From Deltaproteobacteria bacterium (GTDB taxonomy: Bacteria > Myxococcota > JADLHZ01), in the NCBI GenBank assembly GCA_020848545.1, contig JADLHZ010000127.1, positions 1 through 38,873 of the forward strand: 38,873 nucleotides of DNA, in the 5' to 3' direction. The position numbers were made by a program, and so were the translations under genes. Under the pieces are notes generated by a model, which saw nothing but the letters and a program-made list of their open reading frames with translations, ran no database searches and was not told where the DNA came from. This document shows, piece after piece, positions 1 through 38,873 of the stretch. Positions within the stretch are counted from its first letter, which is position 1; the number at the start of each line of letters is the position of its first letter.

Positions 1-1
1 C

Positions 2-76
2 GGTCATGGACACGGTCAGGGTCGCGTGCGCGGCCAGGGCGCGGGAGGCCAGGGCCATGGACCGGGTCAGGGCTAA
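2..76 (+). CDS. 3' end of a Gly/His/Gln-rich protein (5' partial, tentative)
   Basis: From base 2 one frame reads Gly at almost every second position alternating with His, Gln, Arg and Pro (GHGHGQG ... GQGHGPGQG) before a TAA at 74-76. The Gly codons vary in the third base (T, A, C) while GG is kept, which favours this frame over the other two. The same GQGQG pattern continues in frame for about five codons past the TAA, so the stop may be recent. The 5' part lies outside the window. It could also be a non-coding low-complexity repeat. Confidence 0.3.
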   Translation, partial: GHGHGQGRVRGQGAGGQGHGPGQG

Positions 77-122
77 GCAGGTCAGGGCCAAGGGCGGCGA
101 GCTAACATTTTTCAACAGCCTG

Positions 123-644
123 CTAGAACGCGCCGCCGACCCGCAGCGTCACCGCCGCCGGCTTCGAGCTCGCCTCCTTCATCATCCTGAGCGCCAGCTC
201 CTCGTTGTACGCGACGACGGCGCGCGAGAGGTACATGGGCGCGATCTGGATGACGGCAGCGCCGGTGAGCGCGACGGCGGCGCTCGGGATGAGCCAGCCG
301 TAGAACGCCGGCGTCAAACCGACCGGTGTCGCGAACATCGACGGCACGGCGAGCACCGCGATGATCTCGGCGACGAGCCCGGCGAGGCCGACGACCGCAA
401 GCAGCGTTCCGGCGATCCGGGCGCCGCGGTACGACTCCATGATCTCGAGCGCGCGCAGCGATCCTCTGAACGCCTTGTCAGCGTCGCCGCCGGCAAAGCC
501 GATCGAGACCTCATGGCCGCCGCGGTACACCTCGGCGCCGGACCAGAACGAGTAGCGGAGCTCGAGCGAGTCAGCGCGGTAGGATTCGAGCGTCGTCGAG
601 CCGTCGGAGCTGAGGACCATTGCGGCGAAAGCCAGGGCGAACAT
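123..644 (-). CDS. Small membrane protein of unknown function
   Basis: A 173-residue protein not assigned to a family. The ATG at 644 gives a short hydrophobic start (MFALAFAAMV) like a signal peptide. The frame is open farther upstream, but that part runs into the divergent thioredoxin gene and has no protein-like character. Residues about 20-65 are polar, with a Gly/Asp stretch near 50-55. Two hydrophobic segments at about 76-101 and 113-136 look membrane-spanning, and the C-terminal 35 residues are basic. Myxobacterial genomes carry many small proteins of this shape (N-terminal export signal plus two TMs) with no known role. The neighbour upstream is divergent, so it is probably transcribed alone. 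Confidence 0.6.
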   Translation of the reverse strand: MFALAFAAMVLSSDGSTTLESYRADSLELRYSFWSGAEVYRGGHEVSIGFAGGDADKAFRGSLRALEIMESYRGARIAGTLLAVVGLAGLVAEIIAVLAVPSMFATPVGLTPAFYGWLIPSAAVALTGAAVIQIAPMYLSRAVVAYNEELALRMMKEASSKPAAVTLRVGGAF

Positions 645-729
645 GCGGGCGCTCGCTAGGCAATTGCCCCGCGAAACACAATGGTCATGGGCGGGTTGAC
701 TGACGACAATCCGGGCCCATCCTAAGAGT

Positions 730-1176
730 ATGCTGCGCACTTGCGTACAATGCGGCACCGACAACCGCGTCCCGGCGAAGTTCCTCGCAGCGAAGGGCAA
801 GTGCGGATGCTGCAAGGGGGTGCTCGGACCGATCGCGGAGCCCATCGACGTCGACCTCACGACCTTCGACGCGCTCGTCAAAGAGACCCGCGTGCCGATC
901 TTCATCGACTTTTGGGCCGCGTGGTGCGGGCCCTGTCGCATGGTCGCCCCAGAGGTCAAAGCGATGGCGCAGTCTCTTGCGGGCCACGCAATCGTCCTGA
1001 AGGTCGACACCGAGCGAGAGCCTGAGCTCGCGAGCCGCTTCTCGATCCAGAGCATCCCGACCTTCGTCATCATGCATCAAGGGCGCGTCGTCGGCCGCCG
1101 ATCTGGCTATGCTGTGGCCGCTGACTTGGCGACGTGGGTGCAAGCGTCGTCCGGTGGCGCCGCAGCGCGCGCTTAG
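730..1176 (+). CDS. trxC: Thioredoxin 2 (TrxC type) with N-terminal zinc-finger cysteines
   Basis: Cytosolic disulfide reductase of 148 residues, matching the usual TrxC length (about 140). The N-terminus carries two Cys pairs, C5-x-x-C8 and C25-x-x-C28, which in TrxC bind zinc; C27 is an extra Cys. The thioredoxin fold begins near residue 40 and has the active site WCGPC at 65-69 (redox cysteines C66 and C69) followed by the cis-Pro region SIPTF. The ATG at 730 follows a purine-rich AAGAG. Known TrxC proteins reduce ribonucleotide reductase and oxidised proteins under oxidative stress; that role is inferred from the family. It is divergent from the small membrane protein gene and converges on the FAD oxidoreductase. 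Confidence 0.92.
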   Translation: MLRTCVQCGTDNRVPAKFLAAKGKCGCCKGVLGPIAEPIDVDLTTFDALVKETRVPIFIDFWAAWCGPCRMVAPEVKAMAQSLAGHAIVLKVDTEREPELASRFSIQSIPTFVIMHQGRVVGRRSGYAVAADLATWVQASSGGAAARA

Positions 1177-1179
1177 CGA

Positions 1180-1240
1180 GCTATCAGCTATCAGCCCTGA
1201 GAACTGACGGCTGACGGCTCACAGCTGACTACTGACGGCT
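1180..1240. repeat. Short degenerate repeat between convergent genes, dense in stop codons
   Basis: The spacer between trxC and the oxidoreductase is built from overlapping copies of CTATCAG, CTGACGG and CACAGCTGACTA-like words. TGA occurs in several frames on the plus strand, and TAG/TGA in several frames on the minus strand. The stop codon and the last few residues of the minus-strand oxidoreductase fall inside it. Spacers of this composition are seen in other bacterial genomes; the origin is unknown. Confidence 0.55.
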
Positions 1241-2794
1241 ATTCCGTGCCAGCCGCTTCGGCCCAAAGATGTCCTCGGGCAGCGCGTCCGGCGTCTTCTT
1301 CGTCACCGCCATCTCGGCGACGAGCGCGCCGACTTCGGTGCAGTAGCTCCCGCCGTAGCCGTTGAAGCCGGCCGCGATGATGAGGCCGTCGCGCAAGAAG
1401 CCGACCGCCGGCAAGCGATCTGGCGTGAATGCCATCGGCCCGGTCCACACGCGCGAGGGCGGTTGCTTCGCCGTCGCCGGGAAGCGCTCGGCCGCTTCTT
1501 TCAACACGAGGTCGAGCACGCTCTGGCTGCGGCGCAACTTCGTGGGATCGACGCCCGGCCGATCGCGGCCGCCGCCGAGCAGCAAGGTGCCGCGCTTCGT
1601 CCCGTCCTTCGCGGTGTACTGGCCGCTCTTCGGGAAGCTGCCGTAGATGTCGCCGTCTTTGTCGGTGAAGGTGATGCCGTTCAGATCGTTCTTCACGTGC
1701 TCGAGGTTCAGGATCTGGCTCTGGTAGTACTGCACGTCCGAAAGCTCGGGCAGCACCTTCGCCGTGAACGCGTTCGTGGCCATGATCACCGTCTTCGCGA
1801 TGATCTTTCCGCGCGGCGTCGTCACTTCGTGACGGCCGTCAGGCAAGGTGCGTAGCGCGGTCACACCGGTGCGTGTGTAGAGCTCGGCGCCCTTGCGCAG
1901 GGCCGCCTGCATTTCGCCGGTGACGAATTTGAATGGATGGTAGTTGCCGTTTTGCTCGGCGAGGCGCCCTGCGAACTTCGCGTCGATGCCGAAGCGCTTC
2001 TTGATCTCCGCCGCCGAGATCACGCTCATCGGGAGGCCGAGCGACTTGCCGAGGGCGACCTCTTTCTCCAACGCTTTCTCTTCGGCCGGCGAATACGCGA
2101 CGCGCAGCCAGCCGGACGACGAGAGGTCGCAGTCGATCTGCTCGCGATCGACGATCGCGAGCATGCGCTGCGAGTTCTTGAGGCCAATCTTCATCACCGC
2201 CTCGGCCTGGCGGCGCACCTCGCGATCGAGCGCTTCGCCTGCGAGCTCCGGCCGTGTCGCTTGCAAGAACTTGCGCCGCTCGCCTTCGAGCCCCGCGTAC
2301 TCGCCGTAGTCGCCGGCGAAGTTCTCCGGAATCAGCTCGAAGTTTCCGCCGTTCCTGCCGCTGGCGCCGCTCGCCGGATCGTTCTTCTCCAAAACGACGA
2401 CCTTGCCTTTGCCGGCCAGGTGATACGCCGCGGACGTGCCGGTGAGCCCGGCACCGACGATGACGACGTCGGCCGCTTCGGGCAGCTTCGCGTTCGATTG
2501 GAAGCCGGCGAGCGGATGGTTCGCGCCGCGGAGCCAGAACGGCGTCTTGTCCTCTGGCAGCTTGATCGGCCCCTGCATCTTGCCCCCGACCGCCGCGACG
2601 AACGCTTGAAACACGGCGCGGGCGCTCTCGCTCGCCGGCAGGCGCTCCAGCTGATCGAGCGTCGCCTGAAGCTTCGGGGTGACTCGCCCGTCGGCGTCGG
2701 TCTCTGAGCGCAGGCGCGCGGTGAACGTGCGCATGGCTTCTTTGGTGATCGGCTGTGAAGAGGGAGCGGCGAGGGGCACGGTCGAAAGGGTCAT
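1229..2794 (-). CDS. FAD-dependent oxidoreductase (DAO / glycine-oxidase-like family)
   Basis: A 521-residue flavoprotein expected to oxidise an amine or amino acid with FAD in the cytoplasm. The Rossmann dinucleotide-binding motif GAGLTG is at residues 114-119, followed about 20 residues later by VVVLEK, whose Glu contacts the ribose of FAD. GASGRNGG near 142 is the conserved second FAD loop of DAO enzymes such as PuuB and OrdL. The C-terminal FTPDRLPAVG and GFNGYGGSY motifs complete the FAD site. About 105 residues precede the Rossmann fold, an extension that simple DAO enzymes lack; it looks helical and has no signal peptide. Substrate cannot be told. The stop codon lies in a short-repeat spacer. 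Transcription probably starts a few bases upstream of the ATG (see the promoter entry). Confidence 0.88.
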   Translation of the reverse strand: MTLSTVPLAAPSSQPITKEAMRTFTARLRSETDADGRVTPKLQATLDQLERLPASESARAVFQAFVAAVGGKMQGPIKLPEDKTPFWLRGANHPLAGFQSNAKLPEAADVVIVGAGLTGTSAAYHLAGKGKVVVLEKNDPASGASGRNGGNFELIPENFAGDYGEYAGLEGERRKFLQATRPELAGEALDREVRRQAEAVMKIGLKNSQRMLAIVDREQIDCDLSSSGWLRVAYSPAEEKALEKEVALGKSLGLPMSVISAAEIKKRFGIDAKFAGRLAEQNGNYHPFKFVTGEMQAALRKGAELYTRTGVTALRTLPDGRHEVTTPRGKIIAKTVIMATNAFTAKVLPELSDVQYYQSQILNLEHVKNDLNGITFTDKDGDIYGSFPKSGQYTAKDGTKRGTLLLGGGRDRPGVDPTKLRRSQSVLDLVLKEAAERFPATAKQPPSRVWTGPMAFTPDRLPAVGFLRDGLIIAAGFNGYGGSYCTEVGALVAEMAVTKKTPDALPEDIFGPKRLARNSRQ

Positions 2795-2805
2795 AAAGGG
2801 GTCCG

Positions 2806-2835
2806 ATTATCGGCGCCACCCCAAAAAACGTTGCG
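2806..2835 (-). promoter_or_regulatory. Candidate promoter of the FAD oxidoreductase gene
   Basis: Reading the minus strand, CGCAACG (2835-2829) is followed after 17 bases by GATAAT (2811-2806) within the palindrome CCGATAATCGG. The ATG is at 2794, so an mRNA starting about seven bases after GATAAT would have a leader of only about five bases. The same two-part motif occurs upstream of the genes at 16638 and 29987. Confidence 0.45.
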
Positions 2836-2935
2836 TGAGATCGCAAAGGATTACGACGTAGCTCGCAAACTGGTTTCGTACGGAAAACGTCGATTTCGAG
2901 CCTGAGGCGCCCGCCCGCAGCGACGAGCGCGGAGG

Positions 2936-2950
2936 CGTGGCGGAGCCACG
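2936..2950 (-). terminator. Small GC hairpin downstream of the aminopeptidase gene
   Basis: A perfect 6-bp stem (CGTGGC / GCCACG) with a 3-base loop lies about 50 bases after the aminopeptidase stop. There is no U-tract on either strand, so a role in termination or mRNA 3' stability is only possible. Confidence 0.2.
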
Positions 2951-2999
2951 TCGCACAAGCGAGGAGCGAGGACGGGTGGATCAGGCCGAAAGCGGCGTT

Positions 3000-5588
3000 T
3001 TACGACGCCTTGCGCAGCGCCGCCGGCACATTCTCGCGCAGCCAAGCGCTCAGCCGACCGCTCTCTCGCGCCTTGAGCTCGCGGTTCAGCGCCATCGCCT
3101 CGAGCGCCTTCTTCAACGCCCGCGCCGCTTCGTCGACCGGGTTCTTCTTGAAGAAGCTGGCGACGTCCTTCTCGAGCTCCGGAGGCAACGCGCCGGTCGC
3201 CTCGACGAGCCGCGAGATGCCCATGGCGCCGATGCGCGGGCCGATGTGCTTCCACTGCTTCTTCAGAAACGCCCACGCTGCGAGCTGCGTCTGCCGGCGC
3301 GAGAGCATCGGCACGAGCACCGAGCGCAACGACTCCTGCGGCACGGTGCCGTCGACGCACAGCTCCAAGACGCGCGCCGTGAGCTTCGCGTCGCGAAACG
3401 CCGGCAACGACGAGAGGTAGCGCGCCTGCAGCTCGGGCGTGGTCTTCTTCTTCTGCCGCTCCTTGAAGGTGGCGACGTAGGTGTCGAGGAGCTTGCTGTC
3501 GCCCTTTTGCGCCGCGAGCTCGACGACGACCGCCGCGAGGTTCGGCTCGACGGCCGCGGCGTTCTTGCGCTCTTTGGCCGCCATCGCGCTCGCGGCGTCG
3601 AGCACGGCCGGTAGCTGCGCGACTTCGCCGAGCACGCCGACGATGGTGGCGCGCAGCACGTTCGTCTCGGGCTTCTCCTTTGCCTTCGGCTCGACGCCGA
3701 GCTTCTCGTAGGGCGCGGCGAACAAGCGCGCGACGAGCCGCTGAAACGCCGGCCGATCCGCGTCTGCGACGAGCCGCTGATCGAGCATGTCGACGCGCGC
3801 CGCGAGGGCCCGCGCCACCACGTAGTCGCTCTCACCCTCGAACGCGCTCAGCACGTCCATGAACTCCGAGATGTCGATCATGCCGCTGCGCACGAGCGCC
3901 CACTGGTCTTCGAGCAGCGAGAGGCGCTCGGCCGGCGACAGCACCGAGAGGCCGGCGCTGCGCAGCTGCGCGATCGCCGGCGCGTCCAAGTGCATGCGGT
4001 AAAAGCCGACGGCGTCGGCGTTGCAGTAAGCCCACGTGACGCTGTCGTCGATCGTGACGCTCAACGCGTGCTCCTTCATCAACACGCGTTTCTCACGCAC
4101 ACCGTTCGGCGTGCCGTAGCGGATGATGACCGGGATCTCCCACGTCTGCTTGTGCTCCTTGTTCATCTCGTCCGAGCTCAGGAAGAAGCGCCGCTGCTTC
4201 AAGTGCAAGGTGGTGCGCCCCTCGCCCTGCGAGGTCTCGACCGAGAGCAGCGGGAAGCCCGACTGGCCGACCCAGCTCTGCATCAGCGCGCTCACCGGCT
4301 CCTCGGACGCCTCTTCGAGCTTCATCCAGAGGTCGGCGCCGCTCGCGTTCCGATCTTTGAAGGCGTCCATGTAGCGCTGGATGCCGGCGCGGAACTTGTC
4401 GGCGCCGAGGTAGCTCTCGAGCATGCGCAAGACGGCGCCGCCCTTCGAGTAGGTGATGACGTCGAAGAGCTCGGTCGCTTCGGCCGGGCTCTTCACGGGC
4501 GTGTAGATCGGATGCGTGTTGACGAGCGCGTCGGCAAACAACGCACCCTCTTTGTCTTCCTGATAGTCGTCCCACATGCGCCAGTCGCGCTTCCACTCGT
4601 CGATCGCCTTGAACGCGATCCACGTGGCGAACGCTTCGTTCAGCCAAAGGTCGTCCCACCACTTCATCGTCACGCGGTTGCCGAACCACTGGTGGGCGAT
4701 CTCGTGCGCGACGACTTCAGCGATCGACTTCTCGGCGCCCCACGACGTCTGCCCGGGCTGCATCAGCAAGCGGCTCTGGCGGTAGAAGATGGCGCCGATG
4801 TTCTCCATGGCGCCGGCGTCGAAGCCGCTGACCGCCACTTGGTCGAGCTTTTGATAGTGGTACGGCTGGCCGAAGTAGCGTTCGTACCAGGGCAAGACGA
4901 AGCGCGTGACCTCGGCGGCGGCGCCGGTCTGTGACTTCTTGCCGACGGCCGTCAGCACGCGGCACGGCACGCCCGACACTTTCTCAGCCTTCGTCGCTTC
5001 ATACGCGCCGATGGTCACGGCGGCGAGGTAGGTCGACACCGGCCGCGTCGCCAAGAAGCGGTGCACGGCCCGGCCCTTCTCGTTCTTCAGCGGTCCCCGC
5101 GGCACACCGTTCGTGATCACGGTGAGGCCTTTGTCCGTCCGCACGGTCCACTCGAGCGTCGCTTTGAACTCGGGCTCGTCCATGCACGGGAAGATCGCGC
5201 GCGCGTCGGTCGCTTCGCATTGGCTCACGAGCGAGCGCTCTTTGCCCTCTTTGGCCAAGTACAGGCCGTGCATCGCCGGGTCGAGCTTGCCGGCATAGTG
5301 CACCTCGAGCACGACGTGGCCTTCGGGGAGCGCCTTCTTGAACGCGAGCTCGATGGTCTCGCGCGCCCTGTTCACCTTGGCCTTCGCCACGATCGTGGTC
5401 CTGCCGGCGATGAGCACGGCCTTCTTCACGGTGATCGCGCGCGCGTTGAGCTCGATCGACTTCTTCGATCCAGCCAGCGCTCCACTGATCCGCACGATGC
5501 CCTTGAACGTGCTCTTCTTGGGCGAAGCGTCGAGGTCGATGGCGTAAGCGGCGGGGAGAAAATGCCGGGGCAAACGATAGTCGCTCAT
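3000..5588 (-). CDS. M1 family zinc aminopeptidase
   Basis: An 862-residue metallopeptidase that removes N-terminal amino acids from peptides. Order of domains: N-terminal beta saddle (1 to about 200), thermolysin-like catalytic domain with the substrate-binding GAMEN motif at 259-263, the zinc motif HEIAH at 295-299 with E318 as third ligand (NEAF) and the transition-state Tyr Y380 (VITYSKGG), then a helical ERAP1-C-like C-terminal domain. Length and motif order match the animal/fungal-type aminopeptidase N branch. No signal peptide is visible, so a cytosolic role in peptide turnover is likely. It stands alone; the neighbour upstream is divergent. Confidence 0.95.
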   Translation of the reverse strand: MSDYRLPRHFLPAAYAIDLDASPKKSTFKGIVRISGALAGSKKSIELNARAITVKKAVLIAGRTTIVAKAKVNRARETIELAFKKALPEGHVVLEVHYAGKLDPAMHGLYLAKEGKERSLVSQCEATDARAIFPCMDEPEFKATLEWTVRTDKGLTVITNGVPRGPLKNEKGRAVHRFLATRPVSTYLAAVTIGAYEATKAEKVSGVPCRVLTAVGKKSQTGAAAEVTRFVLPWYERYFGQPYHYQKLDQVAVSGFDAGAMENIGAIFYRQSRLLMQPGQTSWGAEKSIAEVVAHEIAHQWFGNRVTMKWWDDLWLNEAFATWIAFKAIDEWKRDWRMWDDYQEDKEGALFADALVNTHPIYTPVKSPAEATELFDVITYSKGGAVLRMLESYLGADKFRAGIQRYMDAFKDRNASGADLWMKLEEASEEPVSALMQSWVGQSGFPLLSVETSQGEGRTTLHLKQRRFFLSSDEMNKEHKQTWEIPVIIRYGTPNGVREKRVLMKEHALSVTIDDSVTWAYCNADAVGFYRMHLDAPAIAQLRSAGLSVLSPAERLSLLEDQWALVRSGMIDISEFMDVLSAFEGESDYVVARALAARVDMLDQRLVADADRPAFQRLVARLFAAPYEKLGVEPKAKEKPETNVLRATIVGVLGEVAQLPAVLDAASAMAAKERKNAAAVEPNLAAVVVELAAQKGDSKLLDTYVATFKERQKKKTTPELQARYLSSLPAFRDAKLTARVLELCVDGTVPQESLRSVLVPMLSRRQTQLAAWAFLKKQWKHIGPRIGAMGISRLVEATGALPPELEKDVASFFKKNPVDEAARALKKALEAMALNRELKARESGRLSAWLRENVPAALRKAS

Positions 5589-5698
5589 CCTGGCGCTCTC
5601 CCCCCGCCGGCCCGCGTAGTCAATGGCCCGGTCGGCGACAACTTTCGTGCGAAGGATTCCTCGCCTCGCGGGTAAGAGAGCGCCGAGGAGATACTTCC

Positions 5699-6412
5699 AT
5701 GCGCACCTTGCTCGCCTTCACCTTGCTCTCGACCTTGCTCGCCTGCCAAAAGGACCAACCGGCTGCCAAAGATCCCGACGTGCTCCAGGCCTACGACGTG
5801 CCGGAGGCGCAAGCGGCCGAGATCGCGAGCCTCCTGCGGCTGATGATGGCCAAAGCGAAGGACGACTCGAACACCCGCATCGGCTACGCGCTGGCATCGC
5901 CGAACGGCCGGCAAGTGCTGGTGACCGCGCAGAAGAGCTATCAAGCGAGCATTGCGGCGTGGGTCGAGCAGCTGAAGAACGCCCCGGCGAGCACCGCGCA
6001 ACGCAGGAGCATTCGCCTCGAGTATTGGGTCGTGCAAGGCAAGCCTGCCGCCGAGCGCAAGCAGGACAAGATGCTCGCGCCGCTGCAGCCTGCGCTCGAC
6101 GCGCTCTTCGCCGAGTACGGGCCGCAGGAGCTCACGTTCTTCGATCGCGCGTCGGTCACCGGTTGGAGCGGCGAGAAGGTGCAAAACCAAAGCGCGCGCC
6201 TCGAGATCGTGCATACGGCCGTCGCCCGCGGCGATGTCGTCGACGCCGACATCGAGATGGAGGTCGAGATGAAGGGCCGGCCAAGCGCCGCGGGAAAATT
6301 GCGCGCGCGCCTGAACGTGCCGACCGGCAAGTTCGTCGTCATCGGTGACGCTCAAGCGCCCGCCGGCGGCACGCTCTACTACGTGGTCCGGGCATCGTTC
6401 TCGCCGCTCTAG
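5699..6412 (+). CDS. Lipoprotein with a possible secretin-N-like domain
   Basis: A 237-residue predicted lipoprotein; the signal peptide ends in the lipobox LLAC with C16. Residues about 27-95 (a VLQAYDVPEAQA start, then NGRQVLVTAQKS and IAAWVEQL) resemble the N1-type domain of secretins: a residue- or gate-counting strand, a helix, then 'values that can be evaluated' and a helix. This is a weak, shape-level match. The second half (110-237) is beta-rich, contains IRLEYWVVQG and ends in a beta strand with no secretin pore domain, so it is not a secretin. The gene is followed 43 bases later by an ECF sigma factor on the same strand, suggesting an envelope-linked partner in the same operon. Confidence 0.6.
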   Translation: MRTLLAFTLLSTLLACQKDQPAAKDPDVLQAYDVPEAQAAEIASLLRLMMAKAKDDSNTRIGYALASPNGRQVLVTAQKSYQASIAAWVEQLKNAPASTAQRRSIRLEYWVVQGKPAAERKQDKMLAPLQPALDALFAEYGPQELTFFDRASVTGWSGEKVQNQSARLEIVHTAVARGDVVDADIEMEVEMKGRPSAAGKLRARLNVPTGKFVVIGDAQAPAGGTLYYVVRASFSPL

Positions 6413-6455
6413 ACGTTCGTTCGCACGAAGAAGCGTTCGTACGCCGAGGGGCACG

Positions 6456-6947
6456 ATGCAGCGAGACGACCTCGAAGCTCTCTACACGCGCATGGAGCGA
6501 CGGCTCTACAACGTCGTCTACCGCCAGCTGTGGAGCGCGAGCGACGCGCAAGACGTCGTGCAAGAGAGCTTCGTGCGCCTGTGGAACATGCGCGACCGCG
6601 TCGAGCTCACGACCGTCGAGCCGCTCGTCTTTCGCATCGCGCTCAACCTCGCGAAGAACCGCCGCCGCTCGCGCCGCCTGTGGCAATGGATGCCGCTCGA
6701 TCCCTTCGCGAAGAGCAAGTCGAAGCACGCCGACGACGCGCTCGCCGAAAAACAAACGGAGCATCGCATGCAACGCGCGCTCGACACGCTGCCGCCGCCG
6801 CTGCGGGAAGTGCTCCTGCTCTGCGAGATGTCCGAGCTGTCGTACAAAGACGTCGCAGCGGCGCTCGGGATCAAGGAAGGCACAGTCGGCTCGCGCCGAA
6901 ACGCCGCGCTCGAGAAGCTCCGCACAGAACTAGGAGAGCCCGCATGA
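6456..6947 (+). CDS. ECF-type RNA polymerase sigma factor (sigma-70 family)
   Basis: A 163-residue sigma factor with only regions 2 and 4, the ECF layout. Region 2 covers about 5-75 (LYNVVYRQLWS, AQDVVQESFVRLW, then an Arg-rich NRRRSRR). Region 4 covers about 105-160 and has the helix-turn-helix ELSYKDVAAALGIKEGTVGS. The ATG at 6456 is preceded by GAGGGG at a good distance; a longer open frame upstream overlaps the lipoprotein gene and was rejected. The stop overlaps the next start as ATGA, so the downstream one-TM protein is probably its regulator. It would direct RNA polymerase to a small envelope-responsive regulon; the regulon itself is not known. Confidence 0.9.
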   Translation: MQRDDLEALYTRMERRLYNVVYRQLWSASDAQDVVQESFVRLWNMRDRVELTTVEPLVFRIALNLAKNRRRSRRLWQWMPLDPFAKSKSKHADDALAEKQTEHRMQRALDTLPPPLREVLLLCEMSELSYKDVAAALGIKEGTVGSRRNAALEKLRTELGEPA

Positions 6948-7225
6948 TCTTCGACGACCTCACCCCTCCTCCCGGCGGCCTCGCGGGGCTGCGCCGAAAG
7001 CTCGATCGTCCGCGCCAGACATGGGCGCCGGTCTACGGCCTCGCCGCCGCGGCGTGCGCGCTCATCGTGCTCGTGTGGCCGGCGACTCCGCCACCGCTCG
7101 ATGTGCCGCTGATGCTCGCCTCGCCCGCGACTGGGACGCTCAGCGGCGCCGGCGACACGATCGTGCAAGCAGTGCGCGACGACGGGAAGGTGGCCATCTA
7201 TCTGGCGACGAAGATGAGACCGTGA
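6944..7225 (+). CDS. Small one-TM protein, putative anti-sigma factor
   Basis: A 93-residue protein whose ATG overlaps the sigma-factor stop (ATGA), indicating translational coupling. Residues 1-27 are cytoplasmic in the likely topology, with a basic patch RRKLDRPRQ. A TM segment spans about 28-46, and the last 45 residues would face the periplasm. It lacks the zinc-binding HxxxCxxC motif of ZAS anti-sigma factors. The call as anti-sigma factor rests on position, size and topology only. Its end is three bases from the converging diguanylate cyclase gene. Confidence 0.6.
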   Translation: MIFDDLTPPPGGLAGLRRKLDRPRQTWAPVYGLAAAACALIVLVWPATPPPLDVPLMLASPATGTLSGAGDTIVQAVRDDGKVAIYLATKMRP

Positions 7226-7229
7226 GTGG

Positions 7230-8147
7230 CTACCAGCCCGACGTATCGGCGTTCGCGACGACGACGCGGTTTCGGCCGCCCTGCTTCGCCTTGTACAGCG
7301 CGTCGTCGGCGGCCTTCAGGAACAGCCCCTGCTCCGCGAAGGTGGTGCCGCTGTGCGACGCGACACCGATCGAGCACGTGACCGGGATCTTCGTGCCGTT
7401 GAACTCGCAGATGCGCGCCTCGATCGTCTTTCGCACGCGATCGGCAAGGTTGAACGCTTCCTTCGTCGGCGTCTGCCGCAGGATCAGCGCGAACTCTTCG
7501 CCGCCGTAGCGACAGAAAATGTCTTCGTTCCGCACTTGCGACTGCACCGCGGCCGCGAAGTGGCGCAGGATCGCGTCGCCCGCCGGGTGGCCGTGGGTGT
7601 CGTTCACCTTCTTGAAGTGATCGATGTCGAGCATGCACAACGACAGCATCGCCGAGTGCCGCGTGGCGTAGGCGAACTCCGTCGCCATGCGGTCGATGAA
7701 GAACTTCTTGTTGTACGTTCCGGTCAGCGGATCGCGGGTCGCTGAGTCGTAGAGGTTGCGTTGGTACTCTTCTTCGATCGTGTCGGTGTAGCTGAACTTC
7801 AGGATCGCCGTGCCGCCGAGCTCGATCTTGTCGCCGTCGTTCAACGTCCGGTTGTCGATCTTCTCGCCGTTGATGAAGGTGCCGTTGGTGCTGCCGAGAT
7901 CTTCGACGACGACCTTGCCGCCTTCCGACAGCACGAGCTGGGCGTGGCGGCGCGAGATGCCGTCGTCCTCCAGGCGGATCGCCGCTTCGGTGCCGCGGCC
8001 GATGACGTTCGGGCCGATCTTGAGCTTGAACAGCCGGCCGGCGCCCTTGCCGGAGATGATGATGATGCACGGGTGATTTCCCGTGCGGTCCGTCTTCACA
8101 GCAGCGATCTGCTTGAGCGATACGATGGAGGTCTTCTCTTCGGTCAT
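7230..8147 (-). CDS. FHA-GGDEF diguanylate cyclase
   Basis: A 305-residue signalling protein that makes cyclic di-GMP from GTP. An FHA phosphothreonine-binding domain lies at about 45-117 (GRG, SRRHAQ and GSTNGTFING). A GGDEF domain spans about 135-298, with the active-site GGEEF at 215-219 and DIDHFKKVND at 174-183. An inhibitory I-site RxxD (R206 to D209) lies five residues before GGEEF, so product feedback is likely. There is no membrane segment or signal peptide, so it is soluble. The FHA domain suggests localisation or control through a Ser/Thr kinase, a common link in myxobacteria. It is divergent from the thiol-protein operon and has GAGG before its ATG. Confidence 0.93.
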   Translation of the reverse strand: MTEEKTSIVSLKQIAAVKTDRTGNHPCIIIISGKGAGRLFKLKIGPNVIGRGTEAAIRLEDDGISRRHAQLVLSEGGKVVVEDLGSTNGTFINGEKIDNRTLNDGDKIELGGTAILKFSYTDTIEEEYQRNLYDSATRDPLTGTYNKKFFIDRMATEFAYATRHSAMLSLCMLDIDHFKKVNDTHGHPAGDAILRHFAAAVQSQVRNEDIFCRYGGEEFALILRQTPTKEAFNLADRVRKTIEARICEFNGTKIPVTCSIGVASHSGTTFAEQGLFLKAADDALYKAKQGGRNRVVVANADTSGW

Positions 8148-8248
8148 TTCCTCACTCGTTCCTTGGTTTTATCCGACCCCCCGGGCCCTTTCAAAAATTA
8201 GTTTGTCGGTTGCATGCGCCTTTCGATCGCAGCTACAAGCCCCAGCTC

Positions 8249-9124
8249 ATGACATCTCGTGTCATTCGTTGCGCCTTGCTCGTCCTCATGGCGTTGGCGG
8301 CGCCGCTCTCGGCCGCTGCCCAGACGCAAATCCGCGATCTCGCGTTCGAGCCCTTGCGCGAGCTGACCGACGACCAGAAGGAAGTCTTCTACAAGGTCGC
8401 CAACCAGGCGCTCTGCCCGTGCAACTGCCCGCTGACGCTCGCCGGGTGCCTCAAAGACAAGCAGCCAAAGTGCAAGCGCGCGGCGATCCTCGGCCGCTTC
8501 ATCGCCCGCGGCGTGCAAAAAGGGCTGACGACGATGGACATCCTGACCGAGCTCGCCGAGGGCTTCTCGGGCTCGCAGGCCGGCGCCGCGGTGAAGTTCT
8601 CAAAACCGCCGGCGCACACGCTTCGCGGCCGCGCCGGCGCCAAGCTGCAGATCGTGGAGTTCGCCGACTTTCGCTGCCCGCACTGCCGCGAGGCCGTACA
8701 CTTCGTCGAGCAGATGCTCTCGGCGCTCGGCGACAAGGTCGAGTTCTCGTTCCGCCACTTCCCGCTGCAGAACTTGGAGCCGAGCGTGCTCGCGGCCGAA
8801 GCGGCGGAGGCGGCCGGCGCGCAGGGCAAGTTCGTGCCGATGTACGAGCTCTTGTTCAAAAACTCGGACGCCCTCACCCGCGACGATCTCATCAAGTACG
8901 CGACGCAGCTGAAGCTCGACGTCAAGCGCTTCACCAAAGAGCTCGACGCGCACACCTACCGGCCGAAGGTGATGGCAGACAAAGAGGAAGCGACGAAGGC
9001 GGGCGTCCAAGGCACGCCGGCGTTCTTCATCAACGGCCGCGAGTTCAAGCTCGAACGTACGCTCGAAAACTTCAAAGATCGCGCCGAGTACGATCTCGCG
9101 AGTGACACCGAGTGTGCGAATTGA
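8249..9124 (+). CDS. Exported thiol protein: CcmH-like segment plus DsbA-like thioredoxin domain
   Basis: A 291-residue protein with a clear signal peptide (MTSRVIRCALLVLM ... AAAQ), which is why ATG 8249 is preferred over an earlier in-frame start at 8210. Residues about 48-115 contain LCPCNCPLTLAGC and a helical bundle, resembling the redox Cys segment of CcmH-type cytochrome c maturation proteins. Residues about 125-285 form a thioredoxin fold with the active site C143-P-H-C146 and the cis-Pro loop VQGTPAFFING, the DsbA/DsbC-like class. It would act in the periplasm on disulfides. The next gene encodes a c-type cytochrome and overlaps its stop, so keeping haem-site cysteines reduced is a plausible job (inference). 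Confidence 0.85.
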   Translation: MTSRVIRCALLVLMALAAPLSAAAQTQIRDLAFEPLRELTDDQKEVFYKVANQALCPCNCPLTLAGCLKDKQPKCKRAAILGRFIARGVQKGLTTMDILTELAEGFSGSQAGAAVKFSKPPAHTLRGRAGAKLQIVEFADFRCPHCREAVHFVEQMLSALGDKVEFSFRHFPLQNLEPSVLAAEAAEAAGAQGKFVPMYELLFKNSDALTRDDLIKYATQLKLDVKRFTKELDAHTYRPKVMADKEEATKAGVQGTPAFFINGREFKLERTLENFKDRAEYDLASDTECAN

Positions 9125-10434
9125 CGGCGCTCTTCGCGCTGCTCTCGCTCGTTCAGGCGCCCGATGCGGCAGTCAACGCTGTAGTTAACACTACCGAGGT
9201 CCCGAAGAACCTCGCCTCGTTGAGCGGAACGAAAGGCAACATCGCCTACATCGTCTCCTCGTCGACGCCGGCGGCGCTGCCACAAGCGACCGAGATCGCG
9301 ATCGACTTGAGCGAAGTGCTGACCGAGCCCGATCCCGAGTACGGATCGCGCCGGCCGTTCGCGCTGAAGGATCCACTGCTCACCGCGTGGATGCCAGGCG
9401 ACACGGCCGCGCGCGAGACCCAGATGCTGTGGCCGGGAAGCCAGGCCGGCCAGTACCGCGCGCACGTGATGTACGCGGGCTCGGGCTTCGGCATGCTCCG
9501 CGTCGACGGCAAGAAGCCAGATGGCGGGCCGTACGCCGTGCTCTTGCCGCTGGCGGTCGGCGCGCCGAAGCAGAAGAGCATGCCGGCGCGCATGTTCAAC
9601 GCGGGCAAGAACGAGCCGATCGTCGGCCACGCGCAGCTCGGCAAGATCACCTTCAATCGCTTGTGCGCGTGCTGCCATGGCAAAGACGTTTACGGCGGCG
9701 CGCTCAAAGAAGACGGCGAAGGCCGCGGCGCGCCGCGCTTCCACTCGGCCGAGACGATGCTCTCGTTCAACGAGGAGGGGCTGCGCAAAGCCGCGCTCGT
9801 CAGCACGCTCGAGCGCGCCGATCTCATCAGCTACTTGGCGCCCTACCGGCCGAACCTGACGAACTTCGAGCCGAAGGCCGAGCGCTACGTCTACCGCCAG
9901 CACGTGATCGACGACGAGCTGCGCACAGCGATCAGGAGGACCACAGGCAAGGCGATCACCATGAAGGCGATCGCCTTGTTCGCGCTGTACAAAGCCGCAA
10001 AGGCGAAGCCGATCGATCCCGACGCACCGTTGAAAACGGCGCCAGGCATCGCTCCGAAGACGGCGCAGCGCGTGAGCGAAGATGCGCGTGATCTCGACAC
10101 GGCGACGCCCGACCTGCGCGTCGGCTACTTCGCGATCGTGCGGGGCGCGAGCAAAGAGCCGATTGAAGAGCTGTGGCTCGTGCTCGACAACGACCTCAAG
10201 ATCCAACGCGTGCTCGCGCGCGACGATCAAAGCCGGCCGGCCCCGAAGCCCGGCAAGGACGCGCTCAGCGCCTTCGAACACCAAGGCGGCCGCGATGATC
10301 TCGTGGTGCCGAAGCAGGATCGGGTCGAGAAAGGCGACGCGCTCGCGCTGCAAGTGGCGACGGCGTACTTGGCGACGAGAGCGGCGGTCGGCGCGTACGA
10401 AAAAGACGAAGCCGATCGCTCGGCGCTCCCGTGA
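9112..10434 (+). CDS. Exported protein with one c-type haem site
   Basis: A 440-residue protein with one haem-attachment motif, CACCH (C185, C188, H189), followed by GKDVYGG, typical of class I cytochrome c. The start is GTG 9112, or possibly TTG 9121, which overlaps the previous stop (TTGA); both give a hydrophobic export signal (LTALFALLSLVQA). About 170 residues precede the haem site, and about 200 follow the cytochrome fold with no family I recognise. The N-terminal part is beta-rich. It would transfer electrons in the periplasm. It is coupled on both sides: upstream to the thiol protein and downstream by a GTGA overlap to an ABC permease. Confidence 0.8.
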   Translation: MCELTALFALLSLVQAPDAAVNAVVNTTEVPKNLASLSGTKGNIAYIVSSSTPAALPQATEIAIDLSEVLTEPDPEYGSRRPFALKDPLLTAWMPGDTAARETQMLWPGSQAGQYRAHVMYAGSGFGMLRVDGKKPDGGPYAVLLPLAVGAPKQKSMPARMFNAGKNEPIVGHAQLGKITFNRLCACCHGKDVYGGALKEDGEGRGAPRFHSAETMLSFNEEGLRKAALVSTLERADLISYLAPYRPNLTNFEPKAERYVYRQHVIDDELRTAIRRTTGKAITMKAIALFALYKAAKAKPIDPDAPLKTAPGIAPKTAQRVSEDARDLDTATPDLRVGYFAIVRGASKEPIEELWLVLDNDLKIQRVLARDDQSRPAPKPGKDALSAFEHQGGRDDLVVPKQDRVEKGDALALQVATAYLATRAAVGAYEKDEADRSALP

Positions 10435-11465
10435 GCGAAGCCGCGACGGCGAGAAGCGGCGGCGCCGCGTGGCTCAACGTCGCGCTGACGCTGCTCTTGA
10501 CCGGCGTGCTCTTCAACCTCTTCTGTCTGGTCTCTGGCAGCGCGCCGATCACGGTGTATCGCGCGCTCGTGTCGACGACGATCGCCTCGCCCTACGGCCT
10601 CGCGCAGCTCTTGTTCAAAGCGACGCCGTACTTGTTCTTGGGCGTCGCGGCGGCGCTCGCGTTCTCGGCGGGCCAGTTCAACATCGGGCTCGAAGGGCAG
10701 CTCCTCGTCGGCTCGTTGGCCATGGGCATCGCGGGCGTGATGTTGCCGCCTGGCACGCCCGGGCTCATCGCGGTCGCGCTGCTCTGCCTCGTCGCGATGC
10801 TCGCAGGCGCAGCCTGGGCGATGATCCCCGCGTTTTTGAAGCACCGCTTCTCGGCGCCCGAGGTGATGACGTCGATCATGACGAACTTCATCGCCGCGCT
10901 CGCCGCCGGCCTCTTGCTCAAGCCGTTCGCGGTGTCGGAGTCGACGCACACGGCGGCAGTGCCGAAGGCCTTCATGTTCGCCGCGATCGATCGCTTGATT
11001 CCGGCGACCAAGGGCGCGCAGCTCTCGACGGCGTTTCTGCTCGGCCTGCTCGTCGTCGCCGGCGCGCACTGGCTGCTCTTTCGCACGCGCTTCGGCTTCG
11101 AGTGGCGGGCGTTCGGCGCGAACCCGCGCGCGGCCCGGCTCTACGGGGTCGAAACGCGGCGGCTCATGTTCCTTTCGTTCGCGATCTCGGGCGCGCTCGC
11201 CGGCCTCGCCGCGTGCGTCTACGTGCTCGGCGCCAAGGGCTTCCACGAAGACGGCTTCTCCGGCGGCATCGGCTTTCTGGCGCTCGGCGTGGCGCTGCTC
11301 GCGAAAAACCGGCCGCTCCTCGTGGTGCCGGCGGCGCTGCTCTTTGGGCTCATCTCGTACGGCAGCCTCGCGATCAACGCGCACGTTCCGAAGGAGATGA
11401 CCGACATCTTGACGGCGGTGATCATGGCGGCGGCCGTCATCACGAGCGCGAAGGCCAAGCGATGA
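10431..11465 (+). CDS. ABC transporter permease, nucleoside/simple-sugar type (first subunit)
   Basis: A 344-residue inner-membrane protein with about eight to nine hydrophobic segments, of the BPD_transp_2 permease family (RnsC, YufP, RbsC relatives). The family loop NIGLEGQLLVG appears near residue 83 and LYGVETRR in the cytoplasmic loop near 232. The GTG start overlaps the cytochrome stop (GTGA). In related systems this subunit pairs with a second permease, an ATPase with two nucleotide-binding domains and a BMP-type binding lipoprotein; only the second permease is present here. The ligand is likely a nucleoside or related compound, but this cannot be read from the sequence. Confidence 0.85.
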   Translation: MSEAATARSGGAAWLNVALTLLLTGVLFNLFCLVSGSAPITVYRALVSTTIASPYGLAQLLFKATPYLFLGVAAALAFSAGQFNIGLEGQLLVGSLAMGIAGVMLPPGTPGLIAVALLCLVAMLAGAAWAMIPAFLKHRFSAPEVMTSIMTNFIAALAAGLLLKPFAVSESTHTAAVPKAFMFAAIDRLIPATKGAQLSTAFLLGLLVVAGAHWLLFRTRFGFEWRAFGANPRAARLYGVETRRLMFLSFAISGALAGLAACVYVLGAKGFHEDGFSGGIGFLALGVALLAKNRPLLVVPAALLFGLISYGSLAINAHVPKEMTDILTAVIMAAAVITSAKAKR

Positions 11466-12286
11466 AGGCGTTCTTGCTGGCCACGCTGCGCATGTCGGTG
11501 CCGTACTTGCTCGCGGCGAGCGCAGGCGTTGTCTCTGAACGCTCAGGCGTCATCAACTTCGCGCTCGAAGGCTTCATGCTGGTCGCCGCGTTCGTCACCG
11601 CGCTCGTTGCGCTCGCGACGGACAATCTTTGGCTCGGTGCGCTCGCGGGTGTGCTCGGCGGCGCCCTCTATGCCCTTGGTTATTACGGCCTCGCGGCGCG
11701 CTTCCGGGCGAATCAGGTGCTGCTCGGCATCGCCTTCAACATGGCGGCGATCGGCATCACCCGCTTCGCGCTCAAGCTCTCCTACGACTCGGCGTCGAAC
11801 TCGCCGCGCGTGGCCGCGGAAGCGACGTTGTGGCCGCTCGTCGTCCTGGCCCTCGCTGCGGTCGCTTGGCTCGTGTCGCGGAGCCGCTTCGCGGTGCGCC
11901 TGACGGCCGCGGGCGATCATCCACCGGCGCTCTTGGCCCAAGGTCTGTCGCCCACCCGCGTGCGCGCAACGGCGCTGATGCTCGGCGGCGCGCTCTGTGG
12001 CCTCGCTGGCGCGACGCTCGTGACGAGCCAACATCAGTTCACCGACTCGATGACCGCCGGCCGCGGCTACATCGCCGTCGCCGCCGTCGTGTTCGGCGGC
12101 TGGCGCCTCGTGCCGGTGCTGCTCGTCTGCGTGCTCTTCGCCGCCGCCGAGGTGCTCGACTTCGAGCTGCAGGCCGCAAACGTCTTCGCGCCGCAGATCG
12201 CGCAGATGCTGCCCTACGTCGTCTGCCTGCTCGCGCTCGGCCTGCGCCGAACCACCCACCGCGCTCCCTTGGCCCTTGGTGAGTAG
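11462..12286 (+). CDS. ABC transporter permease, nucleoside/simple-sugar type (second subunit)
   Basis: A 274-residue inner-membrane protein of the same family as its upstream neighbour, corresponding to the shorter partner (RnsD/YufQ type). It contains the conserved INFALEGFML segment near residue 28 and LTAAGDHPPALLAQGL, the cytoplasmic coupling loop, near 147. ATG 11462 overlaps the previous stop (ATGA). The stop TAG shares its G with the GTG of the histidine kinase gene, so five genes in a row are coupled. No ATPase follows or precedes in the window; it may be encoded elsewhere. Confidence 0.85.
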   Translation: MKAFLLATLRMSVPYLLAASAGVVSERSGVINFALEGFMLVAAFVTALVALATDNLWLGALAGVLGGALYALGYYGLAARFRANQVLLGIAFNMAAIGITRFALKLSYDSASNSPRVAAEATLWPLVVLALAAVAWLVSRSRFAVRLTAAGDHPPALLAQGLSPTRVRATALMLGGALCGLAGATLVTSQHQFTDSMTAGRGYIAVAAVVFGGWRLVPVLLVCVLFAAAEVLDFELQAANVFAPQIAQMLPYVVCLLALGLRRTTHRAPLALGE

Positions 12287-13209
12287 TGGCGCGCGGCCAA
12301 CGATCGATCAGCACGCCGATTGTCTTGGGCAGCGTCACCGTGGCGCTGTCGATCGCGCTGCTCGTCGGCTGGATCGTGCTCATCGCCAAGAGCCCGTCGT
12401 TCTCGAACGCGCTCGCCGCCAACGTCACGCTGCTCGTCGGCGGCATCGTGTCGATCGGCACGATCATCACCGTGCTCGTCTTGTTCAGCATCTTCCTCGT
12501 GCGCGAGATCATGGAGGTGCGCCGCCAGTACAGCTTCATCGACTCGGTGACGCACGAGCTGAAGAGCCCGCTCGCGTCGATCAAGCTGTGCCTGGAGACC
12601 CTCGGCCGCGCCGAGGTGACGATCACCCAGCGCGAGCAGCTCCGCGGCATGATGCTCGTCGACGTCGAGCGCCTGACGGTGTTCATCGACGACATCTTGG
12701 AGGTGAGCCGCCTGACGCACGGCCGCCGCTCCTACTCGCTCGAGGACACCAACTTACTCGCGGTCGCCGGCGCCGTCGCCGAAGCGGTCAAGTTGCGGCA
12801 CCGCCTCGCCCAAGACGCGATCTTCATCGACATCCCGGGCGAGCTCGAGATCGTCAGCGATCGGACGGTGATCGAGACCGTGCTGAAGAACTTGCTGGAG
12901 AACGCCGCCAAGTACACGAAGCCGCCGGTGCGCATCGAGGTCGTGGCGCGGCCGCTCGACGAGCACACCATCGAGCTCAGCGTGAAGGACAACGGCATCG
13001 GCATCCCGAAGGTGCACTTGCGCCGCATCTTCGAGCGCTTCTACCGCGTGCCGAGCGAGGCGGTGTATGCGCGCCAAGGCACGGGCATCGGCCTCTTCGT
13101 CGTCTCGGCGCTGGTCCGCGCGATCGGCGGCAGCATCGAAGCGCGTTCCGAGGGGCCGGGCAAAGGGACGACGATGCTCCTCTTCTTGCCGAGAGATGCC
13201 CGCTCGTAG
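12286..13209 (+). CDS. Membrane sensor histidine kinase
   Basis: A 307-residue two-component kinase. Two TM segments at about 12-34 and 46-72 enclose only about a dozen periplasmic residues, so it probably senses within the membrane or through a partner rather than by a ligand-binding domain. The HisKA dimerisation domain has H90 in HELKSP. The ATP-binding domain has the N box NLLENAAKY, the G1 box DNGIGIP, the F box IFERFYR and the G2 box GTGIGL. The GTG start is fused to the permease stop (TAGTG). The response regulator follows 12 bases after the stop. The coupling to two permeases suggests the transporter subunits may be its sensory partner, as in permease-kinase modules (inference). Confidence 0.93.
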   Translation: MARGQRSISTPIVLGSVTVALSIALLVGWIVLIAKSPSFSNALAANVTLLVGGIVSIGTIITVLVLFSIFLVREIMEVRRQYSFIDSVTHELKSPLASIKLCLETLGRAEVTITQREQLRGMMLVDVERLTVFIDDILEVSRLTHGRRSYSLEDTNLLAVAGAVAEAVKLRHRLAQDAIFIDIPGELEIVSDRTVIETVLKNLLENAAKYTKPPVRIEVVARPLDEHTIELSVKDNGIGIPKVHLRRIFERFYRVPSEAVYARQGTGIGLFVVSALVRAIGGSIEARSEGPGKGTTMLLFLPRDARS

Positions 13210-13221
13210 GAGAGAGCCGCC

Positions 13222-13911
13222 GTGCAGCGCATTTTATTGGTCGAAGACGAGGACCACCTAGCGACGGCGCTCAAGCTCAACCTCGAGCTCGAGGGCTTCT
13301 CGGTCGACGTCGCGCCGAGCGGCCGCCGCGCGCGTGAGCTGCTCGTGAGCCCCGAGCCCTACGACGCCATCGTCCTCGACGTGATGCTGCCGGACATCAG
13401 CGGCTTTCAGCTCTGCGCCAAGCTGCGCGAGGTCGGCAACTTCACGCCGGTGCTGATGCTGACCGCGCGTGGCACGCAGGAAGATCGCGTGCTCGGCCTC
13501 GACTCCGGCGCCGACGATTACTTGGTAAAACCCTTCGCCGTGACCGAGCTGCTCGCGCGCTTGCGATCGCTCCTGCGCCGCCAGAGCTGGGACAAGAAGC
13601 CGGCGATGGCGAGCGGCCTCAGCTTCGGCAACGTCGTCGTCGACTTCGATCGGCACGAGGTCAGCGTGGGCGGCACGCCGCTGCGCCTCACCCAGCTCGA
13701 GCTCGATCTCCTGCGTTACTTCGCGCAGAACGCCGGGCGCGTCGTCGGCCGCGAAGAGCTGCTCGAGCAAGTGTGGAAGCTGCGCAATTATCCCAATACC
13801 AGGACCGTCGATAACTTCGTGGCGCGCTTGCGTAAGTACTTCGAGCCCGACGCCGAGGTGCCGCGCTACTTCGTGTCGCACCGCGGCTCGGGATACAAAT
13901 TCGTGCCGTAG
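13222..13911 (+). CDS. OmpR/PhoB-family response regulator
   Basis: A 229-residue DNA-binding regulator. The receiver domain (about 3-118) has the acidic pair E8/D9, phospho-acceptor D53 (IVLDVML), T81 and K103 (LVKPF). The winged-helix output domain (about 130-228) has LTQLELDLLRYF and the recognition region TRTVDNFVARLRKYF, ending in SHRGSGYKF, the usual OmpR C-terminus. The GTG start is preceded by AGGAGAG. It is the partner of the kinase just upstream and the last gene of the six-gene run. Confidence 0.95.
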   Translation: MQRILLVEDEDHLATALKLNLELEGFSVDVAPSGRRARELLVSPEPYDAIVLDVMLPDISGFQLCAKLREVGNFTPVLMLTARGTQEDRVLGLDSGADDYLVKPFAVTELLARLRSLLRRQSWDKKPAMASGLSFGNVVVDFDRHEVSVGGTPLRLTQLELDLLRYFAQNAGRVVGREELLEQVWKLRNYPNTRTVDNFVARLRKYFEPDAEVPRYFVSHRGSGYKFVP

Positions 13912-14047
13912 GACCGTTCTCGAAATTTCTACCGATGCGGACAGGAGTTGCCCACCCGCTCGCGAAGACAAAACTTTTACACAACGCAGGCGAACGTTGA
14001 CGGTTGTAAGGACGACTCCTTGTCACGCTCACATTAGGAGTGTGATC

Positions 14048-14965
14048 ATGAAGACTGTCGTTCGTCCTGCCGGTCACGCACAAACCATCTCTGAATTCGA
14101 ATGGCTCGCCGCGACGCCGTTCATCCTCGTTCACCTCGCCGTCTTTGGCGCGCTGTGGTCGGGCGTCACGCTCGGCTCGGTGGTGACGTGCATCGCCCTC
14201 TATTGGATCCGCATGTTCGGCGTGACCGGCGGCTACCACCGCTACTTCGCGCACCGCACGTACAAGACCTCGCGCTTCGTGCAATTTTTGCTCGCCGTCG
14301 TCGCCCAGTCGAGCGCGCAACGCGGCGCGCTCTGGTGGGCCGCGCATCACCGCGATCACCACAAGTACTCGGACACAGAGAAGGACGTGCACTCGCCGGT
14401 GTTGCGCTCCGTGTTCTATGCGCACGTCGGCTGGGTGTACGACCACAACGGCGAGACGAAGCTCGATCGCATTCGCGATTTTGCGAAGTACCCGGAGCTC
14501 ATGTGGCTCGACAAGTACTGGCTCCTTCCCCCAATCGCGCTCGGTGTCCTTTGCTTCGTGCTCGGCGGCTGGCCCGGGTTGTTCATCGGCTTCTGCTTGA
14601 GCACGGTGCTCTGCTGGCACGGCACCTTCACGATCAATTCTTTGTCGCACGTGTTCGGATCGCGCCGCTACAAGACGAGCGACCAAAGCCGGAACAACAT
14701 CTGGCTCGCGCTGATCACGATGGGCGAAGGCTGGCACAACAACCACCACCACTACATGCACTCGACGCGCCAGGGCTTCTTCTGGTGGGAGATCGACATG
14801 ACCTACTACGTGCTCAAGGTGATGAGCGCGTTTCGCTTGGTGTGGGATCTCAAGGCGCCGCCACAGTGGGCCGTGCGTGGATTGCAAAGCGCCCGCGAGA
14901 TGACACCGGAGCCGACGCCCATTCCCACCGACCCCATCTCGCTGCCGAACCCGGCCACTCTCTGA
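14048..14965 (+). CDS. Membrane fatty-acid (acyl-CoA / acyl-lipid) desaturase
   Basis: A 305-residue di-iron enzyme that puts a cis double bond into a fatty acyl chain, probably delta-9. The three histidine boxes are present: HRYFAH (64-69), HHRDHHKY (100-107) and HNNHHHYMH (230-238). Hydrophobic segments at about 22-52, 75-92, 158-172 and 176-198 fit the four-TM topology of the SCD/OLE1-like family. ATG 14048 is preceded by TTAGGAG at eight bases and beats an upstream TTG. The gene has its own 136-base upstream region and is likely transcribed alone, for membrane fluidity control. The electron donor is not encoded nearby. Confidence 0.93.
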   Translation: MKTVVRPAGHAQTISEFEWLAATPFILVHLAVFGALWSGVTLGSVVTCIALYWIRMFGVTGGYHRYFAHRTYKTSRFVQFLLAVVAQSSAQRGALWWAAHHRDHHKYSDTEKDVHSPVLRSVFYAHVGWVYDHNGETKLDRIRDFAKYPELMWLDKYWLLPPIALGVLCFVLGGWPGLFIGFCLSTVLCWHGTFTINSLSHVFGSRRYKTSDQSRNNIWLALITMGEGWHNNHHHYMHSTRQGFFWWEIDMTYYVLKVMSAFRLVWDLKAPPQWAVRGLQSAREMTPEPTPIPTDPISLPNPATL

Positions 14966-15013
14966 GCCTCTGCGAAGTTTGACGGCGCGTGCCGCTCGGG
15001 TCATCCTTTGCGC

Positions 15014-15391
15014 ATGCAGCCGCTCGCGACCGACGTCCCTGCCGCCAAGAAGCGACCCTTCCTCGAGGCGCTGCTCGTCCGCATCCAAGCGAACGCATCG
15101 GGACGGATGGGCCGCGCGCCGAGCCAACGGACGATGCAGACGGCCACGCCGCCTCCGAGGGCCGCGACGCCGCCGCCCGCCGCAGCCGCAGCGCCCGCCG
15201 CACCCGAGAAGATCGACGCGTTCGACGAGCGCTGGGGCGGACCGCCACAAAAGCCGATCGCCGCCGCGCCACCGAAGCCGGCCGTCGCGGCCAAGCCCAC
15301 AGCGAGCGCGCCCGAGGCACCGAGCGGCGATCGCGCGGCGAAGCTCAACACCCTGCTCGCGCGCCTCCAGAAAAACGGCCGCCGCTCTTAG
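15014..15391 (+). CDS. Pro/Ala-rich linker protein with matching N- and C-terminal helices
   Basis: A 125-residue protein of no known family. The middle (about 38-105) is a disordered Pro/Ala/Thr linker with an acidic patch EKIDAFDERWGG. The two ends carry similar amphipathic stretches: LEALLVRIQANASGR near residue 18 and LNTLLARLQKNGRR at the C-terminus, both fitting L-x-x-L-L-x-R-[IL]-Q-x-N. ATG 15014 is chosen over TTG 15008. The stop TAG shares its G with the GTG start of the downstream hydrolase, supporting real translation. It could bridge two partners, but that is a guess. Confidence 0.6.
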   Translation: MQPLATDVPAAKKRPFLEALLVRIQANASGRMGRAPSQRTMQTATPPPRAATPPPAAAAAPAAPEKIDAFDERWGGPPQKPIAAAPPKPAVAAKPTASAPEAPSGDRAAKLNTLLARLQKNGRRS

Positions 15392-16533
15392 TGCTCCGCG
15401 GCCTCCTGAAGATCACCGCGGTGCTCGTCGCGCTGATCGTGCTCGTCGGTACTGCGCTGGCGTGGCGCGGGCTCGGTCACGGACCGGACGCAGCTCGCCT
15501 CGCCCGCATGCAGAAGTCGCCGCAGTGGCGAGACGGCGCGTTCAACAACCCGCAGCCCCTCGTCAACCACTTTGGGGACATGCTCACCGGCATGTTCGCC
15601 GTCAGCGACTTCGCGACGCCGAAAGAAACGCCACCTACGATCGCGAGCGACGCCGCGCGCTTCGCCGCCCTTCCCGCCTCCGGCTTGCGCGTCACCTGGT
15701 TCGGCCACTCCTCGACGTTGATCGAGATCGACGGCATGCGCGTGCTCACCGATCCCGTGTGGAGCGAGCGGGTGACGCCGGTGTCGTTCGTCGGCCCCAC
15801 CCGCTACTATCCGCCGCCGCTGCCCATGCTGGCGCTGCCGAAGATCGACGCCGTCATCGTCTCGCACGATCACTACGATCACCTGGATGAGCCGACGATC
15901 GTCGCGCTGAAGGAGCGCACCGAGCGCTTCATCGTGCCGCTCGGCGTCGGCGCCCACCTCGCGTATTGGGGCGTCGCCGCTGATCGCATCATCGAGCTCG
16001 ATTGGTGGGAGAGCGTGACGATCGGCGCCATCGAGATCGCCTGCACGCCGGCGCGCCACGCTTCGGGCCGTGCGCCGTGGGACAAAGACGAGACGCTGTG
16101 GGCGAGCTACGCGCTCGTCGGCCCCGCGCACCGCGTCTATTATTCTGGCGACACCGGGCTCTTCCCCGCGATGAAGACGATCGGCGAGCGCTACGGCCCC
16201 TTCGATCTGACGATGATCGAAGTCGGCCAGTACCATCGCGCCTGGCCGGACTGGCACATCGGCCCCGAGCAGGCGATCGCTGCGCATGCGATGTTGCGCG
16301 GCCGGGTCCTCTTGCCGATCCACTGGGGCCTGTTCACGCTCGCGTACCACGGCTGGACCGAGCCGGCCGAGCGCGCCGTCGCCGCCGCAGGCGAGCACGG
16401 CGCGACGATCATCACGCCGAAGCCCGGGGAGAGCGTCGATGTCTCCGCGTGGCCGGCGCAAGCGGCGTGGTGGCCAAAGGTGCCGTGGCAAACGGCGGCC
16501 GAGCACCCGATCATGTCGACGCAGCTCGAGTGA
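15391..16533 (+). CDS. Metallo-beta-lactamase-fold hydrolase (NAPE-PLD / UlaG-like)
   Basis: A 380-residue zinc hydrolase. An N-terminal hydrophobic segment (about 8-25) anchors or exports it. The catalytic domain has WFGHSSTLIEIDG at 103-115, the metal motif H159-D-H-Y-D-H164, further ligands in TPARHASG, YYSGDTG and PIHWGLF. This arrangement, with TDPVWSERVTP after the first strand, is typical of the NAPE-phospholipase D-like branch, which cleaves phosphodiester bonds in N-acyl phospholipids; bacterial members are often uncharacterised. The GTG start is joined to the stop of the Pro/Ala-rich gene (TAGTG). An AGGCCG/CGGCCT inverted repeat lies just after the stop. Confidence 0.88.
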   Translation: MLRGLLKITAVLVALIVLVGTALAWRGLGHGPDAARLARMQKSPQWRDGAFNNPQPLVNHFGDMLTGMFAVSDFATPKETPPTIASDAARFAALPASGLRVTWFGHSSTLIEIDGMRVLTDPVWSERVTPVSFVGPTRYYPPPLPMLALPKIDAVIVSHDHYDHLDEPTIVALKERTERFIVPLGVGAHLAYWGVAADRIIELDWWESVTIGAIEIACTPARHASGRAPWDKDETLWASYALVGPAHRVYYSGDTGLFPAMKTIGERYGPFDLTMIEVGQYHRAWPDWHIGPEQAIAAHAMLRGRVLLPIHWGLFTLAYHGWTEPAERAVAAAGEHGATIITPKPGESVDVSAWPAQAAWWPKVPWQTAAEHPIMSTQLE

Positions 16534-16581
16534 CCAGGCCGCGAGCGTCTCCGCCGGCCTCACGCTGACCCACCACAAACA

Positions 16582-16610
16582 CGCAACGGCACGACGGCCG
16601 CTCCGATAAT
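16582..16610 (+). promoter_or_regulatory. Candidate promoter of the 96-residue protein gene
   Basis: CGCAACG (16582-16588), a 16-base spacer and GATAAT (16605-16610) in the palindrome CCGATAATCGG. The expected transcript start is near 16617, giving a leader of about 20 bases before ATG 16638. The same motif precedes the oxidoreductase (2806-2835) and the EF-hand gene (29925-29953). Confidence 0.45.
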
Positions 16611-16637
16611 CGGCGCCTCGAAAGAAAGGCATCACCG

Positions 16638-16928
16638 ATGATCAAGTTCGCCGATCCCAGACACAAAGCCGAATTCCTCTCCGAGCTCGGCTACGCCCAG
16701 AACCCGCAGACCGTGAAGTTCCTCGAGGCCGCGCTCAAGGTCGTCGACGACGCGAACGACAAGAACTCGGTGATCGACATCTTCGAGTGGACCTTCGTCA
16801 ACCGCATCATTCAGGACGGAACCGACTACTACGCCACCGGCCGGCGCGCGCTGCGCAACGTATCGCAAGGCCAGAACGCGGTCGACACGCAGATCGCGAT
16901 CATGCTCGCGAACAAGAACATCGCTTGA
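16638..16928 (+). CDS. Small helical protein of unknown function
   Basis: A 96-residue protein, not recognised. It is soluble, mostly helical by composition and balanced in charge, with a run of acidic and Asn residues near 35-45 (VVDDANDKNS) and a conserved-looking aromatic centre (DIFEWTFVNRII). AAAGAAAGG upstream of ATG 16638 can serve as ribosome binding site. Codon use is strongly GC-ending like its neighbours, so it is probably native. The stop overlaps a TTG start of a tiny membrane-protein gene (TTGA), suggesting a two-gene unit. Confidence 0.7.
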   Translation: MIKFADPRHKAEFLSELGYAQNPQTVKFLEAALKVVDDANDKNSVIDIFEWTFVNRIIQDGTDYYATGRRALRNVSQGQNAVDTQIAIMLANKNIA

Positions 16929-17050
16929 CGGCGAAGCTGAAGCGGATCGCCGGACGTGTCCCGATGCTCCTCGTGATGGGGATCTTCCTCGTCGTCGGCA
17001 TGATCATCACGACGGCGCTCACCGGTCCGGCCCGCTTGCGCCGCGGTTGA
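16925..17050 (+). CDS. Tiny one-TM protein (41 residues)
   Basis: Starting at TTG 16925, overlapping the previous stop as TTGA, the frame encodes a basic N-terminus (TAKLKRIAGR), one strong hydrophobic helix (about 13-33) and a basic tail (GPARLRRG). A later ATG at 16963 would leave 28 residues. Its last 32 bases overlap the 3' end of the converging GT9 gene. Coupling, composition and topology support it, but at this size chance cannot be ruled out. Confidence 0.45.
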   Translation: MTAKLKRIAGRVPMLLVMGIFLVVGMIITTALTGPARLRRG

Positions 17051-18152
17051 CCGCGTCCTTTGCCCAAGCAACGACCTCACCCACGATGCGCTCGATCGTC
17101 CGATCGTTGCGTAGATCCAACGCCCGCCTCCCCGGTCCCTCGTGCCCGTAGCGCGAAGGCGGCTCGATGACGAAGCAGACGCAGGTGCGCGCGCCGACCG
17201 CGACGGCGAGGTGCGAGGTGCCGGTGTCGTTTCCGATCATCCCGCGACAAGCGCGAAAGAGCGCGACGAGCTCATCGAGCGTCGACGGGGGCGCCACCGT
17301 CGCAGCCGGGCAAGCGGCGTGCACTTCGTCGGCGAGCGCCCGTTCGCCGGGGCCCCACACGATCGTGACCGCGTAGCCCGCTGCGACGAGCGCGTTGGCG
17401 ATCGCCGCCCACTCGAACGCTTCGACGCGGCGCAACGGCTCCCGTGATCCGATGGCGCAAACGAAGGTGCGATCGGGCCCGGCCGGAGCGGCGGCGGCGA
17501 CGAAGGCGGCGTGCGCGGCATCGAGCGCGCGCAGCGTGTCGTCACGCCGATAGCGCATCGTCTCGACGCGCGTCGCCTTCTTGAACGGCAAGAGCAGCTG
17601 CAAGCGCTGCGCGATCTCGTGCTCCGCTTCTGCCAGCACCGGCACGGTGAAGTGATAGAGGCGCCCGAGCGGCCCGCGATCCGGTCCGACGATCACGCGC
17701 GCCCCGGAGAGCCGGGCGATCAACGGGTGCGTGACGGCGACGCCCGGAAAGCTGCCGGCGTCGAAGCAGAGGTCGAAGCGCTCCTTCCGAATACGCGCGA
17801 TGAGCGAGAACGGCCCGCGCCCGACGCGCCACTTCACGTACGGGATCAGCGCGTCGACGTCGGGCTGGCCATCGAGCACGCGCTGCATCGACTCGTGGCA
17901 GAGCACCGTCGTGTGCGCGCCGGGGAAGGTGCGCTTCAACGACGCCAAGAAGGGCGTGAGCATGAGGAGATTGCCCACGCGCGCGTCGAGGCGGATGACC
18001 AGGATCCGCGGCCGCTCCGGCACGACGAGCGGGCGCCGCGGCAACCACAAGACGATCGACAAGATGTACTGCAGCACGCGCCGGCCGAAGAGCTCGACCG
18101 GCTTCACCCAGCGCGTCAGCGTGCGCCGTAGCTCGGAACGCCGCGCGCTCAC
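17019..18152 (-). CDS. GT9-family glycosyltransferase (heptosyltransferase-like)
   Basis: A 377-residue cytoplasmic glycosyltransferase of the ADP-heptose:LPS heptosyltransferase family. The N-terminal Rossmann domain begins at about residue 48 with ILVIRLDARVGNLLMLTPF, the acceptor-side signature. The C-terminal domain has the nucleotide-sugar site MIGNDTGTSHLAVAVGA. An amphipathic N-terminal stretch with ILSIVLWLP may attach it to the membrane. It probably adds a sugar to lipopolysaccharide core or a related glycolipid; the sugar is unknown. GTG 18152 lies inside a tandem repeat that separates it from the BMC-T gene. It is the last gene of a six-gene minus-strand unit. Confidence 0.88.
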   Translation of the reverse strand: MSARRSELRRTLTRWVKPVELFGRRVLQYILSIVLWLPRRPLVVPERPRILVIRLDARVGNLLMLTPFLASLKRTFPGAHTTVLCHESMQRVLDGQPDVDALIPYVKWRVGRGPFSLIARIRKERFDLCFDAGSFPGVAVTHPLIARLSGARVIVGPDRGPLGRLYHFTVPVLAEAEHEIAQRLQLLLPFKKATRVETMRYRRDDTLRALDAAHAAFVAAAAPAGPDRTFVCAIGSREPLRRVEAFEWAAIANALVAAGYAVTIVWGPGERALADEVHAACPAATVAPPSTLDELVALFRACRGMIGNDTGTSHLAVAVGARTCVCFVIEPPSRYGHEGPGRRALDLRNDRTIERIVGEVVAWAKDAVNRGASGPDR

Positions 18153-18188
18153 AGATGATCGCTCACAGATGATCGCTCACAGATGCTC
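18147..18188. repeat. 14-bp tandem triplicate at a gene junction
   Basis: Three head-to-tail copies of GCTCACAGATGATC (18147-18160, 18161-18174, 18175-18188; the last has one change, C for A at position 12). On the minus strand each copy carries CTGTGAG, a GTGA stop/start overlap. The first copy read holds the stop of the BMC-T gene (18179-18177) and the last holds the GTG of the GT9 gene (18152-18150). Confidence 0.95.
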
Positions 18189-18734
18189 GAGGCGCACGTC
18201 CGGCGACAGGCGCGCGATGATCTCGCTCTGCACGCGCTGCGCGGCCGGCACCGCCGCGGCGCCCGCGGTCGCCGCCGCTTCGACGTCCGCGAGCGTCCCC
18301 GACACGATGAAGTACGCCTTGCCGCCGATGCCACGCGCGATGTGCAGCTTGTGCGCCCGGGCGTTCGTCTCTTTCAGCACGCGATCGAGCGCCCGCAGCG
18401 CCGCGGCGACGCTTGAAAATTCTTGCACCGAGAGCGCCGTCTCTTCGCTGAGCGGCGTGCGCTCGCCGCCGACGAGCGGCACGAGCCCGGGGTGAGCGTC
18501 GGGCAAGTGCAAGGTGTCGAGCAGTCGGTCCGCGGCTGCCGCCTTCGCGGCGAGGAACGCCTCTTCGACATCGCCTTCTCTGCCGGCGAAGAGGATCAGA
18601 AACTTGCCGGGGCTCACCGCCTCGCTCAGCAACACGCGCACGATCGCGCGCTTCGTGAGCGCGTCGAGGGTGACGATGCCGCGGGCGATGCTCTCGAGCT
18701 CGATCAGCGCGAGCGCGGGTGAACCAGGACTCAT
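18177..18734 (-). CDS. Tandem-domain bacterial microcompartment shell protein (BMC-T, PduT-like)
   Basis: A 185-residue protein with two BMC domains, about 6-90 and 100-182. Domain 1 shows the family pattern ALALIELESIARGIVTLDAL, then SPGKFLILFAG and LHLPDAHPGLVPLVGG. Domain 2 shows SVAAALRALDRVLK, LHIARGIGGKAYFIVSG and a helix with ADVEAAATAGAAA. Order, length and the GIGGK and HP...P landmarks agree with PduT, which forms pseudohexameric trimers in shell facets. PduT binds an Fe-S cluster at its pore through the Cys of ICPGK (from memory); here that position is S41, so a cluster is unlikely. No enzyme, BMC-H or BMC-P pentamer gene is in the window, so it may be a satellite gene of a distant locus. 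It sits in an operon with envelope genes. Confidence 0.85.
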   Translation of the reverse strand: MSPGSPALALIELESIARGIVTLDALTKRAIVRVLLSEAVSPGKFLILFAGREGDVEEAFLAAKAAAADRLLDTLHLPDAHPGLVPLVGGERTPLSEETALSVQEFSSVAAALRALDRVLKETNARAHKLHIARGIGGKAYFIVSGTLADVEAAATAGAAAVPAAQRVQSEIIARLSPDVRLEHL

Positions 18735-18746
18735 CGACCTACTTTC

Positions 18747-19334
18747 TCAATCGTCCGAACGCATCAACAAGCGAAACACATAGCCGGCGGTGAGCCCGAT
18801 GAACGCCGCGGGCGCACGCGCGTCGCTCGACACGAGCAAGACTTGCGCGGCGACGCTCCAGCCGCTCTGCCCTTCGAACGCGACGCGCAGTCCGTAGCCG
18901 ATGCCCGGGACGAAGGCAACGCGGCGCACCGTGGCCGGCGCCGTAGTGAAGGTCATCGCCTGCACGCTCAGGTCGAGACCGAGCAGGACGCTGGGCAAGA
19001 TGCGGAGCTGATCGTCAGCGACCTCGAGCCACACCGGCCAGCGCAGATGCAGGAGCAGGTCGCTGCGCATGTCGGTCGACGCCACGTTCACGGCAGTGGT
19101 GCCAGCTTCGGCCTTCGCGCCGAGCGTGCCGACGCGAAAGTCGATCGATGCGGCGACGTAGCGCAATTTTTCGGGCGCCAACAGCACGCGCACGCCGAAC
19201 ACACCGTCGACGGCGTCGCCGATGCCGGTCGAGCGCTGCGCCGCCACGATCTCGGCCGCGCCTTCGAGGGTCAGCGTGAGCCGCGGCGACGCCGTGCTCC
19301 AGCCGACGACGAGGCAGAGGAGCATCACGGGCAT
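18747..19334 (-). CDS. Predicted outer-membrane beta-barrel protein
   Basis: A 195-residue exported protein. ATG 19334 gives a signal peptide (MPVMLLCLVVGWSTAS); a second ATG at 19325 overlaps the upstream stop and is also possible. The mature part alternates hydrophobic and polar residues in about eight stretches (for example VFGVRVLLAPE, YVAASIDFRVGTL, ILPSVLLGLDLSV, YGLRVAFEGQS, GLTAGYVFRLL), as in small eight-stranded barrels. No family was recognised. The gene overlaps the zincin gene and ends 12 bases before the BMC-T start. It carries no catalytic motif. Confidence 0.65.
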   Translation of the reverse strand: MPVMLLCLVVGWSTASPRLTLTLEGAAEIVAAQRSTGIGDAVDGVFGVRVLLAPEKLRYVAASIDFRVGTLGAKAEAGTTAVNVASTDMRSDLLLHLRWPVWLEVADDQLRILPSVLLGLDLSVQAMTFTTAPATVRRVAFVPGIGYGLRVAFEGQSGWSVAAQVLLVSSDARAPAAFIGLTAGYVFRLLMRSDD

Positions 19335-20461
19335 GCGCTGAGCTCGCTCTCGAAGACGCTGAACACGTTCTTCGCGATGCCGCACACCGCCGCGCGATCT
19401 CCGCCTGCGAAGCCGAGGACAATCGCGTTGACGACGAAGGGAAAGGTCACGTCGCGTAGCCGCGTCTCGACCTTGGCGGCGATCGCTTGGTCAGCAGCGA
19501 ACCACGCGGCGATCGTCGGATCACGCCCGACGCTCGCTTGCGCCTGCCACATGAAGCTCGCGAAGCACGAGCCCGGCGGATAGGGATCATATTGATCGCC
19601 GGAGACCGGGCCGCTCGCGTCGAGCCAATCGGCGTCCATCGTGTGCGTGAACGCCGGATTGCGTGTGTCGGCCACGCGCTGCGACAGGCTCGCGGCGATA
19701 AAGTCGGGATCGTCCGCGCCGATCGCGCCGAAGAAGTCCGCGAGCCCTTCGTTCACGGCGCGCAGCCGCAGGATCGATTGAAAGCCTGGCAAGTCGGCCG
19801 CGAGGAACGCCCGCAGCGCCCGCTCACCGAAGACGCGCAGCGCAAACACGCGATGGAAGTACTCGTGAAAGACGACGCCCTTGTTCATGCTGAACGGCAC
19901 CTTCTCCAGGTGCTCCATCGGCAAGACCAAGAAGCCGTCGACCAGCTGAAAGTAGGCGGCGTTGTCGGTGGCGCTGAGGTTGAACTTCTCGAGGCTGTCG
20001 GCGTTCGGATAATAATAGACGGGCGCGGGCCCCGCGGTGGCGCTCGGATCGACCGCGAGCGCGGCGAAGAACTCCTGCGCCTCGTCGATCGACCGGTACG
20101 CCGTCACGAGGTTCAAGGTGTCGAAGTCGAGCGGCCGGTAGACGCCGCCGTTCAGCGCGAAGCGCGGGCGCACGCTCGTGCGACGCTCGCCGATGACGAC
20201 CGCGCGCAGCTCCGAGACTTTGGCGTCGCAGTCCAAGCCGTTGAGCGCGCAGCCGCGGCTGAGATCGAACTCGATCTTCAGCTCGGCGCCGGCCGCGAAG
20301 GTCATGCGCTCGCCTTCCAGGGTCGCGAGCGACTTCACGCGGTGCAAGGTCACTTCTTCGACGCGGTGCACGCCGTCGGCGCCGCGGACGAGCGCTTCGG
20401 TGCGGACGTCGCCGGCGATCGGCCCGCACGCGCAGAAGAGCAAGGCGCACCACGCTCTCAT
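19325..20461 (-). CDS. Exported zincin-like metalloprotease
   Basis: A 378-residue protein with an N-terminal export signal (MRAWCALLFCACG); a lipid anchor at C12 is possible but the lipobox is weak. The zinc motif HEYFH is at 199-203 and NEGLADFFG at 237-245 provides E238 as a likely third ligand, a gluzincin arrangement. The first 140 residues are beta-rich with a Cys pair (C71, C78). It would act in the periplasm or at the surface. ATG 20461 overlaps the rhomboid stop as ATGA; a longer frame upstream is antisense-like and was discarded. The family and substrate are not known to me. Pairing with a rhomboid protease hints at surface-protein processing (inference). Confidence 0.75.
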   Translation of the reverse strand: MRAWCALLFCACGPIAGDVRTEALVRGADGVHRVEEVTLHRVKSLATLEGERMTFAAGAELKIEFDLSRGCALNGLDCDAKVSELRAVVIGERRTSVRPRFALNGGVYRPLDFDTLNLVTAYRSIDEAQEFFAALAVDPSATAGPAPVYYYPNADSLEKFNLSATDNAAYFQLVDGFLVLPMEHLEKVPFSMNKGVVFHEYFHRVFALRVFGERALRAFLAADLPGFQSILRLRAVNEGLADFFGAIGADDPDFIAASLSQRVADTRNPAFTHTMDADWLDASGPVSGDQYDPYPPGSCFASFMWQAQASVGRDPTIAAWFAADQAIAAKVETRLRDVTFPFVVNAIVLGFAGGDRAAVCGIAKNVFSVFESELSACP

Positions 20462-21432
20462 CGCGCCGCCCACAACGCGCCCATCACGACCGCCGCCGCG
20501 ACGACGAAGAGCCACGCGTCGCGCCGCGTCTTCGTGCGCTCGCCGACGACACCGACGAGCACGCCGGCGAGGAAGCCGAAGACGTGCGCGGCCATGTCTG
20601 GAGTGCTCACCGGCAACAGCCGCGGCATCGTCCGCAGCTCTTCGATCGTGGCGCCGAACGCCGTGAGCCCGAGGTACGCGAGCGCCGCGCCGAGCACCGC
20701 GCGCCGCCGATAGCGCGGATCCGAGCGCTGGCTCGCCGCGTAGATCGCGGCGCCGACGAGCACGCCGAGCACGCCGAACACACCGCCCGACGCGCCGACT
20801 TGAAAGAACGGCGCGCCGTGCCAAAGCACGCTCGCCACGTTGCCGAGCGCGGCGCTGGTCACGAAGCCGAAGACGAAGTGCCCGACGCCGAGGCGCACGG
20901 CGCAGAAGTAGCCGAGAGGCAGCAAGAACGAGACGTTGCTCATCAGGTGTCCGAGATCACCGTGGAGCAAGGGCCCGCCGAAGATGCGCCACCACTCCCC
21001 GGCGAAGATGCGCTCCGCGTCGACACGCAGCTTCAACGAGACGTCCGATCGAAAGCCGGGCGTGCGCAAGAAGACGAGGATGAGCAGGGCGTTCAACGCC
21101 AAGGTGCCGAGCGCGGCGATGCCGGGGCGCGTCCGATGCTGCGCCTCGCTGGCCATCGCCTGCACGTCCTTCTTGCGCGCCAGCTCTTCTTCGCTCTGCG
21201 CGTCGATCACGGCGAGCGCCCGATCAGCGTCCTCTGACGAGACGACGAGGCAGAAGCGCTCCGGCCACTCGTCGTGCGCGGCGGCGCCTTCGCTGAACGG
21301 CAGCAGCTCCTCGCGGCGATCGACCACGCGGTGCGGGAGGGAGATCGCCGACAGCGTGAGGTTCCAGCTCTGCGCCTCGGCGCCATTGTCGGTGCCGGCG
21401 ATGACGATCAGCGCGTCGGGAGGGTACGCCAT
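20458..21432 (-). CDS. Rhomboid-family intramembrane serine protease
   Basis: A 324-residue membrane protease. The cytoplasmic N-terminus (1 to about 100) contains a small alpha/beta domain (SWNLTLSAISLPHRVVDRR ... FCLVVSSEDADRALAVI) like the DUF2007-type fold. The six-TM rhomboid core follows: WWRIFGGPLLHGDLGHLMSN gives the oxyanion helper H162 and N166, GASGG carries catalytic S215, and MAAHVFGF carries H283, so the Ser-His dyad is complete. It cleaves TM helices of membrane proteins. Its ATG directly follows the acyltransferase TAG with no gap, and its stop overlaps the zincin start (ATGA). Confidence 0.92.
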   Translation of the reverse strand: MAYPPDALIVIAGTDNGAEAQSWNLTLSAISLPHRVVDRREELLPFSEGAAAHDEWPERFCLVVSSEDADRALAVIDAQSEEELARKKDVQAMASEAQHRTRPGIAALGTLALNALLILVFLRTPGFRSDVSLKLRVDAERIFAGEWWRIFGGPLLHGDLGHLMSNVSFLLPLGYFCAVRLGVGHFVFGFVTSAALGNVASVLWHGAPFFQVGASGGVFGVLGVLVGAAIYAASQRSDPRYRRRAVLGAALAYLGLTAFGATIEELRTMPRLLPVSTPDMAAHVFGFLAGVLVGVVGERTKTRRDAWLFVVAAAVVMGALWAAR

Positions 21433-22245
21433 CTAGCCGAGGTGCTTGTCCGGATCGGCGAGCACTTCGCGCAGCGTCGTACACAGCTTCGCCGCATGCA
21501 CGCCGTCGACGACGCGGTGATCGAAGGTGGCGCAGAGCTTGAGCATCGGCTTGATGACGACTTGACCGTTCTCGACGACGGGCCGCTCGCGCACCGCCGG
21601 CACCAAGAGGATCATCATGCAACGCGCGATCGGGGTGAGCGGCGCGTAGGCTTCGTCGACGCCGAACATGCCGAGGCTCGTCACCATCGCCGAGCCGAAG
21701 GGGTCGCGCGGCATGCCCGAGCCCGACATGTCGATGTTGAGCTCGTTGGTGAACAAGCTGGCGAGCGCCAGGAAGGGCCGCAGGATCCACCACGGCAGCG
21801 ACGACATCATGCCCTTCGACTTCTTGAACTTCGGATCTTCGTTCTTGCGAATCCTCTGCGAGGCTTGCTTCAGATCGCTCGCGAGGTCCGTCAGCGGGAC
21901 AGCGTCCGCCGCCGTGATGCGGTGGCCCGAGAGATCGCGGCCGTCGTCGCTCGTCACTTGAATGAAGAGATCGACGGTCTTGCGCCGCTCGAGCTTGCCC
22001 CAGAAGCGCACGCGCGCGTTGATGTCCGGGTGCTTGGCGATCGACACGGCGAGCGCCCTGGCCATGAGGTGCGTGACGGTTGGCTTCGCTTCGTTGCCTT
22101 CGTACTTCTTCAGAAACGCGAGCGGCACCGTCATGTCGATCTCGGCGTTGCCGTAGATCTGCGAGTCGTTCGGCCGGATCCACATCGCAGCGGCCATTCG
22201 ACGAAACGCGCTCTGCCGCTCGAGCTTGATGAAGTTGCTGGCCAT
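21433..22245 (-). CDS. Stand-alone 2-oxoacid dehydrogenase acyltransferase (E2) catalytic domain
   Basis: A 270-residue protein with the CAT-like fold of lipoamide acyltransferases (pyruvate, 2-oxoglutarate or branched-chain E2). The catalytic motif DHRVVDG (H243, D247) is intact. The usual N-terminal lipoyl and E3-binding domains are missing, so it is about 150-250 residues shorter than a normal E2 and cannot carry its own acyl-lipoyl group. It may be a non-core acyltransferase acting on CoA or on another carrier. An insertion near 150-190 has a hydrophobic stretch (WWILRPFLALASLF) that may bind membrane or lipid. ATG 22245 fits the family start. First gene of the six-gene minus-strand unit. 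Confidence 0.85.
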   Translation of the reverse strand: MASNFIKLERQSAFRRMAAAMWIRPNDSQIYGNAEIDMTVPLAFLKKYEGNEAKPTVTHLMARALAVSIAKHPDINARVRFWGKLERRKTVDLFIQVTSDDGRDLSGHRITAADAVPLTDLASDLKQASQRIRKNEDPKFKKSKGMMSSLPWWILRPFLALASLFTNELNIDMSGSGMPRDPFGSAMVTSLGMFGVDEAYAPLTPIARCMMILLVPAVRERPVVENGQVVIKPMLKLCATFDHRVVDGVHAAKLCTTLREVLADPDKHLG

Positions 22246-22337
22246 GGCCCTCAGATGCCCCGAACGTGCTGGCGGCGCAAGAAGAGGGCGACTCCGCGGG
22301 CGCACATGGCATACTCGCTGGGCGAGGGTTCCCGCCC

Positions 22338-23741
22338 ATGCGCCGCTTCGCCTGGCTCATCATCGCCGCCGCCGCGTGTCGCGCGCCGCAGGCACAAGGG
22401 CCACGCCTGCGCGAGCAAGTGGCGGTCGGCGCCGGCGCGGCGAGCTTCCACGCGATGGTCGACACCGCGTTCTCCGATGCGCCTTGCCTCTACGCCGCTG
22501 CGCGCGACCGGCAGTACCGCTGTCTGCCGCAAGCGCCGCGCGCCGAGCGCCGCTACACCGACGCGTCGTGCTTCGACGAGGTGGCGTTGACGATCTGCAA
22601 CGGCGCGCCGGCCGAGCATGTGCGCATCGAGGAAGACGACGGGCGCGTCGGCGTCTACGCGGCGACGCCGGTGACCGCCCCGCCCGCGCTCTACCGCTCG
22701 ACCGACAAAGGCTGCACGCTCGACGGCGCGTTCGCCGGCGATGAAGCCGTGGCGCAGATCGAAGAAGTGGCGCCGAGCCGCTTCGTCGCCGGCAAGAACG
22801 AAGACATTCCCTACGCGCCGAAGCTCATGCGCAACGTCGATCGCGGCCAGGACGGCAGCCTCTACGCGCACGGCTTCTCCGATCCGAGCGCGGCGCCGGT
22901 GAACGCCTACGTCGTCGGCCGCGGCAGCGGGCAGCGCGTGATCTGGGGCGGCGTCGTGCTCACGCAAGCCCTCCATCAATTCGCTGACGCGGACTGCACC
23001 GAGCCGGTGCTCACCTTTGCCGGCAGCGCCGAGGGCGTGCTCTTCGCGCTCGTCGAAGCGCTGCCCGAGAGCTGCGACACGAAGGTGCCGAAGATCGTCG
23101 CGCTCGCCGGCGCGCTGCCGAAGAGCGCACCGTTGTACTCCGTCACCAGCCGGGGCTGCACGCCAAGCCAAGCGCCGCCGCTCTTCGGCAAGAGCTTCCG
23201 CACCGAGCCCGCCAAGGCGTTGATGACCGGCACACTCGAGCGCGCAGAGGGCGATCGCCTCGTGCTGCCCTTCATCCAAAACGACGACGGCTCGCGCGCA
23301 GACTTGTCGGCCACGCTCTTCGGCGCCGCGCTCCTCTTCGATCAGACGCTCGCGAGCTACTGCCGCTTCGCGGAGACTCGCGCCGGCTTGCGGTGCCTGC
23401 CGCAGGACACGCAGCTTCTCCGCTACTTCAAGGACGCGGCGTGCTCGGAGCCGGTGATCGCGACGAGCCAGTTCGCGCAAAAGTGCAGCGCGCCGGTCAT
23501 CGCCGAGGACGCGCTGGCCTCGCCCCACCGCTACTACCGTTCCGGCGCAGCGCTCGGCCGCATTCCGCTCTATCGCCGCACCGTCGCCGTGAGCGCCGGC
23601 GCGTGCATGGAGCGCCGCTATCCAGAGATCCACGCGCTGGCGGCGATGGACTGCGTCGCCGACTTCGAAGGCGAAGCGCTCGCGCTCGGCGCGGAGTACG
23701 CGCTCGAAGATTTTGCGAGCGGCGCGCTGGTGTTGCGCTGA
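22338..23741 (+). CDS. Lipoprotein with duplicated Cys module, unknown function
   Basis: A 467-residue predicted lipoprotein: signal MRRFAWLIIAAAAC with C14 as lipid site. ATG 22338, preceded by GCGAGGG, is preferred over the in-frame start at 22266. A Cys-containing module occurs near the N-terminus (APCLYAAARDRQYRCLPQ, then DASCFDE) and again near residue 350 (SYCRFAETRAGLRCLPQ, then DAACSEP). Shorter variants (DADCTEPV, SRGCTPSQ, DKGCTLDG) lie between. It may form a surface repeat protein held by disulfides. The repeats are conserved in pattern, not in length. It is divergent from the six-gene minus unit and its stop is one base from the converging Ig-like lipoprotein gene. Confidence 0.7.
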   Translation: MRRFAWLIIAAAACRAPQAQGPRLREQVAVGAGAASFHAMVDTAFSDAPCLYAAARDRQYRCLPQAPRAERRYTDASCFDEVALTICNGAPAEHVRIEEDDGRVGVYAATPVTAPPALYRSTDKGCTLDGAFAGDEAVAQIEEVAPSRFVAGKNEDIPYAPKLMRNVDRGQDGSLYAHGFSDPSAAPVNAYVVGRGSGQRVIWGGVVLTQALHQFADADCTEPVLTFAGSAEGVLFALVEALPESCDTKVPKIVALAGALPKSAPLYSVTSRGCTPSQAPPLFGKSFRTEPAKALMTGTLERAEGDRLVLPFIQNDDGSRADLSATLFGAALLFDQTLASYCRFAETRAGLRCLPQDTQLLRYFKDAACSEPVIATSQFAQKCSAPVIAEDALASPHRYYRSGAALGRIPLYRRTVAVSAGACMERRYPEIHALAAMDCVADFEGEALALGAEYALEDFASGALVLR

Positions 23742-23742
23742 G

Positions 23743-25239
23743 TCACTGACAGCAGACGACGAAGGGATCGCTCTCGGTCAAGCCACCGCCGAGCGCGCTC
23801 GTGCCGCCCGTGCAACTTCCGCCCGGCGCCACGGCGAGGCCGTACGCTTGAATCGTCGAGCGTTGCACGCAGCCGTTGAGCGGCGCTGACGCCGGGCAAA
23901 CGGCCGCGGTATTGTAGAGGACTTGCGGCGCTCTGCAGGTCAGAGCTGCGGTTCCGCAAGAGGTGCAGCTCAGACACATGCGCGTGTCCATGACATCGGC
24001 GAAGTAGGTCTGCTTTTGGGGATAGCTGCTCGGGCACGTGACGGACGCTGGCGCGCTCGTCGCCTGGTAGATGCACAGCCTCCCGGATGCCGGCGCGGTC
24101 GCGACGCAGGTGTCGCTTCCAGAGCAGACGCCGCTGCGCGTGATCGCCGCGCCGCTGCACACCCGCCCGCGCCCCACCCAACCCTCGGGCGGAAGGTTGT
24201 CGGAGGCGCTGTCACGCGCAGTGTTGCTGCACGAATCGAAGAACGTGTTGATCTTCACGTAAGTGCCGGCAGCCGGCAACGGCCCGGGAAACGACTGCAC
24301 CACGCAGAAGCCGTCCAGCATACCGCCGTTGCCGCCGGCGACAGGCGCGGTCAGACACATGTCGTCGTCGAAGGTTTGATAGAGATAATTACACGAGGGC
24401 GTGCACCCGCAGCCGCCGCACGATGACGCTGGCACGACGAGACCACGGCCGCCGTCGTCGATCTCGGTCGCATAATCGCCGCTGCAGGCAGGCGCCGCCG
24501 TGACCGCGGCCGCGTCGTGCACGACGAGCGGTCCCGAGAACCCGCTCGGCGCCGGCGCCGCGCACGCGCCCTGACACGCGTTCGGCGCCGCGGCAGTCAC
24601 CAAGATCACGAGGTTCGTCGTGAGCGTCCCGCCGGCGCGCGCCGCGCTGACGACGTAAGTCGCCGCAGCGGCCTCGACTGTCGGCGTGCCGCTGATCGTG
24701 CCGGTCGTGGCATCGAGCGCCAGGCCGCCAGGCAGCGCTGGCGCCACGCTGAAGACGGTGGCGCCGCCGCTCGAGATGACCGGATCGTTCGGCGTGATCG
24801 CGGTGCCCACCGTGTACGTCGGCGCCGGCTCTTCGTAGCCGAACGATCCGATCTCGATGATGAGCTCGACGTTCGCGCTGCCGCCGGCGGCGTTGTGCGC
24901 GCTGACGATGTACGACGTGCTCGCGGTGGCGACGCTGGGAGTGCCGCCGAGGACGCCGCTCTTCGAGTCGAGCGTGAGCCCGGCGGGGAGCGCGGGGATC
25001 ACCGAAAAACCGGTCACGTCGTTGCGCGACACGGTCGGCGGGTTCGGCGTGATCGCGGCGCCCACCAAGTAGAACACCGGGTTGTGCGCGTAGCTCAGCG
25101 TGCCGTTGATGCCGGCGCCTTCGGAGTCGCCCTCACCGTCGACGCCAACGATCTTCGCGCGATCGTTCTCGCTCGTCGGCTTCGTGCAAGCGATGAGGGA
25201 AGACGAGAGCAAGAGGACGCTCGCCCAGCGACACATCAT
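23743..25239 (-). CDS. Lipoprotein with two putative Ig (He_PIG) domains and a Cys-rich C-terminus
   Basis: A 498-residue lipoprotein with lipobox LIAC (C18). Two He_PIG-type cadherin/Ig-like repeats at about 48-132 and 133-212 share the pattern FSV-x-PALP-x-GL-x-LD ... GTP. The rest (about 215-498) holds over 25 cysteines in a region with no family I recognise, presumably disulfide-rich and surface exposed. It starts at a double ATG, 12 bases after the GH15 stop, so it is the third gene of the starch operon. It may be a carbohydrate-binding or adhesion component; that is inferred from context. Confidence 0.78.
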   Translation of the reverse strand: MMCRWASVLLLSSSLIACTKPTSENDRAKIVGVDGEGDSEGAGINGTLSYAHNPVFYLVGAAITPNPPTVSRNDVTGFSVIPALPAGLTLDSKSGVLGGTPSVATASTSYIVSAHNAAGGSANVELIIEIGSFGYEEPAPTYTVGTAITPNDPVISSGGATVFSVAPALPGGLALDATTGTISGTPTVEAAAATYVVSAARAGGTLTTNLVILVTAAAPNACQGACAAPAPSGFSGPLVVHDAAAVTAAPACSGDYATEIDDGGRGLVVPASSCGGCGCTPSCNYLYQTFDDDMCLTAPVAGGNGGMLDGFCVVQSFPGPLPAAGTYVKINTFFDSCSNTARDSASDNLPPEGWVGRGRVCSGAAITRSGVCSGSDTCVATAPASGRLCIYQATSAPASVTCPSSYPQKQTYFADVMDTRMCLSCTSCGTAALTCRAPQVLYNTAAVCPASAPLNGCVQRSTIQAYGLAVAPGGSCTGGTSALGGGLTESDPFVVCCQ

Positions 25240-25251
25240 GCTAAGAGCGTA

Positions 25252-27552
25252 TCAGCGCCGCTCGCGCACCGCGAACCAAAGCATGAACGCGAGCACCCAC
25301 CAGACGATCGGCGTCGTGCCGGCGCAGCCGCGCTTCTTGGCATCCGGCGCGGGCGTGGGCTGCTCTTCGACCGGCGGATCGCCCGCGTCTTCCGGCTTCA
25401 CCTCGCCGGTGGCGTCGGTTTCGATCTCGTTCGAGAAGCCGCCGCACGGAAGCGCCTCGGTCACCGATTGAAAGCGTTGGTGCGCGGCGAGCACGTAGGC
25501 GCCGGCGCCAAAGCCCGCCATCGGCACGCTGCCGGCGTAGGCGTGCGCAGAAGCTCCGGTCGTGTCGTCGTCGTAGAGCTCGGCGATGAGATCCTTGTTC
25601 GCGCGCGACTGCGAGAGCACCCAGCTCCACAGGCGCGTCGCGGTGTCGGCATCTTCTGCACGCTGGGAGCCAGCGAGCGCTGCGACGAGCCGCAGATCGA
25701 CGAGCACCCACTCTTGCTTGTCGTAGTCGCCGCCTTCGTCGTTTCGGAAGAGCCCGCGGCCGCCGGCGATCGAGAGCTTCTCGAGCAACGCGTCGACCGT
25801 GGCGTGCGCCTCGGCTCCGTTCGGATCGAAGAGCTTCATCGCGAACGCTTCGAGGACGGCGGCGTCGTAGTAATCGCTGCCGCGCTCGAGCTCGTCCTTG
25901 CTCGCGGCGAGGACGCCCTTCGCGTCGAACAAGTGATCGCGGATCGACTTACGCAGCTGCCGCGCGATGTTCCGATAGCGGCGCGCGCCGTCCGCATCAC
26001 CGAGCGCCTGCGCCACGTCGCCCATCGCGCAGATGCCGCTGGCCGCCGTGATCGACGAGTACGCGAACTGCCGTTGCTTTCCGTTCCAGTGTGTCTCCCA
26101 GATCGACGAGTCGGCGCGGACGAGCCCACTGTACGGCTCGACGAGCGCGATGAGCACGTCGGCGATCTTCGTCTGGATCAGCGGCAAGTACGTCTGCGCC
26201 AACGCCACGTCGCCCGAGAGCGCCACGTAGCGACCGAGCGCCCAGAGGAACAAGCCGAAGCCGTCGTACTCGATGTTCGGCCCGTCGGCGTTGCTGTCGC
26301 TCTCCTCGCTGCCGTCACCGAAGTAGCGACAGACGGAGATCTGATAGTCGTGGCCCACGAATTCCGGCGCCGCAAACGTGCCGGCCTGCGCGCGGAGCTG
26401 GAACTCCAGCGCCGCTTTCGCTTCGGCGAACGCACCGGCTTCCGCGAGCGCGACCGTCGCATACGCCATGTCGCGCACCCAGGTGATGTTCCACTGGTTG
26501 TACTCGTTGCTCGTCGACGCGGCAGGGCTCGCGAGGATTTGCCCGTAAGACCGGCCGCTCTCGCGCACCTGTGCCATCTTCAAGACGGCGAGCGACTGGC
26601 GATAGAGCGCCTGCTCGTCCGCGGACATGCCGGCCGGCGCTTTCGCCGCGCTGGTGTCGGCCCACGTCGCGGTCTCGCGCGCGAGGAGGTCGGCCGGCGC
26701 GGTGACGCCCTTCAGCCAATCGTCGAGGCGACCCCACGCGTCGGCGGCGATGCTGCCTTGGTCGTAGCTGACGGCGACGCCGGCCCACGCCTTCTCGCCG
26801 GCCGCGAGCGCGCCGATCTGCCACTGGTAGCCCGACGCGAGATCGTTTCCGTTGTAGCCGGTGACGGATCCGGAGTCGCCGACTTCGTCCGAGAACGGCA
26901 TGCCGGCGTTCAGTTGATTCCACGGGTTCGTCGGAATGCCGGCGGCGCCGGACGTTCGTCGCGACACCCCGCCGAGCGGACGCGCCACCGCCGCCGCGCC
27001 AGAATTCATGTACGGCCCGAACTCTTCGAAGCCCACCTTGCCCAAGTTGTATTGAATGTATTCATTCGCGCCGCTCGGCTCAGGACGTTCGGCGCCGAGG
27101 CGTTGGTTCACCAAAGAATAGAGCGAGACGTTGCTCAACGCCGCGCCGCTCGTGTTCTCGATCTGCGCGAGCATCACGAACGCGGCGCCGGACAAGCCGC
27201 GCGGCACGAAGCCGTAGGTCGTGACGGTGACGCCTTCCACCTTCTGCTTCGCGACGATGATCGCCGTGCCCGGCACGTACGCCACGCTCTCGACGGCGGC
27301 GCTCGGCAGCCACGTCTTTGCGTTCGTCGCGCCCTTCGTCAGCGTGACGCCGAAGTAGGCGTCGACGAGGAGATCGCGCGTGGCGACGCCGTTCGACTCG
27401 AACTTGTACGGGTGCTGCAAGAGGCGATCGAAGCGCTTCTCCGCCACGTTCCAGGCGAGCGTGCCATGACCGTTCGACGAGACGAGCGCTTGTACGCTCT
27501 GCTTGGGCGCGGGGTGCGCGGCGGCCAGGAGGATCGACAAGAGCAACATCAC
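25252..27552 (-). CDS. GH15-family glucoamylase-like enzyme with C-terminal anchor
   Basis: A 766-residue exported enzyme that would release glucose from starch-type glucans. After a signal peptide (MMLLLSILLAAAHPAP), a beta-sandwich domain spans about 20-285 and an (alpha/alpha)6 barrel spans about 305-690, the bacterial glucoamylase/glucodextranase layout. Barrel landmarks are NITWVRDMAYA (356-364), IEYDGFGLFLWALG and SSIWETHW (E486, probable general acid), and DKQEWVLVDL near the second catalytic region. The tail is an acidic Pro-rich linker, then GC, a hydrophobic helix and RERR, like a MYXO-CTERM surface anchor. ATG 27552 overlaps the amylase stop (ATGA). Confidence 0.85.
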   Translation of the reverse strand: MMLLLSILLAAAHPAPKQSVQALVSSNGHGTLAWNVAEKRFDRLLQHPYKFESNGVATRDLLVDAYFGVTLTKGATNAKTWLPSAAVESVAYVPGTAIIVAKQKVEGVTVTTYGFVPRGLSGAAFVMLAQIENTSGAALSNVSLYSLVNQRLGAERPEPSGANEYIQYNLGKVGFEEFGPYMNSGAAAVARPLGGVSRRTSGAAGIPTNPWNQLNAGMPFSDEVGDSGSVTGYNGNDLASGYQWQIGALAAGEKAWAGVAVSYDQGSIAADAWGRLDDWLKGVTAPADLLARETATWADTSAAKAPAGMSADEQALYRQSLAVLKMAQVRESGRSYGQILASPAASTSNEYNQWNITWVRDMAYATVALAEAGAFAEAKAALEFQLRAQAGTFAAPEFVGHDYQISVCRYFGDGSEESDSNADGPNIEYDGFGLFLWALGRYVALSGDVALAQTYLPLIQTKIADVLIALVEPYSGLVRADSSIWETHWNGKQRQFAYSSITAASGICAMGDVAQALGDADGARRYRNIARQLRKSIRDHLFDAKGVLAASKDELERGSDYYDAAVLEAFAMKLFDPNGAEAHATVDALLEKLSIAGGRGLFRNDEGGDYDKQEWVLVDLRLVAALAGSQRAEDADTATRLWSWVLSQSRANKDLIAELYDDDTTGASAHAYAGSVPMAGFGAGAYVLAAHQRFQSVTEALPCGGFSNEIETDATGEVKPEDAGDPPVEEQPTPAPDAKKRGCAGTTPIVWWVLAFMLWFAVRERR

Positions 27553-29825
27553 TTCACCCTGAGCAAGTAGCGCGCGTTTGGCCGCTGCATCGGCACGTCT
27601 ACGCGCCCGGCCGTCGTCACGAACGATTCATTTGTCTCGAGATCGCGAAACTGAGCCCCGGCGGCGATGCGATCGGGAACCCACAGCTGCAAGGTGTCGG
27701 TCACCATGTCGCGCCGCCGATCGATGACGACCAAGATCTCCTCGCTCGGATCGATCTTGAAGAAGACGAGCGTGTCGTCGTTCGCCGCCGCCTGCGCCGC
27801 GAGCAAGCCCGACATCTCGAGCTCCTTGCTGCGCAGCGCCGGGTGGGTCTTTCGCAGCGCGCCGAGCTTCTTGTAGCGCTCGAGCAGCGCCGTCTGGCCC
27901 GCGCCGAGGCCGGTGAACGCCATCATGCGCCGGTTGTCCGGATCGCCGGCGCCGGGGAGGCCGATTTCGTCGCCATAATAAATGAGGGGCACGACCGGCT
28001 GCGTGAGCAAGAACGCCCACGCGATCTGCGCCAAACGGTATGGCTCCTCGCGCGCCGGCTGCCCGGGGCGCAGCGTTTGGTCCCAGCCGATCGTCTTCGC
28101 TTCGTCGGACGAGGTGTCCGAGAGCGGCGTGTAGCTGTTCACCAAGTTGTCGGCGTGCGAGATGAAGCGCGGCACGTCGTGGTTGTCGATGAAGCCGCTC
28201 ATCACGGCGCCCGTGCCGTAATCGATCTTCGCCTGCAGCATGGTCTTCAGCGCGCCGGTCGGCGAGCTCTGTTTTCCGAAGGTGTAGAGGATTTGGTACC
28301 AGAGCGGAAAGTCGAACTGGCCGTCGAGCTCGGCCAAGGAGACCCACTCTTTGATCATGTCGACCTGCGAGGAGTCGGTGGGGCTCCAGCCGCCGGTGAA
28401 GGTCTCGCCGACCATGTAGAACGGCACGGCCTTCGGCGCCGCGTCGATGAGCGGCCGGTGCTCCACCTTCGCCGCGATCTCGGCGCGCAGGTTGTGCACG
28501 AACGGATGGCCAATGTGCTTCGCCGCATCGACGCGGAAGCCGTCGAGATCGAAGTTTTGGATCCAGTAGAGCGCCGAGCCGACCATCGCGGCGTCGGCCT
28601 CGTCGTCATCGTAGTTGATGTCTGGCAGGTACGGCTCGAACCAGCAGGTGATCGGCTGCTCCCAGCCGCACTTGTAGAAGGGATGGAACCACTCTTTGTG
28701 CACCGCCACGAGCGGGCTCTCTTCGTGCAGATGGTTGGCGACGAAGTCGACGAGCACGCGGATGCCCTTCTTGTGCGCCGCATCGACGAGCGCGCGCAGC
28801 TCCGCCTTGCTGCCGAAGTGCGGATCGGTCTCTTCGAGCGCCATCGGAAAGTACGCGTGGTACGCCGTGTATTTTCGCCCGAGGCTGCCGGAGTAGCAGC
28901 CCGCCGGGTTCAAGTTCGGCGACGAGATCCAGACCGCGTCGACGGAGAGCGCGTCGAAGTAGCCGTCCTCGATCTTCTTCGTGATGCCGGCGAAGTCGCC
29001 GCCGAGCCAGTTCGCGAGCGAGCCCTGCGGCAGGCAGCTCGCCGGCGCGTCGTTCTTCGTGCTCGCGCTGCTGAAGCGATCGGTGAACGCAAAGTAGAGC
29101 GTGCTCTTGTCCCAGGAGAAGCCGTCCGCGCGCGTCCACACCGGCACGTATAAAGGATCAGCGTCGCCGTGGGCGCCGCCGGCGGTCACCCAGACGCCGA
29201 CCTTCGTGTCTTTGCGATTGGTGATCGTGACCGTCGCCTTCTTGCCGGAGCCGTCGAGCGCGACAGGCAAGTGGTCGCCCGTGGAGGTCTTCGCGGCGAG
29301 CGTGGCCGGATCGAAGGAATTCTCCGCGAGCCCCGGCGCGATGTTCAACGTGACCGTGGCCGTGCCATCGGCGCCGAGCGCGGTCGCGTCGAGCGAGAGC
29401 ACCGGCACGCGGCAGTCCTTCAGCTCGACGAGGGAGTTCACCTCGGTGCCGAGCACTTTTTGGCGCGTGTTCTGCGGATCGAGCGTCCACACGGGGTCGG
29501 CGCCCGCTTGCTTCAGCACGAACTTGTACGCGTAACGGCCGGGCGCGAGCGCGGCGATCGTGAAGCTGCCTTCGTAGACGAAGTCGCCGTCCGGGTCCGT
29601 GAGCTCGAGCTTGTCCTCTTTCCACGCGTTGAACTCGCCGGCGACGTACACGTGCTGGTACGCCGTGCCCTTGGCATCGAAGCGAAAGCGCATCGGGCAA
29701 TCGACGAGCGTTTCCTTTTGCTCCGGCACCGGCGTCGTCTTCGGCGGCGGCGGCTCGAACGCGCACGCGGCCAGTGAGAGCACGAGCATGCAGAAAGGCA
29801 GCGGTACGATCGTTCTGACTTTCAC
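27549..29825 (-). CDS. Alpha-amylase family (GH13) lipoprotein
   Basis: A 758-residue starch hydrolase anchored by lipid at C21 (lipobox LAAC). A CBM48/AMPK-like glycogen-binding E-set domain lies at about 55-120 (HVYVAGEFNAW ... YAYKFVLK), a linker beta domain at about 140-225 and the (beta/alpha)8 barrel from about 238. All four GH13 regions are present: DFVANH (360-365), GFRVDAAKH with nucleophile D433, GETF with acid/base E474, and FIDNHD (545-550). A C-terminal beta domain ends the protein. It cuts alpha-1,4-glucans at the surface and feeds the GH15 enzyme encoded next. First gene of a three-gene minus-strand operon. Confidence 0.93.
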   Translation of the reverse strand: MKVRTIVPLPFCMLVLSLAACAFEPPPPKTTPVPEQKETLVDCPMRFRFDAKGTAYQHVYVAGEFNAWKEDKLELTDPDGDFVYEGSFTIAALAPGRYAYKFVLKQAGADPVWTLDPQNTRQKVLGTEVNSLVELKDCRVPVLSLDATALGADGTATVTLNIAPGLAENSFDPATLAAKTSTGDHLPVALDGSGKKATVTITNRKDTKVGVWVTAGGAHGDADPLYVPVWTRADGFSWDKSTLYFAFTDRFSSASTKNDAPASCLPQGSLANWLGGDFAGITKKIEDGYFDALSVDAVWISSPNLNPAGCYSGSLGRKYTAYHAYFPMALEETDPHFGSKAELRALVDAAHKKGIRVLVDFVANHLHEESPLVAVHKEWFHPFYKCGWEQPITCWFEPYLPDINYDDDEADAAMVGSALYWIQNFDLDGFRVDAAKHIGHPFVHNLRAEIAAKVEHRPLIDAAPKAVPFYMVGETFTGGWSPTDSSQVDMIKEWVSLAELDGQFDFPLWYQILYTFGKQSSPTGALKTMLQAKIDYGTGAVMSGFIDNHDVPRFISHADNLVNSYTPLSDTSSDEAKTIGWDQTLRPGQPAREEPYRLAQIAWAFLLTQPVVPLIYYGDEIGLPGAGDPDNRRMMAFTGLGAGQTALLERYKKLGALRKTHPALRSKELEMSGLLAAQAAANDDTLVFFKIDPSEEILVVIDRRRDMVTDTLQLWVPDRIAAGAQFRDLETNESFVTTAGRVDVPMQRPNARYLLRVK

Positions 29826-29924
29826 GGCCCGCGACCTGGCACAGGCGTCCGTTTTTTACAAAGCAATTCTGCGGTAGAGGCCATCTCGGTAGTCGCTGAC
29901 CCTCCCTCGCCTTGGTCGCGTGCG

Positions 29925-29953
29925 CGCAACGCGCAACGCGGACGCCCGATAAT
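29925..29953 (+). promoter_or_regulatory. Candidate promoter of the EF-hand protein gene
   Basis: CGCAACG (29925-29931), 16 bases, GATAAT (29948-29953). A second CGCAACG copy at 29932-29938 is in tandem but at the wrong spacing. The expected start is near 29960, and AAGGAG at 29975-29980 then precedes ATG 29987. Same motif as at 2806-2835 and 16582-16610. Confidence 0.45.
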
Positions 29954-29986
29954 CAGCGGCCAATAACCTCAGCCAAGGAGTTCATC

Positions 29987-30844
29987 ATGGGTCTTACGAG
30001 CATCAAACTGGATACGATTCGCGACGGCGTAACGCTGCTCGGGCAGGCCTTGCGCGAAGTCGACGGCTTCGCCGAGCCAGCGATGGCCAGCGGCGGCAAC
30101 GGCCGCGTCAACTCTGCCGAGCTCGAACATTTCCTCGACCAGTTCGGCGACGGCGGCAACTTCGATGACGCCGCAACGCGCGTGCTCGCCTACGCCAAGA
30201 AGCGCTACAACACGTCGGCGCCAACCGAGGCGCAACTGATGCAGTCGCTTGCCGCCGGGATGCGCGTATTGGCCAAGGCCGACAAGGACAGCAGCGGTTG
30301 GCTCAGCCCGAGTGAACAAAGCTCACTCGCGGCCACTTGGGGCGCGATCGTCGCGTTCGCCAAGGATCCGGGCGCCATCGACTTTGCGGCGATGAAACCG
30401 GCAAAGGTGACCGGCCCGGCGAGCGGTGAAGCGGTGCTGAGCGCGCTGAAAGACGCGGCCAAAGGAAAGCTGACCCGGGCCTCCGCGTACGACCCGGAGC
30501 TCGACGTGTTTTCGATCAAGAACGCGCAGGACAAGGACGTGAGCCTCGCCACGGTGAGTGCGCTCTTGACGAAGTGGGCGCAGGGCCACGTTCCCGACGG
30601 CGAGTGGAAGCAAGAAACCGCAAAGAACCTCAAGGAGTTCTTTGCCGCCGAATACCCGCCGGGTCACGCGGACTACGACGCGACCTTCGACATCAGCGCG
30701 GTCGGTGACCTGATGTTCAGCGAGCTCACTGACCTGAAACAGTTCACCTATGCGGACGAGAGCGGAAGCAACTGGGTCAACGTCATCGTCGGCAAGGCGC
30801 AAGATGGTACGCTCGTCGGCGTGCGCAATCCCAACCTGGAATGA
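29987..30844 (+). CDS. EF-hand calcium-binding protein of unknown function
   Basis: A 285-residue protein without signal peptide or TM. A canonical 12-residue EF-hand loop, DKDSSGWLSPSE, is at 99-110 (Asp1, Asp3, Ser5, Glu12). A degenerate loop ends in GNGRVNSAE at about 37-45, so the N-terminal 120 residues probably form an EF-hand pair. The C-terminal half is unassigned and ends in a beta hairpin (WVNVIVGKAQDGTLVGVR). ATG 29987 with AAGGAG seven bases upstream is clear. A frameshifted copy of its C-terminal end lies 1.4 kb downstream, behind the HTH/nucleotidyltransferase pair. Calcium binding is likely; partners are unknown. Confidence 0.75.
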   Translation: MGLTSIKLDTIRDGVTLLGQALREVDGFAEPAMASGGNGRVNSAELEHFLDQFGDGGNFDDAATRVLAYAKKRYNTSAPTEAQLMQSLAAGMRVLAKADKDSSGWLSPSEQSSLAATWGAIVAFAKDPGAIDFAAMKPAKVTGPASGEAVLSALKDAAKGKLTRASAYDPELDVFSIKNAQDKDVSLATVSALLTKWAQGHVPDGEWKQETAKNLKEFFAAEYPPGHADYDATFDISAVGDLMFSELTDLKQFTYADESGSNWVNVIVGKAQDGTLVGVRNPNLE

Positions 30845-30882
30845 CTGTCTGCACGACCGCCGTGCGCTGCCACGTCTTTACA

Positions 30883-30911
30883 TTGACGAAGCAGGTGTCT
30901 ATCGCTAGCAT
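30883..30911 (+). promoter_or_regulatory. Sigma-70-type promoter giving a leaderless mRNA
   Basis: TTGACG (30883-30888), a 17-base spacer and TAGCAT (30906-30911). The expected start, six to seven bases later, falls on or next to the ATG at 30917, and no Shine-Dalgarno sequence fits between. The HTH gene would be read from a leaderless mRNA. Confidence 0.55.
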
Positions 30912-30916
30912 GAAGA

Positions 30917-31435
30917 ATGTCCACGTTTAACATAAATCAGTCTTTAAATAAGGCTGCGGAGCGACTGGGGGGCGATCCACGCCCGGTCGCACGCCGACGT
31001 CGCAGCGACAAAGGTCAAATGCGCTTGGCACCGGAAGTCGCCAACACGCTGCTCGACTTGCTCAGCAAAACCGAGCGCCCGCCGATGAAAGATGTGCTCG
31101 CCGAGCTGTCAAAGCGGTGTCGCGTATTGGGAGTGTCCGCGCCTTCACGCGCCAGTGTTTACAACTTCATTCACAAAGCGCCGGGGCGCTCGTACGCCAT
31201 TGGAGACTTGCCGCCGGCCGTACGAGATGCCCTCTACAACCTTGGCACGGGCGCGGAAACGGAAGTGCCCGGCCGGCAGATCGCATTCTATTGCTTCAAT
31301 TATGGGACGCTCCCGGCGATCTCGTTTGCGGCGGCGATGCCCTGGCTTTGTTTGTTTCAGGCCGCACGCATGCGTGGTTTCCGGCCAAAAGCGCGTGGCT
31401 TGCTCGCAGCGACGCTCCGCGCGCGTGGACTGTGA
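30917..31435 (+). CDS. HTH-type protein paired with an AbiEii-like nucleotidyltransferase (candidate antitoxin)
   Basis: A 172-residue protein, basic at the N-terminus (RPVARRRRSDKG). Residues about 35-85 look like a winged or simple helix-turn-helix (LAPEVANTLLDLLSK ... APSRASVYNFIHKA). Residues about 95-172 form a second domain (RQIAFYCFNYGTLPAISFAA, then a basic helical tail). Position upstream of and overlapping (GTGA) an AbiEii-like gene matches AbiE-type systems, where AbiEi is the DNA-binding antitoxin; I do not see clear AbiEi sequence identity. It may repress its own promoter, which lies directly before the start codon. The first 15 codons are AT-rich unlike the neighbourhood. Confidence 0.6.
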   Translation: MSTFNINQSLNKAAERLGGDPRPVARRRRSDKGQMRLAPEVANTLLDLLSKTERPPMKDVLAELSKRCRVLGVSAPSRASVYNFIHKAPGRSYAIGDLPPAVRDALYNLGTGAETEVPGRQIAFYCFNYGTLPAISFAAAMPWLCLFQAARMRGFRPKARGLLAATLRARGL

Positions 31436-32085
31436 GCACGCTGCCTCCAGAGCGGGTGATCCCGGCGCAGTTGCGCGCGGTGGTGGAGCCACTTCCCTAT
31501 TGGTTCGTCATCGGTGGCCAAGCCGTGCGTTGTTTCTGCCCGTACAGACCCAGTCAAGACGTCGACTTCGGCGTATCGAACGCGAAGGACATCGACGCCT
31601 TGCTCGCTCAGCTGAGCCGCAATGGCGACACCGAGATCATCGAGCGCAGTGGCGACACTGTCCACCTCGTCTGGAACCGGATCAAGGTGTCCATCTTTCT
31701 CCTCGAAACACTGGCACCGTTCACCACCGAGCGGCGCTTGTCGGTGACTGGGATTCTCGCCACGAAGCTGCACGCAATCCTCGACCGCGGGGCGCGGCGC
31801 GACTTCTTCGATCTCTACGTCACTTTGGAGCATCACCGACTCGGACTCGCCGAGTGCTTGAGCGCGCTACGAGAGGTGTACCGCCAACCTGTGAAGGACG
31901 CGCTGCTCTTGCGAGCGCTGACCTACTTCGATGACGCGGAGCGCGAGGCGCCGATCCCGGGTGAAGGTCCCGACGATTGGAAGACGGTCAAGGGCTTCTT
32001 CCTCGAACGCGCGGGCCAGCTCTTGGTTCCCCCCTTGCGACCGCTGGTGATTCAAGCGCGGCGGGTCGATGTGCAGGAGCATTGA
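31432..32085 (+). CDS. AbiEii/AbiGii-like nucleotidyltransferase (candidate toxin)
   Basis: A 217-residue protein of the DNA polymerase beta-like nucleotidyltransferase fold. The active site is FVIGGQAVR (G28, G29) followed by SQDVDFGV with D43 and D45 as metal ligands. The later KLHAILDRGARRDFFDLY, with Lys and Arg-Arg-Asp, is the conserved helix of AbiEii/DUF1814 proteins. AbiEii and MenT toxins modify tRNA or GTP-linked targets and block growth; that activity is inferred from family. GTG 31432 overlaps the HTH stop (GTGA), which fixes the start; the frame is open farther upstream but only antisense to known coding. Length is near the shorter AbiEii members. Confidence 0.8.
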   Translation: MSTLPPERVIPAQLRAVVEPLPYWFVIGGQAVRCFCPYRPSQDVDFGVSNAKDIDALLAQLSRNGDTEIIERSGDTVHLVWNRIKVSIFLLETLAPFTTERRLSVTGILATKLHAILDRGARRDFFDLYVTLEHHRLGLAECLSALREVYRQPVKDALLLRALTYFDDAEREAPIPGEGPDDWKTVKGFFLERAGQLLVPPLRPLVIQARRVDVQEH

Positions 32086-32214
32086 GCCATGCAAACTGAC
32101 TCGGCAGCGACGGCGCCAACCAACCCTCACGGGTCCTGTGCCCTTCGGTCGCCAAGCGCGCGAGCTTACACACGGTCATGTCGACGTGCACAGGCCTAAC
32201 GCACGCAGCGCAAG

Positions 32215-32397
32215 TAGGGCGAGGTCGACTTCGCCATCGTGTTCACGTTGGCGCTCTGGCCGCCCATGAACTGAACGAACCACGCCTTGGTCGCGTACAG
32301 CGTCAACGAAGACGGTGCGACGGAATGGGCGATCCTCGTGGGCAAGCGCAAGGACGGCAGCTTTACGGCGGTCCGGTATTCGAACTTCCCATTCTAG
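32215..32397 (+). pseudogene. Frameshifted C-terminal remnant of an EF-hand-protein paralogue
   Basis: Frame by frame, this stretch reads VGALAAHELNEP, then after a frame change LVAYSVNEDGATEWAILVGK and KDGSFTAVRYSN before TAG 32395-32397. This parallels VGDLMFSELTDL ... WVNVIVGKAQDGTLVGVR at the end of the protein encoded at 29987. A TGA at 32272-32274 and the frame change break it, and no N-terminal part is visible. The rest of the 32086-32463 gap shows no other coding signal. Confidence 0.6.
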
Positions 32398-32463
32398 GGA
32401 ACGTCGGGTGGTCGACGAAATTTTGCACCTCGCGCCCATGGCCCCGAGCACGATGGGCGGAGG

Positions 32464-33180
32464 TCAAAAGCACCCGCCGCACTCGTCCTCGCAGAGGCAA
32501 CCGCACCCTGTGCAACAGCCACTGAGACCGCTACAGCTCGACAGGCAAGCGCTGCAACCTGGCGACGTCGTGGCCGTCGTCACGCACTCGAAGCGGGAGG
32601 TGTCGTTCACCGGCGTTCGACACGTCTGCCCGGCCGCGCACACCCCGCAAACGCCGCCGCACCCATTGGCGCCGCAGGTGCGGTTCGCACAGCGCGGCGT
32701 ACACGCTCCGTCGCAGGTGAGGGCGACGGACGTCTGGCACTCGACGCCATACGCGCCGGTGCCAAAGACCACAGACAAGGGCTCGCCGTAGAGTGCCACG
32801 GTGACGTCGATCCGCTTTGGTGCGACTGCGCCGTTGACGTAAGCGAAGTGCGCGCGATGCAGGTAGCCGGTCGCACATTGATTGCAGAAGCCACCGCTGC
32901 CGCAACCGCACAGCTCCTGCGACTCTCGCGCGACCGGGACGCCGTCGAGGGCGACCCCGAGGACGTTCACCGCCGCCGGATCGACGCAGGTCGAGAAGTT
33001 GGTCCGCACCATCATCCGATCGCCCTCCGCCACGTCGACGCTCATGCCTTGCATGCCAGCGACGGCACACAGCGCGGCGAAGCGCGCATCGTTTGCCGCA
33101 GGCGCGGCAGGAGGCACCGGCGTTGTCTGCGCCCGGACGCAGGACGATGACACGAGGGCGAGCAGGAGCACGGCGCGCAT
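32464..33180 (-). CDS. Cys-rich exported protein with CGxxGCGG motif
   Basis: A 238-residue protein with signal MRAVLLLALVSSSC; a lipid anchor at the Cys is possible. Residues about 80-150 are beta-rich with several Cys. Residues near 160-185 hold TPRCANRTCGANGCGG, a motif common in myxobacterial and other secreted repeats. The last 30 residues hold eleven cysteines (CSGLSGCCTGCGCLCEDE). Function is not recognised. ATG 33180 has GAGGGG eight bases upstream, in the 14-base gap after the previous gene, so the two genes form an operon. Confidence 0.7.
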   Translation of the reverse strand: MRAVLLLALVSSSCVRAQTTPVPPAAPAANDARFAALCAVAGMQGMSVDVAEGDRMMVRTNFSTCVDPAAVNVLGVALDGVPVARESQELCGCGSGGFCNQCATGYLHRAHFAYVNGAVAPKRIDVTVALYGEPLSVVFGTGAYGVECQTSVALTCDGACTPRCANRTCGANGCGGVCGVCAAGQTCRTPVNDTSRFECVTTATTSPGCSACLSSCSGLSGCCTGCGCLCEDECGGCF

Positions 33181-33194
33181 GGTTCGTTCCCCTC

Positions 33195-33680
33195 TCATTT
33201 TGGCCGGGTGTCGACCGGCGCGACGCCCTTGTCCTTGTGCCGAGCGGCGAACTTGCCGACGACGTGCGCGGCGAACTTCGACCCGGAACGAATCGTATCC
33301 CAGGTCACGTCGAAGCTACCCCAGGCTTCGTTCGCGCTGATTCCGGCGAGCGTCATGGTGCCGGACTTCGGGCAGTTGTAGCCGCCCTTCGTGTCCGTCA
33401 AGGAGAGGGTCGGCTCGCCTGATGTGCAGCCGGCCGTCTTCGTCGTGGCGATCTTGTCCATCATGAAGTGGATGGAGAAGCCGGTGTCCGTGCAGTAGGC
33501 GACGAGGCTCGAGTGTGAGTTCGCGAGCTCGCTCGTCACGCAGGTGCGCGGCGCGCCGTCGATCGTCAGCTCGAACGCCTGGTTCGCCCCCGCTGGAAGC
33601 TTGGGATACTCGACCGGGATCGCCGACCCGCAGCCCGACGAGATCAACAACCAGAGGACCCGAAGTCGCCGCGCGCCCAT
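33195..33680 (-). CDS. Small exported protein, possible lipoprotein
   Basis: A 161-residue protein with signal MGARRLRVLWLLISSGC; the Gly-Cys end suggests a lipoprotein, although the -3 position is Ser. The mature part is a beta-rich domain (about 30-150) with Cys in RTCVTSE, VAYCTDTG, TAGCTSGE and YNCPKSG, so two disulfides are likely. The C-terminus is basic. No family recognised. ATG 33680 is chosen over upstream starts because the signal peptide begins there. It is the first gene of a pair with the Cys-rich protein. Confidence 0.65.
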   Translation of the reverse strand: MGARRLRVLWLLISSGCGSAIPVEYPKLPAGANQAFELTIDGAPRTCVTSELANSHSSLVAYCTDTGFSIHFMMDKIATTKTAGCTSGEPTLSLTDTKGGYNCPKSGTMTLAGISANEAWGSFDVTWDTIRSGSKFAAHVVGKFAARHKDKGVAPVDTRPK

Positions 33681-34044
33681 GATGCACCCTCCGCACGCTG
33701 CGACGAAAAGCAACCGGCGCGCCACAGCCGAAGACGCCGGAAAAACGCCGCGAAAACACGGCGCTGCCGCGAGCTGTGCGAGCTCAGGTGTCACCGACGA
33801 GTGACGCAGCGAGCGAGGAATGTCACCGCGCGTCCACGCCAATGAGGCGCGCGCTGCCAGATGCGGCTCCGCGTGGTTGGTTCACGCAGGCCGGGGTGGC
33901 GTGCCCTGCCAGGTATTCGAGCGTCGTCATTGCAGCCCTCTGAGACAAATGTCGGCTTGAGGGCCATCGAAGTTGCACGCAACTTGGCAGGGGTGCGGGC
34001 TCAGAACGACAAGCGCCGACGGTGGATCGTGGCCACCCCGCGAC
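33681..34044. other. 364-base gap without a gene
   Basis: No convincing coding frame. It holds small inverted repeats: AAGTTG-CACG-CAACTT (33970-33985), about 60 bases after the stop of the minus-strand gene at 34045 and a possible weak terminator without a U-tract, and GAGCT-GTGCG-AGCTC (33771-33785) near the start of the pair at 33680. A promoter for that pair is expected here, but none is clear. Confidence 0.4.
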
Positions 34045-35199
34045 TCACGAGTGAGACCGGGACGACGACGAATCACTGGCGCTTGCACTGGACGTGTTGG
34101 CCGCCTGCTCGAGCGGCCAATCGCCGCGGTTGCACCGCACGCTCACGCCGTAGAAGCCGACGAGCCGCTGCAGCGCAGTCGTGACGTGCGCATCGCTGAC
34201 GCTCGCATCGTAGACGCGCGCCGCGATCGTATAGCGCCCGTGGCTCTCCTCGAGGCGGAAGTCGTTGACGCGATGGCCGGCAATGAGCTCTGCGTCTTCG
34301 TCCGTGAGCGCGCTCGGCGCCGGAAGCTCGCGCACGACGCCGATGTCTTCGCTGCCCTTCGCCGCCAAGACGTCGTTGACGACACGGAGCGCGGTGTCGG
34401 CTCTTGCCTTGTTTCTCGCCGGATTGAAGTACCTGACGATCTCACGCTCGACGTCGCTCACCTGACCCGCGAGAAGATAATACGCGAGCTCCCTCGCGCT
34501 CGATCCCGCCGTGTGCGCTCCCATCGCGCGAATCCAGCGATCTTCCATCGCTGCAGCGCTCATCTGAAACTCGGGGTGCCACCGCGGTTCGACCCTCGGC
34601 GACAGCAGCTCCGCGATCTCGTTCAGCGTCGTCGGCGCGGGCCCGCTCTTGCCGCCGGACGCGACGAAGGCCGTGAGCAACAGGCTCGCCGGCGCCTCTT
34701 GCTGCATGAGCCTCGCGGCGAGCGCATCAACGCTGCGCGCGCCGAAGCTCGCGAGCGCCGGATCCGCCATCAAGATGCGCGCCAGTGTCTGCCCGTCCTC
34801 GCCCGGCAGCGGCGAGACGAAGAAACGGTTTACCTCGTCGCGCGTCGCGTCCGAAAACGTCGCGTTCCTCAGCCCGTAAACCGCGAGATCGACGCCGGCG
34901 GTTTGGGTGACGCCGCCCGCCGGCGTGAGCTTATTCACGGAGCTCTTCAGCGCGCGCAGCAGCGCATGCTTCGAGACGCCGAAGACGCTCTCGAAGTGGT
35001 CGTCGCTCGCCTTCTGAAAGACCGAGTTATTCGATAACGCGGCAGCGAAGCTCTGCGCGTCCGTCTTCGTCAGCTGCGCGACGGTCGCGGCGGCGATCTT
35101 CTCGACCTCCGCGCTCGCGATCCCTCGCGGCGTCGAGTGGGCGGCGTTGCCGAGTTGAGTGCCGAGGTGAACGATCGCTTGGGTGAGTGTCATGGCCAT
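34045..35199 (-). CDS. Protein of unknown function, Ser-rich C-terminus
   Basis: A 384-residue protein, soluble and mainly helical by composition, with no signal peptide. ATG 35199 (MAMTLTQAIVHLGTQLG) has AAGGAG at a spacing of nine bases and is the clear start; the longer frame upstream was rejected. No family or catalytic motif recognised. The N-terminus (VHLGTQLG ... GIASAEVEKIA) faintly recalls the EF-hand protein at 29987 (TLLGQALREV ... GRVNSAELEHF), so the two may be distant relatives; this is weak. The C-terminus is a Ser-rich tail (SSASASDSSSS). It is divergent from an AraC-type regulator across a 202-base spacer, suggesting control by it. Confidence 0.65.
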   Translation of the reverse strand: MAMTLTQAIVHLGTQLGNAAHSTPRGIASAEVEKIAAATVAQLTKTDAQSFAAALSNNSVFQKASDDHFESVFGVSKHALLRALKSSVNKLTPAGGVTQTAGVDLAVYGLRNATFSDATRDEVNRFFVSPLPGEDGQTLARILMADPALASFGARSVDALAARLMQQEAPASLLLTAFVASGGKSGPAPTTLNEIAELLSPRVEPRWHPEFQMSAAAMEDRWIRAMGAHTAGSSARELAYYLLAGQVSDVEREIVRYFNPARNKARADTALRVVNDVLAAKGSEDIGVVRELPAPSALTDEDAELIAGHRVNDFRLEESHGRYTIAARVYDASVSDAHVTTALQRLVGFYGVSVRCNRGDWPLEQAANTSSASASDSSSSRSHS

Positions 35200-35401
35200 G
35201 ATTCGAGTCTCCTTTTCAGAGCTCGTTATCGCTTGGTTTCGCCCGCCCGATTCAGCCGCCATGGGTCCCGTTTCCGCCAGTACCGCGCAAAGGAGGCGGG
35301 CCCGCGTGAACGCCTTCGGCAACGCTCTACCCACCGACAAATGCCGCGCTCGCAAGGCGCGATTGGCGCGCACGCCGCCAGCTCAGCGCCGACAACGAGG
35401 C

Positions 35402-36181
35402 ATGAGCACGCCGGCGAACGAGCTTTGGGGCGCGAGTTACTGCGTCGTCGAGCTCAACCGCGGCGTCACCTATTATGCAGTGTGGAACGACGTTCGCGCG
35501 GACGATGCCAAAGCCTGCGTCGAACGCCTCGCGGAGGCGTATCAGCGCGGTGCCCTGCGCATCGTCGCCGACTTCTCGCGTGTGACGCACGTGCGTGCGG
35601 AGACGCTGAGCGCGATCGACCCGATCGTCGCTCGCTTGGCCGCGCACAACTTCGGTGCGCGCACCCTCCTCGTGCGCCCGAGGGCGGCGGCCGGCTTGGC
35701 CCTTGTCGGTTTCTTCACCGCATACCTTGCCCCGCACGAGTTCTTGCTGGTCGACTCGCCGCTCGTGCCGCAACGGCACCTGCCACTCGATGACGCGCTC
35801 GATCGACTCGCTTCTTTGACGGCGCGCGTCGATCAACGCCTCGCCATCGATGCACCACTCCTGGTGCTGCGACAGCTCTTTCGCGACGAAGGGATGCGGC
35901 TCACCCTGGCCGCCGCGGCGAAGCGCCTGCACATGGCCGCGCGCAGCCTCGAGCGGCGCTTGCATGATGCCGACACGAGTTTTCGCAATGAACGCGACCT
36001 CGCACGCGAAGCGGCCTGGCGAGACATGCGTCACGAACATGGCGTCAGCATCAAAGCGGTCGCCGACGCGCTCGGCTTCTCGTCGCCGCGGCAGCTCGCA
36101 CGGTGGTCGCAACGCCGCCTCGCCAAGACACCACGCGAGATCCAGACCATGGCGCAGGGTTCGACGACGCCGACATCATGA
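35402..36181 (+). CDS. AraC-family regulator with STAS-like N-terminal domain
   Basis: A 259-residue transcription regulator. The C-terminal 95 residues form the AraC double HTH: LTLAAAAKRLHMAARSLERR (first HTH) and VSIKAVADALGFSSPRQLAR (second HTH), then RRLAKTPREIQ. The N-terminal 120 residues are not a sugar-binding cupin; the pattern YAVWNDVRADD ... LRIVADFSRVTHV ... GARTLLVRP resembles a STAS/anti-anti-sigma fold (shape-level inference). ATG 35402 has GAGG upstream. It faces the gene at 35199 across a divergent spacer and is the best candidate for its regulator. Its stop overlaps the end of a broken frame on the other strand. Confidence 0.82.
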   Translation: MSTPANELWGASYCVVELNRGVTYYAVWNDVRADDAKACVERLAEAYQRGALRIVADFSRVTHVRAETLSAIDPIVARLAAHNFGARTLLVRPRAAAGLALVGFFTAYLAPHEFLLVDSPLVPQRHLPLDDALDRLASLTARVDQRLAIDAPLLVLRQLFRDEGMRLTLAAAAKRLHMAARSLERRLHDADTSFRNERDLAREAAWRDMRHEHGVSIKAVADALGFSSPRQLARWSQRRLAKTPREIQTMAQGSTTPTS

Positions 36182-36318
36182 GACCACGTCCGCGACGACG
36201 GGTATGACGTAGTAGCCCATCGCGCCGTTGAAGATTGCCCGTAGTCGTCGCCGTTGACGTCGCCATCGCCGTCGCCGAACAAGGCGATGTTCGAGGCGAG
36301 ACGAAAACCTTTTCGAGC
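36176..36318 (-). pseudogene. Frameshifted calcium-loop (FG-GAP / dockerin-like) remnant
   Basis: On the minus strand one frame reads GFRLASNIALFGDGDGDVNG and then DDYG. After a one-base shift the next frame reads AIFNGAMGYYVIPVVADVVS and stops at 36178-36176. The Asp-x-Asp-x-Asp-Val-Asn-Gly loop is typical of FG-GAP and dockerin calcium sites. No start codon or upstream domain remains, and a TGA precedes it. It lies just downstream of the EGF/FG-GAP gene and may be a decayed copy of a related C-terminus. Confidence 0.45.
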
Positions 36319-36391
36319 TCATTGCTCGAGGCGAACTTCAATGCAGCACGAGTATTTACTCGATCGGCGACGGCGACGGCGACGTCAACGG
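36251..36391. repeat. 30-bp imperfect inverted repeat around an 81-base loop
   Basis: Left arm 36251-36280 (CCGTTGACGTCGCC ...) pairs with right arm 36362-36391 at 28 of 30 positions. The arms are built from CGGCGA-type hexamers, so part of the match is low-complexity, but the shared GACGTCAACGG is not. Because of the inversion, both strands can encode GDGDGDVNG. Confidence 0.8.
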
Positions 36392-36420
36392 ATACGAGCA
36401 AGGTTCACGCGGTCGCGGGC

Positions 36421-38472
36421 CTAGCGATAGATGCTGCCGTTCTTCACGAAGGGCGATCCGCTGGCCGACGTGCTGACCGGACCAGCGCCGGGAATGCTCG
36501 CCGCTTGGGCCCACCCCGGCGCGCGCGTGAACCACAGCGTATTGACGCCGCCGCCGACGAGCAGCGCGCTGCCGTCGCCGTCGAGCGCCACGCTCGGCCC
36601 GAGCGCCGCGTTCGGCGTCGCCTTGAAGTATGCCGGCGCCTGCCATACGCCCGCGGGCTTCGCGAAGACGTACACTGCGCCCGTGTAGTTACAGCCCTCG
36701 TCGTCGGGCGCAGGGGAGTCGACGCCGGTGCGACACGAGTCTTCACCCGGCGCAGACGCTGCGATCCACTGGCCGTCGCCCGAGATCGCGACCGCCGATC
36801 CGAAGCCATCCGAGGCGCCCGTGTTGCTCGCTTTCAGATACGCTTCCTGCGCCCAACTGCCGGTCTTTCTGAACACGTACGCCGCGCCGGCCTCCGACGC
36901 GTTGTTATTCTGTGCCCCGCCAACGTTCAAAGCGTCGCTGTCTTCGCGCGGCGCACCCGCCACGATGACGTCGCCGCCAGCCGAGATGGCAAGCGCGGTG
37001 CCCATGCTGTCCATGTCTTCGGCGCCCGTGGCGTTCAGCGTCGCCTCGAGCGCCCAACCGCTCGTGAAACGATAGACGAGCACACGGCCACCGGCGCCGA
37101 CCCAAACGGAATCGAAGTGCGGCGGCGGCGGAAAAGGCACGAGCTGATCGTGGTCGCCTCCGGGTTGACCGATGGCAAGGACGGCGCCGTCGGCCGAAAG
37201 CGCGAGCGAGGTGCCGAAGAGCGTGTCGGCCTCCGACCCCGCGATCACGGCCGCGCCCGACCAGGCGACGCCGACGCGACGCACCACAGACACTTGGCCC
37301 TGTTGCCCAGAGACCGGTCCACCAGGTGCGCCGACCGCCGCGACCTTGCCGTCCGCCGAGATCGCGACGCTCGTCCCGAAGCCAAACGGACTCGCGCCGC
37401 CGTTCATCGTGTGCTCGAGCACCCAGCCGGCGCCGTCGTAGCGGTAGATCTTGCCCGTGCGGCCCCCCGTGTCGCCGACGATGATGGCAGTGCCGTCGGC
37501 GCTCATCGCGACGCGGGCGCCGTAGCCGCTGGCTTGCGCGGCGAGGCGGCGGGCGGTGACGGCGTAGCTCTTCATTTGGCCACCGTTGCTCTCGACTGAG
37601 AGCGCGAGGGCCAGCGTGCCGCCGAGCGCCACCGGGCCAAGCGCGTATGGCGCACCGGAAGCATGGGCGCTGCCTTCGATGCGCAAGATCGCGTGCGTGG
37701 GATAAGCGACCGACGGGCTCAGATCGACAGGGCCCGTCGCCTGCCGCCACGAAAGGAAGAGATCGTAGCTCGTCGTTGCGCCGGCGAACGCGGGCGTCAA
37801 GAAGCCGGCCGGCGCCGCCAACGCGCTGAGCTCCGGCAGCAACCACTCGCAGGTGCTCGCGTCGGCCTGATAGAAATCCACAGGACAGGGCCCGCACGCG
37901 TAGGCGCCCTCGCTGTCGGTGCAGCTCGCAAGATCGTCGCAGCCGCCGTGGTTCGTCGCGCATTCGTCGACGTTCACGCACGTGGTGGCGCCGGTGCCGC
38001 TGAAGCCCGCAGGGCAAACGCCGCAGCTGTAACCACCGGTCGAGTTGAAGCAGCCGGCGCGGGGATCGCACGCCGCCGCTGCGCACTCGTCGATGTCCAC
38101 GCAAGACGTGGTGCCGGTGCCTGCGTAACCCGGCGGGCAAGCGCCGCAGACGAACGCGCCGGCGATGTTCACACACCCTGCGATCGCGTCGCAGCCGCTC
38201 TGGCCGCTCGCGCACTCGTCGATGTCCACGCAGTCGAAATCGCCGGCGTCGACGAAGCCGCCGGGGCACGCGGCGCAGTGAAAGCTGCCCGCGTCGTTCT
38301 CGCACTTGCGCAGCGGATCGCACGGATTGGCGGCGCACTCGTCGACGTCGTCGCAGCCGCCCTCGCCGTTGTCGACGAAGCCCTCGTCGCAAGCGCGCGC
38401 GCCGAACTTCGTGGCGCCAACGACGAGGCAGCCAGGCAGGAGCATCAAACAAATCGCGAAGCGCCACGACAT
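36421..38472 (-). CDS. Surface lipoprotein with EGF-like, cadherin-like and FG-GAP repeats
   Basis: A 683-residue lipoprotein (lipobox LPGC, C15). Four calcium-binding EGF-like modules cover about 27-210, each beginning with D[VI]DEC or NVDEC and ending with C-x-x-C-P-x-x-[FY]. A cadherin-like beta-sandwich domain follows at about 212-315 (LSALAAPAGFLTPAFAGATT). Then about six FG-GAP_2-type repeats (for example FGTSVAISADGKVAAVGAP, FGSAVAISGDGQWIAASAP) cover about 320-660 and probably form a beta-propeller. Such proteins are taken as adhesins or cell-contact proteins in predatory myxobacteria (inference). ATG 38472 is the start that gives the lipobox. It is flanked by low-complexity spacers. 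Confidence 0.88.
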   Translation of the reverse strand: MSWRFAICLMLLPGCLVVGATKFGARACDEGFVDNGEGGCDDVDECAANPCDPLRKCENDAGSFHCAACPGGFVDAGDFDCVDIDECASGQSGCDAIAGCVNIAGAFVCGACPPGYAGTGTTSCVDIDECAAAACDPRAGCFNSTGGYSCGVCPAGFSGTGATTCVNVDECATNHGGCDDLASCTDSEGAYACGPCPVDFYQADASTCEWLLPELSALAAPAGFLTPAFAGATTSYDLFLSWRQATGPVDLSPSVAYPTHAILRIEGSAHASGAPYALGPVALGGTLALALSVESNGGQMKSYAVTARRLAAQASGYGARVAMSADGTAIIVGDTGGRTGKIYRYDGAGWVLEHTMNGGASPFGFGTSVAISADGKVAAVGAPGGPVSGQQGQVSVVRRVGVAWSGAAVIAGSEADTLFGTSLALSADGAVLAIGQPGGDHDQLVPFPPPPHFDSVWVGAGGRVLVYRFTSGWALEATLNATGAEDMDSMGTALAISAGGDVIVAGAPREDSDALNVGGAQNNNASEAGAAYVFRKTGSWAQEAYLKASNTGASDGFGSAVAISGDGQWIAASAPGEDSCRTGVDSPAPDDEGCNYTGAVYVFAKPAGVWQAPAYFKATPNAALGPSVALDGDGSALLVGGGVNTLWFTRAPGWAQAASIPGAGPVSTSASGSPFVKNGSIYR

Positions 38473-38873
38473 CGAAGCAACTCGGTCAGACGCCCGGGTC
38501 CGTGCCGACCGTGAAGGCGTCGTCATCGCCGGACGCGTCGCGCCGAGTTGCGGCGCTGCTTGCGCGGGGGGCATCTCGCCAGCTTACACGATCTGTGCAC
38601 GTCTTTGGCGGCTCTTAGATCAGGGCCTGTCCCTGAATGGGCTCCTGCGCAAACGCTGTCGCAAACGCAAACGATAGACGCTGACGCTGACGCGGTCGCG
38701 GACGAGATGCGCGGAAGATTTGCGGACCTCGAGATCTGATCAGCGCGGTGTCGGCTCTCACGCTGTTCCACCGGCAGCATCCCATTTTCTTCCTGACACG
38801 CGCGCGGACTGGCTCTCGAATTGTGCCGTCGGGTGAAACGGATTGGAGATGTGCTTCAAAGAGAGAATCGATC
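38473..38873. other. 401-base right-edge region without a gene
   Basis: No coding frame is convincing. It holds three CGCAAACG words (38648-38655, 38660-38667, 38666-38673), GACGCT in tandem (38677-38688) and ACGCGGTCGCGG (38690-38701), the last also found at 36407-36418 on the other side of the EGF gene. A small hairpin CAGGG-CCTGT-CCCTG is at 38621-38635. The EGF gene promoter should lie in 38473-38600 but is not clear. Confidence 0.45.

What the first reader, a model, noticed from the sequence alone, without database searches (positions are those of the whole stretch)
18177..18734. PduT-like microcompartment shell protein in an envelope-gene operon, with no other BMC gene near
Two BMC domains with PduT landmarks (SPGKF, HPGLVP, GIGGK) are visible. 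The five other genes of this coupled operon encode an E2-type acyltransferase, rhomboid protease, zincin, barrel protein and GT9 glycosyltransferase, none of which is a known BMC component. The PduT Fe-S cysteine position is Ser (S41). Known biology: some genomes keep BMC-T genes in satellite loci away from the main BMC operon (Haliangium, from memory). Either this is such a satellite gene, or a BMC-fold protein reused outside a compartment.
Basis: partly seen in the sequence, partly recalled or inferred. Interest (0 to 1): 0.75.

Follow-up and report, generated by a model that had tools for sequence, protein, structure and literature searches.

The report
Relocated shell-protein gene of a microcompartment
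The gene encodes an ordinary trimeric shell protein of a bacterial metabolic microcompartment whose other parts are encoded elsewhere in the same genome; in many relatives the same gene sits at the end of the main shell operon, so this is a displaced member of a known system and not a new use of the fold.

Summary
In detail: 18177-18734 (-) encodes a 185-aa protein with two PF00936 domains (8.5e-24), fifth of six tightly spaced genes, with no other BMC gene on the contig. Sequence and fold match Salmonella PduT and Haliangium ochraceum BMC-T1 (HO-5812). The 'satellite gene' reading is supported; 'BMC fold reused outside a compartment' is not. The same genome carries a compact shell operon on contig C45 (double-stacked BMC-T2, BMC-H, BMC-P, aldehyde dehydrogenase), an EutB-EutC-EutL-type module on C22 and an acetate kinase-PduL fusion on C7. 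In about 14 related loci the operon reads T2-H-P-AldDH-T1, with T1 the ortholog of the window gene; here LptE overlaps the end of AldDH and the T1 place is empty. T1 never occurred without BMC-P in 97 same-phylum genomes (34/34 against 1/63). T1 has left the operon in several other lineages too, once into a conserved MoxR/DUF58 operon. Homologs of three neighbours tested (E2-type acyltransferase, rhomboid, zincin) are not clustered with each other or with T1 in relatives. S41 is Ser or Thr in all T1 orthologs of this type; Cys appears only in another BMC type and beside PduS-like genes. New member of a known kind; low interest.

The parts
18177..18734 (-). BMC-T1 / PduT-like trimeric shell protein, 185 aa, two PF00936 domains, Ser at the pore position that is Cys in PduT
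18612..18614 (-). codon of S41, position of the PduT 4Fe-4S cysteine (C38 in PduT)
18140..18190 (-). junction with the GT9 gene: a 14-bp unit (CATCTGTGAGCGAT) repeated head to tail, carrying the BMC-T stop and the GT9 GTG start
   Evidence: sequence shown; boundaries approximate
17019..18152 (-). GT9 heptosyltransferase-like gene downstream in the operon; not a BMC part
18747..19334 (-). 195-aa small secreted/barrel-like protein upstream; no Pfam match; not a BMC part
19325..20461 (-). 378-aa HExxH (HEYFH) putative zincin with lipoprotein-like N-terminus; no Pfam match; not a BMC part
20458..21432 (-). rhomboid protease; not a BMC part
21433..22305 (-). stand-alone 2-oxoacid dehydrogenase-type (E2) acyltransferase; not a BMC part

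Best explanation
The gene is the BMC-T1 (single-layer, PduT-like) shell gene of an H. ochraceum-like metabolosome. It has moved out of the main shell operon (now on contig C45: BMC-T2, BMC-H, BMC-P, aldehyde dehydrogenase) into an unrelated operon. Shown: domain content, fold, orthology to the gene that follows AldDH in relatives, the empty place in the C45 operon, strict co-occurrence with BMC-P. Inferred: the product forms a trimer that takes a hexamer place in the facets of this shell and offers a small Ser-lined central pore for metabolites and no Fe-S cluster. Inferred for the pathway: ethanolamine to acetaldehyde (EutBC on C22), to acetyl-CoA (AldDH on C45), to acetyl phosphate and acetate (the AckA-PduL fusion on C7). 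Its expression is then set by the host operon, apart from the rest of the shell.
For: PF00936 twice. Best solved relatives by sequence include PduT 3pac, 8.2e-30, and HO BMC-T1 5dih, 8.7e-24; AlphaFold model pLDDT 85.1, Foldseek matches to PduT (3pac, 3n79) and HO BMC-T1 (6n06, 5dih), TM about 0.8. Own genome: BMC-T2 (best PDB match HO-5816, 4.4e-87), BMC-H, BMC-P, AldDH on C45, followed at once by LptE. Relatives: T2-H-P-AldDH-T1 in L040-L047, L049, L053, L054, L067, L068 and, in part, L064 and L070. Where T1 is a satellite, the main locus shows the same T2-H-P-AldDH with no T1 in the flank that is held (L174-L179, L183). Co-occurrence of T1 with BMC-P: 34/34 against 1/63. The nearest rows to the window protein in the tree by path are main-operon T1s. 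EutB, EutC, EutL-type BMC-T on C22 and AckA-PduL on C7. Satellite shell genes are established for BMCs (PMC8217296, PMC4207490, PMC5853843).
Against: Only one BMC-P was found in this genome where most relatives with the gene have three, so the shell may be unusual or the assembly incomplete. No genome of the same family or order was available, so the relocation itself is seen in one genome. The place of the window protein inside the T1 tree is unresolved. Trimer formation and shell incorporation are not tested.
Confidence: 0.92

Rival explanations
1. The BMC-fold trimer has been reused in envelope biology with its operon neighbours (acyltransferase, rhomboid, zincin, barrel, GT9), outside any compartment.
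For: Tight spacing inside an operon of envelope-like genes.
Against: The genome has a shell operon that lacks just this gene; the subfamily never occurs without BMC-P in 97 genomes; homologs of E2, rhomboid and zincin in relatives are not next to each other nor to T1.
Confidence: 0.03
2. The gene is a decaying or recently captured extra copy that no longer serves the shell.
For: It lies outside the shell operon; long end branch in the tree (1.06); a 14-bp tandem repeat marks its 3' junction.
Against: The frame is intact, GC3 0.876 matches neighbours 0.84-0.91 and the C45 operon; landmarks and pore motif are kept; it is the only T1 in the genome.
Confidence: 0.03
3. Misassembly or contamination placed the gene on this contig.
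For: Draft genome of 163 contigs, 1.83% estimated contamination.
Against: The gene is internal to a 38.9-kb contig, co-directional and tightly spaced with its neighbours, with base composition like its neighbours and C45; its absence from the C45 operon fits relocation.
Confidence: 0.02

Closest known systems
Haliangium ochraceum BMC-T1 (HO-5812; PDB 5dih, 6n06)
   Same: Two fused BMC domains, Ser at the pore position (engineered to Cys in BMC-T1-S55C, PMC6696605), same fold; relatives keep the gene directly after AldDH in a T2-H-P-AldDH-T1 operon
   Different: Window gene is outside the shell operon; about 38% identical in the structural alignment; genome shows one BMC-P, not three
PduT of Salmonella (3pac; C38S mutant 3n79)
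   Same: Best sequence match (8.2e-30), same fold and loop motifs
   Different: Ser in place of the 4Fe-4S cysteine; no PduS-like gene beside it
Satellite BMC loci (Axen 2014, Sutter 2021; CcmK satellites in beta-cyanobacteria)
   Same: Shell gene distal from a main locus with BMC-H and BMC-P
   Different: Here the neighbours are unrelated co-directional genes

Membership tests
BMC-T shell protein (tandem PF00936) | two BMC domains in one chain | tested here: met
BMC-T shell protein (tandem PF00936) | fold of the trimeric shell proteins | tested here: met
   (monomer model only)
BMC-T shell protein (tandem PF00936) | forms a trimer and enters a shell | not testable with these tools
   needs protein work
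PduT sensu stricto | 4Fe-4S cysteine at the pore | tested here: not met
   Ser at position 41
PduT sensu stricto | PduS partner beside it | tested here: not met
   none in the operon; not searched genome-wide
HO BMC-T1 (HO-5812 type) | ortholog of the gene that follows AldDH in T2-H-P-AldDH-T1 loci | tested here: met
HO BMC-T1 (HO-5812 type) | Ser/Thr at the pore position | tested here: met
   S or T in 25 of 25 T1 rows of this type
HO-type BMC (whole compartment) | BMC-H, double-stacked BMC-T and AldDH in one locus | tested here: met
HO-type BMC (whole compartment) | BMC-P triplet (PMC8217296) | tested here: not met
   one PF03319 match in the held assembly
Satellite BMC locus | shell gene(s) distal from a main locus holding BMC-H and BMC-P in the same genome | tested here: met

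The most novel reading that the evidence does not exclude
BMC-T1 is a mobile regulatory part of the HO-like shell: it has left the shell operon several times and settled in operons with other regulation (here an operon with envelope-like genes, elsewhere a conserved MoxR/DUF58 operon), so that shell permeability follows other cell states, or T1 trimers have a second role there.
Probability: 0.15. Interest if true: 0.5.

Novelty: new member of a known kind. Interest (0 to 1): 0.25.

Why it matters
It removes a candidate for a BMC fold working outside a compartment and gives a clear case of a shell gene leaving its operon. The repeated departure of T1, including one that is conserved over four families in a MoxR/DUF58 operon, is a testable hint that expression of the pore-bearing trimer is uncoupled from the rest of the shell.

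Tried and rejected
Rhomboid, E2 and zincin searches in 97 genomes to find the operon without BMC-T: homologs exist but are not clustered; GT9 and barrel were only blasted against the loci held, not searched genome-wide. The genome-contig scan with the single protein gave two distant loci only. LptE and HolA, which follow the C45 operon here, do not flank the BMC loci of relatives, so the point of departure cannot be dated from flanks. PF01791 aldolases exist on C161 and C123, but C161 and C123 carry no BMC gene and no targeting extension was evident on the C161 one. A literature search for BMC-T with MoxR gave nothing relevant. A first attempt to read the C45 BMC-P used a wrong frame; one search has the corrected one (2230-2523).

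Full report
Observation. It is the fifth of six minus-strand genes: E2-type acyltransferase, rhomboid, HExxH zincin, small barrel-like protein, BMC-T, GT9; the gaps around BMC-T are 12 and 24 bp. Phmmer against the PDB gives PduT (3pac, 8.2e-30) and H. ochraceum BMC-T1 (5dih, 8.7e-24). An AlphaFold monomer model (pLDDT 85.1) matches the same structures by Foldseek.

The rest of the compartment. The genome (7.99 Mb, 163 contigs, estimated 100% complete) has further BMC genes on two other contigs. C45 holds a compact operon: BMC-T2 (best PDB match HO-5816, 4.4e-87), BMC-H, BMC-P, aldehyde dehydrogenase, with LptE overlapping the AldDH end and HolA further on. C22 holds EutB, EutC and an EutL-type BMC-T, the 'EUT module' satellite described by Sutter et al. 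for HO and SPU loci (PMC8217296). C7 holds a fused acetate kinase-PduL. An ethanolamine-to-acetate route is therefore encoded, though in pieces; that the pieces share one compartment is inference.

The missing gene. The window protein has a match in 34 of 97 same-phylum genomes, its own included. In L040-L047, L049, L053, L054, L067, L068 and in the partial loci L064 and L070 it lies directly or closely after AldDH, in the order T2-H-P-AldDH-T1; the C45 operon is the same without the last gene. In genomes with T1 elsewhere, the main locus shows the same T2-H-P-AldDH with no T1 in the flank held (in L180-L182 little or nothing beyond AldDH is held). T1 and BMC-P co-occur: 34 of 34 T1 genomes have PF03319, against 1 of 63 without T1 (Fisher p 2e-25, not corrected for kinship). 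This is strong evidence that T1 serves the shell wherever its gene lies.

How often did T1 move? In the tree satellites fall in separate places: the MoxR/DUF58-linked clade of families f15, f17, f19 and f20 (support 100/100), the f21 pair with a nearby locus, G079, the PduS-linked ones, and the window. The tree is poorly resolved around the window, whose nearest rows by path are main-operon T1s. The MoxR link rests on gene order in five loci and on Pfam for one of them (L058); L072 was grouped with them on sequence and its neighbours were not read.

Neighbours. Rhomboid, E2 and zincin homologs are common in the phylum, but in the stretches fetched around their best matches none of the other operon genes is found. 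The association with BMC-T is thus seen only in this genome; no genome of the same family was available.

Pore residue. Position 41 is Ser or Thr in all T1 rows of this type (25 of 25), and Cys in the seven f4-family loci of another BMC type and in L052; L113 also has Cys. L052 and L113 have a PduS/RnfC-like gene beside BMC-T. H. ochraceum BMC-T1 has Ser there; the engineered S55C form binds a 4Fe-4S cluster (PMC6696605). So Ser is the normal state, and an Fe-S role is unlikely.

Verdict. A satellite BMC-T1 gene of an HO-like metabolosome: known kind, uncommon address. The gap that remains is the single BMC-P, where most relatives with T1 have three; by the published definition (BMC-P triplet) the compartment as a whole is HO-like and not a strict HO member.

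Noticed in passing
L056 7432-8013, L057 9763-10389, L058 9809-10423, L059 9332-10096, L065 9118-9705: In four families of the phylum the T1 shell gene lies directly next to or near the head of a MoxR ATPase / DUF58-vWA operon (with a redoxin-like gene between them in L058); the T1 proteins form one clade (100/100) and the five genomes have BMC-H and BMC-P elsewhere.
   Followed up: partly
L007 2230-2523 (only PF03319 match in the window's genome): Only one BMC-P gene in the assembly; most T1-bearing relatives have three, two of them usually in tandem on another contig.
   Followed up: partly
L146 8326-10164 (-): Acetate kinase and PduL-type phosphotransacylase fused in one 613-aa frame.
   Followed up: partly
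L008 4715-7688: EutB, EutC and EutL-type BMC-T module; the EutC N-terminus resembles an encapsulation peptide (by eye).
   Followed up: partly
window 18140-18190: A 14-bp unit repeated in tandem at the BMC-T/GT9 junction contains both the stop of one gene and the start of the next; it may have split a former GTGA overlap.
   Followed up: no
L052 4137-6147 and L113 5628-7589: PduT-like BMC-T with the Fe-S cysteine beside a PduS/RnfC-like gene, outside a main shell operon in L052; a probable electron-transfer pair.
   Followed up: partly
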